Shown piece after piece: positions 1-64,000 of a stretch of DNA of 64,000 bases. Position 1 is the stretch's first letter. Each line of letters opens with the position of its first letter. The notes beneath the pieces were generated by a model. That model saw nothing but the letters and a program-made list of their open reading frames with translations, had not been told where the DNA came from and searched no databases. The translations under genes were made by a program, and so were the position numbers. This DNA comes from Pseudooctadecabacter jejudonensis (GTDB taxonomy: Bacteria; Pseudomonadota; Alphaproteobacteria; Rhodobacterales; Rhodobacteraceae), in the NCBI RefSeq assembly GCF_900172275.1, contig NZ_FWFT01000006.1:1-64000 (forward strand). Direction: 5' to 3'.

Positions 1-200
<200 letters not shown>

Positions 201-208
201 AGGGGCGA

Positions 209-970
209 ATGATGAACCCCGACGCCCTTTTCGATCTGTCTGGCAAAGTGGCTTGCATCACCGGTGCAAGCGCGGGCCTTGGGCGGCGTGCGGCGGTGGT
301 GTTGGCTGAAGCCGGGGCCAAGGTTGTCGGGGTGGCGCGCCGTGCGGATGCGATCGAAGGGCTGGTGGATGAATTGGGCAGCGTGGCGTCGGGTGTGGTG
401 GCAGATGTCACCGACCGCGCGGGCTTTGAAAGGATGATCCACGACATCGCCGCCCCCTTTGGCCCGCCGGACATTCTGGTGCAGGCCGCAGGTGTCAACA
501 CCAGGCAGGCCGCCGATGACGTCACCCAAGACGGGTGGGACCAGACCTTGGCCCTCAACCTTTCGGCCCCGTTTTATATGGCGCAGGCCATGGTGCCGGC
601 TATGAAGGCCAAAGGCTGGGGCCGGATTGTGAATTTCGCATCGCTTCAATCCACGCGCGCCTTTCCGGGCGGCATTGCATATGGGGCCACCAAAGGCGGG
701 ATCACCCAATTGACACGCGCCATGGCCGAAGCATGGTCACCCCACGGCATCACGGCCAACGCCATCGGGCCGGGGTTCTTTCCAACGGAACTGACGGCGG
801 CCGTGTTTGAAGACGAAGACCGCGCGGCCCGCAATGCCGCCGCCACCTGCATGGGCCGCAACGGGCGCCTTGAGGACATCGACGGCCCGGTTCTGTTTCT
901 AAGTTCGGATGCCTCTGCCTATGTGACGGGCCAGGTTCTGATGGTTGACGGGGGGTTCACAGCAAAATGA
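209..970 (+). CDS. hpsO: SDR-family DHPS 2-dehydrogenase (HpsO-like)
   Basis: A 253-aa classical short-chain dehydrogenase. The Rossmann glycine motif TGASAGLG is near residues 16-23, the NAG-equivalent motif is AAG near 94, and the catalytic Tyr-Lys pair is seen in YGATK near 155. The C-terminus has the usual VTGQ..MVDGG end. In the known DHPS pathway HpsO, with HpsP, interconverts the DHPS enantiomers through the 2-keto compound so that HpsN can use them. It starts 8 nt after hpsN and overlaps hpsP by 4 nt (ATGA), so translational coupling is likely. The fold is certain; the substrate is inferred from the cluster. Two ATGs (209 and 212) are possible starts. Confidence 0.75.
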   Translation: MMNPDALFDLSGKVACITGASAGLGRRAAVVLAEAGAKVVGVARRADAIEGLVDELGSVASGVVADVTDRAGFERMIHDIAAPFGPPDILVQAAGVNTRQAADDVTQDGWDQTLALNLSAPFYMAQAMVPAMKAKGWGRIVNFASLQSTRAFPGGIAYGATKGGITQLTRAMAEAWSPHGITANAIGPGFFPTELTAAVFEDEDRAARNAAATCMGRNGRLEDIDGPVLFLSSDASAYVTGQVLMVDGGFTAK

Positions 971-1947
971 AGGCGTTGGTGTATGATGGTGTTGAAACGC
1001 TCACCGTGCGCGAGGTCGCGGACCCCGCACCCCAGGACGGCGAACACCTGATCAAGGTTGAGGCCGTGGGCATCTGCGGGAGCGATATGCACGCCTATCT
1101 GGGCCATGACGCCCGCAGACCGGCGCCGCTGATTTTGGGCCATGAGGCCGCAGGGGTGATCGTGGGCGGTCCCTTTGACGGGTCCCGCGTGACGGTGAAT
1201 CCGCTTGTGACCTGTGGCACCTGTCCCGCCTGTGATATCGGGCGCGAAAACCTGTGCCCCACACGTCAGATTATCTCAATGCAACCCCGCGAAGGGGCCT
1301 TTGCGCAATACATTTCCATGCCGATGCACAACCTTGTTAAAGTGCCCCAAGAGGTGACTTTGACCAAAGCGGCCCTGGCCGAACCCCTTGCCGTCAGTTG
1401 GCATGCCGTCCGTCTGGCGCTTGAGGCCCTGCACCCTTCCATGGATCGGACCGCCCTGGTTTTGGGCGGGGGCGCGATCGGGCTGGCTGCCGCACTCGCC
1501 CTTACGGCAATGGGTGTTGATGAGGTGACGATTGTCGAACCCAATGAGGCCCGCCGTGCCTTTCTCACCGAGCAATGCGACCAACGCGCGGTTGAGGCGG
1601 CGCGGGGCCAGTTTTCTCTCGTGGTGGACGCCGTGGGCTACGCCGCCACCCGTGCTGCGGCCTCGGCCCTTGCTGCGGCAGGTGGCGTGATTGCCCATGT
1701 CGGTTTGGGCGAGGATGAGGGCGGCATCGACGTGCGTCGTCTGACCTTGCAAGAGATCACATTCATCGGGACTTACACTTACACCGCCGCCGATTTCCGT
1801 GATACGGCACAAGCGATTTTTGATGGTCGTCTTGGCCCTTTGACCTGGACAGAAACACGCGCACTGCAAGACGGCGCGGCTGCGTTTGCAGACATTCGCC
1901 GCGGGGCGGTTGCCGCCCCGAAGATTATTCTTAACCCTTGGGCGTAA
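967..1947 (+). CDS. hpsP: Zinc-dependent alcohol dehydrogenase (HpsP-like DHPS 2-dehydrogenase)
   Basis: A 326-aa medium-chain dehydrogenase. CGSDMHAY (about residue 37) and GHEAAG supply the catalytic zinc ligands, and a four-cysteine structural zinc loop (CGTCPACDIGRENLC) follows near residue 80. The Rossmann motif LGGGAIGLAAA is near residue 165. HpsP is the second DHPS 2-dehydrogenase of the HpsOPN set; partnered with HpsO it racemises DHPS through the 2-keto intermediate. The start overlaps the hpsO stop. Family membership is clear; the exact substrate is from context. Confidence 0.75.
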   Translation: MKALVYDGVETLTVREVADPAPQDGEHLIKVEAVGICGSDMHAYLGHDARRPAPLILGHEAAGVIVGGPFDGSRVTVNPLVTCGTCPACDIGRENLCPTRQIISMQPREGAFAQYISMPMHNLVKVPQEVTLTKAALAEPLAVSWHAVRLALEALHPSMDRTALVLGGGAIGLAAALALTAMGVDEVTIVEPNEARRAFLTEQCDQRAVEAARGQFSLVVDAVGYAATRAAASALAAAGGVIAHVGLGEDEGGIDVRRLTLQEITFIGTYTYTAADFRDTAQAIFDGRLGPLTWTETRALQDGAAAFADIRRGAVAAPKIILNPWA

Positions 1948-2004
1948 CGCACGCCCATATCCTCAGCGGGCGGCATTTTCGCCCCAACCTCGAAAGGCAA
2001 AGCC

Positions 2005-2511
2005 ATGAACCTCGACAAGAAGATCACCGATGATCTTGTCGCCAACGATGTCTCTTTCGTCACCACCGTGCCGTGCAAACAGCTGGCCGGTGTGATCGAA
2101 GAAATCGATCAGCGCGAAGAGATTTTCCATATCCCGTCTAACAAGGAAGATGAGGGGATGGGCCTGTGTGCGGGGGCGTTCATGGGCGGAAAACGGTCTG
2201 CGATCATCATGCAGAACACGGCCATTGGCGTGACGATCAACACGCTGGCCACGCTCACGCAGTTCTACCGTATGCCGCTTCCGATGATCATCTCCTACCG
2301 CGGAGAGCTGCGCGAACCTGTGGCTTGTCAGGTGGAAATGGCCGTGCACACCAAGGCGCTTTTGGCGCAGATGCACATCCCCACCTATCACTTCCACTGG
2401 CAAAAGGATGTGGAAGAGTTCGACAACATCCTCAAATACACCTTCATGAGCAACAAACCTGTGGCGATCCTGACCGACGCCAACTTCTGGGGAGGCTACG
2501 GCGACCAATGA
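2005..2511 (+). CDS. comD: Sulfopyruvate decarboxylase, alpha subunit
   Basis: A 168-aa protein matching the N-terminal (pyrimidine-binding) half of a split TPP-dependent decarboxylase. It includes the conserved Glu region SNKEDEGMGLCAGAFMGG, where the Glu activates thiamine diphosphate. Decarboxylases of this type act as ComD/ComE heteromers. ComDE turns sulfopyruvate into sulfoacetaldehyde, first described in coenzyme M synthesis and reused by roseobacters for sulfonate breakdown. The start has a good Shine-Dalgarno (GAAAGGC) and follows hpsP by 57 nt. Its TGA overlaps the comE ATG. Confidence 0.85.
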   Translation: MNLDKKITDDLVANDVSFVTTVPCKQLAGVIEEIDQREEIFHIPSNKEDEGMGLCAGAFMGGKRSAIIMQNTAIGVTINTLATLTQFYRMPLPMIISYRGELREPVACQVEMAVHTKALLAQMHIPTYHFHWQKDVEEFDNILKYTFMSNKPVAILTDANFWGGYGDQ

Positions 2512-3062
2512 TCCGTTCTGAAATTCTCAAAGACATCGCGCCGATCCTGAAAGACCAACTGATCGTCTGCAACATCGGCATTCCGTCCCAAGAGCTGCAC
2601 GCGATTATGGACCAGCCCAGCAATTTCTACATGTTGGGGACCATGGGGCTGGCGTCGTCCATTGGTTTGGGCGTGGCGCTGGCGCAGGACAAAACCGTCA
2701 TTTCCATTGATGGCGACGGGTCTGTGCTGACGAACCTGGGCACGCTGCCAACGATTGGCAACAACTGCCCCGACAACTTCATCCTGATGATCATCGACAA
2801 CGGATCCTATGGATCCACCGGCGATCAGCCGACCTATACGGGCCGCAAGACCGATCTGGCGGGCATGGCGCGCGCGGCGGGCTGTGACAACGTGGTTGAG
2901 GTGCAGGACGTCGACACCGGCAAAGCCCTGCAAGCAGCGATCGACAGCGGCAAAGGCACCGTGATGATCGTCAAATGTGACAGCGGCAACGCCAAGATGC
3001 CGGTGATCACCATGGATCCGGTCATCATCAAGGACCGCTTCATGAAAGCGATTGCCAGCTAA
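2508..3062 (+). CDS. comE: Sulfopyruvate decarboxylase, beta subunit
   Basis: A 184-aa protein carrying the diphosphate-binding half of the TPP enzyme. The motif GDGSVLTNLGTL plus IDNGSYGSTG forms the GDG-N metal-diphosphate site. The ATG at 2508 overlaps the comD stop; the open frame continues upstream into comD but that part is only a shadow. Partner of ComD in making sulfoacetaldehyde plus CO2 from sulfopyruvate. The next enzyme, sulfoacetaldehyde acetyltransferase (Xsc), is not in this window. Confidence 0.85.
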   Translation: MIRSEILKDIAPILKDQLIVCNIGIPSQELHAIMDQPSNFYMLGTMGLASSIGLGVALAQDKTVISIDGDGSVLTNLGTLPTIGNNCPDNFILMIIDNGSYGSTGDQPTYTGRKTDLAGMARAAGCDNVVEVQDVDTGKALQAAIDSGKGTVMIVKCDSGNAKMPVITMDPVIIKDRFMKAIAS

Positions 3063-4160
3063 ATGGCCGGCGCTGCGCATATCCACAGCTCGGACGATGC
3101 GCGGCGGCTTGCAAAACGGCGCTTGCCCTGGATGGTGTTTGATTACATCGACGGGGCCGCAGGACGAGAGACAGGGGCCGCACGCAATCGTGCGGCCTTT
3201 GACGCGATAACGCTGGACCCCCGCATCCTGCGCGATGTGTCCCAACGCAGCCTTGCCGTCGATCTGTTCGGTGCGACCGCCCAGCGTCCGTTCGGGATCG
3301 CGCCCATGGGCATGTGCAACCTCAGCGCGCCGGGGGCCGATCTGATGCTGGCGCGATTGGCCGCCAAATACCAAATCCCCCATGGCGTCAGCACCGTGGC
3401 CTCCACCCCGATGGAACAGATTTTGGAGGTGGCGGAGGGCCACGCCTGGTTTCAGCTGTATTTTTCAGGCGACGGGGCAGGGACGTTTAAACTGGCGCAG
3501 CGGGCGAAAGACGCAGGATACCAGACCCTTGTTATGACCGTCGACGTGCCCGAGGTCGGACGCCGCCCGCGTGAGTTGCGCCACGGCTTCAAGATGCCCT
3601 TCGTCATAGGCCCCCGTCAGTTTGTGGACTTTGCGCTGCATCCGCGCTGGTCGCTGTCGCAATTGGCAGCGGGTAAACCCCAGATGGCCAACTTTGAGAT
3701 GGACGGCTACGACTTTGACCGCACCGAAAGCCGTGCGCGGGCCGTTTGGGAGACGCTGCGGCGTCTGCGTGATTTGTGGCCCGGTCAACTGGTCGTCAAA
3801 GGTGTGCTGAATGTTGACGACGCCGTCGCGTTGCAACAGGCGGGTGTCGACGCGATCCAAGTCAGCAGCCACGGATCGCGCCAATTGGAAAGCGCCCCGG
3901 CGCCGATTACAATGCTTCCCAAGATCCGTGCGGCCGTCGGGCCGGATATGCCGCTGTTTTTCGACAGCGGCTTACGGTCGGGGGAGGACGTCCTGAAAGC
4001 CTTTGATTGCGGTGCCAATTTCACCTTCTTTGGTCGAACCCTTCAATTTGCAATCGCCGCTGCGGGCGAACAAGGCCTGCATCAGCTGTGGGATGTCATC
4101 ACGCAAGAGCTGTCGTCAGCCATGGCGCAAACCGGGCGCGCATCTTTGCTCAAAGATTAA
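3063..4160 (+). CDS. FMN-dependent alpha-hydroxy-acid dehydrogenase, candidate sulfolactate dehydrogenase
   Basis: A 365-aa member of the LldD/glycolate-oxidase family. The N-terminal DYIDGAAG segment, the FMN-contact IAPMGM loop near residue 80, and the catalytic His-Arg signature SSHGSRQLESAPA near residue 262 are all present; the usual form is SNHGGRQLD, so small substitutions surround the catalytic His. It begins directly after the comE stop, so it is surely in the same operon. The pathway needs an oxidation of sulfolactate to sulfopyruvate between HpsN and ComDE, and no other gene here does that, so a SlcD-like role is inferred. L-lactate or another 2-hydroxyacid cannot be excluded. Confidence 0.65.
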   Translation: MAGAAHIHSSDDARRLAKRRLPWMVFDYIDGAAGRETGAARNRAAFDAITLDPRILRDVSQRSLAVDLFGATAQRPFGIAPMGMCNLSAPGADLMLARLAAKYQIPHGVSTVASTPMEQILEVAEGHAWFQLYFSGDGAGTFKLAQRAKDAGYQTLVMTVDVPEVGRRPRELRHGFKMPFVIGPRQFVDFALHPRWSLSQLAAGKPQMANFEMDGYDFDRTESRARAVWETLRRLRDLWPGQLVVKGVLNVDDAVALQQAGVDAIQVSSHGSRQLESAPAPITMLPKIRAAVGPDMPLFFDSGLRSGEDVLKAFDCGANFTFFGRTLQFAIAAAGEQGLHQLWDVITQELSSAMAQTGRASLLKD

Positions 4161-4209
4161 GCGTCTTAACCAATTCAACGCATTTTAACGAAAACGTCAG
4201 ACTGTCTCT

Positions 4210-4234
4210 GGAACCATTCAATTCAGCTTGGGTT
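4210..4234 (+). promoter_or_regulatory. Candidate EcfG-type promoter (one mismatch)
   Basis: GGAAC at 4210-4214, 16 bases, then GGTT at 4231-4234; the EcfG consensus in alphaproteobacteria is GGAAC-N16/17-CGTT. It lies 31 nt before the ATG of the 44-aa gene at 4266. Confidence 0.45.
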
Positions 4235-4265
4235 GATTTTGTGAACACTTCAGAAGGAGACTGCG

Positions 4266-4400
4266 ATGACCTCAGACGTCTTCATTGCTGGCTTAGTTGG
4301 GCTCTCGCTTATTACCGTTTTAATCGTTTTGGCGACGACGTCTTGGAAAAAGGATGATCAACCAATTCGATCATCAAAGAAAAAGAAGAATCCGCATTAG
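4266..4400 (+). CDS. Small single-pass membrane protein (44 aa)
   Basis: A 44-residue frame: a short N-terminus (MTSDVF), a hydrophobic stretch of about 20 residues (residues 6-26: IAGLVGLSLITVLIVL), then a very basic tail with SSKKKK near the end. A strong Shine-Dalgarno (AGAAGGAGA) sits six bases before the ATG, and an intrinsic terminator follows 26 nt after the stop, so this is a well-formed transcription unit. The family was not recognised. The EcfG-like promoter upstream and the adjacent stress genes suggest a stress-induced membrane peptide; that is inference. Confidence 0.6.
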   Translation: MTSDVFIAGLVGLSLITVLIVLATTSWKKDDQPIRSSKKKKNPH

Positions 4401-4426
4401 GTCAGCGTATGACACATCGTACACGC

Positions 4427-4458
4427 AAAAACGCCCAACGGTTCGTTGGGCGTTTTTT
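4427..4458. terminator. Intrinsic terminator, bidirectional
   Basis: A perfect stem (AAAACGCCCAACG / CGTTGGGCGTTTT) with a GTT loop and T tracts on both strands. It closes the 44-aa gene on the + strand and the holin-like gene on the - strand. Confidence 0.85.
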
Positions 4459-4459
4459 G

Positions 4460-4798
4460 TTAGCGGCGGTGTGATTTGGCTTGGTGGCCCGCCTTCAGGC
4501 CATACAAAAATGCCTCAACCAAAGGGGGGGCGTCTGCTGCGGCTGCGCTGGTTTGAGGTTCATATGGGACATCTTGAGGGTGGCGTGAGGCTGCCGCCGC
4601 AAAGCTGATACATCCAAGCCCCAAGTAAAACAGGCCGATGATCGCGCTGGTATAAAGCGGGCTTACGATCACAACGAGGATCATCCACATCGCGGCTGTC
4701 AAAAACCCAAGACCAACAAGACCAAAAATCACGCCAGCCGCGCCCCATGCGGCCTTTTGGCCTGCACGCGACGCCGCCTTTTTGATGGGGCGCAACAT
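4460..4798 (-). CDS. Phage-holin-superfamily-like membrane protein
   Basis: A 112-aa protein with a basic amphipathic start (MLRPIKKAASRAGQK), two hydrophobic segments (about 18-42 and 45-68) and a polar Ala/Pro tail. This arrangement is seen in the holin-X-like proteins often encoded beside DUF883 proteins. Its ATG overlaps the stop of the upstream DUF883 gene by one base, so the two are co-expressed, very probably from the EcfG-type promoter at 5164-5189. The molecular role is unknown; a membrane-associated stress function is inferred. Confidence 0.65.
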   Translation of the reverse strand: MLRPIKKAASRAGQKAAWGAAGVIFGLVGLGFLTAAMWMILVVIVSPLYTSAIIGLFYLGLGCISFAAAASRHPQDVPYEPQTSAAAADAPPLVEAFLYGLKAGHQAKSHRR

Positions 4799-5130
4799 TA
4801 GGTGCGACGTCCCAGAAACCCGATGAGAAAGCCAACCCCAGCAGCGACGCCCAACGCGGTGGCGGGCTGACGGTGGATGAAATCGCGGGCTTCATTGCCC
4901 AGACGTTCGGCCTGATCCCGGGCCTTGTCTGCGTGTTCCGCGCCTGCTGCGCGCGCGCTTTCAAAGGTGGCGCTGGCGTGTTCCTGGGCCTGTGCAACTT
5001 TGCTCTGGCCCAAACCGGCCAACACTTCGGTCAGGCCCGCAAGATCCGCTTTGATGGCTTCGATTTGTGCCGACAGATCGGCCGCGTCATAGGTCTGTGT
5101 TTTACCGTTGGTCGTCCGTGACTGTGCCAT
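4798..5130 (-). CDS. DUF883 (ElaB/YqjD-like) membrane-anchored protein
   Basis: 110 aa from the ATG at 5130, which has a GGAGAG Shine-Dalgarno; longer in-frame starts upstream lack one and run through the promoter. A long Ala/Glu/Gln-rich amphipathic helix (about 20-90) precedes a short glycine-rich hydrophobic C-terminus (ATALGVAAGVGFLIGFLG) ending in Arg-Arg. YqjD/ElaB proteins have this layout and, in E. coli, are stress-induced inner membrane proteins that bind ribosomes. A match to the EcfG consensus starts 34 nt upstream, so stress induction is likely here too. Confidence 0.8.
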   Translation of the reverse strand: MAQSRTTNGKTQTYDAADLSAQIEAIKADLAGLTEVLAGLGQSKVAQAQEHASATFESARAAGAEHADKARDQAERLGNEARDFIHRQPATALGVAAGVGFLIGFLGRRT

Positions 5131-5163
5131 GTGTCTCTCCGTTTGTTTAACGTTTGACATCAT

Positions 5164-5189
5164 AACGTCTCTGTCCGGTGCAAAGTTCC
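5164..5189 (-). promoter_or_regulatory. EcfG-type promoter for the DUF883/holin-like pair
   Basis: Read on the - strand: GGAAC (5189-5185), 17 bases, CGTT (5167-5164). Exact consensus match, 34 nt upstream of the ATG at 5130. Confidence 0.75.
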
Positions 5190-5225
5190 GTTGCATTGGA
5201 CGCTCTTGCTTTGGCTTGGACGGGC

Positions 5226-5852
5226 TCAGCCCTCTGCGGTCAGATGGGCGATGGCGAAGACAGGGATGGAAAAGATAATCGGCAACATGATCAATCCGAT
5301 CAGCGACAAAAGACCGTCGCGGGCCAGAAGGCCCGTTGCGATCATGGCGACAGAGGCGCCGATCATGCTTGATGTGAGGGGCACGAGTTCCATCAAAGGC
5401 AAAAGAGCCCCGGCTAGCGCGCAAACGGCATAGACGGCGCGCGAAAACGGGGGGCTGACCAACACCGACAGGCGCGTGATCGTGCGATTGTCCAACCACC
5501 GTGCAAAACGTCGCATTCGGTGTATGCCTGCCTGAAACCGACCCATTGGTGGATGCGCTGCCATGATCCGACGGGGCATCCAGACATAGGCCCTGCCTGC
5601 GGCGGCCTGAGACGCCAACAGGCAAATGATCAAACCGCAAAAAGATGAGAACAAAGGGACCCCACTGAGGGGGGAGACCAACAGCAACGACACGACAAGA
5701 ATGAGCGTTGAAAAGGACTTCTTCCCGAATTCCGCTGCAAGATCACCAACGGTGACCGGCCCGGATTTGGCCAATTCGTCAAGATTTTCGACGATCGCTT
5801 CAACGGGGGCCTTGTGAGTTTGGTCTGGCGGAGAGGCCTTTGGACGTGGCAT
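5226..5852 (-). CDS. ExoD-family membrane protein
   Basis: A 208-aa protein with several hydrophobic segments (about 48-90 and 130-200) and the ExoD-type start in which a helical stretch (VEAIVENLDELAKSGPVTVGDL) precedes the first membrane pass. ExoD was first linked to exopolysaccharide synthesis and alkaline tolerance in Sinorhizobium; its biochemistry is unknown. The gene starts 3 nt after the stop of the histidine kinase and is the last gene of the nepR-ecfG-kinase-exoD operon, which suggests a membrane or envelope role in the stress response. Confidence 0.8.
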   Translation of the reverse strand: MPRPKASPPDQTHKAPVEAIVENLDELAKSGPVTVGDLAAEFGKKSFSTLILVVSLLLVSPLSGVPLFSSFCGLIICLLASQAAAGRAYVWMPRRIMAAHPPMGRFQAGIHRMRRFARWLDNRTITRLSVLVSPPFSRAVYAVCALAGALLPLMELVPLTSSMIGASVAMIATGLLARDGLLSLIGLIMLPIIFSIPVFAIAHLTAEG

Positions 5853-5855
5853 GGC

Positions 5856-7571
5856 TCAAAAGTCTTGTTGCGACAGTTTGCTTGTCTCAACCTCAAAGAC
5901 GACTTCGATCCGATACAGGCCCTCTGGTTCAGTGACCTTCAACGATCCATTCAACTGGGCACAAAAGGCCCGGATCAACTGGCGCCCCAGTCCCGGAATA
6001 TAGCCCGGTTCATGCTGCGGTTCGACAGTCCCATCGGTCGAATTTTCGACGATCATTTCGACATTTTGCGCTGCCAACTGTCTAAGACCAACCTCGATTG
6101 TCGGGTTGGCCCCGCCAACGTATTTGCGCGCATTGCTGACACATTCAGACAAAAGCATCGTGAAGGGCACCGCCTGATCCGGAAGGATCGTTACAGATGT
6201 CAAATCCAACCGAATGTCGATACCTGCGGACAGTGCTGACGCAGTCTCCGGCCCTTGCGTTATCAATTCCCGGATAAGGTCAGCGGCATCAAGACGGCTC
6301 AAAGACTCCGTTTGATACAAGGTCTGATGCACACTCGACAAACCCAGAATTCTGTCCTGCACCTGCCGCAAGGTTGATCGCGTCTCAGCCTCGTCGGCTT
6401 TGCGAATTTGCATGTTCATGATCGAGGAAATGATCTGCAGGTTGTTCTTCACCCTGTGGTGGATTTCCTTGAGAAGGATCGATTTCTCTCGCACCTGGTC
6501 TTCGAGCTTGGCTTCATCGCGCAAGATACGACTTGCCATGGTCATGAAGGAGGCATTCAACTCTTCAAGTTCAGACGACACGTTCATTGGTGTGGATTTT
6601 GGCAAAGTGCGGTTGTTGGCGAAGCGAACCATGTCGCGGTTCAGGTCGGCGATCCGGTTCACAACAAACCGGTCGATGACAAACCAAGCCACAAACAGGC
6701 TGGCCAGCCACATCAAAAACGGCAGCAAAGTGCTGGTCAGCGGGGTGAGGCTTGCATTGCCCGCATCCGCGTCCGGTCCCCACAGTCCCAGGGCATAGGC
6801 GACATCGGGAATGATCGGGACGACAGAATAGGACAAATCGCGGCCAGACCGGCTGGTGCCGCTGAACGTGCGCGCATAGCCCCCGGTCAAATCGGCCAAG
6901 GCCACATCGTTTGGCAACAATGCCTCAGTCATCTGCAAATCGACGTCAGATGTCATCAATAGGCCATCAGCATTGAACGTTATCAACGTGATGGGTTCAG
7001 CTTCTCCCAGGAAATCCGGTTGGGACATGATCGTTTCGATCGGTGTCGACAAAGAAACGAACCCTGCGAACCCTTCGTCATCGAAAAGCGGATGGCTGAA
7101 AATCAAAACCGCCTGACCCGAGGCCGCCCCTTGCCGCGCCACGGACAAATAGGGGCGCGGGTTGGCCGCATAGTCCTGAAATTCTTGTGAGTCCGAAAAG
7201 TCCAGAACCTGCGGATCGCTGGAACAAACAGACCAGCCTTCGGCGCTGATCAACCCGACGTAGGCAAATTCCGACAGGGGCCCTGTTCGATCCTGCACGA
7301 ATTGGGGGCAGTTGTCAGTTTGCCCCATGCGCCCATCAAAGTTGGCCGCCAACAATTCGGCGTTGCCAAAAGAACGCTGTATGGCAAGCCGCTCACCCGA
7401 CGCGGCCTGTTCTGTAAGAGCCTGTAGCGAAAGGGCGGTGCGTCGGTCAATCTCAGCATCCAACCTATGGTTCTGCACGACGCTGATAATGCCCAATGGC
7501 ACCAAGGCGATCGTCAGAAAGATCAGAACACGTGCGGTCAGGCGCTGATGGAGGCCGACCTTTTGCGTCAC
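5856..7571 (-). CDS. HisKA_2-type sensor histidine kinase of the general stress response
   Basis: 571 aa. A transmembrane helix (about 14-33) is followed by a periplasmic sensor domain (about 40-275, with three or so Cys) and a second helix (about 282-303), then a linker. The dimerisation/phosphoacceptor helix carries the HisKA_2 motif EIHHRVKNNLQ at 369-379, with His371 or His372 as acceptor, and a C-terminal ATPase domain follows with the N-box SECVSNARKY. Kinases of this type phosphorylate PhyR. The start overlaps the ecfG stop by 4 nt. The co-encoded sigma factor and anti-sigma make PhyR the likely target; the signal sensed is unknown. Confidence 0.85.
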   Translation of the reverse strand: MTQKVGLHQRLTARVLIFLTIALVPLGIISVVQNHRLDAEIDRRTALSLQALTEQAASGERLAIQRSFGNAELLAANFDGRMGQTDNCPQFVQDRTGPLSEFAYVGLISAEGWSVCSSDPQVLDFSDSQEFQDYAANPRPYLSVARQGAASGQAVLIFSHPLFDDEGFAGFVSLSTPIETIMSQPDFLGEAEPITLITFNADGLLMTSDVDLQMTEALLPNDVALADLTGGYARTFSGTSRSGRDLSYSVVPIIPDVAYALGLWGPDADAGNASLTPLTSTLLPFLMWLASLFVAWFVIDRFVVNRIADLNRDMVRFANNRTLPKSTPMNVSSELEELNASFMTMASRILRDEAKLEDQVREKSILLKEIHHRVKNNLQIISSIMNMQIRKADEAETRSTLRQVQDRILGLSSVHQTLYQTESLSRLDAADLIRELITQGPETASALSAGIDIRLDLTSVTILPDQAVPFTMLLSECVSNARKYVGGANPTIEVGLRQLAAQNVEMIVENSTDGTVEPQHEPGYIPGLGRQLIRAFCAQLNGSLKVTEPEGLYRIEVVFEVETSKLSQQDF

Positions 7572-8128
7572 CGCATTGCCCCGTTGGCCCGTGCCGCAAC
7601 AACCGCCAACGTAGCACTGTCGGTCAATTCCATAGCGTCGTCAGAGGAAAGGTGCATCAGTTCAGCCAATTTCGCACGGCCACGGTTCACGCGGCTTTTG
7701 ATCGTTCCAACAGCCACCTCGCAGGTGGCTGCCGCTTCTTCGTACGAAAAACCAGACGCCCCGACAAGGATCAGCGCCTCGCGTTGTTCATCCGGTAACT
7801 TACTGAACGCACGTTGGAAGTCTGCCATTTGTAGCCGGCCATCATGATCAGGCTTCTGCGAGAGGCTCTCCGTAAATACACCGTCAACATCAGCGACCTC
7901 CCGTTTGGCTTTGCGCCGGTTTGAATAATATGTGTTGCGCAGGATGGTGAACAGCCAAGCGCGCAGGTTTGTTCCGGGTTGGAACATGTCAATTTTGGTC
8001 CAAGCTTTGACGAGGGTGTCTTGCACCATATCGTCTGCGATCGCGGAATTGCGGGTAAGGGACATGGCAAAGGCCCGCATGGCGGGCAGGTGGTCGACCA
8101 ATTCGTCCCGCGGATCAACGGAACTCAT
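7568..8128 (-). CDS. ecfG: EcfG-type RNA polymerase sigma factor (general stress response)
   Basis: 186 aa with sigma region 2 (DELVDHLPAMRAFAMSLTRN at 8-27 through LRAWLFTILRNTYYSNRRK) and region 4 (LPDEQREALILVGASGFSYEEAA ... GTIKSRVNRGR). It lacks the anti-sigma or extra C-terminal domains of other ECF groups. EcfG binds GGAAC...CGTT promoters and is held by NepR until phosphorylated PhyR takes NepR away. The ATG overlaps the nepR stop by 4 nt, so the two are made together. The promoter at 8345-8376 matches the EcfG consensus, so the operon is probably autoregulated. Confidence 0.93.
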   Translation of the reverse strand: MSSVDPRDELVDHLPAMRAFAMSLTRNSAIADDMVQDTLVKAWTKIDMFQPGTNLRAWLFTILRNTYYSNRRKAKREVADVDGVFTESLSQKPDHDGRLQMADFQRAFSKLPDEQREALILVGASGFSYEEAAATCEVAVGTIKSRVNRGRAKLAELMHLSSDDAMELTDSATLAVVAARANGAMR

Positions 8129-8298
8129 TTGGCCTCCCCCGTGTTGCCGCCGTCAGACGGCTCTTGCTGTTTCAACTGTGCAAGAAGGTCCTTGAAACGA
8201 TCCGGAATTTCTTGGTTCAAAACGTCATCATAGACGCGTTTCAAATTCGCGTTAATGGCGTCATCTTCGCCATTCGCCGTGTCATCGTTGTGTGCCAT
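8125..8298 (-). CDS. nepR: NepR anti-sigma factor
   Basis: 57 aa. The core (residues 18-45: NLKRVYDDVLNQEIPDRF then KDLLAQLKQ) is the NepR signature of two short helices; the flanking acidic N-terminus and Gly/Pro-rich C-terminus look disordered, as is usual. NepR binds EcfG and keeps it from RNA polymerase; phosphorylated PhyR displaces it. The reading frame starts at the ATG at 8298 and overlaps ecfG by ATGA. Confidence 0.92.
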   Translation of the reverse strand: MAHNDDTANGEDDAINANLKRVYDDVLNQEIPDRFKDLLAQLKQQEPSDGGNTGEAK

Positions 8299-8344
8299 AT
8301 ATGCTAGGACCCCTCAATCAGGTCGAAAATAATCGTACGCGTCG

Positions 8345-8376
8345 GGAACCAAACGTCGCTCTTTGCGTTTGGTTCC
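8345..8376. promoter_or_regulatory. Palindromic, divergent EcfG-type promoter for nepR-ecfG and phyR
   Basis: A perfect 11-bp inverted repeat (GGAACCAAACG at 8345-8355, CGTTTGGTTCC at 8366-8376) around a 10-base centre. Each strand reads GGAAC-N16-CGTT, so the same 32 bp is a full EcfG promoter in both directions. On the + strand it lies 28 nt before phyR; on the - strand 47 nt before nepR. Confidence 0.88.
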
Positions 8377-8403
8377 ATAAAAATATTCAAGGGATGTCAA
8401 AAA

Positions 8404-9207
8404 ATGACGAGTTCGGAAGACTTCACAGCAGCGGTCGGAAATGCGTTGCCCTTTCTGCGGCGCTATGGGCGCGCTTTGACGGGTGATCAAACCACAGGCG
8501 ATACTTACGCTGCCGCAGCACTTGAAGCGCTTTTGACGGACCGGTCGACCGCCACGGGCTCAAGCTCCGTGAAAGTGGGCCTGTTTAAAGTATTCCATAC
8601 CCTCTGGAAAAGTTCCGGCTCTCCGGTCGATGACGGCGAAAGCGGTCTGCGCGCCACAGCACAGCGCCATCTTTCGCGGCTGACCGAAAACACCCGCGAG
8701 GCCCTTTTGTTGTCCACCATCGAAGAGTTCAAGTTGGGCGAAGTGGCCGAGATCATGCAGGTCGAGGTGTCCGAGGCCGAACATCTGGTCAATTTGGCAC
8801 GGGTTGAGATGGAAGACGCGATTTCGGGCAGCGTCATGATCATCGAAGACGAAGCGATTATCGCCATGGATCTGGAATCCGTCGTGGCAGACATGGGGCA
8901 CCGCGTGACCGGAATTGCACGCACCCAATCAGAGGCTGTGGCGCTTGCCAATGCAGACCGCCCCGATCTGATCCTCAGTGACATCCAGCTCGCAGACAAT
9001 TCGTCCGGGATTGATGCAACGAACGACATCCTCTCCGCCCATCCCGGTCTCCCTGTCATCTTTATCACTGCATTCCCGGAACGTTTGCTGACAGGCGAAT
9101 GCAAAGAGCCCGCCTTCCTGATCTCAAAACCATATACGGAACATCAGGTCCGGTCGGCTGTCAGTCAGGCCATGTTCTTTTCGTCGACCGAAACTCTGTC
9201 GAGCTGA
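8404..9207 (+). CDS. phyR: PhyR anti-anti-sigma response regulator
   Basis: 267 aa. The N-terminal half (about 1-135) is a sigma-like domain with degenerate region 2 and region 4 that mimics EcfG; the C-terminal half (about 142-260) is a receiver with acidic pocket IIEDE, the phosphoacceptor Asp193 in LILSDIQL, Thr in FITAF and Lys in LISKPY. Phosphorylation opens the sigma-like domain to NepR. Gene placement opposite nepR-ecfG is typical of the locus in alphaproteobacteria. A terminator follows the stop. Confidence 0.95.
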   Translation: MTSSEDFTAAVGNALPFLRRYGRALTGDQTTGDTYAAAALEALLTDRSTATGSSSVKVGLFKVFHTLWKSSGSPVDDGESGLRATAQRHLSRLTENTREALLLSTIEEFKLGEVAEIMQVEVSEAEHLVNLARVEMEDAISGSVMIIEDEAIIAMDLESVVADMGHRVTGIARTQSEAVALANADRPDLILSDIQLADNSSGIDATNDILSAHPGLPVIFITAFPERLLTGECKEPAFLISKPYTEHQVRSAVSQAMFFSSTETLSS

Positions 9208-9236
9208 GGCGACGAACCGACGCAAACCCTTGATAC

Positions 9237-9266
9237 AAAAGCCCCGCCATTTCGGCGGGACTTTTT
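9237..9266 (+). terminator. Intrinsic terminator after phyR
   Basis: Stem GCCCCGCC / GGCGGGAC (one mismatch) with an ATTTC loop and a five-T tract, 30 nt after the phyR stop. The A-run on the 5' side means it may also serve dps on the - strand. Confidence 0.75.
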
Positions 9267-9284
9267 CGTCTATTGCGACGCGTT

Positions 9285-9782
9285 TCAACCTTTGGCAATT
9301 GCGCGCAACATCCACGCGGCCTGTTCGTGGAAGGCGGATCGCTCCGTTGCCAGATCTTCGGTCACAGGATCCTTGTGATCACCGGCCAATTCGACCAAGG
9401 CGTGCAAACGATGTGCAACGCGTTCATGATCAGAGGCCAATTGTTCGCACATCTCGCCCGCGCTGGGCAGGGTGTCCGCGTCTTCAATAACCGACCGTTT
9501 CATGATGTCCGCCATTGCATGGGGCGCAAACTGGCCCAAGGCGCGACTGCGTTCCGCCAATTCGTCGGCGGCTTTGAACATGTCTTCGTACTGGGTCTCG
9601 GTCAGGTTGTGGATCGAATAGAAGAGGGGGCCTTCGACGTTCCAATGATATGTATGCGTCTTGAAGAGCAAACGGTACGTGTCGGCCAAAACATCCGCCA
9701 AGCCATCAGCGACAGCCTTGACGTCACGCACGCCGGATTTCACGGGTGTTGTTTCGGGCACGACTTTCAATGCGTCTGTCAT
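9285..9782 (-). CDS. dps: Dps-family DNA-protecting ferritin-like protein
   Basis: 165 aa from the ATG at 9782, which has an AGGAG Shine-Dalgarno; earlier in-frame codons overlap the promoter. The first ferroxidase-site helix KTHTYHWNVEGPLFYSIH and the second, with the ADELAERSRALG run, are the Dps signature. Dps dodecamers oxidise and store iron with peroxide and coat DNA. A perfect EcfG-type promoter sits 31 nt upstream, fitting a stress-induced role. Confidence 0.92.
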   Translation of the reverse strand: MTDALKVVPETTPVKSGVRDVKAVADGLADVLADTYRLLFKTHTYHWNVEGPLFYSIHNLTETQYEDMFKAADELAERSRALGQFAPHAMADIMKRSVIEDADTLPSAGEMCEQLASDHERVAHRLHALVELAGDHKDPVTEDLATERSAFHEQAAWMLRAIAKG

Positions 9783-9812
9783 AGGGAACTCCTTTTTTGT
9801 GTTCGCCCCGTC

Positions 9813-9837
9813 AACGCACATCCGTCTTTTATGTTCC
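9813..9837 (-). promoter_or_regulatory. EcfG-type promoter for dps
   Basis: Read on the - strand: GGAAC (9837-9833), 16 bases, CGTT (9816-9813). Exact match to the consensus, 31 nt before the dps ATG, in the 56-nt gap after the upstream gene. Confidence 0.85.
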
Positions 9838-9838
9838 G

Positions 9839-10174
9839 TCAGCCGCTGCCTTGACGCGCCATTGCGCGGCGCACCGCGTGCAACAACATGTCTTGTGAAA
9901 ATGGGCGCTGCAGCCGGACGATGCCGTCAAATTCTGCGTCAGCCGTGTCGGTCTTGCCCGGCCCCGTAAAAATAATCGTAGCCCCCTGGGACAGCCACGA
10001 AACAAGGGCCTTCTGGTTTAATTCAGCGTCGGCGATCAGGATGTCTGCCGCGACCTTTTGCACCTGATGAAGCGTCGCAACCGAACTGATTTTGCTCTGC
10101 GCAAAATTGGCGCGCAGGGTTTCTACTATGTCGATCCGCACAAAGGGATCGTTCTCAACGATTACGATGATCAT
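9839..10174 (-). CDS. Stand-alone receiver-domain protein, degenerate
   Basis: 111 aa with the fold of a single response-regulator receiver: beta-1 IVIVENDPF with acidic residues near 7-9, a likely phosphoacceptor Asp in ILIADAEL near residue 51, and Thr in IIFTG near residue 69. The conserved Lys before Pro-Phe is replaced by Arg (LQRPFS), and spacing is tight, so phosphorylation may be weak or absent. No output domain. Position within the stress island suggests a modulator of the PhyR pathway, which is inference. No EcfG match was found upstream. Confidence 0.7.
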   Translation of the reverse strand: MIIVIVENDPFVRIDIVETLRANFAQSKISSVATLHQVQKVAADILIADAELNQKALVSWLSQGATIIFTGPGKTDTADAEFDGIVRLQRPFSQDMLLHAVRRAMARQGSG

Positions 10175-10209
10175 TTAGCTGCTCAGTTCTGAAATTCCCT
10201 CCCCCTTAT

Positions 10210-10234
10210 GGAACTGTCTGGCCTGCCACGCATT
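10210..10234 (+). promoter_or_regulatory. Candidate EcfG-type promoter (one mismatch)
   Basis: GGAAC (10210-10214), 16 bases, CATT (10231-10234). It lies 36 nt before the TTG start chosen for the Crp/Fnr gene. Confidence 0.5.
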
Positions 10235-10270
10235 AAACTAGGACATAGCAAACAGAGGAAGGAACAAGTT

Positions 10271-10999
10271 TTGTCGACAATGTGTGAAACATGCCCGCTG
10301 CATAAAAGTGAGTTGTTTCAGGATGTTCCAGATGACCAAAGGCAGATCACTCAGCGCTATAAATCTGGGGAATTGCGGGTTGAACCCGGTACACCGCTGA
10401 TGATGGAGGGATCGAACGCGCCTCAACTTTACACCGCTCTGCGGGGAATGGGCCTGCGTTATACGACACTGCCAAATGGCAATCGTCAGGTGATTAATTT
10501 TATTTTTCCAGGCGATTTTATCGGTCTTCAAGCGGGCGTGATGGGTGAAATGCACCATTCGGTCGAAGCGACGACGTCCATGACCCTGTGTGTGTTTGAT
10601 CGGTCCGAATTTTTCAATTTTTTCAAATCAAACCCATACCGCGGGTACGACATCACGTGGATGGCCGCGACCGAAGAACATTTCTTGGGCGACAGCTTGG
10701 CAACGGTTGGTCAACGGTCGGCATATGAAGCTGTGTCATGGGCCCTTTATAAGCTGTTCCAGAAAGGCGACGCTTTGGGGATGGTAAATGCCGCCCAGAT
10801 GCCATTGCCCTTTCGCCAACAGGATTTGGCCGATGCGCTTGGCCTGTCCCTCGTCCACACCAACAAAACGCTGGCCAAACTGCGGTCCAAACAACTTGCG
10901 TCTTGGTCGGATGGCAAATTGCAGGTGAACGATTGTGAGGCTTTGGCCGAGGCCGCCTTGGTTGAGCATGAGCCGCTGAAACCAAGACCCTTTTTGTAA
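10271..10999 (+). CDS. Crp/Fnr-family transcriptional regulator
   Basis: About 242 aa. A cyclic-nucleotide-type beta-barrel (GTPLMMEGSNAPQLYTALRG ... INFIFPGDFIGL) is followed by a dimerisation helix and a winged helix-turn-helix near residues 180-205 (FRQQDLADALGLSLVHTNKTLAKLR). The N-terminus has the Cys motif MCETCPLHK. The TTG at 10271 is chosen because AGGAAGG lies eight bases upstream; the ATG at 10280 has 17 bases to the same site, and the ATG at 10208 overlaps the putative promoter. Whether the Cys pair binds a cofactor is unknown. Confidence 0.8.
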   Translation: MSTMCETCPLHKSELFQDVPDDQRQITQRYKSGELRVEPGTPLMMEGSNAPQLYTALRGMGLRYTTLPNGNRQVINFIFPGDFIGLQAGVMGEMHHSVEATTSMTLCVFDRSEFFNFFKSNPYRGYDITWMAATEEHFLGDSLATVGQRSAYEAVSWALYKLFQKGDALGMVNAAQMPLPFRQQDLADALGLSLVHTNKTLAKLRSKQLASWSDGKLQVNDCEALAEAALVEHEPLKPRPFL

Positions 11000-11010
11000 C
11001 ATCGGTGCAA

Positions 11011-11031
11011 AGGCTGGCAATCGGCCAGCCT
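11011..11031. terminator. Hairpin between convergent genes
   Basis: AGGCTGGC / GCCAGCCT with a five-base loop, 11 nt after the Crp/Fnr stop and 20 nt beyond the 3' end of the convergent gene. There is no long T tract on either strand, so termination is likely but not certain. Confidence 0.5.
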
Positions 11032-11050
11032 CCACCGGTTTACCAAAAAT

Positions 11051-11266
11051 TTAGGCCTTCTCGACCTCTGTCACTGATTTCAAAACCTCTCCGCCATCGT
11101 CTTGTTTTATTTTGAACGCAGGTTCGTCATCTGACGCGTTGCGGGTCACCTCCGTTCCCTCAATCTTCAGCGTGATTTTCTGGGTGTAGATCTTTACGAT
11201 CTCGCCTGATCCGGTGCCATTGCCCCAGTTCCATTCGACTGTGTCGCCCTCGTTGAATTTTGTCAT
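11051..11266 (-). CDS. Small TUDOR-like protein (DUF2945/HVA1 type)
   Basis: 71 aa from the ATG at 11266 (GGAG ten bases upstream; an ATG at 11278 would leave almost no leader after the promoter). MTKFNEGDTVEWNWGNGTG, then a lysine-rich turn and EVTRNASDDEPAFKIKQDDG, is the pattern of the short SH3/Tudor-like proteins annotated as DUF2945 or hypervirulence-associated. The binding partner is unknown. A consensus EcfG promoter lies 28 nt upstream. Confidence 0.7.
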   Translation of the reverse strand: MTKFNEGDTVEWNWGNGTGSGEIVKIYTQKITLKIEGTEVTRNASDDEPAFKIKQDDGGEVLKSVTEVEKA

Positions 11267-11293
11267 GTCCGTCTCCATCAAGTTACGTGTCCT

Positions 11294-11319
11294 AACGATG
11301 ACGGACAGGGGGCAGTTCC
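11294..11319 (-). promoter_or_regulatory. EcfG-type promoter for the TUDOR-like gene
   Basis: Read on the - strand: GGAAC (11319-11315), 17 bases, CGTT (11297-11294). Exact match, in the gap between the FNT gene and the small gene, 28 nt before the ATG. Confidence 0.8.
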
Positions 11320-11320
11320 G

Positions 11321-12181
11321 TCATCCGTCCAGATGCGGGGTGCTCTCCATCTCGTCTCTGACTTGCCCGTAGGCCATGATGGAAAAGACCACCGTGCCGC
11401 CAACCACATTTCCGAAAAAGACGGGGATGAAAAAGGTCGACACCGCCGGCCATAGGCCAAGCTGGCCTTGGATCATCAGGTAGGCCATCTCGACGGACCC
11501 AGCGACAATGTGTGTGAAATCCCCTGCGGCGATCAACCACGTGAACACAATGATGACGAAAAAGCCCACGGCCTCCGCCTGGGGCACCATCCACACGATC
11601 GCGGCGATCAGGATGCCTGCGGGGATTGCACGAAAAAACGCTTCAGACGGGGTGAAGCCCATGGCGTGACGGGACAGCTCCATCAGGGCGGGGGTCAGGT
11701 CGTCGGGCAGGGCGGGGGTAAACACATAAAGGGCCGCAATTGCAAAGGCCCCGATGATGTTTGCCCCAAGAACCACACCCCAAACCCGCGCAGCACGGGC
11801 GACATTTGCCCAACAAAAATCGTGAAGAACCGGTAGAACTGTCGTAATCGTGTTTTCTGTGAACAGCTGCATCCGGCTGAGAATGACAATCAAGAACCCA
11901 AGGGAATACCCCAGATTTTCGATCAGATAACGTGAAGGCGTGTCGGGCAGATGTGTTCTGAAGATCGCCTCACCGACCACCGAAAAGCTGATCATCACCC
12001 CCGCCGCGATCCCAGACCACATTAAAGACCGCGTTGTGCGGTCCAATTCTTCTTCGCCGTCACGGCGGATCACTTCATAAATCAGCTTAGGCGCAAGTTT
12101 GGCCGCATCTTCAACCGACGCCTCCTCAACCTCTTGCTTTATTGGTGTTTTGGACTGAGTGCCGCTGTGGGGACGCGTCAT
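11321..12181 (-). CDS. Formate/nitrite transporter (FNT)-family channel
   Basis: 286 aa with a charged cytoplasmic N-terminus (about 1-50) and six hydrophobic segments between 52 and 270. FNT signatures are visible: LYSLG-like glycine segment NLGYSLGFLIVIL, the TENTITTVLP element and GFTPSEAFFRAIPAG. FNT pentamers conduct small monovalent anions. The N-terminal extension and sequence resemble the YfdC-type subfamily of unknown substrate. It sits between stress-induced genes; a GCAAC-N17-CGTT element (12231-12206) upstream is one base from the EcfG consensus. Confidence 0.83.
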   Translation of the reverse strand: MTRPHSGTQSKTPIKQEVEEASVEDAAKLAPKLIYEVIRRDGEEELDRTTRSLMWSGIAAGVMISFSVVGEAIFRTHLPDTPSRYLIENLGYSLGFLIVILSRMQLFTENTITTVLPVLHDFCWANVARAARVWGVVLGANIIGAFAIAALYVFTPALPDDLTPALMELSRHAMGFTPSEAFFRAIPAGILIAAIVWMVPQAEAVGFFVIIVFTWLIAAGDFTHIVAGSVEMAYLMIQGQLGLWPAVSTFFIPVFFGNVVGGTVVFSIMAYGQVRDEMESTPHLDG

Positions 12182-12205
12182 TGGTTTTCCTTACATTTCC
12201 GCCCC

Positions 12206-12231
12206 AACGCCCGCATCCAGCCGATGGTTGC
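12206..12231 (-). promoter_or_regulatory. Weak EcfG-like promoter candidate for the FNT gene
   Basis: Read on the - strand: GCAAC (12231-12227), 17 bases, CGTT (12209-12206), 25 nt before the FNT ATG. One mismatch lies in the more conserved -35 element, so this is tentative. Confidence 0.3.
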
Positions 12232-12250
12232 AATTTTTTTCACTTGCGGG

Positions 12251-12276
12251 GGAACCAAACTGCGGCCCCCTGCGTT
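12251..12276 (+). promoter_or_regulatory. EcfG-type promoter for the MscS gene
   Basis: GGAAC (12251-12255), 17 bases, CGTT (12273-12276); exact consensus, 29 nt before the ATG at 12306. Confidence 0.83.
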
Positions 12277-12305
12277 CGGCACCGTCACAGGCAAAGAAAA
12301 GACCA

Positions 12306-13223
12306 ATGGAAACCATCGACACTTTGACAAATGACGTGACAGGCTGGTTCGACAGCTTGATGCAGACCGAGCTGTTTAACGGACAGTCCTTGGCTGATTT
12401 GTTGACGCTTGAGGCCATCCTCGGTCTTGCAGGCTCCCTGCTTGGTGCGGCCGCGATCCTTGTTTTGGGCTTCATCGTCGCCGGTTTCGTGTCGCGCCGC
12501 ATTCGCAACATCGGCAAGAAACACAAAAAGCTGGACAACACGCTGTTCACCTTTTTGGGCAATATCGCGCGCTATGTCATCTTGGGGTTTGCAGCGCTTT
12601 TCATTCTCAACACCTTTGGCATCCAGACAACGTCCGTCGTGGCGGTCATCGGTGCTGCGGGCCTCGCTATTGGTCTGGCCCTGCAAGGTACGTTGTCCAA
12701 TGTTGCGGCAGGCGTGATGATCATCTTTTTCCGCCCGCTGAAGATCGGTGATTTCGTCTCGGTAAATGGCGTCATGGGCACGGTGCAGGATGTGACGTTG
12801 AACTACACCGAAATCGCCAGCCTCGGGAACGTCATGGTCGTCGTCCCCAACTCCGAGGTGTGGGGCAACACCATCTACAACTATTCCGTTTACGACACCC
12901 GCCGCGCCGAATGGGAATTTGGTGTGGGCTATGGTGTGAACCTTGCGCAGGCCGAAAAGGTTATCATCGACACGATCATGTCGGATGAAAGGTCCATGAC
13001 AGACCCTGAGCCGTTCATTCAGGTGAACAATCTTGGCGGCAGCAGCGTCGATTTTCTGGTCCGCGTCTGGTGCGCGTCGGATGTCTATTTTCAGTATCAG
13101 GCCGACATGAAACGCAAAGTCAAAGAGGCGTTGGACGACGCCAATATCAACATTCCCTTCCCCACTCGCACGCTTGTCTATGAAAATTCAGAGGACGAGC
13201 AGGCGAGTATCGCTGCACAATAA
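12306..13223 (+). CDS. Small-conductance mechanosensitive channel, MscS family
   Basis: 305 aa from the ATG at 12306. The frame is open further upstream, but that stretch holds the promoter. Three membrane helices are seen (about 35-60, 80-105, 108-130). The pore helix is glycine/alanine-rich (GAAGLAIGLALQGTLSNVAAG), and the following FFRPLKIGDFV begins the cytoplasmic beta domain. MscS channels release osmolytes on hypo-osmotic shock. The EcfG-type promoter upstream links it to the general stress response. Confidence 0.92.
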   Translation: METIDTLTNDVTGWFDSLMQTELFNGQSLADLLTLEAILGLAGSLLGAAAILVLGFIVAGFVSRRIRNIGKKHKKLDNTLFTFLGNIARYVILGFAALFILNTFGIQTTSVVAVIGAAGLAIGLALQGTLSNVAAGVMIIFFRPLKIGDFVSVNGVMGTVQDVTLNYTEIASLGNVMVVVPNSEVWGNTIYNYSVYDTRRAEWEFGVGYGVNLAQAEKVIIDTIMSDERSMTDPEPFIQVNNLGGSSVDFLVRVWCASDVYFQYQADMKRKVKEALDDANINIPFPTRTLVYENSEDEQASIAAQ

Positions 13224-13251
13224 CTCTCCCGCACATTGTGCAGCATTTTAG

Positions 13252-13281
13252 CGGGCGCGACGTCCCCCCGTCGCGCCCGCC
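13252..13281. terminator. Strong bidirectional hairpin
   Basis: A 12-bp perfect stem (GCGGGCGCGACG / CGTCGCGCCCGC) with a six-base loop, placed between the convergent MscS and DUF1653 genes. A short CTTTG follows on the + strand and AAAAT (T-rich on the - strand) precedes it. Confidence 0.75.
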
Positions 13282-13287
13282 TTTGAT

Positions 13288-13584
13288 TCAGTCGTCCGAA
13301 GGCTGCGCCGCCTCATCGACAGCAACCAGCGTGATCGGGGAAAAGCGACCGTCTTCGAATTCGTCCGCTGACCGGACCCAAACCGTGCCGTCCGCATCGT
13401 CATAAATCGCAACCCGCGACCGATCCGCTTCCAACACGCCATAACCCAACAAACGGTAACCGCCGCCCTTTTTGTGCCGGTGCGTCGGGTGCCACGGCGT
13501 TTGTCCAAAGGGTGGTGCGGGCGGTTGCGCGTGCGGTGTGGGGGGCGAGATATCCCGCCCCAACCAAGTTTTCAGCCAGCTCAT
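13288..13584 (-). CDS. DUF1653 domain protein
   Basis: 98 aa. A proline-rich N-terminus (about 12-37) is followed by the DUF1653 core from about residue 38: HKKGGGYRLLGYGVLE ... DGTVWVRSADEFEDGRF. The domain is short and of unknown function. Its start overlaps the stop of the ribonucleotide reductase gene by 4 nt, so it is translated from the same message; a link to nucleotide metabolism is suggested only by that. Confidence 0.75.
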   Translation of the reverse strand: MSWLKTWLGRDISPPTPHAQPPAPPFGQTPWHPTHRHKKGGGYRLLGYGVLEADRSRVAIYDDADGTVWVRSADEFEDGRFSPITLVAVDEAAQPSDD

Positions 13585-15305
13585 GTCGACAAAACCGATC
13601 CTGTCACGTCATTTGGACGAAAGGTTGTGCAGCCTTTGCAGCCGCTGTCAAACGCATCGCGGTAGACGGATTTGAACGCCTCGAATGAGATGTCTTCAGG
13701 ACAGTTGACGGTTTTTGAAATGCCGCTGTCCACCCATTTTTGTGCCGCCGCTTGCATCGCCACATGATCGGCGGGGCTGAGGTCCGCGACAGACACAAAA
13801 CTCTCGGGCAGGGGCGTGTCTTCCCCATAAAGGCGGCCAAAGACCATCGCGGCATAGTCCATGACCCGTTCCGTTTCTTTCGTGCCATCGGGACGTGTGA
13901 CGACACGATTGAACGAGGTCGCAAAGATAGGTTCAATCCCCGAAGACACATTGCCCGCCAGCATGGAAATCGTGCCTGTGGGTGCGATCGAGGTCAGCGT
14001 CGCATTGCGCAGCCCGTGCTCTGCCACAAGGGCGCGCACCTCTGGGTCCAACGACTGAACTTGCGCGGTTTGCATGTGATGGGCTGCATCGAAATCGGGA
14101 AAGGCGCCGCGTTCGCGCGCCAAATCCGCCGATGCCGCGTAGGCCGCATTCTGTAGCGTCTGCATCCAGCTGCCCAACAAGAACACCGCCTTGGCGGAGC
14201 CATATTTTGCACCCAGCATCGCAATTGCATCTGCCACACCCGTGACGCCGATCCCAATACGGCGTTGACGTTTCGCCAGTGCAGCCTGCTGCGCCAAAGG
14301 AAACCGCGACACTTCAAGCACATTGTCGAGCATCCGCACAGCCGTCGACGTCAGAGACCGAAGCCGCCCCACATCCAGCCGCGCCTCCTTGGTAAATGGA
14401 TTGGACACCAATTGTGCCAGGTTGATCGACGCCAAGGGGCAGGTTCCGAACGGCGGCAATGGTTGTTCCGCACACGAATTGGTCGCCGCAATCGTTTCGC
14501 GGTAGTGCATGGGGTTCTGCGCGTTGATCCGGTCGATAAACAGAACACCTGGCTCCGCCGCGCTGTGGGTCTGTTTCATGATGACATTCCACAGATCGCG
14601 GGCCCGCACGGTGCGTGTGACCTCACCCTCCCATTTCAAGGACCAAGTCCGGTCTTCTTCCACAGCTTCCATGAAATCGTCGGTGACCATGACAGACAGG
14701 TTGAAATTGCGCAGGCGGGTGCGGTCCGATTTGGCCATGACAAAGGCTTCGATATCCGGGTGATCGCAGCGCATCGTGGCCATCATCGCCCCGCGTCCCA
14801 TGCCTGTGACCAACATGCGGCACGTCGCGTCGAAAATATCCATGGCCGCAAGGGGGCCAGCGGCCGGACAATCAAGGCCTTCGACACGAAAGCCTGAAGG
14901 CCGCAGGGTTGAGAAATCGAACCCGATTCCGCCGCCCATTTTCATGGTCAGGGCTGCATCTTTGAGGGTATCCATGATGCCTTCAACGCTGTCGGGCAGC
15001 GTGCGCATGACGAATGTGTTCGAAAGGGTCACATGCCGGTCCGTGCCAGAGCCTGCGAGAATGCGGCCCGCCGGGATCAGCTGGAAATTCTGCATCGCTG
15101 CAAAGAACTGCCCTTCGATTTTTGCACGTTGGGTGCCGTCTTCACAGGCCGCCAGTCCGGCCGCAACACGCGACCATGTGTTTTGGATTGTATGATCATG
15201 GCAGTGACCATCGGTTTTGTGCTGATATTTTGCAGCCCAAATCTGCTCTGAGATTGGCTGCGAAAGGCCCACAGGGCCACTGTTCACACGATGTGTGTCC
15301 TTCAT
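13581..15305 (-). CDS. nrdJ: Adenosylcobalamin-dependent (class II) ribonucleotide reductase
   Basis: 574 aa from the ATG at 15305; a GTG at 15317 is in frame but has no ribosome site. Reduces ribonucleotides to deoxyribonucleotides with a B12-generated thiyl radical. The radical-cysteine motif NSCAE is at 277-281 (Cys278, Glu280), the second redox Cys is Cys289 in FGTCPLASIN, and the phosphate-binding SIAPTGTIS is present near 440. The position equal to the first redox Cys of class II enzymes (ACF in Thermotoga NrdJ) is NTF here (Thr97). The C-terminus has GCKGCTTFRP. Shorter than many class II enzymes, with no ATP cone seen. Confidence 0.85.
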   Translation of the reverse strand: MKDTHRVNSGPVGLSQPISEQIWAAKYQHKTDGHCHDHTIQNTWSRVAAGLAACEDGTQRAKIEGQFFAAMQNFQLIPAGRILAGSGTDRHVTLSNTFVMRTLPDSVEGIMDTLKDAALTMKMGGGIGFDFSTLRPSGFRVEGLDCPAAGPLAAMDIFDATCRMLVTGMGRGAMMATMRCDHPDIEAFVMAKSDRTRLRNFNLSVMVTDDFMEAVEEDRTWSLKWEGEVTRTVRARDLWNVIMKQTHSAAEPGVLFIDRINAQNPMHYRETIAATNSCAEQPLPPFGTCPLASINLAQLVSNPFTKEARLDVGRLRSLTSTAVRMLDNVLEVSRFPLAQQAALAKRQRRIGIGVTGVADAIAMLGAKYGSAKAVFLLGSWMQTLQNAAYAASADLARERGAFPDFDAAHHMQTAQVQSLDPEVRALVAEHGLRNATLTSIAPTGTISMLAGNVSSGIEPIFATSFNRVVTRPDGTKETERVMDYAAMVFGRLYGEDTPLPESFVSVADLSPADHVAMQAAAQKWVDSGISKTVNCPEDISFEAFKSVYRDAFDSGCKGCTTFRPNDVTGSVLST

Positions 15306-15356
15306 TTTTGTATCCACCCAGGTTTGTATAAGCTCTCAGATATGTCCGTTTTGAGG

Positions 15357-15371
15357 TTAAGAAAGTGTTAA
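15357..15371. promoter_or_regulatory. CtrA-like box 1 (TTAA-N7-TTAA)
   Basis: TTAA 15357-15360, seven bases, TTAA 15368-15371; matches the full CtrA consensus of alphaproteobacteria. 52 nt from the nrdJ ATG. Confidence 0.5.
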
Positions 15372-15504
15372 TCCCCAAGTTGAACGAGATGGATGACATA
15401 ACAAAGAATAAAGACTTTAGAATTTGCCTCAAATTTGACCCGTTAGCCTGAAATTAAGAGGTCCGCAGTATCCATAAAGCCACCTGTGATGGCGCGTGAT
15501 TGCG

Positions 15505-15519
15505 TTAATAAATAGTTAA
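15505..15519. promoter_or_regulatory. CtrA-like box 2 (TTAA-N7-TTAA)
   Basis: TTAA 15505-15508, seven bases, TTAA 15516-15519. About 130 nt upstream of the GGDEF-EAL gene, 134 nt from box 1. Confidence 0.55.
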
Positions 15520-15651
15520 TTTTCAGGGAATGCGGCCATGTATCCATATCTTTTACTACGCAAATCAATGGGCTAACGTTCTTATGCTGAGCTCAGGCAG
15601 ACTGTATGAAAGTGGACTATCAAATCACTCACCTTATGGTAGAATGACCCC

Positions 15652-17694
15652 ATGACGATTGTGCATTTGAATAACGTATCTTCGAAGACAAATCCGGCTG
15701 ACGGTCTCTCAGCCGGGTCCTTTGATCTGGCATATCGTCTCGAAGCGGCCATATGGCTCTACGACATTGATCACATGCGTATCCTGCGCGCCAACCGTGC
15801 CGCTTGCCAATTGTGGTCCGCAGCTTCGGAAGAGGACCTTCTTGCGCGTGACTTGTCAAAAGACATGTCAAAAACCGTGGCCAAACGGCTGAATCAGTAC
15901 CAGGCGGATTTTGAAAATCACGACATGTCGTTCACTGAATTGTGGACGCTTTATCCCGAAGGAAAGCCGCAAAACGTGCTGGTGGTGTTCCGCGGCCTTC
16001 GGCTTGAGGATGGCCGCATGGCCATGCAATGTGAGGTTGTCGGGCAAAGCGGTGATGAGCCTGAAAACGTTCGCAGCACCGAAGCTTTGCTGCACACCGA
16101 CGTTTTGATCATGCTGTTCAGCCAGGAAGGTCCGTCCCTTTATCTGAACCCGGTCGCAAGACACGCGTTCGGCGGCATGATCGACAAGGTGAACAGCATC
16201 TTTGTGGATCAGGATGAATTCTTCAGCATCGCCGACAACACACTGCAAGACGGCGAATTGCGGCGTCTGACACAGCTGGCCACCGTAGATGGGGTGCGGT
16301 GGTTCGATTTGCGTGTCAAAAGCTGTCTCGATGCCGTTTCTGGCAAACCGGCCTTCATGATGACCGCGATTGATGTCAGCGAATTGAAAGAGGCGCGGGA
16401 TACGGCACGGCACCTGGCCAATCGTGATCAGCTGACAGGGCTGCACAACCGCACCTATCTGCAGCGACACTTTGCTTGGCTCGAAGGGCAGGGCTCTGCC
16501 GAAGGGACGGCGATCGTCGTGTTCGACGTCGATAATTTCAAACAGATCAACGACCGCTATGGGCATGAAGCCGGCGATACGGTCTTGCGCGAAATCGCCC
16601 AACGCACGGCTGGGCTGATGTTGCCGACCGACCTCGTTGCGCGGTTGGGTGGCGATGAATTTGTGATCGTCATGCACAGCGGTCAAACCAGACAAGCGAC
16701 CCGTGAGGCGGTAGAAAGGGTTCGCCGCGCCGTCTGCCTTCCGATGCATCACGGCAAAACGCGCCTCGATGCGACCATCAGCGTCGGCATTTCCTTCGTC
16801 GAAGGCCCACCTGACTTTAAAAATGTCATGCGCGAAGCGGACATTGCGCTTTATCGGTCAAAGAACACAGGTCGCGATTGTGTGACTGTGTTTGACGCGC
16901 AAATGGGAATTGAGATTGCCGCCCGCGAATGTCTGGACCGTGCATTGCGAACGGCCATCAATCAGCGCGAATTTACGCTTCATTATCAGCCGCGGCTAGA
17001 TTTGAAATCTGGCAAAATCATCGGTGCTGAGGGTCTTGTCCGGTGGGATCGTCCCGGGCGTGGCTTGGTCTACCCCGCTGAATTTATTGAGGTTTGCGAA
17101 GAAAACGGATTGATCGATGAAATCGGGGCCCAGGTGTTTGAAATGGGCTGTGCGCAGGCCATTGCTTGGCACAAACAGGGGGTGGATCTGGAATTGTCTT
17201 TGAACGTGTCGCCCCGCCAATTTGCCGACAACGGCTTTATTGAGGCTTTGGCGGCTCTCGCGGCACAGCATGATTTTCCCAAAGGCAAGATTGAACTGGA
17301 ACTGACGGAAAACGCGCTAATCGGGGATCCCAAGAAACTGGCAAAGAAACTGCGCCAGATCACGACGATGGGCTACAAAATTGCGATTGATGATTTCGGG
17401 ACCGGATACTCGAACCTGTCCTACATCACGCAGTTCCCGCTGACCTGCATCAAGATCGATCGGTCATTTATCCAACAGCTTCCCTCTTCGGGACCAATTG
17501 TGCAGTTGATCCTGACGTTGGGGCGTCAGATTGGCGCGACAGTCGTGTCCGAGGGGGTGGAGACAGTCGACCATCTGGATTGGTTGTCTGAACGAGACTG
17601 TGATGAGGTGCAGGGATTCTTAATCACCAAGCCCCTTCCTCTGCCCGAGTTTGAGGCCTTTGCGGCAGGGTTCTCTGTAGACGCACTCGCCTGA
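15652..17694 (+). CDS. PAS-GGDEF-EAL cyclic-di-GMP enzyme
   Basis: 680 aa, no membrane segment, so cytoplasmic. Two PAS-like sensor regions (about 20-125 and 140-245), a GGDEF domain (about 255-410) with an intact RLGGDEF active site, and an EAL domain (about 425-670). The EAL motif reads EGL (AEGLVRW), while the metal-binding ELTENA and DDFGTGYSNL motifs and KIDRSFI are intact, so phosphodiesterase activity is plausible. The direction of net activity cannot be read from sequence. Two CtrA-like boxes upstream suggest cell-cycle or motility control. Confidence 0.9.
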   Translation: MTIVHLNNVSSKTNPADGLSAGSFDLAYRLEAAIWLYDIDHMRILRANRAACQLWSAASEEDLLARDLSKDMSKTVAKRLNQYQADFENHDMSFTELWTLYPEGKPQNVLVVFRGLRLEDGRMAMQCEVVGQSGDEPENVRSTEALLHTDVLIMLFSQEGPSLYLNPVARHAFGGMIDKVNSIFVDQDEFFSIADNTLQDGELRRLTQLATVDGVRWFDLRVKSCLDAVSGKPAFMMTAIDVSELKEARDTARHLANRDQLTGLHNRTYLQRHFAWLEGQGSAEGTAIVVFDVDNFKQINDRYGHEAGDTVLREIAQRTAGLMLPTDLVARLGGDEFVIVMHSGQTRQATREAVERVRRAVCLPMHHGKTRLDATISVGISFVEGPPDFKNVMREADIALYRSKNTGRDCVTVFDAQMGIEIAARECLDRALRTAINQREFTLHYQPRLDLKSGKIIGAEGLVRWDRPGRGLVYPAEFIEVCEENGLIDEIGAQVFEMGCAQAIAWHKQGVDLELSLNVSPRQFADNGFIEALAALAAQHDFPKGKIELELTENALIGDPKKLAKKLRQITTMGYKIAIDDFGTGYSNLSYITQFPLTCIKIDRSFIQQLPSSGPIVQLILTLGRQIGATVVSEGVETVDHLDWLSERDCDEVQGFLITKPLPLPEFEAFAAGFSVDALA

Positions 17695-17813
17695 CGTGCA
17701 ACGGTGCCTAAGGTGCCGCAAAACTGGGCGCACCGTAATGACAGCGACGATGACAGCGGCCACTTGAGTGGTCGCCGTACCCTTCATGGCCTGCGCGCCC
17801 TTTCACGGGTGTG

Positions 17814-20800
17814 TCAGTCGTCCATTTCCTCAAAAGCGCCGACAATCTGCTGAAGATGACCGGTGCCGTCCAGAATGGCGATGCCATTGCTTTGTACGCG
17901 AATTTCGGTCCCATCCGCCCGGATAAGTCGGGCCGTGAATTCAAACTCACCCCCTTGGGTCGACACCTCTTCCACGTGACGGCGCACCTTGTCGCGGTCG
18001 TCTTTATGGAAAAACTCAATCGCCCGATCCAAGTCCGGAGTCCCCTCACTTTCGGGAAAGCCATGCAATTCAAACACGCGGCTGGACCAGTAAATCTGCC
18101 GGGTCAGCGGGTTGATTTCCCAATATCCAAATCCGGCCAACTCCTGCAGATGACGGAACCGTTCGATCAGCGCATTCGTGTGACTGGCCGCCTTCAAGAT
18201 GTTGGTCACGTCCAGTGCAATGTTGTAAATTGATTGGCCGTCTCTGTGTGGGGCGTCAAACAGTCGGCTTTCCATCGACAGATAGGTGGTGTCTTTGCCA
18301 TCTTCACCGCCGAATTCGACGATCTGGGCTCTGCCGTCCGTGTCTTCGGCCGAGGCCAGCAAACGTTCGTCCTTACCCACAAGCGCGTCACACCACGACG
18401 CGGGAAGAAGGTCCTTGATGTTGCGGCCCAATGCCTTTTCCGCGTCCAGACCAAAGGTTTCAGCCAGCCTTTTGGACATGCGAAGGATTGTCCCGTCTGG
18501 CGTCCGGTTCATCAGTTGAATTTGCGACGACCCAAGGATCATCTCCATCTCACGGGCAAGGCCGGGGAACTGCGTGATCACCATCGTCAGGCCCAAAATC
18601 TTCCCGTGCACGTCAAAATAAGGCGTACAGCTGAGGATGACGCGGTTGCCTTCGGATGAAAACTCCTGCGTGGATGTCGTGCCCAGCTTCAGTGTTTCGC
18701 TGCAAATCGGCGACAGGGCAGGGTAGCCCTCCGGCAGAACCGCCTGAGAGATATGCGGCGTCGTAATCGGTTGTTTCAATTGGAACAATTCAGCGGCGGC
18801 CGTGGTGGCCTGCGTGATCTGCAGCGCGCTGTCGGTCACCATGATGGCAAGCGGCGTGCTTTGCAGAACCGATGTCAGCTCACCTGTCCGTCCGCTCAAT
18901 TCTGTGGCGGTGATCTGCAATTCCTCGTTCACCGTGATCAGTTCTTCATTGGTGGACTGCAATTCCTCGTTCGAGGTTTCGAGCTCTTCGTTCGTGGCCT
19001 GCAATTCCTCATTGGTGGATTGCAGCTCTTCATTCAGCGCCTGCAGCTCTTCGTTCGACGTTTCCAGCTGTTCAATGGTCTGCTGCAAGGCTTCACGGGT
19101 GACGGCGACCTCGTTTTCAAGGTCTTTGATCCGCTCAGACACGCTTTCGTCCAACTCAAGCGTTTCGGCCTTGGCGGCCAGCGGGTCGGGCGACTTGGCA
19201 ACCGGTGTGAAGGCCACCACAGCCACCCGTTCGGCCAGCGATTTGGCCACAATCGGATAGACGTTCAGCCGGATATCGAACTCATCCTTTTCATCCATCC
19301 GGTGACGCACGCCGGTGCGTTGTGCCCCGTGCCGCAAAGCGACAGAAACCAAACTGCGCGCCTCTTCGCGCAGCGGGCTTTTCAGCAATTCAAGGTGCAT
19401 CTTCAGCTTACTGCTTTGATTTACCTCAATATATTCACTGATCGATCCGTTCACGGACATGATCGTTCCGTCTTCGGTCACAAGCACCGATTTTTCGCCC
19501 AGCGATTTGACCAAAGCCTCAAACAGGTGCCGGTCCGCACTGGTGTCGATGTCTTGATCGGTCCGCCGTGTCTGGCGGCCCGTATAAAGCGGCATGCTGG
19601 GCATGGCGTAGTTGGTGATCGTCTTGCCTTTGCCCAAGATCCGCTTGCGATAGACGTGGGAATTGTTGTCGTCCTGCAAGAACAATTCATCGGACCCCGC
19701 GACGCTTTCAGCGGTGCCCAAGAACAACAGCGCGTCCGACGCCATCGAGTAATGGAACCGCGCCATCACCTTCTTCTGCAGGGAATTTCCGAAATAAATC
19801 AAAAGGTTGCGACAGCACAACAGGTGAACCTTCTGGAACGGCGGATCCTGACAGACGTTGTGATCCGAAAACAGAACCGCCCCGCGCAACCGGTCCGTGA
19901 TGCGGATGCCGTCGCCATGCTGGATGAGATATTTCTTCGCCAGATCAGGCGGAATGTCATTCAGCGCCGCATTGCTGTAGATCCCCGCGCGCGCAACCTG
20001 CAAGGCTTCCTTGTCGATGTCGGTCGCAAAAATCTGTACCTTTTCCTTCAGCGGCACGTTGGGTCCGCCCAAGGCCTCAGAGATCAGCATAGCAATCGAA
20101 TAGGCCTCTTCGCCCGTGGCACAGCCCGCAATCCAGACCCGCACGGGGCCGTTTTGCCGTTTGGACAAAAGCTCTGGCAGCAGTTCGTTCAGTTTGCGGA
20201 ATTCTTCCTTGTCCCGGAAAAACCGTGTGACGGAGATCAGAAGATCCTTGAACAGGGCATCGACAGCCTGCGGATTGTTGCGCAGGAAATGTGTGTATTC
20301 GTCTTGGTTATCGATCCCAAGCGCGGTCATCCTGCGTTCAATCCGGCGGGTGATGGTCGTCTGTTTGTAATCGCGAAAGTCCACACGGGTCCGCGCCAAC
20401 AGGATCTGCAACAAATCAGAGATCGGCGTTTCCTGCAGCTCTTCCTTGCGGAAGGCAGAGAAATCACGCGCAGAGGTCAGAATTTTCTGAAGGTGCGTGC
20501 CGATTTCAACGGGCCGCAGCACAAGATCAACGCAGCCCGTTTGCACCGCAGCTTGTGGCATGCCGTCGTACTTTGCCGAATTGCTGTCTTGGGCAATCGT
20601 AATGCCGCCGGCTTCGCGAATGGCCTGCACACCGTAAGCGCCGTCCGATCCGGTCCCCGACAGGATCATCGCAACCGCGTTTGATCCGTGATCCTCCGCA
20701 AGGCTCACCAGAAACCTGTCCACCGATGGTTTCGGGGCAGAGGGCAGATCACTTGGATCAATCAGACGAAGTTGACCGTCTTTAAGGACCACATCGGTCT

Positions 20801-21053
20801 TGGGGGGCGTGATGTAAATCACATTGGCCTCAGGCGCGGTGCCGTCACTGACGTCTTCGACACGCAGTTCGGTTTGCCGCGCGACAAGCTCGGTCATCAG
20901 GCTTTTGTGGTGCGGCGACATATGCTGCACAACCACGTAGGACACCGGTAGATTCGCGGGCAGCGTGGCCACCAGCTCTCTGATCGCCTCAAGCCCGCCG
21001 GCCGAAGACCCGATCCCGATAATCGTTAACGTTTCGGATCCGTCATCGCGCAT
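17814..21053 (-). CDS. CheB-CheR-PAS fusion protein
   Basis: 1079 aa. CheB methylesterase domain at about 8-190 (nucleophile Ser17 in GSSAGG, His44, and the Asp region SGTGSDGAYG); CheR methyltransferase at about 215-480 (SAM motif IAGCATGEEAYSIA); a PAS region; a long Glu/Leu/Asn heptad coiled coil (about 660-715, repeats of NEELQ); then two or more PAS domains to the end. No receiver domain precedes CheB and no kinase domain follows. Such fusions probably act in signalling rather than in classical chemotaxis. It converges on the GGDEF-EAL gene. Confidence 0.9.
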   Translation of the reverse strand: MRDDGSETLTIIGIGSSAGGLEAIRELVATLPANLPVSYVVVQHMSPHHKSLMTELVARQTELRVEDVSDGTAPEANVIYITPPKTDVVLKDGQLRLIDPSDLPSAPKPSVDRFLVSLAEDHGSNAVAMILSGTGSDGAYGVQAIREAGGITIAQDSNSAKYDGMPQAAVQTGCVDLVLRPVEIGTHLQKILTSARDFSAFRKEELQETPISDLLQILLARTRVDFRDYKQTTITRRIERRMTALGIDNQDEYTHFLRNNPQAVDALFKDLLISVTRFFRDKEEFRKLNELLPELLSKRQNGPVRVWIAGCATGEEAYSIAMLISEALGGPNVPLKEKVQIFATDIDKEALQVARAGIYSNAALNDIPPDLAKKYLIQHGDGIRITDRLRGAVLFSDHNVCQDPPFQKVHLLCCRNLLIYFGNSLQKKVMARFHYSMASDALLFLGTAESVAGSDELFLQDDNNSHVYRKRILGKGKTITNYAMPSMPLYTGRQTRRTDQDIDTSADRHLFEALVKSLGEKSVLVTEDGTIMSVNGSISEYIEVNQSSKLKMHLELLKSPLREEARSLVSVALRHGAQRTGVRHRMDEKDEFDIRLNVYPIVAKSLAERVAVVAFTPVAKSPDPLAAKAETLELDESVSERIKDLENEVAVTREALQQTIEQLETSNEELQALNEELQSTNEELQATNEELETSNEELQSTNEELITVNEELQITATELSGRTGELTSVLQSTPLAIMVTDSALQITQATTAAAELFQLKQPITTPHISQAVLPEGYPALSPICSETLKLGTTSTQEFSSEGNRVILSCTPYFDVHGKILGLTMVITQFPGLAREMEMILGSSQIQLMNRTPDGTILRMSKRLAETFGLDAEKALGRNIKDLLPASWCDALVGKDERLLASAEDTDGRAQIVEFGGEDGKDTTYLSMESRLFDAPHRDGQSIYNIALDVTNILKAASHTNALIERFRHLQELAGFGYWEINPLTRQIYWSSRVFELHGFPESEGTPDLDRAIEFFHKDDRDKVRRHVEEVSTQGGEFEFTARLIRADGTEIRVQSNGIAILDGTGHLQQIVGAFEEMDD

Positions 21054-21347
21054 AAGATGTATCCCGTTTCATCCCCATGGCGTTAGCATACCGCATAAAG
21101 ACCACCGATAGCTATGCTAAAAGAACCTGTTAATATTCCTGCATAAATTCGGGCCTGACACCGTCGCAATCTGGGGCTGGGGACTGCGGGCAAAGGTGCG
21201 CAAGGGGGCGTCATAGGCGGATCGCACCGTTTTTTGAAAAGGTTAACAACATGTTATTAAATGAAAATAAGTTAAGCACAGTTTACATTTTCTTAGGTCT
21301 TGTTACTTATCTGTAAGTAGATTGTTTCCAATTTTAGGATTCTGCTG
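21054..21347. promoter_or_regulatory. AT-rich divergent intergenic region
   Basis: 294 bp between the CheB-CheR fusion and the unknown gene at 21348. AT-rich toward the right end, with TTAA-N7-TTAT at 21243-21257, one base short of a CtrA box. Otherwise nothing recognised. Confidence 0.35.
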
Positions 21348-22025
21348 ATGAAGCTGGTGTCTCAGTCTGACCTCACGTCTGCCCTCGAAGGGGGGCATCG
21401 CTTCGTGGTCAACATGATCGCTGAGGGCGATCAGCCAGCAGAAGTCCGCTCGTGTGAAGTCATCGGAACGCATCACCGCAACCGCTTCTCCTTTCCATCT
21501 AAGGTTGCGGTCTCGGATGTGTTTATCGATCAGGTCGCACACGGCGTGCTTCATTGTCTTGCGTCCTTGTCGAACACCACCGAGGTCGTGTCGCTGCCGA
21601 CCGTCACCATTGAAATCCCCGGCCTGTCCTTGGCCAAGGCCCATCTGATCACCACTTTGGCCGATGATGGCAGTCTTGGCATCATCTTGCGATTCAAGGT
21701 GGTTTTGGGGTCCGTCAATCATGCGTTCCGGCCTGAATTGGGGATCGAAAGCTCGGTCGCCGATTATTCCTCACATATGTCCGCCCTTGTCCTCACAGAC
21801 ATCGTGATGCCGTTTCTTGATCTGTGCACCGCCGCCGAAAATGGCGTTCTTGAGACGGCAGAAGGTTTGGACACCTTTGTTGAGATGTTGATGGAACGGT
21901 CGCAAGACGTGCGGTTTCAGTCTGAATTGATCAAACGCTTTGTTGCATCGGCGGCAGATGTGACGTCGCCCGATACGAAACGGTTGGCAAAACGTCCCAA
22001 AATAGAACTGGTCTCTCGTCGCTAA
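21348..22025 (+). CDS. Hypothetical protein
   Basis: 225 aa, family not recognised. No signal peptide or membrane helix is seen. The N-terminal part (about 1-130) alternates beta-like segments, e.g. EVVSLPTVTIEIPGL; the rest is helical, and the C-terminus is basic (KRLAKRPKIELVSRR). AGGA lies nine bases before the ATG. It is divergent from the CheB-CheR fusion and precedes ade by 65 nt. The codon use looks like its neighbours, so it is taken as a real gene. Confidence 0.6.
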   Translation: MKLVSQSDLTSALEGGHRFVVNMIAEGDQPAEVRSCEVIGTHHRNRFSFPSKVAVSDVFIDQVAHGVLHCLASLSNTTEVVSLPTVTIEIPGLSLAKAHLITTLADDGSLGIILRFKVVLGSVNHAFRPELGIESSVADYSSHMSALVLTDIVMPFLDLCTAAENGVLETAEGLDTFVEMLMERSQDVRFQSELIKRFVASAADVTSPDTKRLAKRPKIELVSRR

Positions 22026-22090
22026 GGCTGGACCTGTCTTTGCCGAAACGTCATGGTGCCCCTTCATGGTGAACCCTGTGGGCAGATCAA

Positions 22091-23785
22091 ATGGCAGATT
22101 TATCAGAACGGATTGCGCAGGGTCGGGGGGATGCACCCGCCGATATTGTGTTGCGCGGCGGGCAGGTCTTCGATGTGATCACCGGCGAAATGCTATCGGG
22201 GGATGTCGCAATTTGCGGCGATACGATCGTCGGCACCTGCGCGGTCTATGATGCAAAACAAGTGATCGATGTGACGGGCCTGACCCTGGTGCCCGGCTTT
22301 ATCGACACGCATCTGCATATCGAAAGCAGCCTTGTCACCCCCCATGAATTTGACCGCCTCGTGACCCCCTTGGGTGTGACCACCGCCATCTGCGATCCCC
22401 ATGAAATTGCAAATGTTTTGGGCGTTCCGGGCATCCAGTATTTCCTTGATGCCGCGCTTGAAACCCTCCTCGATATCCGCGTCAACCTCAGCTCCTGCGT
22501 GCCCTCCAGCCACATGGAAACCACAGGCGCCGTGATCGAGGCCGAGGATCTGATCCCCCTGCGCACCCACCCCCAAGTCATCGGCCTGGCCGAAGTGATG
22601 AACTACCCCGGCGTCATCCACCAGGATCCCGGGATCATCGCCAAACTGCGCGCGTTTGAGGGCGACCACATCGACGGCCATGCCCCCCTCTTGTCGGGCA
22701 AAGATCTCAACGCCTATATCGCCGCCGGCATCCGCACAGAGCATGAGGCCACAACTGCCCAAGAGGCCCGCGAAAAGCTGCAAAAAGGCCTGCGCGTGCT
22801 GATCCGCGAAGGGTCCGTGTCCAAAGACCTGGACGCGCTGCTGCCCCTGCTGACGGACCGCACGTCGGCCTATATGTGCCTGTGTACCGATGACCGAAAC
22901 CCGCTTGATATCGGGGAACACGGGCACCTTGATTATCTGATCCGCACCGCCATCGCCCGCGGCACGTCGCCCACAGCGGTCTACCGCGCGGCGTCCCTGT
23001 CCGCGGCTGAGGCGTTCGGTCTGAAGGATCGCGGCCTCATCGCCCCCGGTCTGCGCGCCGATATCGCCTGTCTCGGCTCGCTTGAGGCCTGCGATGCGCA
23101 CCTCACGCTTTGTGCAGGCACCCAGATCGGCGCGACAGCCTTCGCCGCCCGCAAAATCACCCCGCCCATCGGTCGGGCGTCTGTCAAAGCGCCGCATGTC
23201 ACGGCGCAGGATTTTCGCACCTCCTCAAATCGGGCAGAAACGGATGTCATCGGCGTCATCGAAGGCAAAATCATAACCGAACATCTGTCTGAAACCATCA
23301 CGCCCACATCCGGCGACAAACGGCCCGATCCGGCCCGCGACCTCACGAAAATTGCCGTGATCGAACGGCACGGCAAAAACGGCAACATCGCCACGGGCTT
23401 CGTCAAAGGCTTCGGTCTGCAAAAAGGCGCCATTGCCTCGACGGTCTGCCACGACCACCACAACATCGCCTGCGTGGGCGTGGATTACGACGATATGGCG
23501 CTGGCCTGTAACCGTATGACCGACCTCGAAGGCGGGCTGGTCGTGGCCGAAGGCGGCCAAATCCTTGCCGAACTGGCCCTTCCCGTGGCGGGCCTCATGT
23601 CGCTTGATCCGTTTGAGGACGTGCGCACCGCGCTCGAAGACCTCCGCGATGCGGCCCACAGCCTCGGCGTGACACTGGATGAGCCGTTTTTGCAACTGGC
23701 CTTCCTCGCCCTTCCGGTGATCCCCATGCTGAAAATCACCGACCGCGGCATGGTCGACGTCCTGAAATTCGAAATCATAAGCTGA
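22091..23785 (+). CDS. ade: Adenine deaminase
   Basis: 564 aa amidohydrolase of the adenine deaminase family. The metal-binding [16 protein letters not shown] begins near residue 75, followed by CDPHEIANV and the PSSHMET segment; the C-terminal HDHHN motif near residue 455 is typical of bacterial Ade. It converts adenine to hypoxanthine and ammonia for purine salvage or nitrogen supply, in the cytoplasm. Length matches the family. It appears to be transcribed alone or after the small gene upstream. Confidence 0.93.
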
Positions 23786-23885
23786 ACGTTCCGTTAAGGG
23801 TAACGCGCCCTAAGCAAGAGAGCGCCGCGTCCCCTTCATCTTGGCCCATACAACTCCCCCCGGAGGGCCGCTTCGCCGCCTGCGC

Positions 23886-24761
23886 CTAAAGCCCGTTGAC
23901 AGGCACCTTCAGCACCGGATTGCCCGCCTCATCCGTGGGCACATGACCGGCCCGCATGTTCACCTGCAGCGCCGGAATGATCAGTTTCGGCACCGCCAGT
24001 TGCGCGTCCCGTTCTGTCCTGAACGCAATGAACTCTTCGCGGGTCTTGCCGCCGCCCACGTGGATGTTTTGCGCCCGCTGCTCTGCCACGGTGGTCTCCC
24101 ACGCGATGGCGCGGCCGTTTGGCCCGTAGTCGTGGCACATAAACAGGCGCATCTCGCCCGGCAGGGCCAGCACCCGCTGGATACTGTCATAAAGCTCCCC
24201 CGCATCGCCGCCCGGAAAATCCGCACGCGCCGATCCGCCGTCGGGCATGAACAGGGTGTCGCCCACAAAACAGGCGTCGCCCATGATGTGCACCATACAC
24301 GCAGGCGTGTGGCCCGGCGTGGACAGCGCCTGACAGGTCATGGTGCCCACGCTGTAGCTGTCGCCATCTTCAAACAGCGCGTCAAACTGCGACCCGTCGC
24401 GCTGGAATTCCGTGCCTTCGTTGAACACTTTGCCAAAGGTGTCCTGCACCTCCATGATGCGCGCACCCACACCAATCTTGCCGCCCAGCGTCTCTTGCAG
24501 GTAGGGCGCGGCGCTCAGATGGTCGGCATGGACGTGGGTTTCGATGATCCAGTCTAGCGTCAGTCCGCGCCGCTTAATCTCCGCAATCAACTGATCGGCA
24601 GCCTGCGAGGTGATCCGTCCTGCGGCGTAATCAATGTCCATCACGCTGTCGATGATCGCACAATGATCACTCGCCGGGTCCTTCACGATATAGGTGATCG
24701 TGTTCGTGCCCTCGTCGAAAAAACCTGTCACTTCAGGTGCGATGTCCATGTGACGTGTCAT
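23886..24761 (-). CDS. MBL-fold hydrolase, persulfide dioxygenase/Blh-like
   Basis: 291 aa from the ATG at 24761, with a GGAGGG ribosome site. The metallo-beta-lactamase motif THVHADHLSAA is near residue 64, and later metal ligands include STPGHTPACMVH, VGDTLF and the His of MCHDYGP. This pattern is shared by glyoxalase II-like and persulfide dioxygenase (ETHE1/Blh) enzymes; the HADHLSAAPYL continuation favours the latter group. A role in sulfide or persulfide oxidation is inferred. It is the last gene of a row of - strand genes. Confidence 0.75.
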   Translation of the reverse strand: MTRHMDIAPEVTGFFDEGTNTITYIVKDPASDHCAIIDSVMDIDYAAGRITSQAADQLIAEIKRRGLTLDWIIETHVHADHLSAAPYLQETLGGKIGVGARIMEVQDTFGKVFNEGTEFQRDGSQFDALFEDGDSYSVGTMTCQALSTPGHTPACMVHIMGDACFVGDTLFMPDGGSARADFPGGDAGELYDSIQRVLALPGEMRLFMCHDYGPNGRAIAWETTVAEQRAQNIHVGGGKTREEFIAFRTERDAQLAVPKLIIPALQVNMRAGHVPTDEAGNPVLKVPVNGL

Positions 24762-24842
24762 GCCGTGCCCTCCGTGATTGCGCTGTCTTTGGGGATGATA
24801 TCCCACCACAGGGCAGGTGCAAAATCAAAGACGCCCCACGCG

Positions 24843-25487
24843 CTAAAGCGTCGCGCCATCCACCCCAAGGGTCAGCGTCGCCGGCAGCGCCTTTTCCATC
24901 ACGGCCTGTGCGTTCGGAACATCGTTGCTTTCCGCGCGCCGTTTCGCCGCGGCTGAGCTGAACCCGTGGTGCAGCCAGCGTTGGATCAGCCGCGCGCGCA
25001 ACTCGGGCAGGGGGACATGAAGTTGGACAGACAAGCTCCATAGGGGCGCAAGGTTGAACCAGGGCGCCTCATCAAACAGCAGGTAATTGCCTTCAACCAC
25101 AACCACCTCAGCCTCCGCCGGAACGACGCGCGCGCCCGCCACGGCCAGATCCCGCGCGCGGTCAAACACAGGCACCACCACGTCGGCGCGTTCTTTCAGA
25201 CGGCGCACAAGATGCACAAACCCCGCCCCGTCAAAGGTGTGTGGCGCGCCTTTGCGGGCCAGATCTCCACGGGCTTCAAGCACTTGATTGTCCAAGTGAA
25301 ATCCGTCCTGCGGGACAATGACAGTCTGACATTTCTGCGCGTTCAACCGACGCGCCAATTCCTCCGCAAGGGTCGATTTCCCGCTTGCCGGAGGGCCAGA
25401 AATCGCCACGATCACACGCCCCGGCGCATCCCGCAGCGGGGTTATGCGATCGGACAGCAGATTAACTTGGCGTGTCAGGTCCAACAT
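24843..25487 (-). CDS. P-loop nucleoside/sugar kinase (uridine kinase-like)
   Basis: 214 aa from the ATG at 25487 (GAGGTGA upstream); longer in-frame starts lack a ribosome site. The Walker A motif GPPASGKSTLAEE is near residue 29, then QDGFHLDN in the substrate-binding region and VVEGNYLLF as the Walker B area, as in the phosphoribulokinase/uridine kinase family. The same family includes FrcK of sugar uptake operons, so the substrate is open. Separate from alkD by 55 nt. Confidence 0.75.
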   Translation of the reverse strand: MLDLTRQVNLLSDRITPLRDAPGRVIVAISGPPASGKSTLAEELARRLNAQKCQTVIVPQDGFHLDNQVLEARGDLARKGAPHTFDGAGFVHLVRRLKERADVVVPVFDRARDLAVAGARVVPAEAEVVVVEGNYLLFDEAPWFNLAPLWSLSVQLHVPLPELRARLIQRWLHHGFSSAAAKRRAESNDVPNAQAVMEKALPATLTLGVDGATL

Positions 25488-25542
25488 GGGGCTCACCTCT
25501 TTTTCGTCTTCATCGCATCGCGCGGTGCGCCTGTGCAAGACG

Positions 25543-26229
25543 TTAAGACCGCGGCGGCAATTTCCGGCTCGCGTCTTTGCGGGCAAAGGGTTTCATCGAA
25601 TCGCCATGGGCGTCCAGAAAGGCCCAAACACGGTCGGGGTCACGGCGCCCTAAATCCCGCAGCCACCACGACACAGCCTTCTGGATAAACCACTGCGGGT
25701 CCGTCACATAGCCCGCAGCCCAGCCCAAAATACGCTCTCGGGCGTCAACCTCGTCTGGCTTGGGGTGCTTCTGCTTCGTCCAGGGCAGTGTCATGACCAA
25801 AGCGGCGCGTTTGGTCCACAGATGATCCGATGTTGTCCAGGTCTCGACCTCGTCCAGCCGCGCAGGGTCCGCGATCAGCCGCCGGGATCCCGCGCTGCAG
25901 GCGTGATCGGCCACCGCCCAGCCCTCAAACGTGGGCACCCAAGACGCGATCAGCGCCCAAGCCGCGTCGTCGGGGCGCATGCGCGCCTGCACCAACAACT
26001 TGGCCGCCGCGATCCGCGCCTCATGCACGTTGCTGTTCCACAGACCTTGGGCCAAGGCCACGCGATCCTCGACCGAAGCATCCTCGCGCCAGCGGGCCAC
26101 GCACTCGTAGACATCAGGGTTTGAGATCCCGAAGAATAGACAATCGACCTTGTGATAGGCCGCCATTTCGCCCGCCTTGTAGGTGTCTCCAAGGGCGGCC
26201 AGTTCGTCCAATGCAGCGTCCGGTGTCAT
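25543..26229 (-). CDS. DNA alkylation repair protein, AlkD-type
   Basis: 228 aa made of short helical repeats (HEAT-like) with the AlkD pattern: KVDCLFFGISNPDVY near residue 27, W..... ALVMTLPWTK in the middle and VQKAVSWWLRDLGRRDP-like helix (FIQKAVSWWLRDLG) near residue 185. AlkD glycosylases remove bulky or cationic N3/N7 alkyl bases without base flipping. The start overlaps the stop of glmS by 4 nt, so it is co-translated from the glm operon. Confidence 0.8.
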   Translation of the reverse strand: MTPDAALDELAALGDTYKAGEMAAYHKVDCLFFGISNPDVYECVARWREDASVEDRVALAQGLWNSNVHEARIAAAKLLVQARMRPDDAAWALIASWVPTFEGWAVADHACSAGSRRLIADPARLDEVETWTTSDHLWTKRAALVMTLPWTKQKHPKPDEVDARERILGWAAGYVTDPQWFIQKAVSWWLRDLGRRDPDRVWAFLDAHGDSMKPFARKDASRKLPPRS

Positions 26230-28043
26230 TCTACCGTCACCGATTTGGCCAGATTGCGCGGCTGGTCGACGTCTGTCCCCTTGGCGACAGCGGTGTGATA
26301 GGCCAACAGCTGCGCGGGAATGGCATACAGGATCGGCGCCACAAACGGGTCAATCTCGGGCATCAGAATGGTGTCCCACACCCCGGGTCCAGCTTCTTTT
26401 GCGCCTTGGGCGTCGGTGATCAACAACACCCGCCCGCCGCGGGCCATGACCTCTTGCATGTTGGAAATCGTCTTGTCGAACAGGGCGTCGCGGGGGGCCA
26501 TCACGATCACGGGCACATGTTCATCGACCAGCGCGATGGGGCCGTGTTTCAGCTCACCCGATGCATAAGCTTCGGCGTGGATGTAGCTGATTTCTTTCAG
26601 CTTTAACGCGCCTTCATGGGCCAGCGCATACATGGGGCCACGGCCCAAAAATAGAATGTCTCTTGCCTCCGCCAACTTGCGAGACACGGCGTTGCTCTGC
26701 TCCCCCAGGGCCAGCGCCTGGCTCATCATCGCGGGGACAGATTTGATCGCGTCGAGGGCTCGTGCCACGCCGTCCGCGTCCAATTCGCCACGGTCCTGTG
26801 CCGCTTTGACCGCCAATATCGCCAGCACGGTCAGCTGACAGGTGAACGCCTTGGTTGAGGCCACGCCAATCTCGCGTCCGGCCAAAATCGGCAATGGAAG
26901 GTCACTTTCGCGCGCGATGGAGCTTTCGGGGACATTGACCACCGACACGATCTTGTCGGCCTTGCCCTCGCAGTACCGCAGCGCAGCAAGGGTGTCCGCC
27001 GTCTCCCCCGACTGGCTGACAAAAAGCGCCGCAGTGCCTTTTGCGATGGGCGGCTCACGGTAACGGAACTCGGACGCCACATCGATCTCAACGGGCAGGC
27101 GGGCGATCTGTTCGAACCAGTATTTTGCTGTCAAACAGGCGTAAAAGGCCGTGCCACAGGCCACCATCGTCAGCCGGTCGATCTGTGTGAAATCGAGGCC
27201 CGGATCGGGCAGCTCAATCCGTCCGTCCTTGATGTAATAGCCCAGCGCATTGGTCAAAACGGTCGGCTGTTCTGCGATTTCCTTGGCCATGTAATGTTTG
27301 TGGCCGCCCTTATCGACAGAGGTCGTATCTATCTGAATTGTCCGGATTTCACGGTTGGCAAGCGCGCCTTGGGCATCGCGGATTTCGACGCTGGTGCGGG
27401 TCAGAACGGCCCAATCGCCTTCTTCCAGATACGTGATCTTGTCGGTCATCGGCGCCAGCGCAATGGCGTCTGACCCCACGAACATCTCGCCCTCACCATG
27501 CCCAATCGCAAGCGGCGATCCCTTACGGGCGGCGATCATCAGGTCGTCTTCGCCCTGAAACAGAAAACACAGCGCATAGGCCCCTTCAAGACGCGCGATC
27601 ACCGCCTCTGCGGCGTCGACAGGCGTCATCCCGTCGTCCAGAAAACTCTGCGTCAGCAACGCAACGGTTTCGGTGTCCGTGTCGGTTTCATAGCCGATGC
27701 CTTTGGCGGCCAAGTCCTCGCGCAACTCCCGAAAATTCTCGACGATGCCGTTGTGCACGACAGCCACGCGGGCTGTCGCATGGGGGTGGGCGTTTTTGAC
27801 GTTGGGCTCCCCATGGGTGGCCCAGCGCGTGTGTCCGATGCCCGATTTGCCTGCCAGCGGGTCATGCACCAGAAGGTCCTGCAAATTCACCAGTTTGCCG
27901 ACGGCCCGCCGCCGGTCCAGCGCCCCGTCATTGACCGTCGCAATGCCCGCACTGTCATAGCCGCGATACTCAAGCCGTTTGAGGCTTTCGACCAGCAACG
28001 GGGCCACCTGATTGTTGCCAAGGACACCTACAATTCCACACAT
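26226..28043 (-). CDS. glmS: Glutamine-fructose-6-phosphate aminotransferase (isomerizing)
   Basis: 605 aa. The N-terminal nucleophile Cys2 (MCGIVGVLG) and the GYDSAGIA motif define the glutaminase domain (1-235 or so); two SIS isomerase domains follow, with SQSGETADTLAALR in the first and HGPIALVDEHVPV in the second, ending in the DQPRNLAKSVTVE tail. It makes glucosamine-6-phosphate for peptidoglycan and lipopolysaccharide. It starts on the base where the glmU stop begins, so the two are coupled. Confidence 0.97.
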   Translation of the reverse strand: MCGIVGVLGNNQVAPLLVESLKRLEYRGYDSAGIATVNDGALDRRRAVGKLVNLQDLLVHDPLAGKSGIGHTRWATHGEPNVKNAHPHATARVAVVHNGIVENFRELREDLAAKGIGYETDTDTETVALLTQSFLDDGMTPVDAAEAVIARLEGAYALCFLFQGEDDLMIAARKGSPLAIGHGEGEMFVGSDAIALAPMTDKITYLEEGDWAVLTRTSVEIRDAQGALANREIRTIQIDTTSVDKGGHKHYMAKEIAEQPTVLTNALGYYIKDGRIELPDPGLDFTQIDRLTMVACGTAFYACLTAKYWFEQIARLPVEIDVASEFRYREPPIAKGTAALFVSQSGETADTLAALRYCEGKADKIVSVVNVPESSIARESDLPLPILAGREIGVASTKAFTCQLTVLAILAVKAAQDRGELDADGVARALDAIKSVPAMMSQALALGEQSNAVSRKLAEARDILFLGRGPMYALAHEGALKLKEISYIHAEAYASGELKHGPIALVDEHVPVIVMAPRDALFDKTISNMQEVMARGGRVLLITDAQGAKEAGPGVWDTILMPEIDPFVAPILYAIPAQLLAYHTAVAKGTDVDQPRNLAKSVTVE

Positions 28044-29404
28044 TACTTGCTCTCCTTGGCCTGTGCGGCCTTCTTTTTCTTTAACTTTTCGAACATCCGC
28101 CGTGCAAACCCTGGTTTGTTGTCCTGACGCGCCCGCGCCACGGCCATATCGCCCTCAGGCACGTCCCGTGTCACCACCGTTCCGGTCGCTGTCATGCTTT
28201 CATCGCCCAAGGTGACGGGGGCCACCAGCATGGTGTTGGACCCGATGAACACATCCTGTCCAATCGTCGTGCGATGTTTGAACACGCCGTCGTAGTTGCA
28301 GGTGATCGTGCCCGCACCGATATTTGTGCGCGCGCCCACATGGGCGTCCCCGATATAACTCAGGTGGTTGACCTTGGCGCCTTCATCAATCACCGCGTTC
28401 TTCACCTCGACGAAATTGCCGATTTTCGTGTCCTCGGCCAGCTCCGCCCCCGGACGCAGCCGCGCATAGGGGCCCACAACGGCCCCGCGCGACACATGGC
28501 AGCCCTCAAGATGGCTGAACGCGCGAATGCGCGCGCCGTTTTCAACGGTCACACCGGGGCCAAACACCACATGCGGTTCCACCACCGTATCGGGCCCAAT
28601 ATGCGTGTCATGGGCGAAATAGACGCTGTCCGACATCTGCAACGTGACGCCGTCCGCGACCATCTCCGCCCGTTTGGCCGCCTGAAACAGCGCGTCGGCG
28701 CGGGCCAGTTCAACTTTGGAATTCACGCCCAAGGTCTCTGCCTCATTGCAGCGCACAACGCCTGCGGATTTGCCTGCCGCGCGGGCCAAAGCCACGATGT
28801 CAGTCAAATAATATTCGCCAGAGGCATTTTCGTTGCCCACTTGCGCGACCAAGTCCATCAACAGCGCCGCATCGGCGGCAATGACACCGGAATTGCACAA
28901 CGGTATAGCGCGTTGTGCGTCGGTTGCGTCTTTGAACTCGACGATCTCGGTCAACGCACCGTCCGCATCTTCGATCAGCCGTCCATAGCGCGCGGTGACG
29001 TCCGCGACCTCAAAGCCCAGCACAACCACATCATGGCTGGCCCGCGCTGCCACCATCGCCTCCAACGTTTCGGGGCGGATAAAGGGCGTGTCGCCGTACA
29101 AAACAAGGGCGTCCCCCTCAAACCCAGCCAAGGCCTCACGCGCCTGTGCCACCGCGTGGCCGGTGCCCAATTGTTCGGTCTGCAAGACAACTTCGGCGTC
29201 CGCATCCCAGCCCTGCGCGGCCTTGGCCACCGCCTCCGCCCCGTGGCCTGCGACAACGATCGTGCGCGCGGGATCAACTGCGGCGCCTGCCTTCATCGCA
29301 TGCACCAACATGGGCGCGCCGGCGACCTCATGCAGGACTTTGGGCAGGTCCGACTGCATCCGCGTGCCTTTGCCTGCGGCCAAAATGATCAATGCGACTG
29401 ACAT
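28043..29404 (-). CDS. glmU: Bifunctional N-acetylglucosamine-1-phosphate uridyltransferase/glucosamine-1-phosphate acetyltransferase
   Basis: 453 aa. N-terminal pyrophosphorylase domain (LAAGKGTRM at 8-16, then YGDTPF and NSGVIAAD) and C-terminal left-handed beta-helix acetyltransferase with hexapeptide repeats (GPDTVVEPHVVFGPGVTVENGARI, later NLSYIGDAHVGARTNIGAG-like). The tail is Lys-rich. Makes UDP-GlcNAc from the GlmS product after GlmM action. First gene of glmU-glmS-alkD; divergent from gph with a 118-nt gap that must hold both promoters. Confidence 0.97.
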   Translation of the reverse strand: MSVALIILAAGKGTRMQSDLPKVLHEVAGAPMLVHAMKAGAAVDPARTIVVAGHGAEAVAKAAQGWDADAEVVLQTEQLGTGHAVAQAREALAGFEGDALVLYGDTPFIRPETLEAMVAARASHDVVVLGFEVADVTARYGRLIEDADGALTEIVEFKDATDAQRAIPLCNSGVIAADAALLMDLVAQVGNENASGEYYLTDIVALARAAGKSAGVVRCNEAETLGVNSKVELARADALFQAAKRAEMVADGVTLQMSDSVYFAHDTHIGPDTVVEPHVVFGPGVTVENGARIRAFSHLEGCHVSRGAVVGPYARLRPGAELAEDTKIGNFVEVKNAVIDEGAKVNHLSYIGDAHVGARTNIGAGTITCNYDGVFKHRTTIGQDVFIGSNTMLVAPVTLGDESMTATGTVVTRDVPEGDMAVARARQDNKPGFARRMFEKLKKKKAAQAKESK

Positions 29405-29522
29405 AGCTGCCCTATCTTGTTGTTTTTGTCTTCATACGCGCCACATGGCGTAACACAAGACGCGCGGCCTTCACATCCCATGTCAGCCGGTTACAAGCAC
29501 CTCAAAGCAGAAAGGCCCGCCC

Positions 29523-30185
29523 ATGCACTCCGTTATGTTTGATCTTGATGGCACTCTTGCCGACACCTCCGGCGATCTGATCGCAGCCGCCAATGCCTGT
29601 TTTCGCAAGTTGGGCTTGGGCGATCTGTTGGATCGGGCGCACGATCAGGCCACCGCGCTGCGGGGCGGACGTGCGATGCTGAAACTGGGGTTCAGTCGGG
29701 TCGATGGGTTCGGTGAGGCGGATATCGACGCCCAATATCAACCCCTGCTTGAGGCCTACGCCCAAGACATCGACACCCACACAACGCTCTATCCCGGCGC
29801 GATGGACGCGGTTGAAACGCTCAAATCGCGCGGCTATCCGGTGGGCATCTGCACCAACAAACCCGAAGGCCTGGCCGAAACCCTGATGACACGCCTTGGC
29901 GTGCGCGCGGCGTTCGGGTCTTTGGTGGGGGCGGACACGCTGGCGGTCAGAAAGCCCGACCCCGAACATCTGTTTGAGGCCGCGCGTCGCGCCGGTGGCA
30001 CGCCCGCCCAAACCTGCCTGATCGGCGATACCCTCACGGACCGCAAAACAGCGCAAAACGCAAATGTGCCAAGCGTTCTGGTCACATTCGGGCCGGCAGG
30101 CGGCGACATGGCCGCGCTGAAACCGGACGCCTTGCTGGACAATTACGCGGATCTTCCAGATCTTGTGGATCGCCTTTTTAGCTGA
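29523..30185 (+). CDS. gph: Phosphoglycolate phosphatase-like HAD hydrolase
   Basis: 220 aa. HAD motif I (FDLDGTLADT, nucleophile Asp8), a helical cap, motif II in CTNKP, Lys of motif III in VRKPDPEHL and motif IV in LIGDTLTDRKTA. The sequence fits the Gph group that removes 2-phosphoglycolate after DNA repair or oxygenase reactions; related substrates cannot be excluded. Divergent from glmU. Confidence 0.85.
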   Translation: MHSVMFDLDGTLADTSGDLIAAANACFRKLGLGDLLDRAHDQATALRGGRAMLKLGFSRVDGFGEADIDAQYQPLLEAYAQDIDTHTTLYPGAMDAVETLKSRGYPVGICTNKPEGLAETLMTRLGVRAAFGSLVGADTLAVRKPDPEHLFEAARRAGGTPAQTCLIGDTLTDRKTAQNANVPSVLVTFGPAGGDMAALKPDALLDNYADLPDLVDRLFS

Positions 30186-30232
30186 TCGAAATTGTCATTG
30201 ACGGGGCAGGGGGCGCCGCTCAAAATCCCGCA

Positions 30233-31423
30233 ATGACAGAGATTTTCACAGGCCAGTTCACGCAACAAGAACCGATCCCGCAAGCGGGGATCGACGCTGC
30301 CATGGCCGTTCTGACCCATGGCCGTTTGCATCGCTACAACACCGTTGGCGACGAAATCGCCGAAGCCGCGCTGCTTGAGGAAGACTTCGCCGCCCAGACC
30401 GGTGCGACATACTGCTTGGCCGTGGCCTCGGGCGGGTATGCCATGACAACGGCGCTGCGCGCCTGTGGCGTAGGGCACGGCGACACAGTGCTCACGAACG
30501 CCTTTACCCTGGCCCCCGTGCCAGGGGCCATCGCCGCCGTCGGGGCCACGCCGATCTTTGTGGGCGTGACCGAAAACCTGTTGATTGATCTGGATGATCT
30601 GGCGGCAAAACTGCCCCAGGCCCGCGTGTTGTTGTTGTCCCACATGCGCGGCCACATCTGCGACATGGACGCGCTGATGGCCCTGTGCGATCGCGCAGGC
30701 GTCACAGTGATCGAGGATTGCGCCCACACCATGGGCGCCCATTGGAATGGCACGCCATCGGGGCGCTGGGGCAAATTTGGATGCTATTCGACCCAGACCT
30801 ATAAACACGTCAATTCTGGCGAAGGTGGGCTGTTGATTGGCGACGACGCGCAGGCGATGGCCCGCGCCATCATGCTGTCGGGCAGCTACATGCTGTTTGA
30901 ACGACACCGCGCAGCACCGCCCCCCGAAACCTTCGCCCAAATCAAATACGAAACGCCCAACATTTCGGGACGGATGGACAACCTGCGCGCGGCCATTCTG
31001 CGCCCCCAACTGGCGGACCTTCCGCGCCAATGTGACCGTTGGAACGCGCTTTACCGTGTGATGGAAGATGGATTGCGGGGCACCCGTGGCCTGTCACTGA
31101 CACATCGCCCCGAAGCGGAGGGGTTTGTTGCCTCATCCTTCCAGTTCCTCTTGCTGGATTGGCCCCCTGATGCGGTGCAGGACGTGATCAAGGGCTGCGC
31201 GGCCCGCGGGGTTGAACTGAAGTGGTTTGGCGGGGCAGAACCCAGCGGGTTCACCTCTCGCTACGACAGTTGGCGCTATACGTCGTCAGACCCGTTGCCC
31301 CAAAGCGATCGCATTCTGGCGGGCATCATCGACATGCGCCTGCCGTTGACCTTTACGCCAGGGGATTGCGCCCAAATTGCCCGCATTATCCGCGCCGAGG
31401 TTGAGGCCCGCGCCCCCGTCTAG
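30233..31423 (+). CDS. DegT/DnrJ/EryC1/StrS-family aminotransferase
   Basis: 396 aa PLP enzyme. ASGGYAMTTALRACGVGHGD near residue 60 is the phosphate-binding region, VIEDCAHTMGA near 157 supplies the Asp that contacts the pyridine ring, and the PLP Lys is in TYKHVNSGEGG near residue 193. Family members transaminate sugar nucleotides or cyclitols for surface polysaccharides or natural products. No other sugar-modifying gene is nearby, so the substrate is unknown. 47 nt after gph. Confidence 0.83.
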   Translation: MTEIFTGQFTQQEPIPQAGIDAAMAVLTHGRLHRYNTVGDEIAEAALLEEDFAAQTGATYCLAVASGGYAMTTALRACGVGHGDTVLTNAFTLAPVPGAIAAVGATPIFVGVTENLLIDLDDLAAKLPQARVLLLSHMRGHICDMDALMALCDRAGVTVIEDCAHTMGAHWNGTPSGRWGKFGCYSTQTYKHVNSGEGGLLIGDDAQAMARAIMLSGSYMLFERHRAAPPPETFAQIKYETPNISGRMDNLRAAILRPQLADLPRQCDRWNALYRVMEDGLRGTRGLSLTHRPEAEGFVASSFQFLLLDWPPDAVQDVIKGCAARGVELKWFGGAEPSGFTSRYDSWRYTSSDPLPQSDRILAGIIDMRLPLTFTPGDCAQIARIIRAEVEARAPV

Positions 31424-31602
31424 CCAAAGCCCGCGCGCAGTTTGGGGGCAGACCCAGCAAAGGACGTCTGGGGTGTGCAAGCCGCGCGAAAAATCGCCTG
31501 AATCCCTCCGTTTGACCCTGCCAAGCCCAAGGTTTGTAGATTCTGTTAGGAGAAGCGGGCGTTTTACCTTAGCGTAAGCCCTAGCACTTTAAGGGAACCA
31601 CA

Positions 31603-31854
31603 ATGAGCCCGCTGGCCGCAGCATACGATAACATCCGCCTGATCCGCAGGAAGGTGGATATCGCCCAAGGTGAACTCGAGGGTTTGCCAATCGGGTCGCG
31701 TCGGGACGACGGTATCGTTCGTGTCGCGAAACTGGCCGAAGAACTGGTGCGTGCGGTTCAGGATTTCGCTGACATGGGCTACGAAGAAGAAGTTCTGCGG
31801 TTGCTCGAAGATCACAGCGATTTTTCCCAGTCCAAGGCGGGTGGAATGCATTGA
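31603..31854 (+). CDS. Small conserved-looking protein of unknown function
   Basis: 83 aa, predicted helical, without signal or membrane segment. Notable segments are NIRLIRRKVDIAQGELEGLP and LAEELVRAVQDFADMGYEEEVLRLLEDH. Not recognised. Its TGA overlaps the TTG start of the next gene (TTGA), which argues that both are real and coupled. Confidence 0.55.
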   Translation: MSPLAAAYDNIRLIRRKVDIAQGELEGLPIGSRRDDGIVRVAKLAEELVRAVQDFADMGYEEEVLRLLEDHSDFSQSKAGGMH

Positions 31855-32372
31855 TCGCGCGCGCTGTTGCCGCGATGTTGGTGCTTGTGTCGCCCGTGCA
31901 TGCGGACCCCCAGCCAGCCGTGGCAGACCTGATGCACTATGCCAGTGATTTGCCCAATTGTCTGTCGGCGGCACCTGATCCGCAGACAGCCGCCGCCTGT
32001 GTCGGGGCGGCCTCCACCGCGTGTATGGAGACCGAAGACGACGGATTTTCGACCGTTGGCATGATGTTTTGCACCCTTGCCGAATATCACGCATGGGACG
32101 CCGAACTGAACGCGGCATACCAAGCGGCCCGTGCCGACATGGCGCAGCTCGACGCCCAAGAGCAAGAGCTGTTCGCGGAATTCGCAACCCGAGCGGACAG
32201 CCTGCGCACCGCACAACGGGCGTGGATCACGTTTCGTGACGCTGAATGTGCGCTGGCCTATGCGTTGTGGGGGGCAGGATCGATGCGCCAGATCGCGGGC
32301 GCGTCCTGCCTTCTTGATATGACCGCCACGCGCACGGTCGAATTGCGGTTTCTGGGCGATGTGATGCGGTGA
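31851..32372 (+). CDS. Periplasmic LprI/DUF1311-like protein
   Basis: 173 aa from a TTG start that overlaps the previous stop. A signal peptide with hydrophobic core AVAAMLVLVSPVHA ends near residue 19. The mature part has about six Cys and the lysozyme-inhibitor-LprI-type motif W...LNAAYQAAR and RTAQRAWITFRDAEC. Proteins of this family bind lysozyme or are of unknown role. Likely periplasmic with disulfides. Confidence 0.7.
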   Translation: MIARAVAAMLVLVSPVHADPQPAVADLMHYASDLPNCLSAAPDPQTAAACVGAASTACMETEDDGFSTVGMMFCTLAEYHAWDAELNAAYQAARADMAQLDAQEQELFAEFATRADSLRTAQRAWITFRDAECALAYALWGAGSMRQIAGASCLLDMTATRTVELRFLGDVMR

Positions 32373-32456
32373 TCTGACCCGCTTTGTGCCTGTTGGTCGA
32401 CGCGGGCCAGCATCTGCCCTACATGACGTGCATCGCAGGCCATCCGGATCGCCAAA

Positions 32457-33005
32457 ATGAGCAAAGACAAAAAACGTATGGAATTCTACGCAGGTGTGCC
32501 GTGGGTGAACGTCACCCCCCAGCAGGCCCGCGCCCATCCCAAAGGCAAACCGGGTGCGGTGCTTTGGGCGATTGCGCTGTATTTCATCGTGACGGGGTTG
32601 TGGAAATTCTATGCCGCGTGGGATTTTGGCCTCGCAGTCTGGCTGATCATTCTGTCGGGCATCTGGCCGTTTCTGGCCGGGGTCGGGCTTCTTCTTCGGG
32701 TGCCGTGGTCGATCTTTATGGCCATCGTCTCGGCTGGTTTGACGGTGTGGGCCCTGTTTCGCGGCAGTCGCGCAACGGCGGAGCTTTATAATTCGGTCGA
32801 GGCGGCCACCCAGATTGGGTTCATCCATGCCCTTTTTGGTGTGGACACTTACGGTGACGGGTTTTTCGTGATTTTGCTGGTCGAATTGCTGATCCATGTT
32901 GGCATTTTGTTTTACCTGATGGACGGCGACCGCCCGAACCTGATCTACCGCCATCGCTACCGCCAATATTCGGTTAAGGATGGGGCGCGGCCCGATGACG
33001 GGTGA
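32457..33005 (+). CDS. Integral membrane protein of unknown function
   Basis: 182 aa with about four membrane helices (roughly 33-53, 58-80, 82-100 and 137-157) and short polar ends. The N-terminus (MEFYAGVPWVNVTPQQARAHPKGK) is cytoplasmic and positively charged. Family not recognised. It overlaps the ASCH-domain gene by 11 nt. Confidence 0.6.
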   Translation: MSKDKKRMEFYAGVPWVNVTPQQARAHPKGKPGAVLWAIALYFIVTGLWKFYAAWDFGLAVWLIILSGIWPFLAGVGLLLRVPWSIFMAIVSAGLTVWALFRGSRATAELYNSVEAATQIGFIHALFGVDTYGDGFFVILLVELLIHVGILFYLMDGDRPNLIYRHRYRQYSVKDGARPDDG

Positions 33006-33399
33006 CGTCTGGGCGCGCTATCCTCACGCGATCCGAGGCGAATATGGCGACAGCGAAGCCTTATGTGAACATCTGGTTGATTTGATCTGTGCGGGCACCA
33101 AAACAGCGACCTGCGGCGCCCTTCGCGACTATGAGGCCGAGGGCAGCGCGATCCCGGCGCCAGGTGACATCGAAATTGTGCTGCATTGGGACGACACGCC
33201 CGCCGCGGTGGTCGAAATGACGGATGTGACGGTGCAACCCTTTCACGCCGTCACCGAAGACTTCGCCTTGGCCGAGGGGGAAAACGACAGCCACGCGGGC
33301 TGGGCCACAGGGCACCGCGCCTATTTTGAGCGCACGGGCGGCTGGTCGCCGGATTTGATGTTGGTGTGTCAGCGGTTCAAACTGATTGAAGTTTTGTAA
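32995..33399 (+). CDS. ASCH domain protein
   Basis: 134 aa from the ATG at 32995. The ASCH fold signs are FWARYPHAIRGEYGDS-like start (VWARYPHAIRGEYG), the GTKTATCGALRDYEAEG segment near residue 33, IVLHWDDTPAAVVEMTDV and the EGENDSHAGWATGHRAYF helix. ASCH domains bind RNA or modified nucleosides; a related protein (YqfB) is an N4-acetylcytidine amidohydrolase. Its specific role is unknown. Confidence 0.75.
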   Translation: MTGDVWARYPHAIRGEYGDSEALCEHLVDLICAGTKTATCGALRDYEAEGSAIPAPGDIEIVLHWDDTPAAVVEMTDVTVQPFHAVTEDFALAEGENDSHAGWATGHRAYFERTGGWSPDLMLVCQRFKLIEVL

Positions 33400-33505
33400 A
33401 CCGGATCTGTGGCATTGCGCCCGTTGACGCCCTGATCCGTCAAGGCTAAACGCAAAGCAGCCGCACGATCAGGGGATGTCCCCGCCAGCTTTAGGGAGCC
33501 GAACC

Positions 33506-33871
33506 GTGGAAGACTTTCTCAGAGAATACCTGCCAATCGTCATTTTCCTTGGCTTGGCCATCGTGTTGGGCGTGGTGTTGATCCTTGCCGCTGTGGTTTT
33601 GGCGGTGCGCAACCCTGATCCGGAAAAAGTCTCTGCCTATGAATGCGGGTTCAACGCCTTCGACGATGCGCGGATGAAGTTTGATGTGCGGTTCTATCTG
33701 GTGTCGATCCTGTTCATCATCTTCGATCTTGAGATCGCATTCCTGTTCCCTTGGGCGGTGGCTTTCGGGGATTTGTCGATGACAGGGTTCTGGTCAATGA
33801 TGATTTTCCTTGCAGTTCTGACTGTCGGCTTCGCCTATGAATGGAAAAAGGGTGCGTTGGATTGGGAATGA
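33506..33871 (+). CDS. nuoA: NADH-quinone oxidoreductase subunit A
   Basis: 121 aa from a GTG with AGGGAG seven bases upstream; an ATG at 33476 is in frame but has no ribosome site. Three membrane helices and the loop [35 protein letters not shown], which contains the conserved Cys of the quinone-site loop and the Glu in the following helix. Membrane arm of complex I. It is followed by a terminator and a reverse-strand gene, so nuoA is split from nuoB. Confidence 0.95.
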
Positions 33872-33899
33872 TCCCCAACCGCATCTGATCACTCGTTTG

Positions 33900-33937
33900 A
33901 AAGGGCCTGCACATCTGTGACGGGCCCTTTGTTTTTC
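33900..33937 (+). terminator. Intrinsic terminator after nuoA
   Basis: Stem AAAGGGCC / GGCCCTTT with a loop of about 14 bases and the tract GTTTTTC, 29 nt after the nuoA stop. Confidence 0.75.
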
Positions 33938-34101
33938 TGGCCTCAGCTCAGGAGAGACTGGGGGTGTCGCCTCTCCGCCATTGGGGAATGCTTGCGAATA
34001 GGGTGATACGCCGGCGTCAATTCTGGGCGCGTTGCAGGTGCTATGGCTTTACGTGCGTGTGCTCTTGGCTCCGCGTGCGTCCAGCGCACCGGCGTGTCGC
34101 G

Positions 34102-35454
34102 TCATGCAACTGCGGACGGCATGCGCGCTGCTTTCAACGTGCTTTTGTGTTCATACATGCGCACATCCGCCTCACGTACAATTTCCTCCCAGGTGCTGTT
34201 GGGATGCGCAACAGAAATCCCGTGCGACAGGCTCAACCGGATGTCTTCGCCGTCATACCGAATTGGATCCAACATCTTTTGGTCGATCCGCTGAACATAG
34301 GCCTCCGCCGCGGATGTCGCATTTTCGTCAAACACCACTGCAAGAAATTCATCTCCCCCCACGCGGGCTACCAGATCGCCCCTGCGTGTTGACTGGACCA
34401 GCCGCTTGCCGACCATCGTCAAGGCAACATCACCGGCTGCGTGCCCAAACTTATCGTTGAGAGGTTTGAAGGAATTGAGGTCAAAATAAATCACCGCAGC
34501 ATGGCCCAGCCGGATTGCGTCCATCACGTCCGGGTCAGACAGCCGGCGTTCCAACCCATTGCGGTTCATCAGCCCTGTCATGCTGTCGGTGCGCGCCAGT
34601 GTCATCTGCTTCACAATCGCCGAGGTCTGGCGGGCGGCCGTCCGTCCGACAAAGAAACTTGCGGCAAAGATAATCAGGGACAGCAGCAGCAAAACAGGCT
34701 TTGCCGCATCAAACAACACATCGCCCGGTCGGGGCGCAATCCAAGAAACATAGGCAATTGCACGATCGCTGATATCAAGAAGGGGGGTTCTGATTGTGCC
34801 CGGCCGCCGAACCGAATTCCAGTATTCCACCTGCAGGCCGTCCACCCCAATCGCCTCTCCGATTTTGATGATATCTTGTTCAGTGAACCAACGTGCCCCG
34901 ATAAGGACGGGGGCCAGTTCACGTTCCGTTGCAGCCGGATCCATGGCCTGAATGCGTCCCGCGCTCATCATGGCAAGGCGGTCTTCAGACATCACAAACC
35001 CTGAAACGGTCGTGTAAGGCTCAATCGGGGTGGTTCGCACGGCGGCGCGGGCGACGTTCACCAGTTCGTAGTTGGTATAAAATTCCCCAACCACCCGTTC
35101 TCCGCTTTCAAACGCGTAAATGGGCGTCCCCAGCGAATCGAGGATATAGACGAAATCGAAGGGGCCCCGTTCAGACGCTGTGCTGCCGATATTGGCGGCC
35201 ACCGCCTGATCATCGCGCAGACTGGCCCAATCAGCGGCCGCATCCCAAAAGCCGATAAACCGAACAACCGCGGACAAATCTGTCGAAACGGTTTCAAGTT
35301 TGCTTTGCATCAGGGCGCGCGATTGGTTCTGCGCCATATTGTTCGCCACTGTGGTCAACCAAACGACAGCCCCCCAAAGGGCAGCAATCGCCACAAAGGA
35401 CGTCAGGACATCCATCAGGATAATCCAGCGCGCATCGTTCCGCTTCAGTTTCAT
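34102..35454 (-). CDS. Membrane diguanylate cyclase with CHASE4-like sensor
   Basis: 450 aa. One N-terminal membrane helix (about 13-33), a periplasmic sensor (about 40-245) of CHASE4 type with the FIGFWDAAADWASLRDD segment, a second helix (about 255-275) and a GGDEF domain (about 285-445) with active-site GGDEF and the upstream DSMTGLMNRNGLERRL. Likely makes cyclic-di-GMP in response to an external signal. It sits on the opposite strand between nuoA and nuoB. No EAL domain. Confidence 0.9.
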   Translation of the reverse strand: MKLKRNDARWIILMDVLTSFVAIAALWGAVVWLTTVANNMAQNQSRALMQSKLETVSTDLSAVVRFIGFWDAAADWASLRDDQAVAANIGSTASERGPFDFVYILDSLGTPIYAFESGERVVGEFYTNYELVNVARAAVRTTPIEPYTTVSGFVMSEDRLAMMSAGRIQAMDPAATERELAPVLIGARWFTEQDIIKIGEAIGVDGLQVEYWNSVRRPGTIRTPLLDISDRAIAYVSWIAPRPGDVLFDAAKPVLLLLSLIIFAASFFVGRTAARQTSAIVKQMTLARTDSMTGLMNRNGLERRLSDPDVMDAIRLGHAAVIYFDLNSFKPLNDKFGHAAGDVALTMVGKRLVQSTRRGDLVARVGGDEFLAVVFDENATSAAEAYVQRIDQKMLDPIRYDGEDIRLSLSHGISVAHPNSTWEEIVREADVRMYEHKSTLKAARMPSAVA

Positions 35455-35661
35455 TGTCCGACCTTCAGCAACATGTCTGGCCGATTAACGGCTCAGTCTT
35501 TACAAATGTTAAAGGCGCGCATGAAATGGGGAAAAATGGTCGCATAAGGGCCCAGCGACCATGCCTGCGCTTGACCTCATGGGTCCCACGCCGTAACCCG
35601 TCAGTCAGCTAGGGAACGTGCACCACAACCGCACATACATCACAGGACGGAGCCGCCAATC

Positions 35662-36195
35662 ATGGGCATCGCGACTGGGGCGAACATCGCCGACGCAGAC
35701 AAAGACTTCGCAACACAAGAGCTGAACCGTGAGTTGACGGACAAGGGTTTCCTTGTGACCTCCTCTGCGGATCTGATCAACTGGGCGCGCACGGGATCGC
35801 TGCACTGGATGACCTTTGGTCTGGCCTGTTGCGCGGTTGAGATGATGCACACGTCCATGCCGCGCTATGACGCCGAACGCTTCGGGATCGCGCCGCGCGC
35901 CTCCCCACGCCAGTCCGACGTGATGATCGTGGCCGGCACGCTGACCAACAAGATGGCGCCCGCGCTGCGCAAGGTCTACGACCAGATGCCAGAGCCACGG
36001 TATGTCATTTCGATGGGGTCGTGTGCCAACGGCGGTGGCTACTATCACTACAGCTATTCGGTTGTGCGCGGCTGTGACCGCATCGTGCCCGTGGACATCT
36101 ACGTGCCCGGCTGCCCCCCAACGGCAGAGGCGCTGCTTTACGGCATCCTGCAACTGCAACGCAAAATGCGCCGCACCGGCACCATCGTGAGGTAG
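35662..36195 (+). CDS. nuoB: NADH-quinone oxidoreductase subunit B
   Basis: 177 aa. The N2 [4Fe-4S] cluster ligands are seen in LACCAVEMM (the adjacent Cys pair), MGSCAN and [10 protein letters not shown]. Peripheral arm next to the quinone site. GGAG-like sequence lies upstream; nuoC starts 5 nt after. Confidence 0.97.
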
Positions 36196-36200
36196 ACCAG

Positions 36201-36812
36201 ATGTCGCAAGCAATGAACGAACTTGGCCAGCACATCGAACTCAAACGTCCCGATTGCGTCCTGTCATGGGACGTCACAGGCGGAGAGCTGACGGTCAACG
36301 TCGCACCGGCCAACCTTGTGGGGTTTGTCGAATTCCTCAAGGCCGACAACAGCTGTAAATTCTCGTCGCTGGTGGACATCACGGCGGTGGATTATCCGGG
36401 CCGCGCCCAGCGGTTTGATGTGATTTATCACTTCCTCAGCATGTATCAAAACCACCGCATTCGCCTGCGGGTAAAGGCGCGTGAGGATGAGATGGTGCAG
36501 TCCATCATGGACGTGCACCCTTCCGCCAATTGGTTCGAACGCGAGGTCTTCGACATGTTCGGGATCATCTTCAAAGGCCACCCCGACCTGCGCCGCATCC
36601 TCACCGATTACGGCTTTCGCGGCTATCCGCTGCGCAAGGATTTCCCGACAACCGGCTACACCGAGGTCCGATACGACGAAGTGCAAAAGCGCGTCGTCTA
36701 TGAGCCCGTAAAGCTGACCCAAGAATACCGCCAGTTCGACTTTATGTCGCCGTGGGAAGGGGCAGATTACATCCTGCCCGGGGATGACAAAGCCAAAGAG
36801 GACGCGAAATGA
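36201..36812 (+). CDS. nuoC: NADH-quinone oxidoreductase subunit C
   Basis: 203 aa, 30-kDa subunit fold with [18 protein letters not shown] and the family signature [21 protein letters not shown]. Separate from nuoD here, unlike the fused NuoCD of E. coli. Overlaps nuoD by 4 nt. Confidence 0.96.
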
Positions 36813-38026
36813 TGGACGGCACGAAAAACTTCGACGACGCCCTCACAGGCGAACAGCAGATCCGCAATTTCAACATCAACTTCGGCCCGCAGCACCCTGC
36901 GGCGCACGGCGTGTTGCGGCTGGTGCTGGAACTCGACGGTGAGATTGTCGAACGCTGCGACCCGCACATCGGCCTGCTGCACCGTGGCACCGAAAAACTG
37001 ATGGAATCGCGCACCTATCTGCAAAACCTGCCGTATTTCGACCGTCTCGATTACGTGTCGCCCATGAACCAGGAACACGCATGGTGTCTGGCGATCGAAA
37101 AGCTGACGGGCACAGAGGTGCCTCGTCGTGCCTCCCTGATCCGTGTGCTGTACTCCGAGATTGGCCGCGTTCTGAACCACCTGATGAACATCTGCACCCA
37201 AGCGATGGACGTCGGCGCGCTCACCCCGATTTCCTGGGGCTTTGAGGAACGCGAAAAGCTAATGGTGTTCTATGAACGCGCCTGTGGTGCGCGTCTGCAC
37301 GCCGCCTATTTCCGCCCCGGCGGGGTCCATCAGGACTTGCCCGATCAACTGGTCGAAGACATCGACACATGGGCGCAGGAATTCCTGCCCGTGGTCGATG
37401 ACCTTGATGGCCTTCTGACTGAAAACCGCATCTTCAAACAGCGCAACGTCGACATCGGCATCGTGTCCGAAGAAGAAATTCAGGAGTGGGGCTTTAGCGG
37501 CGTCATGGTGCGCGGCTCCGGCCTCGCATGGGATCTGCGTCGTGCGCAGCCCTACGAATGCTACGACGAATTCGACTTCCAAATTCCAGTCGGCAAGAAC
37601 GGCGACTGTTATGACCGCTATCTCTGCCGCATGGAAGAAATGCGCCAGTCCACGTCGATCATCCGTCAGGCCTGCGAAAAGCTGCGCCATGAAAAGGGCG
37701 ACGTGATGGCGCGGGGCAAGATGACTCCGCCGACCCGTGGTGAGATGAAAACCTCGATGGAGGCGCTGATCCACCACTTCAAACTCTACACCGAAGGGTT
37801 CCACGTGCCCGCGGGTGAAGTCTATGCCTGCGTCGAAGCGCCCAAAGGCGAATTCGGCGTCTTCCTTGTGGCCGATGGCACCAACAAACCCTACCGCGCC
37901 AAACTGCGCGCGCCGGGGTATCTGCACCTGCAGGCGATGGACCACGTGGCGACCAAACACCAGCTGGCCGACGTCGCTGCGATCATCGGCTCCCTCGATG
38001 TTGTGTTCGGGGAGATTGACCGATGA
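36809..38026 (+). CDS. nuoD: NADH-quinone oxidoreductase subunit D
   Basis: 405 aa, 49-kDa subunit related to the large subunit of NiFe hydrogenases. [16 protein letters not shown] near residue 27 carries the quinone-site His, and [12 protein letters not shown] follows. The ATGA overlap with nuoC, and with the tiny ORF at its 3' end, is characteristic of translational coupling. ATG at 36812 is an alternative. Confidence 0.97.
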
Positions 38027-38142
38027 TCACGATGGTCGGCGCCTTTCCCGCCCTTCTTCTGGCCTCCGGTCTTGGTGTTCAGGCGCTGCCAATGGGGATG
38101 TTCATCACCCTCACCGGTCTTGCCGCAGCAGGGGGGATGTAG
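38023..38142 (+). CDS. Tiny hydrophobic ORF after nuoD (39 aa)
   Basis: A 39-residue frame that starts at the ATG overlapping the nuoD stop (ATGA) and ends 3 nt before the next gene. The product is almost wholly hydrophobic, with Gly/Ala/Leu/Met and no charged residue. Coupling and packing suggest it could be translated; there is no family match and it may be chance. Confidence 0.35.
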
Positions 38143-38145
38143 CCC

Positions 38146-38403
38146 ATGCGCATCTGTCTTTCCCTCATCGCGCTGATCGCCGCGCCTGCCTTTGCGCAAA
38201 CCGCGGATGAGGTCGCCGCCATGACCGCCGCCATCGAAGAGGCCGGCTGCTTTGTGACCGCCGACAACGGCGACGAGGTGCAACAGGCCTCTGGCCTTGA
38301 TGCGGATCAGACCGTGGCCGTGATCACCAAGATGTACGGCGACGGCATGGTGGCGCTGACCGAAGACGGCAACATGAAACTGACGAGTGAGGCCTGCCCT
38401 TAA
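38146..38403 (+). CDS. Small secreted protein of unknown function
   Basis: 85 aa with a clear signal peptide (MRICLSLIALIAAPAFAQ, cleavage near residue 17). The mature domain is about 68 aa, with two Cys (CFVTADNGDEV and the C-terminal EACP) that could form a disulfide. Not recognised; small genes of this type are usual in Rhodobacteraceae nuo clusters. An 11-bp-period CCATACG array starts 35 nt after the stop. Confidence 0.6.
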   Translation: MRICLSLIALIAAPAFAQTADEVAAMTAAIEEAGCFVTADNGDEVQQASGLDADQTVAVITKMYGDGMVALTEDGNMKLTSEACP

Positions 38404-38437
38404 CCTTTCGTGCCGCAAGCGTCTGCCAGCCAAGGTG

Positions 38438-38477
38438 CCATACGTTTGCCATACGCGAGCCATACGCAAACCATACG
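38438..38477 (+). repeat. CCATACG array, four copies, 11-bp period
   Basis: CCATACG at 38438, 38449, 38460 and 38471, each separated by four variable bases. The same unit, on the other strand, recurs at 59696-59724. Not a CRISPR (spacer four bases). Lies between a small secreted-protein gene and nuoE. Confidence 0.85.
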
Positions 38478-38574
38478 CCCCAAATGACGGGGAGATGGAC
38501 AGACAAGACATTAACTTTCGGGCCCGACACCTCGTCCGGCCCGATCTGCCAGACCGACGACAGGATCAAGATCC

Positions 38575-39759
38575 ATGCTACGACGCCTTCACCTTGAACA
38601 GCCTGACAGCTTTGCGTTTACCCCTGAAAATCAGGCGTGGGCGGAAAAACAGCTCACGAAATATCCCGAGGGCCGTGAGGCATCGGCGATCATTCCATTG
38701 CTGTGGCGCGCGCAGGAACAAGAAGGCTGGCTGACACGCCCCGCCATCGAAACCGTGGCCAGCATGTTGAACCTGGCCTACATGCGCGCACTTGAGGTGG
38801 CGTCGTTCTACTTCATGTTCCAGCTCCAGCCCGTGGGCTCAGTGGCGCATATTCAGGTCTGTGGCACCACGTCGTGCATGATCTGCGGGGCCGAAGATCT
38901 GGTCGCTGTCTGTCAGGAAAAGATCGCCCAAAACCCACATGAGCTGTCCTCGGATGGCAAGTTTTCGTGGGAAGAGGTTGAGTGTCTGGGCTCTTGCGCC
39001 AATGCGCCCATGGCCCAAATCGGCAAGGATTATTACGAAGATCTGACCGCCGTCCGTATGGGTGAAATCATCGACGAATTAGCCGCAGGGCAGGTGCCCA
39101 CACCTGGTCCACAAAATGGCCGTTACGCGTCCGAACCCCTCAAGGGTCTGACAACGTTGACAGAATTTGACGCAGGCAAGCATCAGTACAATGCATCCGT
39201 GCAGCTGGCCTCCGACATCGGCGACACCGTAAAACGGATCGATGGCACCGAAGTGCCGCTGCTGGCCCCATGGGGGCAGGCTGCGCCGACAACAAACGCC
39301 CCCGTGCAGGTGACAGGCGCACCTGCCAACCAGCAAAAGCCGGTTGCCAAACGTCCTGCCGTCAAAAAGGCCGTTGGCGACAAGACACCGGGCGCGACAC
39401 CGTCCAAAAACAAACCTGCCAGCAAAGACGGCATCACCAAGCAAGAGGCGAATGCCGACAGTGCCGCGAAACCTCGCGGTAAGTCGAACCCGCCCGCCTC
39501 CGCCTCCGCCTCCGCTGAAAAGAAGCCGCGCACCCTGTCCGCGCCGCGCAAAGCGGGCGCCGATGACCTGAAACGGATCAGCGGCGTGGGCCCGAAACTT
39601 GAGGGTGTGCTGAACGAATTGGGCTTCTGGCATTTCGATCAAATCGCCAAATGGACCGATGCAGAGGTCGCTTGGGTCGACAGCCGGTTGAAGTTCAAAG
39701 GCCGGATCGAACGCGACAACTGGATTGATCAAGCGGCGAAACTTGCCGCAGAAGGCTAA
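38575..39759 (+). CDS. nuoE: NADH-quinone oxidoreductase subunit E with C-terminal extension
   Basis: 394 aa, about twice the usual 24-kDa subunit. Residues 1-210 or so are NuoE, with the [2Fe-2S] ligands in [10 protein letters not shown] and CLGSCANAP. Residues 215-329 are low-complexity Lys/Ala/Pro. Residues 330-394 form a helix-hairpin-helix-like domain ([15 protein letters not shown]) ending [14 protein letters not shown]. That domain is shared, at 46 of 62 positions, with the C-terminus of the gene at 39931. The NADH-input arm of complex I is its place; the extension's role is unknown. Confidence 0.93.
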
Positions 39760-39790
39760 GTTTCTGCCCAAAACTGCGCTATTTCGGCGT

Positions 39791-39828
39791 CAAACGGTGT
39801 CCAAATGCTAAAATTGGGCGCCGTTTTG
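39791..39828 (+). terminator. Hairpin after nuoE
   Basis: Long stem with GU pairs (CAAACGGTGTCCAAAT / AAATTGGGCGCCGTTTTG, GCTA loop), 31 nt after the nuoE stop, followed by a moderate T-rich tract. Could be a terminator or a processing hairpin. Confidence 0.55.
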
Positions 39829-39930
39829 CATTTCTCCCCCTTATCAAACTCAAAGCGGCTGTTAAGGTCTGCGTAATTCTGCCGCAGGCGAAAGCCTTGC
39901 GTTGGGGGGAAACGAAAAAGGGAAAAGATT

Positions 39931-40779
39931 ATGAAAGATACAGCACCCAAGGGCCTTGGCGTTTTGGTGGTTGCCGCGTTGTTCGGTTTGATTGCCGCAG
40001 CCGTGTCCTACTTGGTTTTGGATTTTGCAGCCTTTGCGTCCTTGTTGATTGGCGCGATCGTGGCCATCATCACAGCGATTGTGCTGTGGTTGGGATGGCG
40101 TGAACCGGCCGCTGGCCCGACGGGGCCGCGTGATTTGTCACCAAATGCGGACGCGAATGCTGCAGCATCGGGTGGTGCGTCCGCATCCGCCTCAGCACCC
40201 ACCGCCGCTGCGTCGGCTGCACCGGCTTCGGCTGCCACTGCAGCGACAGCTGCGCCTGCCGCGGCATCAACGTCGTCAGCCACAGCGGCACCGGCTGCTG
40301 CTTCGGCGGCGTCGGGATCTGCGGCTGCAGCTCCGGCTGCTGCTGCTCCCGCTCCTGCGGCGGCTAAACCTGCCGCGAAACCAAAGGCAAAGCCGGCTGC
40401 CAGCGCAAAAGCAAAACCAGCCGCATCGAAAGCGTCGTCAAAATCGGCAAGCGCTCCGAAGGCCGCTGCGGCTGCAAAACCTGCGCGCGCGCCCGTGGCC
40501 GCCGACGGCAAGCCAGAAACGCTGACCGGCCCGCGCGCTGGATCGACGGCGGATGATCTGAAATTGCTCAAGGGTGTGGGGCCTGGCCTCGAAAAGACAC
40601 TGAACGATTTGGGCTTTTACCATTTCGACCAGATCGCCGCCTGGCGCAAAAAGGAAGTGGCCTGGGTCGACAGCCGTCTGAAATTCAAAGGCCGCATCGA
40701 ACGCGACGAATGGATTAAGCAGGCCAAGATCTTGGCGAAGGGCGGCGAGACAGAGTTCTCGAAGCGCAGCAAGAAATAA
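39931..40779 (+). CDS. Membrane-anchored Ala/Pro-rich protein with NuoE-type C-terminal domain
   Basis: 282 aa. Two membrane helices at the N-terminus (about 10-28 and 32-52, the first hairpin), then a long alanine/proline/lysine linker (about 70-205) of low complexity, and a C-terminal domain (208-282) nearly the same as the NuoE extension: GVGPGLEKTLNDLGF and [14 protein letters not shown]. The shared domain and its place beside nuoE suggest both help complex I assembly or anchoring; that is inference. Translated in its own right from a GGGAAA-type site. Confidence 0.72.
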   Translation: MKDTAPKGLGVLVVAALFGLIAAAVSYLVLDFAAFASLLIGAIVAIITAIVLWLGWREPAAGPTGPRDLSPNADANAAASGGASASASAPTAAASAAPASAATAATAAPAAASTSSATAAPAAASAASGSAAAAPAAAAPAPAAAKPAAKPKAKPAASAKAKPAASKASSKSASAPKAAAAAKPARAPVAADGKPETLTGPRAGSTADDLKLLKGVGPGLEKTLNDLGFYHFDQIAAWRKKEVAWVDSRLKFKGRIERDEWIKQAKILAKGGETEFSKRSKK

Positions 40780-40800
40780 CCCCCCCCCGTCAGGGGAACG

Positions 40801-40832
40801 AAAAGGCCCGCCGCACAGCGCGCGGGCCTTTT
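40801..40832 (+). terminator. Intrinsic terminator
   Basis: Stem AAAAGGCCCGC / GCGGGCCTTTT with a ten-base loop and a TTTCTTTT tail, 22 nt after the stop of the gene at 39931. Confidence 0.8.
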
Positions 40833-40864
40833 CTTTTGGAGCAAGGGCAGGCAAAAGATCGAAC

Positions 40865-41083
40865 ATGAGCAACAAATCCGATGAGACGACAGCCCGTCAG
40901 GGGCGTATGGCCGCACTGGTGATTGCTGCTGGCGGTCTACTGGCCATTTTTGCGCCGCAACTGTCACGGATGTTCGGGGGCGGGGTGCGCCTTGAAATGC
41001 TCTTCTATCTGATATCCTTGGCTGCGTTCATTTGGTCACTGGTCGTGACTTGGAACCTGTGGCAAAAGGGCCGAGACAAATGA
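40865..41083 (+). CDS. Two-helix membrane protein (DUF5337 type)
   Basis: 72 aa. Two hydrophobic segments (about 17-34 and 43-62) and a basic C-terminus. This short protein upstream of nuoF fits the DUF5337 family of Rhodobacteraceae nuo clusters. Possible role in complex I stability; unproven. Confidence 0.65.
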   Translation: MSNKSDETTARQGRMAALVIAAGGLLAIFAPQLSRMFGGGVRLEMLFYLISLAAFIWSLVVTWNLWQKGRDK

Positions 41084-41137
41084 CCTGCCGTGCCTTGTGT
41101 GTGCCAACCACGGGGCCAAAGATTAAGGGAACACGCG

Positions 41138-42415
41138 ATGCTTGCTGATCAGGACCGCATTTTTACGAACCTTTACGGGATGCATGACCGAACGCTGGCG
41201 GGCGCCAAAAAGCGCGGCCACTGGGACGGTACAGCCAAGATTATCAAGAATGGACGCGATTGGATCGTGGACCAGATGAAAGCCTCCGGCCTGCGTGGGC
41301 GCGGGGGGGCGGGCTTTCCGACCGGTTTGAAATGGTCGTTTATGCCCAAGGAATCGGATGGACGTCCTGCCTATCTGGTGGTGAATGCCGACGAATCTGA
41401 GCCCGGGACCTGCAAAGACCGCGAAATCATGCGCCACGATCCCCACACGTTGATCGAAGGCTGCCTGATCGCCAGCTTCGCGATGAACGCGAACGCCTGC
41501 TACATCTACATTCGTGGTGAATACATCCGCGAAAAAGAGGCGCTGCAGGCGGCCATTGATGAGGCTTATGACGCCGGTCTGGTGGGCAAAAACGCGGCCA
41601 AATCCGGATGGGATTTCGACATCTACCTGCACCACGGGGCAGGGGCCTACATCTGCGGTGAAGAAACCGCATTGATCGAGTCCCTTGAGGGCAAAAAGGG
41701 TATGCCGCGCATGAAGCCGCCCTTTCCGGCGGGCGCGGGCCTCTATGGCTGCCCGACGACGGTGAACAACGTCGAATCCATCGCCGTTGTCCCGACCATT
41801 CTGCGTCGTGGACCGGAATGGTTCTCGAGCTTTGGGCGGCCGAACAATGCGGGCACAAAGCTGTTTGCGATCTCGGGCCATGTGAACAACCCGTGTGTCG
41901 TCGAAGAGGCGATGTCGATTTCCTTTGAGGAGTTGATCGACAAACATTGCGGCGGGATCCGCGGCGGATGGGACAACCTGAAGGCCGTGATCCCTGGCGG
42001 GTCGTCCGTTCCTTGTGTGCGCGGTGAAAACATGCGCGATGCGATCATGGATTTTGATGCGTTGAAGGAAAAGGGATCGTCCTTGGGCACGGCTGCTGTC
42101 ATCGTCATGGACCAGTCCACTGACATCATCAAAGCCATCTGGCGTCTGTCGAAGTTCTACAAACACGAAAGCTGTGGCCAGTGTACGCCCTGCCGCGAAG
42201 GCACAGGCTGGATGATGCGCGTCATGGACCGTCTGGTCAAAGGCAACGCGACCGTTGAGGAAATCGACATGTTGCTAGATGTGACCAAACAAGTCGAAGG
42301 CCACACGATTTGTGCGTTGGGGGATGCCGCAGCCTGGCCGATCCAGGGTTTGATCAAGAATTTCCGCGACGAGATCGAAGATCGAATCAAAACCGCGCGT
42401 ATCGCTGCGGAGTAA
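41138..42415 (+). CDS. nuoF: NADH-quinone oxidoreductase subunit F
   Basis: 425 aa from the ATG at 41138 (AAGGGA upstream; the longer frame lacks a ribosome site). The NADH/FMN-binding [13 protein letters not shown] is near residue 60, and the N3 [4Fe-4S] ligands are in [14 protein letters not shown] plus the later CALGDAA. NADH-oxidising site of complex I. Two perfect 22-bp palindromes follow the stop. Confidence 0.97.
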
Positions 42416-42462
42416 CAAAATTCCGGAATTTTGTTGCGTGTCTAAAATTCTAGAATTTTAGA
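42414..42462. repeat. Pair of perfect 22-bp palindromes
   Basis: Two adjacent perfect palindromes, 42414-42435 and 42441-42462, five bases apart. Both share the core AAAATTC-(CG or TA)-GAATTTT. The first begins within the nuoF stop codon. Confidence 0.9.
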
Positions 42463-42476
42463 GCAGGGAGGCGCAG

Positions 42477-42707
42477 ATGAGACAGGTTTTAGACGGGGTT
42501 GCATCCTTTTTTGCGGCCCTCGCCACAGCCCTGATCTGCGGTCTGCCCTGTTATTTCACCTACCGCGCTATTGAGGCAGGTGCCGCCCCCACATGGGCAT
42601 GGGGCGCCATTGCGGCCCTTGCCGGGGTCGGGCTGTTGATGACGGTCGCTTTCCTTGGCAAAGCCGTCAAAGGCATCGCCCCATCGCGGGACCGCCGCCG
42701 CCGCTAG
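42477..42707 (+). CDS. Small membrane protein of the nuo cluster
   Basis: 76 aa. Two hydrophobic helices (about 8-32 and 40-60) and a very basic end (SRDRRRR). AGGGAGGCG lies upstream of the ATG. Unknown family. Confidence 0.55.
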   Translation: MRQVLDGVASFFAALATALICGLPCYFTYRAIEAGAAPTWAWGAIAALAGVGLLMTVAFLGKAVKGIAPSRDRRRR

Positions 42708-42787
42708 ACGGCACATGGAAAATTGGGCGGTGTGGACAGGGTGTGCCCCCCTCGGTACGGTTGAAAAAAATCGGGAGAGGCGCGGGC

Positions 42788-43060
42788 ATGGACTTTGATG
42801 ATTTATTCGGTCCCACGGGGACAGAGGGCACACGATGGACCCGTATCCTGACCGGCGCGGTGTCTGCGGTGCTGGGCGGGGGATTGGGTGTGTTTGCTGC
42901 ATCGGTCCTGCAGGAAACCGCCCTCACGTGGGGCGTGATGGGCGCCCTTGTGGGCGGTTTTTTTGGTGCCGTGTTTTCTTTTTGGGTCCTTTTGGGGCTG
43001 TTGGCGGTGTTGGTCGCGGGGCTTTATGTTGGATGGACCGTCTATTTCGGGGGCACGTGA
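42788..43060 (+). CDS. Small glycine-rich membrane protein
   Basis: 90 aa from the ATG at 42788 with GGGAGAG upstream. An acidic start (MDFDDLFGPTG) is followed by two hydrophobic glycine-rich segments (about 22-42 and 47-83). Its stop overlaps the next start by one base. Not recognised. Confidence 0.55.
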   Translation: MDFDDLFGPTGTEGTRWTRILTGAVSAVLGGGLGVFAASVLQETALTWGVMGALVGGFFGAVFSFWVLLGLLAVLVAGLYVGWTVYFGGT

Positions 43061-43524
43061 TGCATCTGGCAGAACTCAACATTGGTCGGCTTTTGGCCCC
43101 CACGGATGATCCCAAGGTCGCAGACTTTATGGACAACCTTGATCGGATCAATGGCATGGGCAAACGGATGCCCGGCTTTGTCTGGATGTCCGAAGGTTCG
43201 GGAGAGCCGGGGACAGGCAACACAGAAAACAACATCGGCGACGACCCTCAGTTGGTGTTCAATCTGACGGTTTGGGAAGACCTGAAGTCGTTGGAATCAT
43301 TCGTTTACAAGACGTTGCACGCCAAGTTCATGGACCGCAAAGCAGAGTGGTTTGAAGCGTTGGATCAACGGCATTTCGTCATGTGGTGGATCCCCGAGGG
43401 CCACCGTCCGTCGCGGGATGAGGCTTTGGCGAAACTGGATCAGCTGCGCACCTTGGGGCCCACACCCGACGCCTTCGATTGGGACTTTATGCGTGCAGGC
43501 CACGCCCCAGATCCCACCGCCTGA
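43060..43524 (+). CDS. DUF3291 domain protein
   Basis: 154 aa. The DUF3291 pattern is clear: HLAELNIGRLL start, GFVWMSEGSG near residue 41, LVFNLTVWEDLKSLESFVYKT near 66, and WWIPEGHRPS near 108, forming an alpha-beta barrel dimer of the monooxygenase-like type. Function unknown. Coupled to the previous gene. Confidence 0.75.
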   Translation: MHLAELNIGRLLAPTDDPKVADFMDNLDRINGMGKRMPGFVWMSEGSGEPGTGNTENNIGDDPQLVFNLTVWEDLKSLESFVYKTLHAKFMDRKAEWFEALDQRHFVMWWIPEGHRPSRDEALAKLDQLRTLGPTPDAFDWDFMRAGHAPDPTA

Positions 43525-43552
43525 AATCTGCCGACATAACATGGCTTCGCAG

Positions 43553-43573
43553 GCCTGCTATTGAATAGCAGGC
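43553..43573. repeat. 21-nt hairpin
   Basis: GCCTGCTAT-TGA-ATAGCAGGC, a perfect nine-base stem and three-base loop, between the DUF3291 and DUF5333 genes. Confidence 0.7.
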
Positions 43574-43637
43574 GCCCTTTGCGCACATCTGTCCCAACAG
43601 CGCGGCAAAAGGTGCGCGTTACTATTGGAGTGAGCAG

Positions 43638-44060
43638 ATGATTTTTTCCGTCCCCGCCCATGCGGCACAGACCCTGCGCGGCGTCGCCCTTGGGCTGGTT
43701 GTTTTGGCCAGCCCCGTCCAGGCGCAATCCTTTCCTGGTGATGTGGAACGTGTCACCGAAGGTCTGATCGCCGCCGGTATGGCGATTGAGTTGGGCGACA
43801 AATGTGATGACGTCAGCGTGCGCTATCTGCGTGGCATCAATTTCCTGCAAAGCCTGAAGCGCGCGTTGCAGGACGAAGGCTTCAGCAATGCCGAAATCGA
43901 CGCCTATATCGACAATGATGAGGAAAAAGACCGCCTGGAGGCGATAGCCCGAGGCCGTCTGGCAGATCTTGGCGTGATCGAGGGCAATGAGGCCAGCCAT
44001 TGCACGGTCGCCAATGCGCAAATCGCACAAGACACCCAAGTGGGCCGATTGCTCCGCTAA
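43638..44060 (+). CDS. Secreted DUF5333-type protein
   Basis: 140 aa with a signal peptide (hydrophobic core about 15-27, cleavage after AQA near residue 29). The mature domain is helical with two Cys (KCDDVSVRYLRG and SHCTVANAQI). Fits DUF5333, another short-protein family of Rhodobacteraceae nuo clusters; placed just upstream of nuoG. Function unknown. Confidence 0.65.
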   Translation: MIFSVPAHAAQTLRGVALGLVVLASPVQAQSFPGDVERVTEGLIAAGMAIELGDKCDDVSVRYLRGINFLQSLKRALQDEGFSNAEIDAYIDNDEEKDRLEAIARGRLADLGVIEGNEASHCTVANAQIAQDTQVGRLLR

Positions 44061-44084
44061 TCTGACAAAAACAATCAGAATTTA

Positions 44085-44117
44085 GGGCGGCGCAAGGGGA
44101 ACACCCCTGCGCCGCCC
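44085..44117 (+). terminator. Strong GC-rich hairpin
   Basis: Stem GGGCGGCGCA / TGCGCCGCCC, plus an internal AGGGG / CCCC pairing, 24 nt after the DUF5333 stop. No T tract directly after, so a processing or attenuating role is possible. Confidence 0.6.
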
Positions 44118-44250
44118 GCGTCGATTTTCCACGGCCAAAAAATGGCTTTCGTGCTGGCATTGCCCACCATCCCACGTTAGAAGGCGCCCATCTGCGGCCC
44201 GCGCCACGGGACCGCCCAGAAAGAGCCACACGGGAACAGGGATAGCGCCC

Positions 44251-46278
44251 ATGTCAGACGCACCGGCGGATCTGCGCAAGATCATCATCGACGACAATGA
44301 AGTTGAAGTTCCGGGCGCGATGACGCTCATCCAGGCCTGCGAAGAGGCCGGGATCGAAATTCCTCGGTTCTGTTACCATGAACGGCTGTCCATCGCAGGC
44401 AATTGCCGCATGTGTCTGGTTGAGGTTGTGGGCGGCCCGCCCAAGCCTGCGGCCTCTTGTGCGATGCAGGTGCGTGACTTGCGCCCTGGCCCCGAAGGCC
44501 AGCCCCCTGTGGTGAAAACCAATTCCCCCATGGTCAAAAAAGCCCGCGAGGGCGTCATGGAATTCCTGCTGATCAACCACCCGCTGGATTGCCCGATCTG
44601 CGATCAGGGCGGCGAATGTGACTTGCAGGATCAGGCGATGGCCTACGGCGTCGATTTCTCGCGTTACCGCGAACCAAAGCGCGCGGCGACGGATCTGGAT
44701 CTTGGCCCGCTGGTTGAAACCCATATGACGCGCTGCATTTCCTGCACCCGGTGTGTCCGGTTCACGACCGAAGTCGCGGGCATTTCCCAGATGGGTCAGA
44801 CGGGCCGTGGGGAAGACAGCGAGATCACCAGCTATCTGGGCGAAACCCTCGATTCGAATATGCAGGGCAACATCATTGATCTGTGCCCCGTCGGCGCGCT
44901 GGTGTCCAAACCCTACGCCTTCACCGCCCGTCCGTGGGAGCTGACGAAGACTGAATCCATCGACGTGATGGATGCGCTGGGGTCCAACATTCGCGTGGAC
45001 ACCAAGGGCCGCGAAGTCATGCGCTTTTTGCCGCGCAACCACGACGGCGTGAATGAGGAATGGATCTCCGACAAGACGCGCTTTGTCTGGGATGGCCTGC
45101 GCCGTCAGCGTCTGGACACGCCCTATATCCGTGAAAACGGCAAGCTACGCAAAGCGGGTTGGGACGAAGCCCTGACCGCCGCTGCTGCTGCCATGAAGGG
45201 TAAGAAAACCGTTGGTTTGGTCGGTGATCTGGCGTCAACCGAGGCGGCGTTTTCCCTCAAAAACCTGATCGAAGGCACGGGCGGTGTCGTCGAATGTCGT
45301 GTGGACAATGCCAAACTGCCGAGCGGTAACCGCTCTGGCTATGTGGGCACGGCGACGGTCGAAGACATCGATGATGCCCAGATGATCCTGCTGATCGGCA
45401 CCAACCCCGAATTGGAAGCGCCGGTTCTGAACGCCCGAATCCGCAAGGCCTGGCTGGCCGGGGCGAAAGTTGCTGTCGTTGGGCAGGCGATCGACGTCTC
45501 TTACGACTATACGCATCTTGGTGATGACCGCGCAGCCCTTGAGGCGCTGTCGAAAATGGACCATTCCGACAAAGACGGCGTGCGCGGTGTCATGATTGTG
45601 GGCCAAGGCGCCCTGACCGAGGCAGATGGCGATGCGGTTCTGGGGCTGGCGATGCAGACGGCTGAGGCTGGGTCGTCCAAGTTCATGGTTCTGCACACTG
45701 CGGCGGGCCGCGTGGGTGCGATGGACGTGGATGCCACCAACGCGGCTGGCATGAAAGCGGTCGAGACGGCGGAGGTTGTCTACAACCTTGGCGCGGATGA
45801 GATCGAAATCGCCGAGGGGCCATTCGTGATTTACCAAGGCAGCCACGGGGATCGTGGGGCGCACCGCGCCGACATCATCCTGCCCTCTGCCGCGTATACC
45901 GAAGAAAACGGCCTGTTCGTGAACACCGAAGGCCGCCCACAGCTGGCCATGCGCGCAAGCTTCGCACCCGGTGAGGCCAAGGAAAACTGGGCGATCCTAC
46001 GGGCATTGTCTGCTGAACTTGACGCGCAACAGCCCTGGGACAGCCTGGCTGGGTTGCGTCAAGCCATGGTCGCCGCCCATCCGCATCTGGCCAAGATTGA
46101 TGAGGTTGCCGAAAACGCCTGGCAGCCTGTGTCGACGGGCACTCTGGGCAAGGCCAGCTTCCGCACGGCGATCAAGGATTTCTATCTGTCCAACCCGATT
46201 GCACGTGCCAGCCAGCTGATGGCCGAACTGAGCGCCAACGCCAAAAAGCGCGCGGAAGCGCCCATCGCGGCGGAGTAA
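44251..46278 (+). CDS. nuoG: NADH-quinone oxidoreductase subunit G
   Basis: 675 aa. N-terminal [2Fe-2S] ligands in [15 protein letters not shown] near residues 43-57, the [13 protein letters not shown] and ASCAMQV sites, then [14 protein letters not shown] and [10 protein letters not shown] for the [4Fe-4S] clusters. The molybdopterin-fold domain that follows has no cofactor site, as in other NuoG. Length matches alphaproteobacterial NuoG. RBS weak. Confidence 0.97.
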
Positions 46279-46284
46279 CGGAGA

Positions 46285-46659
46285 ATGCGCCTGCCCCTCA
46301 TAGCACTCACGGCACTTGCCGCCTGTGAGGCCGCCCCCGTGGCGGAGGGCGCGGCGCGATACGACGGCATTGAAACCCGTCTGCTGGACGGGGATCTGGT
46401 CAACTTCCGTGTGAAGATGGCCAATGTTGCCGACGAAGAGGAGGTCGCGGACTACGCGGCCTGTGCGGCTGCACAATATGCGTTGATCCGTGGATACGGA
46501 TTTGCGCGCAATGTGCGGACGATTGTGAACGAAGAGGGTGGCATTTGGACGGGGGATGCTGTTTACACCATCTCGCCTGCCTTGCCACGTGGGCTAAGAA
46601 CGATAGACGCGGAAGTGACGGTGGCGGATTGTGCCGCCCGTGACATTCCAACCGTCTAA
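46285..46659 (+). CDS. Small lipoprotein-like protein
   Basis: 124 aa. The N-terminus has a short hydrophobic stretch and a lipobox-like LTALAAC (Cys14), so it is probably lipid-anchored. The mature part holds three or four more Cys and a mixed alpha-beta layout ([26 protein letters not shown]). Between nuoG and nuoH, 6 nt after nuoG. Unknown function. Confidence 0.6.
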
Positions 46660-46682
46660 GCCGAAGGGCTGAGGGAACAGAT

Positions 46683-47723
46683 ATGGTTGAATTTTTCACC
46701 AACACCAATCTTGGGATTGTGCTGACGATCCTTGGGCAATGCCTGCTGATCTTGATCCCGCTCTTGGTCGCCTTGGCATTCTTGATGTATGCCGACCGGA
46801 AGGTCTGGGCGGCGGTGCAGATGCGCAAGGGCCCCAACGTGGTCGGCGCCTTTGGCCTGCTGCAATCCTTTGCGGATTTCATCAAATACATCGTCAAGGA
46901 AGTCGTTGTGCCTGCGGGTGCCGACAAGGGCGTTTTCTTCCTCGCCCCACTTATTTCCTTTGTTTTGGCGGTCATCGCCTGGGCGGTGATCCCGTTCAAC
47001 GAAGGCTGGGTGATGTCCGACATCAACGTGGCCATCCTCTATGTCTTCGCGGTTTCCTCCCTTGAGGTCTATGGCGTGATCATGGGCGGCTGGGCGTCGA
47101 ACTCCAAATACCCCTTTCTGGGCTCGCTGCGGTCTGCCGCGCAGATGATTTCTTATGAAGTCTCGCTGGGCCTCATCATCATCGGTGTGATCATCTCTAC
47201 AGGGTCGATGAACTTTGGCGATATCGTGGCCGCGCAAGATGGCGATTACGGTATGCTGCACTGGTACTTCATCCCGCACTTTCCGATGTTGTTCTTGTTC
47301 TTCATCAGCGCATTGGCGGAAACCAACCGTCCGCCGTTTGACTTGCCGGAGGCTGAATCCGAACTGGTTGCCGGCTATCAGGTTGAATATTCGTCCACGC
47401 CGTTCCTGTTGTTCATGATTGGCGAGTTGATGGCCGTGGTGCTGATGTGTGCGCTGGTGTCGCTGTTGTTCCTGGGCGGCTGGCTGTCGCCGGTGGGCTT
47501 CCTGCCTGACGGGATCGGCTGGTTCATTCTGAAGATGGTGCTCTGTTTCTTCATCTTCGCCATGGTCAAAGCCATCGTACCCCGTTTCCGCTACGACCAG
47601 CTGATGCGCATCGGTTGGAAAGTGTTCCTGCCACTGTCCTTGTTCTGGGTCGTGCTGGTGGCATTCCTTGCAAAATTCGAAGTCGCTGGCGGCTTCTGGG
47701 CCCGCTGGGCGATTGGAGGCTGA
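46683..47723 (+). CDS. nuoH: NADH-quinone oxidoreductase subunit H
   Basis: 346 aa, about eight membrane helices. Signature loops [20 protein letters not shown] near residue 37 and [25 protein letters not shown] near 215, which line the quinone chamber. RBS GAGGGAAC upstream. Confidence 0.97.
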
Positions 47724-47724
47724 T

Positions 47725-48219
47725 ATGACGCAGATCGACTACACCCGCGCGGCGAAGTATTTCCTGCTGCAAGACATCTTCAAAGGCTTCAAGCTGGGAT
47801 TCAAATACTTCTTCAGCCCCAAGGCCACGGTGAACTACCCCCATGAAAAGGGGCCGCTTAGCCCGCGATTCCGCGGCGAACATGCTCTGCGCCGTTATCC
47901 AAATGGTGAAGAACGCTGCATCGCATGCAAATTGTGTGAGGCTGTGTGCCCCGCCCAAGCGATCACCATCGACGCCGAACCGCGCGATGACGGCTCCCGC
48001 CGCACCACGCGCTATGACATCGACATGACGAAATGCATTTACTGCGGGTTCTGCCAAGAGGCCTGCCCCGTGGATGCCATCGTCGAAGGCCCCAACTTTG
48101 AATTCTCCACCGAGACGCGGGAAGAGCTGTTCTACGACAAGGAAAAACTCCTCGACAACGGCGACCGTTGGGAAGCCGAAATCGCCCGCAACCTTGAGAT
48201 TGACGCACCCTACCGATGA
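47725..48219 (+). CDS. nuoI: NADH-quinone oxidoreductase subunit I
   Basis: 164 aa from the ATG at 47725 directly after the nuoH stop. Two [4Fe-4S] motifs: [16 protein letters not shown] and [17 protein letters not shown]-terminal helices anchor it to the membrane arm. Confidence 0.97.
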
Positions 48220-48626
48220 GCGACCAAGGCACCCCATTTGACGCCTGGATGAAGGCCGGTCAGGACTGGGCGAAAAGCCTCAGCCCAGAGTTTGCTGACG
48301 TCATGGCGAAATCCATGAAGGGGGTTGAGGATTTGATGCCAACGATGCCCAAGGACGTGATGGACACATTCATGGGCAAGGGGATCAACGCCGAAGGTCT
48401 GGACGCGAAAACAAGGCTGTTGCTGACGTTGCAAGGGCTGGTAATTCAGGGCGCCGTGGCGGAGCCGCAGATCAAGTTGACAGTGCGCCACGCCATAGAA
48501 GCGGGCGCCACGCAGATTGAAATAACAGAAACCATCGCACTGGCCGGCATGTTCGGCGGGGCGGCGGGAATGCCTAAGGCGCTAGAGCTGGCGGGCGAAG
48601 TCTTCAAGAAGGACACCGACACATGA
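48216..48626 (+). CDS. Carboxymuconolactone-decarboxylase-like protein without the catalytic Cys
   Basis: 136 aa, helical, with the CMD/AhpD-like core ([20 protein letters not shown] ... [27 protein letters not shown]). There is no Cys at all, so the AhpD CXXC peroxidase chemistry is not possible. It overlaps nuoI and nuoJ by 4 nt each, so it is made with them. Role unknown; an assembly or binding role is inferred. Confidence 0.7.
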
Positions 48627-49228
48627 CACCAACAGTCATCGCATTTTATGCCTTTGCCGTGACAACCATCAGCGGCGGGCTGATGACCGTCATCAGCCGC
48701 AACCCCGTGCATTCGGTCTTGTGGCTGATCCTTGCGTTCCTGTCCTCGGCAGGTCTGTTTGTGATGCTGGGTGCGGAACTTTTGGCGATGTTGCTGATGA
48801 TCGTCTACGTCGGCGCCGTTGCGGTGTTGTTCCTGTTTGTTGTGATGATGCTTGACGTCGACTTTGCCGAGTTGAAGGCCGAAATGGCGAAATACATGCC
48901 GTTGGCGTTGTTGATCGGCGTTGTTTTGTTGATGCAGCTGGCGTTGGCCTTTGGGGTTTGGGGCTTCTCTGAAGGGGTCGACACGCGCATCGCGCAGCCC
49001 ATTGGCGACGTGGAGAACACGAAGGCGCTGGGGCTGGTTCTGTATGATCAGTACTTCCTGCTGTTCCAACTGGCTGGCCTGATCCTGTTGGTGGCAATGA
49101 TTGGCGCGATTGTACTGACCCTGCGCCACCGCTCAGACGTGAAACGCCAGAACGTGGTGGCCCAGATGATGCGCGATCCTGCGGCGGCGATGGAATTGAA
49201 AGACGTGAAACCGGGGCAGGGGCTGTGA
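48623..49228 (+). CDS. nuoJ: NADH-quinone oxidoreductase subunit J
   Basis: 201 aa, five membrane helices, with the pi-bulge region [21 protein letters not shown] near residues 58-78. [21 protein letters not shown] is typical. Confidence 0.96.
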
Positions 49229-49231
49229 TGC

Positions 49232-49277
49232 CAAATTTTCAAGGAAAATTTGCTGACAAACTCTCGTTGAGAGTTTG
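49232..49277. repeat. Pair of 21-nt hairpins
   Basis: CAAATTTTC-AAG-GAAAATTTG (49232-49252) and CAAACTCTC-GTT-GAGAGTTTG (49257-49277), each a nine-base perfect stem with a three-base loop, four bases apart. Between nuoJ and nuoK. Confidence 0.9.
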
Positions 49278-49301
49278 GACCCGGCAAGAAGGAACGAAGC
49301 T

Positions 49302-49610
49302 ATGACAATCGGACTTGAACATTATCTCACAGTGGCCGCGGCCCTGTTTGTGATCGGCATCTTCGGGCTGTTCCTGAACCGCAAGAACGTCATCATTCTG
49401 CTGATGAGCATCGAATTGATGCTTTTGGCGGTGAACATCAATCTGGTCGCGTTTTCCAGCTTCCTTGGCGATCTCGTCGGGCAGGTTTTCACCCTGTTTG
49501 TGCTGACAGTCGCCGCCGCCGAGGCCGCGATTGGCCTTGCGATCCTTGTTTGCTTCTTCCGCAACCGCGGTACGATCGACGTTGAAGATGTCAACGTCAT
49601 GAAAGGCTAA
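49302..49610 (+). CDS. nuoK: NADH-quinone oxidoreductase subunit K
   Basis: 102 aa from the ATG at 49302 (AAGAAGGAA upstream). Three membrane helices with the proton-path Glu in [14 protein letters not shown]. The longer frame from 49275 runs through the hairpin pair and is rejected. Confidence 0.96.
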
Positions 49611-49615
49611 GACCC

Positions 49616-51703
49616 ATGGAACAAATCATCCTTTTTGCCCCATTGGTCGGCGCCATTCTGGGCGGCTTTGGCTGGAAAATCATCGGAGAAACAGGCGCGC
49701 AATGGCTGACGACGTCGCTTCTGTTTCTGGCCGCGATCTTGTCTTGGGTTGTGTTCCTGACATTCGATGCCAGCGCCTATGACAACGGGACGTACACCAT
49801 CGACATCCTGACGTTCATCCAGTCGGGCACGTTGGACACATCTTGGGCCATCCGAATGGACCGTCTGACCGCCACGATGTTGATCGTGATCACGACGGTT
49901 TCGGCCCTCGTCCACCTCTATTCGTTCGGCTACATGGCCCACGACGACAACTTCCCCGACACGGCCTATAAGGCTCGGTTCTTCGCGTATCTGAGCTTTT
50001 TCACCTTTGCGATGTTGATGCTGGTGACAGCGGACAACCTTGTGCAGATGTTCTTTGGCTGGGAAGGCGTGGGTGTCGCGTCTTACCTGTTGATCGGGTT
50101 CTACTATAAGAAACCGTCGGCCAATGCCGCGGCGATCAAGGCCTTTGTGGTCAACCGCGTGGGCGACTTTGGCTTCGCGCTTGGCATCTTTGCGCTGTTC
50201 TATCTGACGGGCTCCATCAACTTCGATGTGATATTTTCGGAAGCCGGCGACCTGAGCACACAGACAATCACCTTCCTGTGGCGCGATTGGCCGGCATTGG
50301 AAGTGGTGGCGTTCCTGCTGTTCATCGGCGCCATGGGCAAATCCGCACAGCTGTTGCTGCACACATGGCTGCCTGATGCCATGGAAGGGCCGACGCCAGT
50401 GTCCGCACTGATCCACGCCGCAACCATGGTGACGGCGGGCGTGTTCCTGGTGTGCCGCATGTCGCCCATTATGGAATTTGCGCCCACTGCGACTGCCTTT
50501 GTTGTGTTCCTCGGAGCGACCACGGCCTTCTTCGCGGCGACGGTTGGTTTGGTTCAAAACGACATCAAACGTGTGATCGCCTATTCGACCTGTTCGCAGC
50601 TGGGATATATGTTCGTGGCCGCGGGTATCGGTGTGTACTCCGTCGCGATGTTCCACCTGCTGACTCACGCGTTCTTTAAGGCGATGTTGTTCCTTGGGGC
50701 GGGGTCTGTCATTCACGGGATGCACCACGAACAGGACATGCGGAACTACGGCGGGTTGCGGCACAAACTGCCCTATACCTTCTGGGCGATGATGATCGGC
50801 ACGCTGGCGATCACCGGCGTGGGTATCCCGCTGCTGTATATCGGGTTTCCTGTGGGCTTTGCGGGCTTTGTGTCCAAGGACGCGATCATCGAAAGCGCCT
50901 TTGCCGCGGGGCAGGGGTACGCCTTCTGGATGCTTGTCATCTCCGCCCTGTTCACCAGTTTCTACAGCTGGCGTCTGATCTTCCTGACCTTCTACGGGGA
51001 GCCGCGCGGCGACAAACACACACACGAGCACGCCCACGAATCCCCCAAGGTCATGTTGGCCCCGCTGGCCATTCTGGCGGTTGGTGCAATTTTTGCGGGC
51101 ATGGTCTTTTACAAGCCGTTTTTCGGGTCGGCAAAATACGTTGGCCAGTATTTCGGTGTGCCCTACGCCGCGCAAGAACACGGTGAGGATCATGGCGACG
51201 ATCATGGCGGCGACGACAAGGCTAAGACCCACTACGCCTTCGCCGGTGAACCAGGGCAGGGTGCCATTTATGTGGCCCCAGAAAACACCACCTTGGATGA
51301 TGCGCATTCCGTGCCCGTCTGGGTGAAACTGGCACCGTTCTTTGCCATGCTTCTGGGCTTTGTCACCGCGTGGATCTTCTACATCCGTAAGCCTGAGTTG
51401 CCCAAGCAGCTGGCCACCCAACAGGCGCCACTGTACAACTTCTTGCTGAACAAATGGTACTTCGATGAGCTGTATGACGCGGTCTTCGTCAAGCCTGCCA
51501 AGCAGATCGGTAAGTTCTTTTGGAAGCGCGGCGATGGCGCGGTCATCGACGGTGGCATCAACGGGTTGGCGATGGGGATCATTCCGATGTTGACCCGTCT
51601 CGCAGGGCGCGCGCAGTCCGGCTACGTCTTTACCTACGCCTTTGCCATGGTCATCGGGATCGCCGTGATCCTGACCTTCTTCACGATCTTCGGGGACTAC
51701 TAA
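49616..51703 (+). CDS. nuoL: NADH-quinone oxidoreductase subunit L
   Basis: 695 aa, about 16 membrane helices including the long C-terminal lateral helix. Antiporter-like motifs [19 protein letters not shown] and [27 protein letters not shown] His-rich loop ([11 protein letters not shown] then [14 protein letters not shown]) near 465-530. Distal proton pump. Confidence 0.97.
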
Positions 51704-51705
51704 GA

Positions 51706-53247
51706 ATGGACAACCTCCTTTCGATCACCACGTTCATTCCTGCGATTGCTGCAGCGATCCTTGCCCTGTTCCTTCGTGGAGAGGACGAGGCCGCACAGCG
51801 CAACGCCAAGTGGCTGGCCATGGCCGCCACGGTGATGACCTTTGTTGTGTCGCTGTTCATCCTCGCAGGTTTTGATGCCAACAACACGGACTTCCAATTC
51901 GTGGAAGAGCGCGAATGGATCATGGGCCTGACCTACAAGATGGGTGTCGATGGCATTTCGATCCTGTTTGTGATGCTCACCACGTTCCTGATGCCGCTGG
52001 TGATTGCGTCCTGCTGGTCGGTCACGACTCGCGTGAAGGAATACATGATCGCGTTCCTGCTGTTGGAAACGCTGATGTTGGGTGTGTTCCTCGCCCTTGA
52101 TCTGGTGCTCTTCTATCTGTTCTTTGAGGCCGGTCTGATCCCGATGTTCCTGATCATCGGCATTTGGGGCGGAAAGGAACGCATCTACGCGTCGTTCAAG
52201 TTCTTCCTATATACCTTCCTCGGCTCAGTCTTGATGTTGGTCGCCATGGTCGCGATGTATAGCGCGGCGGGCACCACGGACATTCCGACGTTGATGACGT
52301 TCTCGTTTGGGACGGACACCTTCAGCATCCTCGGCGTCCAGATCATCGGCGGCATGCAGACCCTCCTGTGGCTGGCCTTCTTTGCCTCCTTCGCGGTGAA
52401 AATGCCCATGTGGCCGGTCCACACGTGGCTGCCTGATGCGCACGTTCAGGCGCCGACGGCAGGCTCCGTCGTGCTGGCCGCGATCCTGCTGAAGATGGGC
52501 GGTTATGGCTTCTTGCGCTTTTCGCTGCCGATGTTCCCTGTCGGGTCCGAGGTCATGGCCCCACTGGTGTTGTGGATGTCCGCCATCGCCATCGTCTACA
52601 CATCGCTTGTGGCGTTGGTGCAAAAGGACATGAAAAAGCTCATCGCCTACTCCTCGGTCGCACACATGGGCTTTGTGACCATGGGGATCTTTGCGATGAA
52701 CCAACAGGGTTTGGACGGCGCGATTTTCCAGATGTTGTCGCACGGCTTCATCTCGGGGGCGTTGTTCCTGTGTGTCGGCGTGATCTATGACCGTATGCAC
52801 ACCCGAGAGATTGACGCCTATGGCGGTCTTGTGAACCGGATGCCCGCCTATGCGCTGATTTTCATGTTCTTCACCATGGCAAACGTCGGCCTGCCGGGCA
52901 CGTCGGGCTTCGTTGGTGAATTCCTGACATTGATGGCGGTGTTCAAAGTCAACACTTGGGTGGCCGTCGTCGCCACAACTGGCGTGATCTTCTCCGCCGC
53001 TTATGCGCTGTGGCTTTATCGCCGCGTGGTCATGGGCGATTTGATCAAGGAAAGCCTGAAATCCATAACCGATATGACGACCCGCGAACGGGTGATCTTT
53101 GCCCCGCTTGTTGTCATGACCCTTCTGCTGGGCGTCTACCCCAGCCTTGTCACCGATATTATCGGGCCATCGGTCGCCGCTTTGGTCGGCCAGGTCGAAA
53201 CAGCGCAGGCCGCTTATGAAGCGTCCTCCATGCTGGCCCAAAACTAA
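51706..53247 (+). CDS. nuoM: NADH-quinone oxidoreductase subunit M
   Basis: 513 aa from the ATG at 51706. Antiporter-like subunit with [19 protein letters not shown] and [20 protein letters not shown]. The frame continues upstream inside nuoL but that is a shadow. Confidence 0.97.
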
Positions 53248-53259
53248 GGAATTCTTGCG

Positions 53260-54699
53260 ATGTTGTCCCAAGACCTGAACACCATCCTGCCCGAAATCGT
53301 CATCTCGCTTTATGCGATGGGCGCGCTTTTGGCGGCGGTCTACACCGTGAAAGACAAGGCAGGCCCGCTGCTGGTCTGGCTCACCTCTGGCCTGTTTGTG
53401 GCCGTGGCCTTCTGGATCGGCACTACGGGAGAGGGCGCGACAGAGGCGTTCTCCGGCATGTTCCAGGACGACGCCTTCAGCCGCTTTGCCAAGGTCGCCA
53501 TCCTGCTGTCCGCCGCAGCCGTGCTGTTGATGAGCCAGGAGTACATGCAAAAGCGGGATTTGCTGCGGTTTGAATACCCCCTGCTGATTGCATTGGCCGT
53601 GGTCGGCATGATGATGATGGTCTCCGCCGGGGATCTGATGGCGCTTTATATGGGCCTCGAATTGCAGTCGCTGGCGCTTTATGTTGTCGCCTCCCTGCGC
53701 CGTGACAGCGTGAAATCCACCGAGGCGGGCCTGAAATACTTCGTCTTGGGCGCGCTGTCTTCGGGTCTGCTGCTTTATGGTGCGTCCCTGACATACGGCT
53801 TCGCGGGCACCACAACCTTCGCCGGTATTATTGAGGCCACCGAGGACGGCGTGTCCCTTGGCCTGCTGTTCGGTCTGGTGTTCCTGAGTGCGGGCTTCGC
53901 GTTCAAGGTCTCTGCCGCACCGTTCCACATGTGGACGCCTGACGTTTACGAAGGCTCGCCCACTCCGGTCACCGCCTTCTTTGCCACCGCGCCCAAAATT
54001 GCCGCGATGGCCTTGTTCGCACGTGTTGTGCATGACGCCTTCGGAAATTCCATCAGCGATTGGCAACAGATCGTGGCCTTCTTGTCGGTTGTGTCCATGT
54101 TCCTTGGCGCGATTGCCGCCATCGGCCAGCGCGACATCAAACGTCTGATGGCTTATTCGTCCATCGCCCACATGGGCTTTGCCCTGATGGGTCTGGCGGC
54201 GGGCACGGCGTTTGGTGTGCAGGCGATGTTGGTCTACCTGGGCATCTATGTGGCCATGAACATCGGCACATTTGCGTTCATCCTGTCGATGGAAAAGGAC
54301 GGCATGCCCGTCACTGATATCCACGCCCTGCAGATGTATTCCAAACGTGAACCGCTGAAGGCTGTCGCGATGCTGGTCCTGCTGTTCAGCCTGGCCGGTG
54401 TGCCGCCCATGCTGGGCTTTTTCGGCAAGCTTTACGTGTTGCAGGCCGCTTATGGCGCGGGTCTGGCGTGGTTGGCCGTGGCCGGTGTGATCGCCTCCGT
54501 GATCGGTGCGTTCTACTACCTGCGCATCGTCTACTTCATGTACTTCGGAGAGGAACGGGATGAGGCGCTGGATACGGGCAGCTCGCCGGTGCTCTGGGCG
54601 TTCTTGGTCGGCTCTGCTGCCGTGATGGTCGTGGGCGTGGTCAACCTTTTCGGGATTGAACCCTTGGCCGAAGCAGCGTCCCTCGCCCTTGTCAACTGA
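53260..54699 (+). CDS. nuoN: NADH-quinone oxidoreductase subunit N
   Basis: 479 aa. Antiporter-like subunit with [20 protein letters not shown] and [19 protein letters not shown]. Last subunit gene; the next gene starts inside its 3' end. Confidence 0.97.
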
Positions 54700-55474
54700 T
54701 CTGACCCCGCTTTGGGACGCGCCTGCCACGGCAGAATTCTGGCCGCAGGACTACCAGCGGACACTGCTTGCGCAGGTTGATAGCACCATGGCCGAAGCGC
54801 GTCGTATGGCACCACAGGCCAGCGGCTCCACATGGATCATGGCGCAGGAGCAAAAGGCGGCGACAGGACGCCGTGGCCGCCCGTGGTCCCAGCCCAAAGG
54901 CAATTTCGCAGCGACACTGTTGTTGCGGGTGAATGATGACCCCGCACAGGCGGCTTTACGGTCGTTTTCAATGGCCGTGGCGTTGCGCCAGACCTTGGCG
55001 ATGTCGGTCCCGCCTGAACAGCTTTCCTTGAAATGGCCCAATGATGTGCTGCTCGCTGGTGGCAAGGTCGCAGGTATCCTGCTTGAGGCGATCGGGCAGG
55101 GCGGGCGTGTGGATTGGGTATCCATCGGTGTCGGCGTCAATCTTGTCGCTGCCCCGCCCCTCGATCAGGTTGAGGACGGCGCGTTTCGCCCTGTTGCGGT
55201 CGCAGATTACGGCACACCCCCATCTCCGCAGGACTTTCTGTTCTGGCTCGCCAGTCACTTCGGGCATCAGGAACGTCTGTTTAAGGAATTCGGGTTTGGC
55301 CCAATCCGCCGCCTTTGGCTTCATGACGCCGCACGGCTGGGTGAGACAATAACGGCACGTTTGCCCAACGAAGAGATCACGGGGCGCTTTGAAACCGTCG
55401 ATGAAAACGGCTATCTCGTGCTTACCACTGCCAAAGGCGCGCGCGCCATCGCGGCAGCGGACGTGTATTTCTAG
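54689..55474 (+). CDS. birA: Biotin-[acetyl-CoA-carboxylase] ligase
   Basis: About 261 aa from a TTG at 54689, which overlaps nuoN by 11 nt; no ATG is in frame near the start, so the exact start is uncertain (a TTG at 54656 is also possible). The catalytic domain has [18 protein letters not shown] (biotin-AMP loop), [20 protein letters not shown] and GVGVNL. No N-terminal helix-turn-helix, so it is a ligase without repressor function. The nuo-birA-coaX-rnj order is common in Rhodobacteraceae. Confidence 0.9.
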
Positions 55475-55485
55475 GGGACTGGCCT

Positions 55486-56262
55486 ATGTTGCTGTGCATT
55501 GATTGCGGGAATACGAATACGGTCTTCTCCTTGTGGGATGGGCAGGAATTCCTGTGCACCTTTCGCACCTCCACGGAATGGCAGCGCACGGCAGACCAGT
55601 ATTTCGTCTGGTGGTCGACGCTTTTGACCCATAAAGGGATCAAGGCCCATGTGGATGAGGTCATCATTTCCTCAACCGTGCCGCGTGTGGTGTTCAACCT
55701 GCGTGTGATGGCGGACCGCTATTTCAACACGCGACCTTTGGTGGTCGGCAAATCCGATTGCCTGCTGCCCCAGCCGCCGCGCGTGGATGAGGGAACCCAA
55801 GTGGGCCCTGACAGGTTGGTCAATACCGCAGGCGCCCATGACCGTCATGGCGGCAACCTTGTGGTGGTCGATTTCGGCACAGCGACGACCTTTGACGTGG
55901 TAGCGGACGATGGGGCCTATGTGGGCGGCGTGATCGCACCCGGCGTCAACCTCTCGCTTGAGGCGCTGCACCAGGCCGCTGCCGCCCTGCCGCATGTGGA
56001 TGTGACAAAACCGCAGGCCGTCATCGGAACGAACACGGTGGCCTGCATGCAATCTGGTGTCTTCTGGGGCTATGTGGGCCTCGTGAACGGCATCACCGAA
56101 CGGATAAAGGGCGAATACGACCGCCCCATGAAAGTCGTAGGAACCGGAGGGCTCGCCCCGTTGTTCAGCAGCGGATACGCCCTCTTTGATGTGATCGAAG
56201 ACGATTTGACGATGCACGGGCTGACCGTGATCCACGCCTTCAACAAGGACAACGAAAAATAA
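55486..56262 (+). CDS. coaX: Type III pantothenate kinase
   Basis: 258 aa of the ASKHA fold. IDCGNTNTVFSLWDG at 5-19 is the phosphate-binding start, GPDRLVNTAGAHDRHGGNLVVVDFGTATTFDVV near 106-137 is the pantothenate/Asp region, and TGGLAPL is the adenosine motif. First step of coenzyme A synthesis. Follows birA by 11 nt. Confidence 0.95.
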   Translation: MLLCIDCGNTNTVFSLWDGQEFLCTFRTSTEWQRTADQYFVWWSTLLTHKGIKAHVDEVIISSTVPRVVFNLRVMADRYFNTRPLVVGKSDCLLPQPPRVDEGTQVGPDRLVNTAGAHDRHGGNLVVVDFGTATTFDVVADDGAYVGGVIAPGVNLSLEALHQAAAALPHVDVTKPQAVIGTNTVACMQSGVFWGYVGLVNGITERIKGEYDRPMKVVGTGGLAPLFSSGYALFDVIEDDLTMHGLTVIHAFNKDNEK

Positions 56263-56263
56263 A

Positions 56264-57931
56264 ATGAGTAAATCGAGACTGATGTATCTCCCCCTCGGCG
56301 GAGCGGGTGAGATCGGTATGAATTGTTACGTTTACGGCTACGGGCCAGAGGACGCGGAACGACTGATCGTGGTTGATCTGGGCGTGACATTTCCGGATAT
56401 GGACAGCACCCCGGGCGTGGATCTGATCCTGCCCGATGTTGCGTGGCTTGAGGCCCGTAAATCCCAGATCGACGGTATTTTCATCACCCACGCCCATGAG
56501 GATCACGTGGGCGCGGTGGGCCATCTCTTTGAACGTCTCGGCGCGCCGATCTATGCGCGTGCCTTCACCGCCAACATCGCACGGCGCAAGATGGCCGAAC
56601 ATGGGTTTTCGGAAAAGTCTGTGACGACAGTGGCTCCATGGCCCGAAACCGTCACCGCTGGCCCGTTTAAGGTGGGCTTTGTGCCCATCAGCCACTCCAT
56701 CCCCGAAAGCAGCGGTCTGGTGATCGACAGCAAGGGGGGCCGTATCGTCCACACCGGTGATTTCAAAATCGACACGAACCCCGGTGTGGGGGAGGCGTTT
56801 GACCATGACCTATGGAAATCCCTTGCCAAAGATGGGGTCAAGGCGCTGGTCTGCGACAGCACGAATGTGTTTTCCATGGCCGAAGGCCGCTCGGAGTCCA
56901 CTGTCGGACCCGAAATTGAAAAGTTCCTCGGAACCGCCAAAGGCATGGTCGCCGCCACAACGTTTGCGTCGAACATCGCGCGCGTGCGGTCCATCGCGCA
57001 GGCGGCGGACCGCGCGGGGCGCTCTGTCTGTTTGCTGGGCCGGTCCATGCGCCGCATGATTGAGGCCGCGACGGAAACAGGCCTTCTGGACGACTTTCCA
57101 AGCGTGATTTCGCCCGAAGACGTGGCAAATATTCCGCGCGAAAACGTGCTGTTGTTGGTGACGGGCAGTCAGGGCGAACGGCGCGCGGCCTCGGCCCAGT
57201 TGGCGAACGGCAAATACATGGGGATCACGATGAAGGAAGGGGACACCTTCCTGTTTTCGTCGAAAACCATTCCGGGCAACGAACGTGGTGTCATTCGCAT
57301 CATGAACCAGTTTTCCGAGATGGGCGTGGATGTGGTTGACGACAGCGGTGGCCTCTACCACGTGTCCGGCCACGCGAACCGCCCCGATCTGGACACCATG
57401 CGTGAGCTGATCAACCCGCAAGCGCTGATCCCGATGCACGGCGAACACCGTCACCTTCGCGAACACGTCAAGATTGCTGAGGCTGCGGGCGTGCAGGGCG
57501 TTTTGGCCGTCAACGGCATGATGATTGACCTGAGCGGCAACAAACCAAAAGTGGCCGAATACATCGAAACCGGCCGCACCTATCTGGATGGTACGGTGAA
57601 AGTGGGCCAATTCGATGGTGTGATCCGCGACCGCATCCGTATGGCACTGAACGGTCATGTGACCGTGACGTTGATCCTTGATGAGAACGACGATCCACTG
57701 GGTGAGCCATGGTGTGAGGTCATGGGCCTGCCCGAACAAGGCCGCAGCAACGCGCCGTTGGTGGACGTGCTGGAGGCTGATCTGGACCAATTCCTGGGCC
57801 GTGCCGAAGATCGCACGCTGGCCGATGACGACAAGCTTGAAAAGGAGCTGCGGACGATTGCGCGCCGGACCACCATGGCCGAGATCGGCAAGAAAACAGA
57901 AGTGACCGTCGTGATCTCACGCCTCAGCTAG
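56264..57931 (+). CDS. rnj: Ribonuclease J
   Basis: 555 aa metallo-beta-lactamase/beta-CASP nuclease. FITHAHEDHVGAVGHL near residue 74 holds the zinc ligands; the beta-CASP part has VTGSQGERRAAS and HVSGHANRPDL, and PMHGEHRHLREH. A C-terminal domain follows. 5'-3' exonuclease and endonuclease for mRNA decay and rRNA maturation. Directly after coaX; a terminator follows. Confidence 0.95.
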   Translation: MSKSRLMYLPLGGAGEIGMNCYVYGYGPEDAERLIVVDLGVTFPDMDSTPGVDLILPDVAWLEARKSQIDGIFITHAHEDHVGAVGHLFERLGAPIYARAFTANIARRKMAEHGFSEKSVTTVAPWPETVTAGPFKVGFVPISHSIPESSGLVIDSKGGRIVHTGDFKIDTNPGVGEAFDHDLWKSLAKDGVKALVCDSTNVFSMAEGRSESTVGPEIEKFLGTAKGMVAATTFASNIARVRSIAQAADRAGRSVCLLGRSMRRMIEAATETGLLDDFPSVISPEDVANIPRENVLLLVTGSQGERRAASAQLANGKYMGITMKEGDTFLFSSKTIPGNERGVIRIMNQFSEMGVDVVDDSGGLYHVSGHANRPDLDTMRELINPQALIPMHGEHRHLREHVKIAEAAGVQGVLAVNGMMIDLSGNKPKVAEYIETGRTYLDGTVKVGQFDGVIRDRIRMALNGHVTVTLILDENDDPLGEPWCEVMGLPEQGRSNAPLVDVLEADLDQFLGRAEDRTLADDDKLEKELRTIARRTTMAEIGKKTEVTVVISRLS

Positions 57932-57949
57932 AGTATTGGTATAAAACGA

Positions 57950-57978
57950 AAAAGGGCGCCGCAATCGGGCGCCCTTTT
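57950..57978. terminator. Intrinsic terminator
   Basis: Stem AAAAGGGCGCC / GGCGCCCTTTT with a seven-base loop, 19 nt after the rnj stop; the A and T tracts allow use by the convergent helicase gene too. Confidence 0.85.
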
Positions 57979-57995
57979 GCATTTGAGTGACGGAT

Positions 57996-59483
57996 TTACG
58001 CGTTGCGGCGTTCGTCAAAACTCATGGTGATAAAGCTGGGCGCGTCGTCCCCCATGCCGACAATTTTCGGCCCGCGATCGGTGTTGTCACGGTTGCGTCC
58101 GCGTCCGCCACGACTGCGTTTGGGTTTGTCGTCATGATCCGGCTTTTGCTCAGGTGCGGGCGTGTCTTGTTGTGGTGCCGCATCCTGTTTTGGCGCGTCC
58201 TGAGTGGTGTCCTGCGGCGCTGTATCCGGCTTGGCCTCGTCGGACTTACGGCCACGACCCCCACGACTGCGGGTGCGCTTGGGCTTGTCGGCAGCGGCCT
58301 CATCCGCCTTTGGGGCCTCTTCGGTCTTGGCCGGTTGGCCCGGTGCGTCGATCCGCGGGATTTGCATTTCGACAAGACGTTCAATGTCGTCGAAATTCTT
58401 TTCATCCCGTGGCACGCAGATCATGATCGCCGTGCCCTTTTTGCCCGCGCGCCCCGTGCGGCCGATGCGGTGCACGTAGTCTTCGGCGTGGCTGGGAACG
58501 TCGTAGTTGAACACATGGGACACGTTCGGAATATCCAGGCCTCGGGCGGCCACGTCGGAGGCCACAAGGAAGCGGATCGACCCATCACGGAAGCCATCCA
58601 GCGTGCGCATCCGGTGTGACTGGTCCAGATCCCCATGGATGGGGGAGGCATCGAGACCGTATTTTTTCATGGATTTCGCCACGATATCCACATCGACCTT
58701 ACGGTTGCAGAAGATGATGCCATTGCGGCATTCATCGCCCTCGCTCTCAATCAACTGTCTGAGAACACGTCGCTTTTCCGAACCCTCACGATCCTTGCGG
58801 GAGGCTTTGAACATCACAACACCTTGTTTGATGTTCTCGGATGTGGTGGCCGCGCGGGCCACTTCGATCTTTTCGGGGTTGCTGAGGAAGGTGTTGGTGA
58901 TCCGTTCAATCTCAGGCGCCATGGTGGCGGAGAAGAACAGTGTCTGGCGGGTAAACGGCGTCAGGCCGAAGATGCGTTCGATGTCGGGGATGAACCCCAT
59001 ATCAAGCATCCGGTCCGCCTCATCCACGACCATGATTTTCACATCGGACAGGATCAGTTTGCCCCGTTCGAAATGATCAAGAAGACGGCCCGGCGTGGCG
59101 ATCAGAACATCAACGCCGCGATCAATCAGCGCGTCTTGTTCCTTGAAGCTGACACCGCCAATCAAAAGGGCCTTGGTCAGTTTGGTATGTTTGGCATAAG
59201 CATCAAAGTTTTCAGCCACTTGCGCGGCCAATTCGCGGGTGGGGGCCAGCACCAGCGACCTTGGCATGCGGGCCCTTGCGCGCCCGCGTTTGAGCAGGCT
59301 GATCATCGGCAGGGTAAAGCTGGCGGTTTTGCCGGTGCCCGTTTGCGCGATACCAAGGACGTCGCGACCTTCCAAGGCGGGGGGAATCGCGCCTGCTTGG
59401 ATGGGGGTGGGGGTCACATAGCCTGTCTCTTCGACGGCTTTGAGGACTTTCTTGTCGAGGTTTAAGTCACTGAATTTGGTCAA
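57996..59483 (-). CDS. DEAD-box RNA helicase (RhlE-like)
   Basis: 495 aa from a TTG at 59483 (AGGGAC upstream; no ATG fits). Motifs: Q-motif GYVTPTPIQAGAIP, Walker A AQTGTGKT, DEAD-region VDEADRMLDMG, SAT (FFSATM), and C-terminal HRIGRTGRAG. The tail (about 380-480) is low-complexity with Arg-Gly-Gly repeats (GGRGRKSD, GGRGRNRDN), typical for RNA contacts. Helps RNA unwinding, often at low temperature. The 5' region carries a CCATACG array on the same strand. Confidence 0.93.
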   Translation of the reverse strand: MTKFSDLNLDKKVLKAVEETGYVTPTPIQAGAIPPALEGRDVLGIAQTGTGKTASFTLPMISLLKRGRARARMPRSLVLAPTRELAAQVAENFDAYAKHTKLTKALLIGGVSFKEQDALIDRGVDVLIATPGRLLDHFERGKLILSDVKIMVVDEADRMLDMGFIPDIERIFGLTPFTRQTLFFSATMAPEIERITNTFLSNPEKIEVARAATTSENIKQGVVMFKASRKDREGSEKRRVLRQLIESEGDECRNGIIFCNRKVDVDIVAKSMKKYGLDASPIHGDLDQSHRMRTLDGFRDGSIRFLVASDVAARGLDIPNVSHVFNYDVPSHAEDYVHRIGRTGRAGKKGTAIMICVPRDEKNFDDIERLVEMQIPRIDAPGQPAKTEEAPKADEAAADKPKRTRSRGGRGRKSDEAKPDTAPQDTTQDAPKQDAAPQQDTPAPEQKPDHDDKPKRSRGGRGRNRDNTDRGPKIVGMGDDAPSFITMSFDERRNA

Positions 59484-59659
59484 TTTTGTCCCTAACGTGA
59501 AGGTTGCGGCAAGATGGCCGCACTTCGTCACGCGGCCGGGCGGGCCGAATTGCCTGCCCTTTGGGTGGGCCACACCTACGGAGGGGGAAAGGTGAGGTCA
59601 AGGAAACAACAGGATATGGCGTAAGGCACGAAAATTTGGGGCAAATCGGCCACGACCCC

Positions 59660-59689
59660 AAACGCAAAAGCCCCCGAAATTCGGGGGCT
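59660..59689 (-). terminator. Hairpin with T tract
   Basis: On the - strand: AGCCCCCGA / TCGGGGGCT with an ATT loop, followed by TTTGCGTTT. Position fits a terminator for the gene at 59770. Confidence 0.7.
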
Positions 59690-59695
59690 GGCACG

Positions 59696-59724
59696 CGTAT
59701 GGCTGGCGTATGGCTCACGTATGG
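59696..59724 (-). repeat. CCATACG array, three copies, 11-bp period
   Basis: On the + strand CGTATGG at 59696, 59707 and 59718; read on the - strand this is the CCATACG unit seen at 38438-38477. It begins 45 nt after the stop of the gene at 59770, before the hairpin. Confidence 0.85.
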
Positions 59725-59769
59725 CAGGGGATGCCAGCCCCAGCCCCGCCAACAGACTGGCAAAAGTGG

Positions 59770-60207
59770 TTACAGCGCGCGGGCGTTGGTCAGGATGGTG
59801 GTCTGCCAGGTTTCGGAATCCGTCACGGTTTGCAATGCGCCCCGCAGGGTGATGCGCTCCCCTTCGATGTATTCGGGCAGCGGATCGGCCATGGTCACCT
59901 GAAGGGACGTGCCGTGTTCCGGATCACCACAGAACGGGCAGAACCCCATATCGGAGATCAGGATGAATTCCTTGATGTCGGTTTCGGAATAGAGCGGCAC
60001 CACGTAGCCCGTGATGTCGAATTGTTCGACGCCGTTTTCGATGGCCGCGGGGAAGATCTTGCGCACCTCATAGGAGGTCTCGGTGATGATTTCCTCAACT
60101 TCGATCTGGCTCAACACCTCCCAATTCGCGTCGTCGGCCAAGGCCACGCCAGAGGCGACACCAAAGGGGGCGGAAAGGGCAAGGGCGGATACAGCTGTCT
60201 TTTTCAT
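59770..60207 (-). CDS. Small periplasmic protein with CXXC motif
   Basis: 145 aa from the ATG at 60207 (GGGAGTGA upstream). A signal peptide with core AVSALALSAPFGVASGVALA ends near residue 24. Mature domain has ITGYVVPLYSETDIKEFILISDMGFCPFCGDPEHG, with FCPFCG as a possible redox or metal-binding pair, and a beta-rich C-terminus. Resembles the DUF3299 lineage of secreted proteins; not certain. A TTAA-N7-TTAA box sits 19 nt upstream. Confidence 0.65.
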   Translation of the reverse strand: MKKTAVSALALSAPFGVASGVALADDANWEVLSQIEVEEIITETSYEVRKIFPAAIENGVEQFDITGYVVPLYSETDIKEFILISDMGFCPFCGDPEHGTSLQVTMADPLPEYIEGERITLRGALQTVTDSETWQTTILTNARAL

Positions 60208-60225
60208 CAATCACTCCCAAAATCG

Positions 60226-60240
60226 TTAAGGACTGATTAA
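60226..60240. promoter_or_regulatory. CtrA-like box 3 (TTAA-N7-TTAA)
   Basis: TTAA 60226-60229, seven bases, TTAA 60237-60240, 19 nt upstream of the ATG at 60207. Confidence 0.5.
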
Positions 60241-60318
60241 CGGGGCAGGGGCCGCCGATCTACCCTTTTTGGGGGCTTTCGGCGGATTGTTGCGCGTGAG
60301 ACTCACACTATGGCATGA

Positions 60319-61929
<1,611 letters not shown>

Positions 61930-61966
61930 GGGGTGCGCTATAGCGGGGCGCGCGTGCGGCGTCCAG

Positions 61967-62950
61967 TTAGCTGGACGAGGCTTTCTTGAGCAGTTGCACG
62001 ATGTCGGGGCGATTGGCCAGGGACTCCGGCACCTCAAAATCATTGTGGGCGGCGGCGGAATGGGCATCAAGCGAGACGTCATCGGGCAGGGCCGCGCGGG
62101 TGCGGGCGTCGACCAGCAGCGTTTCAGCCGCGATGCCTTCGGCATAGATGATCTGGTGGTCGTCAAAAAGGATCTGAAAATAGTCGACAAAGCCGCCGTC
62201 CTGCTGGACGACGGTGTCGCCGTTGATCAGGTGACGCACCTTCACGAGGACTTCGGAGCGGCCCGCGCCAAGGCGGTCTTCGCGCTGGTAAATGAACAGG
62301 CGGTGATCGGGGGACAGCACCAGATCACGGGTGTTGAACAGCGCGCCTTCGCGGATGACCACGGGGGCGTAATCGCCCACCGCGCGCAATGTGGTCTCAC
62401 CGATCCAGCGGATGGATTGCTGGCCTGCGTCACGGGTCAGCACACGGTCGCCCACCTGGAGCTGTTCGATGGGCACCTGTGCGCCGGAGGCCAGTGTGAT
62501 GTGGGTGCCGCGGGCAAAGCGCACGCAGGCCACATCGCCGAACTTGGCGGCGGCGGCGTCGCGGTCATGGCCCACCAGCCGGTAGGGGATGTCGTCGTTG
62601 AGGGTGGCCAGCGGCATCATGTAGACCTCGGCGGCCTCATCGCCCTCGACCTCCACCAGGATCAGGGCCTCATAGGTGGCACCGTCGGGGGCCATGAGGG
62701 TGATGGCGCAATCAAGAAACAGAAGGTTGCCCGGTGTGCCACAGGCGCTGCCCGCTGAGATGACAAAGCCCGCCGACTGGCCCACTTCGTAGGTCAAAGC
62801 GGCGCGATTGGCATCGGGGGACAGCTGATAGACATCATCCAGGACAAGTTCGTCCATGAATGAGATCGGCTCCCCCTCGGCCACGCCATCAATCACGTTG
62901 AATGTGGCGGATGAAAAAACAGCGATGGTGGTGCGGGCGGTTTGGGACAT
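61967..62950 (-). CDS. Hint-domain protein
   Basis: 327 aa. An N-terminal region of about 145 aa of beta character (unknown family) is followed by a Hint (Hedgehog/intein) domain: ACVRFARGTHITLASG is the entry block with Cys, QLQVGDRVLTRD follows, and SPDHRLFIYQRE is the conserved His segment. Secreted Hint proteins are frequent in Rhodobacteraceae. No ligase or splicing partner is seen at the end, so self-processing is a possibility, unproven. Confidence 0.75.
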   Translation of the reverse strand: MSQTARTTIAVFSSATFNVIDGVAEGEPISFMDELVLDDVYQLSPDANRAALTYEVGQSAGFVISAGSACGTPGNLLFLDCAITLMAPDGATYEALILVEVEGDEAAEVYMMPLATLNDDIPYRLVGHDRDAAAAKFGDVACVRFARGTHITLASGAQVPIEQLQVGDRVLTRDAGQQSIRWIGETTLRAVGDYAPVVIREGALFNTRDLVLSPDHRLFIYQREDRLGAGRSEVLVKVRHLINGDTVVQQDGGFVDYFQILFDDHQIIYAEGIAAETLLVDARTRAALPDDVSLDAHSAAAHNDFEVPESLANRPDIVQLLKKASSS

Positions 62951-63066
62951 TTGAACGCGATACTGTGAACAGGGGGTGGTCAATGGGGATATGGCTACCC
63001 TAGAAACATGGCGAAAGATGGTCGCCCGCGGGGAAAGCCAAGGGCGCGAATGCAAGGAGAGACATC

Positions 63067-63846
63067 ATGGATATGGGGCTGAAAGGCAAGCGCGCACTGG
63101 TGTGTGCGTCCTCAAAGGGGTTGGGGCGCGGCTGTGCGGAGGCTTTGGCGGGCGAGGGCGTCAATCTGGTGCTGAACGCGCGTGGGCCAGAGGCGCTGGA
63201 GGACACGGCGGCGCAGATCCGTGCTGCGTATGGTGTGGACGTGGTGACCGTGGCCGGTGACATCACCGCGGCGGAGGTTCAAACACAGGTGATCGAGGCC
63301 GCGGCGGGCGTGGACATTCTGGTGACCAACGCGGGCGGCCCGCCCCCGGGGATGTGGTCCGATTGGAGCCGCGATGATTTTATTGCGGCGTTTGATGCCA
63401 ATATGCTGGCCCCGATCGCGCTGATCCAGGGGTTGATGCCCGCGATGATTGAAAAAGGGTGGGGGCGTGTGGTCAACATCACCTCTGCCTCCGTCAAGGC
63501 GCCCATTCCGGTGTTGGGGCTGAGCAATACGGCCCGCACGGGGCTGACAGGGTTTGTTGCAGGCACGGCCCGTCAGGTGGCGGGATCCGGTGTGACGATC
63601 AACAACCTGTTGCCGGGCATCCATGCCACGGACCGCGCGGTGAGCCTTGATCAGGGGGTTGTGGCCGCCCAAGGCATCACGATGGAAGAGGCCAAAGCGC
63701 AACGGGAGGCGACCATTCCGGCGGGGCGCTATGGCACGGCAGAGGAATTTGGCGCGGCCTGTGCGTTCTTGTGTTCGGACAAGGCCGGGTTCATCGTGGG
63801 GCAAAACCTGTTGCTGGACGGGGGCGCCATCAACGCGACCATATGA
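63067..63846 (+). CDS. SDR-family protein with altered catalytic motif
   Basis: 259 aa. Rossmann-type N-terminus (ALVCASSKGLGRGCAEALA; note CASSKGLG instead of TGxxxGxG), NAGG motif near residue 87 and a Ser in ITSASVK. The usual YxxxK is replaced by NTARTG (Asn and Arg). This matches an SDR subgroup annotated as 3-oxoacyl-ACP reductase-like in which the Tyr-Lys pair is lost. Activity is uncertain. No co-transcribed partner is seen. Confidence 0.75.
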   Translation: MDMGLKGKRALVCASSKGLGRGCAEALAGEGVNLVLNARGPEALEDTAAQIRAAYGVDVVTVAGDITAAEVQTQVIEAAAGVDILVTNAGGPPPGMWSDWSRDDFIAAFDANMLAPIALIQGLMPAMIEKGWGRVVNITSASVKAPIPVLGLSNTARTGLTGFVAGTARQVAGSGVTINNLLPGIHATDRAVSLDQGVVAAQGITMEEAKAQREATIPAGRYGTAEEFGAACAFLCSDKAGFIVGQNLLLDGGAINATI

Positions 63847-63988
63847 TCGTGCGGCAAATCGGCCCTGCGGGGCGAGTTTTTCTGGTCAGATGAAGCCAAA
63901 GCGCCCGGAGGGCGGGGTCTTGCCCGCCCGAGTTTGGGTTGTTATCTGCGGGCAAAGCCTGATGTTTTCGCTAAGGAATTGTCCCCCG

Positions 63989-64000
63989 TGTCAGACATAC
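63989..64000 (+). CDS. Possible start of the next gene (truncated)
   Basis: A GTG with AAGGA ten bases upstream, reading M-S-D-I to the window edge. Too short to judge. Confidence 0.2.

Follow-up and report, generated by a model that had tools for sequence, protein, structure and literature searches.

How is transcription divided between the two arms of a regulatory switch when the promoters predicted for both arms occupy the same 32 bp? This question is raised by the gap between phyR and nepR-ecfG in Pseudooctadecabacter jejudonensis, for which a preliminary description had proposed a single palindromic EcfG promoter facing both ways, with the two transcripts competing for it and thereby tied together in an unusual manner. 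The working of partner-switch stress systems hinges on the proportions of anti-anti-sigma factor, anti-sigma factor and sigma factor, and if one exclusive promoter makes them, this ratio would be fixed at the level of the DNA in much of a large bacterial family. Were this true, the means by which such switches avoid runaway autoactivation would become addressable by single base changes. From the sequence comparisons reported here we consider it probable that the element comprises two opposed and interlocked EcfG promoters, between whose orientations the polymerase would have to choose, an exclusion that may in turn matter for output.

Results

The window analysed, a 64-kb stretch of DNA to which all positions refer, holds every component of a PhyR-NepR-EcfG locus, namely a PhyR with sigma-like and receiver domains, a NepR, an ECF sigma factor and an HWE/HisKA2 kinase. 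The phyR gene (8404-9207, forward strand) encodes an anti-anti-sigma factor of 267 residues (PF22029, PF22233 and PF00072; NF006623 above cut-off). On the reverse strand lie nepR (8125-8298), encoding an anti-sigma factor of 57 residues (PF18557 at 61.6 bits, with an NF051865 match below its cut-off), ecfG (7568-8128), encoding an ECF sigma factor of 186 residues (PF04542 and PF08281; NF009198 above cut-off), and a gene for a PhyK-like HisKA_2/HWE sensor histidine kinase (5856-7571; PF07568, with an NF051872 match below its curated cut-off). The stop codon of nepR overlaps the start codon of ecfG (ATGA) and the kinase gene overlaps the end of ecfG, and because of these overlapping ends the three genes probably constitute one operon.

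The element itself (8345-8376, assigned to neither strand) consists of a left arm, GGAACCAAACG (8345-8355), a loop of 10 nt (8356-8365) and a right arm, CGTTTGGTTCC (8366-8376). The arms, 11 nt each, are 100% complementary in a repeat search of the window, and GGAAC-N16-CGTT is present on both strands (8345-8369 forward, 8352-8376 reverse), such that the perfect inverted repeat of the preliminary description is confirmed by direct reading as well as by repeat and pattern searches. On the forward strand the predicted promoter of phyR has its -35 box, GGAAC, at 8345-8349 and, after a spacer of 16, its -10 box, CGTT, at 8366-8369, with a predicted start site at about 8375-8378; on the reverse strand the predicted promoter of nepR-ecfG-kinase has the same boxes at 8376-8372 and 8355-8352, again with a spacer of 16 and a predicted start site at about 8343-8346. 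Both strands thus carry the exact GGAAC and CGTT boxes, 16-17 bp apart, of an EcfG (ECF15-type) promoter, for which a -10 of the form C/GGTT is also given in the available text of PMC12148442, and general stress response genes, phyR and nepR-ecfG, flank the element in a genome that bears EcfG. The consensus match and the placement of the genes together support the proposal of one EcfG promoter per strand. The symmetry extends from the outer edge of each -35 box to the inner edge of each -10 box, and 9 of the 11 bp in each arm are required by two superimposed promoters; the additional symmetric positions are the 2 bp between each -35 and the opposing -10, which are less conserved in relatives. 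An inverted repeat of this kind could also fold as a hairpin in the mRNA leaders, as an attenuator or terminator, but the start sites predicted from the promoter geometry fall at its outer edges and would leave the repeat in neither mRNA, and we give this explanation practically no credence.

With a spacer of 15-18, the GGAAC/CGTT pattern has seven matches in the window, two of which are the pair at 8345-8376; shuffled windows have 2.9 on average, and 2 of 100 shuffles reach seven. The whole genome has eight pairs of opposed GGAAC/GTTCC boxes at a distance of 30-33 bp, as against 38 in the reversed control, so that the -35 pair alone is not rare. When the -10 cores are required as well, at 32-33 bp, the genome holds a single match, which is the element described here. 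A genome-wide count of the single pattern (spacer 15-18) was useless as a list of regulon members, as its 132 matches compare with 278 in the reversed control.

Within the window, four of the five other pattern sites lie directly upstream of stress-type genes. With a spacer of 16 or 17, such sites stand close upstream of genes for a Dps/ferritin protein (9813-9837, reverse), an Hva1_TUDOR protein (11294-11319, reverse), an MscS channel (12251-12276, forward) and a DUF883 protein whose start codon is uncertain (5164-5189, reverse); the fifth is at 19835-19859. A small EcfG regulon thus appears, from these sites, to be clustered around the phyR locus.

To place the element among its relatives, phyR loci of the Rhodobacteraceae were assembled from three sources. 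A search of 198 family genomes, sampled at about one per genus, found PhyR in 89 of them at 95 places, of which 90 were used and five with a truncated PhyR left out. An order-level search, in which all matching genomes proved to be of the same family, contributed 25 further loci from among its places, and a further 80 were the best 80 of 561 confirmed named loci, mostly titled as Rhodobacteraceae genera and assigned to the family by name and by a PhyR identity of 58-81%. Removal of nine duplicates (identical over the 100 bp upstream of phyR) and of eight loci without a divergent ecfG left 178 distinct loci. The eight set aside were L015, L031, L056, L201, L159, L089, L090 and L193, the last of these cut by a contig end; near phyR in L089 and L090 no nepR, ecfG or EcfG site was found. 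The switch is patchy in the family, as 109 of the 198 genomes gave no PhyR match, and the one congeneric genome sampled (G145, 99% complete) had none at E 1e-20.

A locus was counted as interlocked where two exact, opposed GGAAC boxes lie between ecfG and phyR at 30-33 bp from outer edge to outer edge. Such a pair is present in 155 of the 178 loci, while 200 mononucleotide shuffles average 0.2 per set, and in 78 of 85 within the subset of about one locus per genus (L001-L090, the window included). The preliminary description had named poor conservation of one half of the palindrome as grounds for abandoning its reading; these counts, with both -35s exact in 155 of 178, do not show such poor conservation. 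Other tallies of the family pairs differ with the rule applied, being 148 under a one-mismatch limit with a tie rule and, for both -35s exact, 154 in a mismatch-tolerant pair search. A strict pattern of both -35s and both -10 cores matches 97 of 394 family genomes, in one copy each except for one genome with two; the reversed control yielded none among the matches listed, and all ten of the strict matches examined sit between phyR and ecfG.

Among the 155 interlocked loci the outer length is 32 bp in 91, 33 bp in 54, 31 bp in nine and 30 bp in one, and the spacers track it (16 and 16 with 32 bp, 17 and 17 with 33 bp). In 150 of them neither -10 has more than one mismatch, and both are exactly CGTT in 71; in the other 84 at least one departs from CGTT, by two bases in five, the variants including TGTT, GGTT and AGTT. 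Between a -10 and the opposing -35 there are 1-2 bases in 144 of 150 loci and three in the remaining six, while the loop between the -10s has almost no information content (in loci preselected for exact -35s and -10s with at most one mismatch). Arms as perfect as those of the window, at 11 or 12 bp, occur in 29 of 148 loci, and in 87 of the rest the perfect match ends after 5-6 bp. Because length and spacer vary together, the distance from -10 to opposing -35 is kept within narrow bounds and the loop is uninformative, what these alignments indicate to be conserved is a promoter geometry, and not a fixed palindrome.

The same data bear on the idea that a dimeric regulator uses the palindrome as its operator, the promoter match being incidental. 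Perfect inverted repeats are typical of operators, and a Crp/Fnr-family gene, a type that might supply such a regulator, lies nearby (10208-10999). However, the concerted variation of length (30-33 bp) and 16/17 spacer, the retention of a promoter core by the variant -10s, the presence of single matches to this pattern upstream of dps and of mscS, and the survival of one half only beside lone phyR genes (below) all argue against an operator, which we hold to be very improbable.

On a PhyR tree (FastTree, with many weak forks) the interlocked trait needs eight changes over the 178 loci, which makes an early origin in the family, followed by scattered losses, probable. That it is dispensable follows from the 23 loci without paired -35s, ten of which are named Paracoccus. 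Of these, 16 have a nepR-facing site only, none has a phyR-facing site only, four have both sites in weak, non-interlocked form and three have neither; on loss it is mostly the nepR-ecfG side that is retained. A TCTTGTG block, mostly followed by CGCAC or TGCAC, is shared by 11 loci about 60-80 bp upstream of phyR (L060 and the ten Paracoccus loci L177, L181, L190, L194, L195, L198, L202, L205, L208 and L216), all without paired -35s, and is perhaps a replacement phyR promoter under another sigma factor.

These losses raise the question of whether only the nepR-ecfG direction depends on EcfG, with the phyR half weak or vestigial and phyR served by another promoter. The bias of the losses towards the phyR side and the new block upstream of phyR in eleven pairless loci favour such a reading, as does the expression of phyR in Rhodobacter sphaeroides, where the available text of PMC5830050 has its mRNA not following that of ecfG under membrane stress. 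Against it, the phyR -10 is the more often exact of the two (109 as compared with 90 of the 155 interlocked loci), and where the two differ in quality it is the better in 39 loci and the nepR -10 in 21 (p 0.03, with relatedness not corrected for). With C/GGTT allowed, both -10s are acceptable in 79 of the 155, that of phyR alone in 43, that of nepR alone in 22 and neither in 11; by a stricter classification, two loci with paired -35s, L012 and L221, lack an acceptable -10 on the nepR side but have one on the phyR side. Furthermore, in all three loci where phyR has an EcfG site but no adjacent nepR or ecfG (L015, L031 and L056), the phyR-facing site is the one present, and L056 retains a relic GTTCA. 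In L201, which has a divergent nepR and in which no ecfG was found within 1.3 kb upstream, there is nevertheless a perfect interlocked element of 33 bp. The pattern of the lone phyR genes and of L201 is what use of both promoters would predict, in very few cases; L159, with a divergent nepR and no ecfG found, has no exact site. On balance we regard a promoter working in the nepR-ecfG direction alone as unlikely.

Outside the family, 48 divergent loci were examined, drawn from part of the places found in other families of Alphaproteobacteria; one of the searches behind them contributed 28 loci, five more of its places being left out. In 29 of the 48 the two sites are placed back to back, their -35s being separated by 6-14 bp (family f4 supplies 24 of these, and five other families the remaining five), four are interlocked, and 15 are neither, having wide gaps, one site, facing sites or none. 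The four interlocked loci all belong to a small family, f34, in which four of five genomes carry GGAACC...GGTTCC over 32 bp. Eight f4 loci that at first scored as interlocked, with a 2-bp offset, owed this to one-mismatch -10 boxes inside GTTCC and dropped out once the pair with the best match was used, and a further family (f129) was left uncounted, one locus (L098) looking interlocked with one -35 mismatch and its near relative (L227) not being interlocked. The arrangement that had been called unusual is therefore the rule in the family sample of P. jejudonensis, and deserves the word only in comparison with the other families sampled.

Discussion

The reading that we prefer is that EcfG promoters of opposite direction are interlocked at 8345-8376. 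They would be overlaid with an offset of 7 bp, each -10 sitting 2 bp inside the -35 of the other, and EcfG-RNA polymerase would bind in either orientation, one at a time. In one orientation it would make the phyR mRNA (anti-anti-sigma factor), and in the other the nepR-ecfG-kinase mRNA (anti-sigma factor, sigma factor and sensor). Since one promoter has its boxes within the other, simultaneous occupancy of the element by two holoenzymes is not to be expected; a steric constraint of this kind, precluding co-occupancy by two polymerases, is described for bidirectional promoters in the available text of PMC12825309. Of the competition first proposed for these 32 bp, physical exclusion thus follows from the geometry if both directions fire; that it also shapes expression is a supposition. 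Our inference is that transcription proceeds both ways here and that exclusion has an effect on output. A single DNA site would then serve the autoregulation of both arms of the switch by EcfG and impose a common ceiling on them, and how good each promoter is relative to the other, not how much EcfG is present, would determine the ratio of their mRNAs. When binding is exclusive, a simple occupancy model gives a constant ratio of phyR to nepR-ecfG at all EcfG levels and a total capped at the output of one promoter, whereas independent promoters drift to equal saturation. It is tempting to postulate that the interlock serves as a controller of stoichiometry and a brake on positive feedback, with a fixed synthesis ratio of PhyR to NepR-EcfG and a capped output; we offer this tentatively, and regard it as rather doubtful.

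An alternative is that both promoters are real and interlocked, their activity being too low for competition to have any regulatory role, and that the overlap is an inherited, sequence-saving compaction. According to the available text of PMC12825309, the bidirectional promoters of E. coli do not compete while activity is basal; back-to-back sites suffice in other families (29 of 48 divergent loci, 24 belonging to f4), and the phyR side has been lost in some members of the Rhodobacteraceae. Against this stand the close spacing of each -10 and the -35 that opposes it, 1-2 bp in 144 of 150 loci despite a near-random loop, and the recurrence of the same geometry in f34. Furthermore, strong induction of the EcfG regulon is to be expected under stress, and in E. 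coli competition appeared only when activity was raised, as the same portion of that paper reports; by analogy, stress induction may supply the raised activity that competition needs. An overlap devoid of regulatory role is, in our estimation, quite conceivable, though we lean against it.

The claim that the two transcripts are tied together has fared less well. One locus of our sample (L045) carries the perfect element and appears, from its sequence, to be R. sphaeroides-like, since its NepR of 68 residues (from an internal ATG of a longer frame) equals the length given for RSP_1273 in the accessible part of PMC5830050. According to that part, phyR mRNA in R. sphaeroides rises 2-3 fold in response to singlet oxygen, paraquat and diamide but is not raised by membrane stress, it is membrane stress alone that raises ecfG mRNA, in a PhyR-dependent manner, and the nepR-ecfG promoter is placed opposite the phyR coding region. 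Different stresses for the two mRNAs are unlike a simple tying, and this weakens the claim of tied transcription, but not that of interlocked promoters: in R. sphaeroides, either one direction is favoured in the competition or additional promoters are at work.

Among known systems, the closest likeness is to the bidirectional promoters of E. coli and other prokaryotes described by Warman, Grainger and colleagues (PMC12825309, from its available text), in which a pseudo-symmetric core is used in either orientation by one polymerase at a time to give divergent mRNAs; a symmetric core recognisable in both orientations is likewise found here at the level of sequence. Those promoters, however, use the housekeeping sigma factor and have a single -10 for both directions, the distance between their starts being mostly 18, 10 or 23 bp. 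At 8345-8376 each direction has its own -10 (8352-8355 and 8366-8369) and its own -35, a distance of about 31 bp is predicted between the starts, the sigma factor would be EcfG, and the products are parts of the switch that controls EcfG itself. The terms "sigma factor", "RpoE" and "ECF" have no occurrence in the text of PMC12825309. Judged from its sequence, the interlocked EcfG pair may be read as a variant of the bidirectional promoter, one that would add to the type, with its shared -10 of the housekeeping sigma factor, a second geometry and the use of an alternative sigma factor. The divergent phyR and nepR-ecfG loci of other Alphaproteobacteria are alike in genes, in orientation and in having EcfG promoters on both sides, and the two units are usually both under such promoters (available text of PMC4814048 and PMC8103513), but they differ in being mostly back to back, the four f34 loci apart. 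In Pseudomonas syringae, the accessible part of PMC5263251 has an ECF sigma holoenzyme at one of the divergent genes hrpL and hrpJ proposed to hinder the other; there, however, the other promoter is dependent on sigma-54, and that part describes no symmetry of two ECF promoters. In the open-access literature searched, which places most subscription papers outside our scope, no description of interlocked EcfG promoters was found. The interlocked, back-to-back, one-sided and solo loci form a natural comparison set.

A last observation concerns the flanks of the element. In the 155 interlocked family loci A/T-rich tracts lie 13-18 bp outside its left end and 5-8 and 12-16 bp outside its right end, and the window has the left tract (8326-8333) and the near right one (8377-8387). 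These tracts could be upstream elements for both promoters, or A-rich mRNA leaders.
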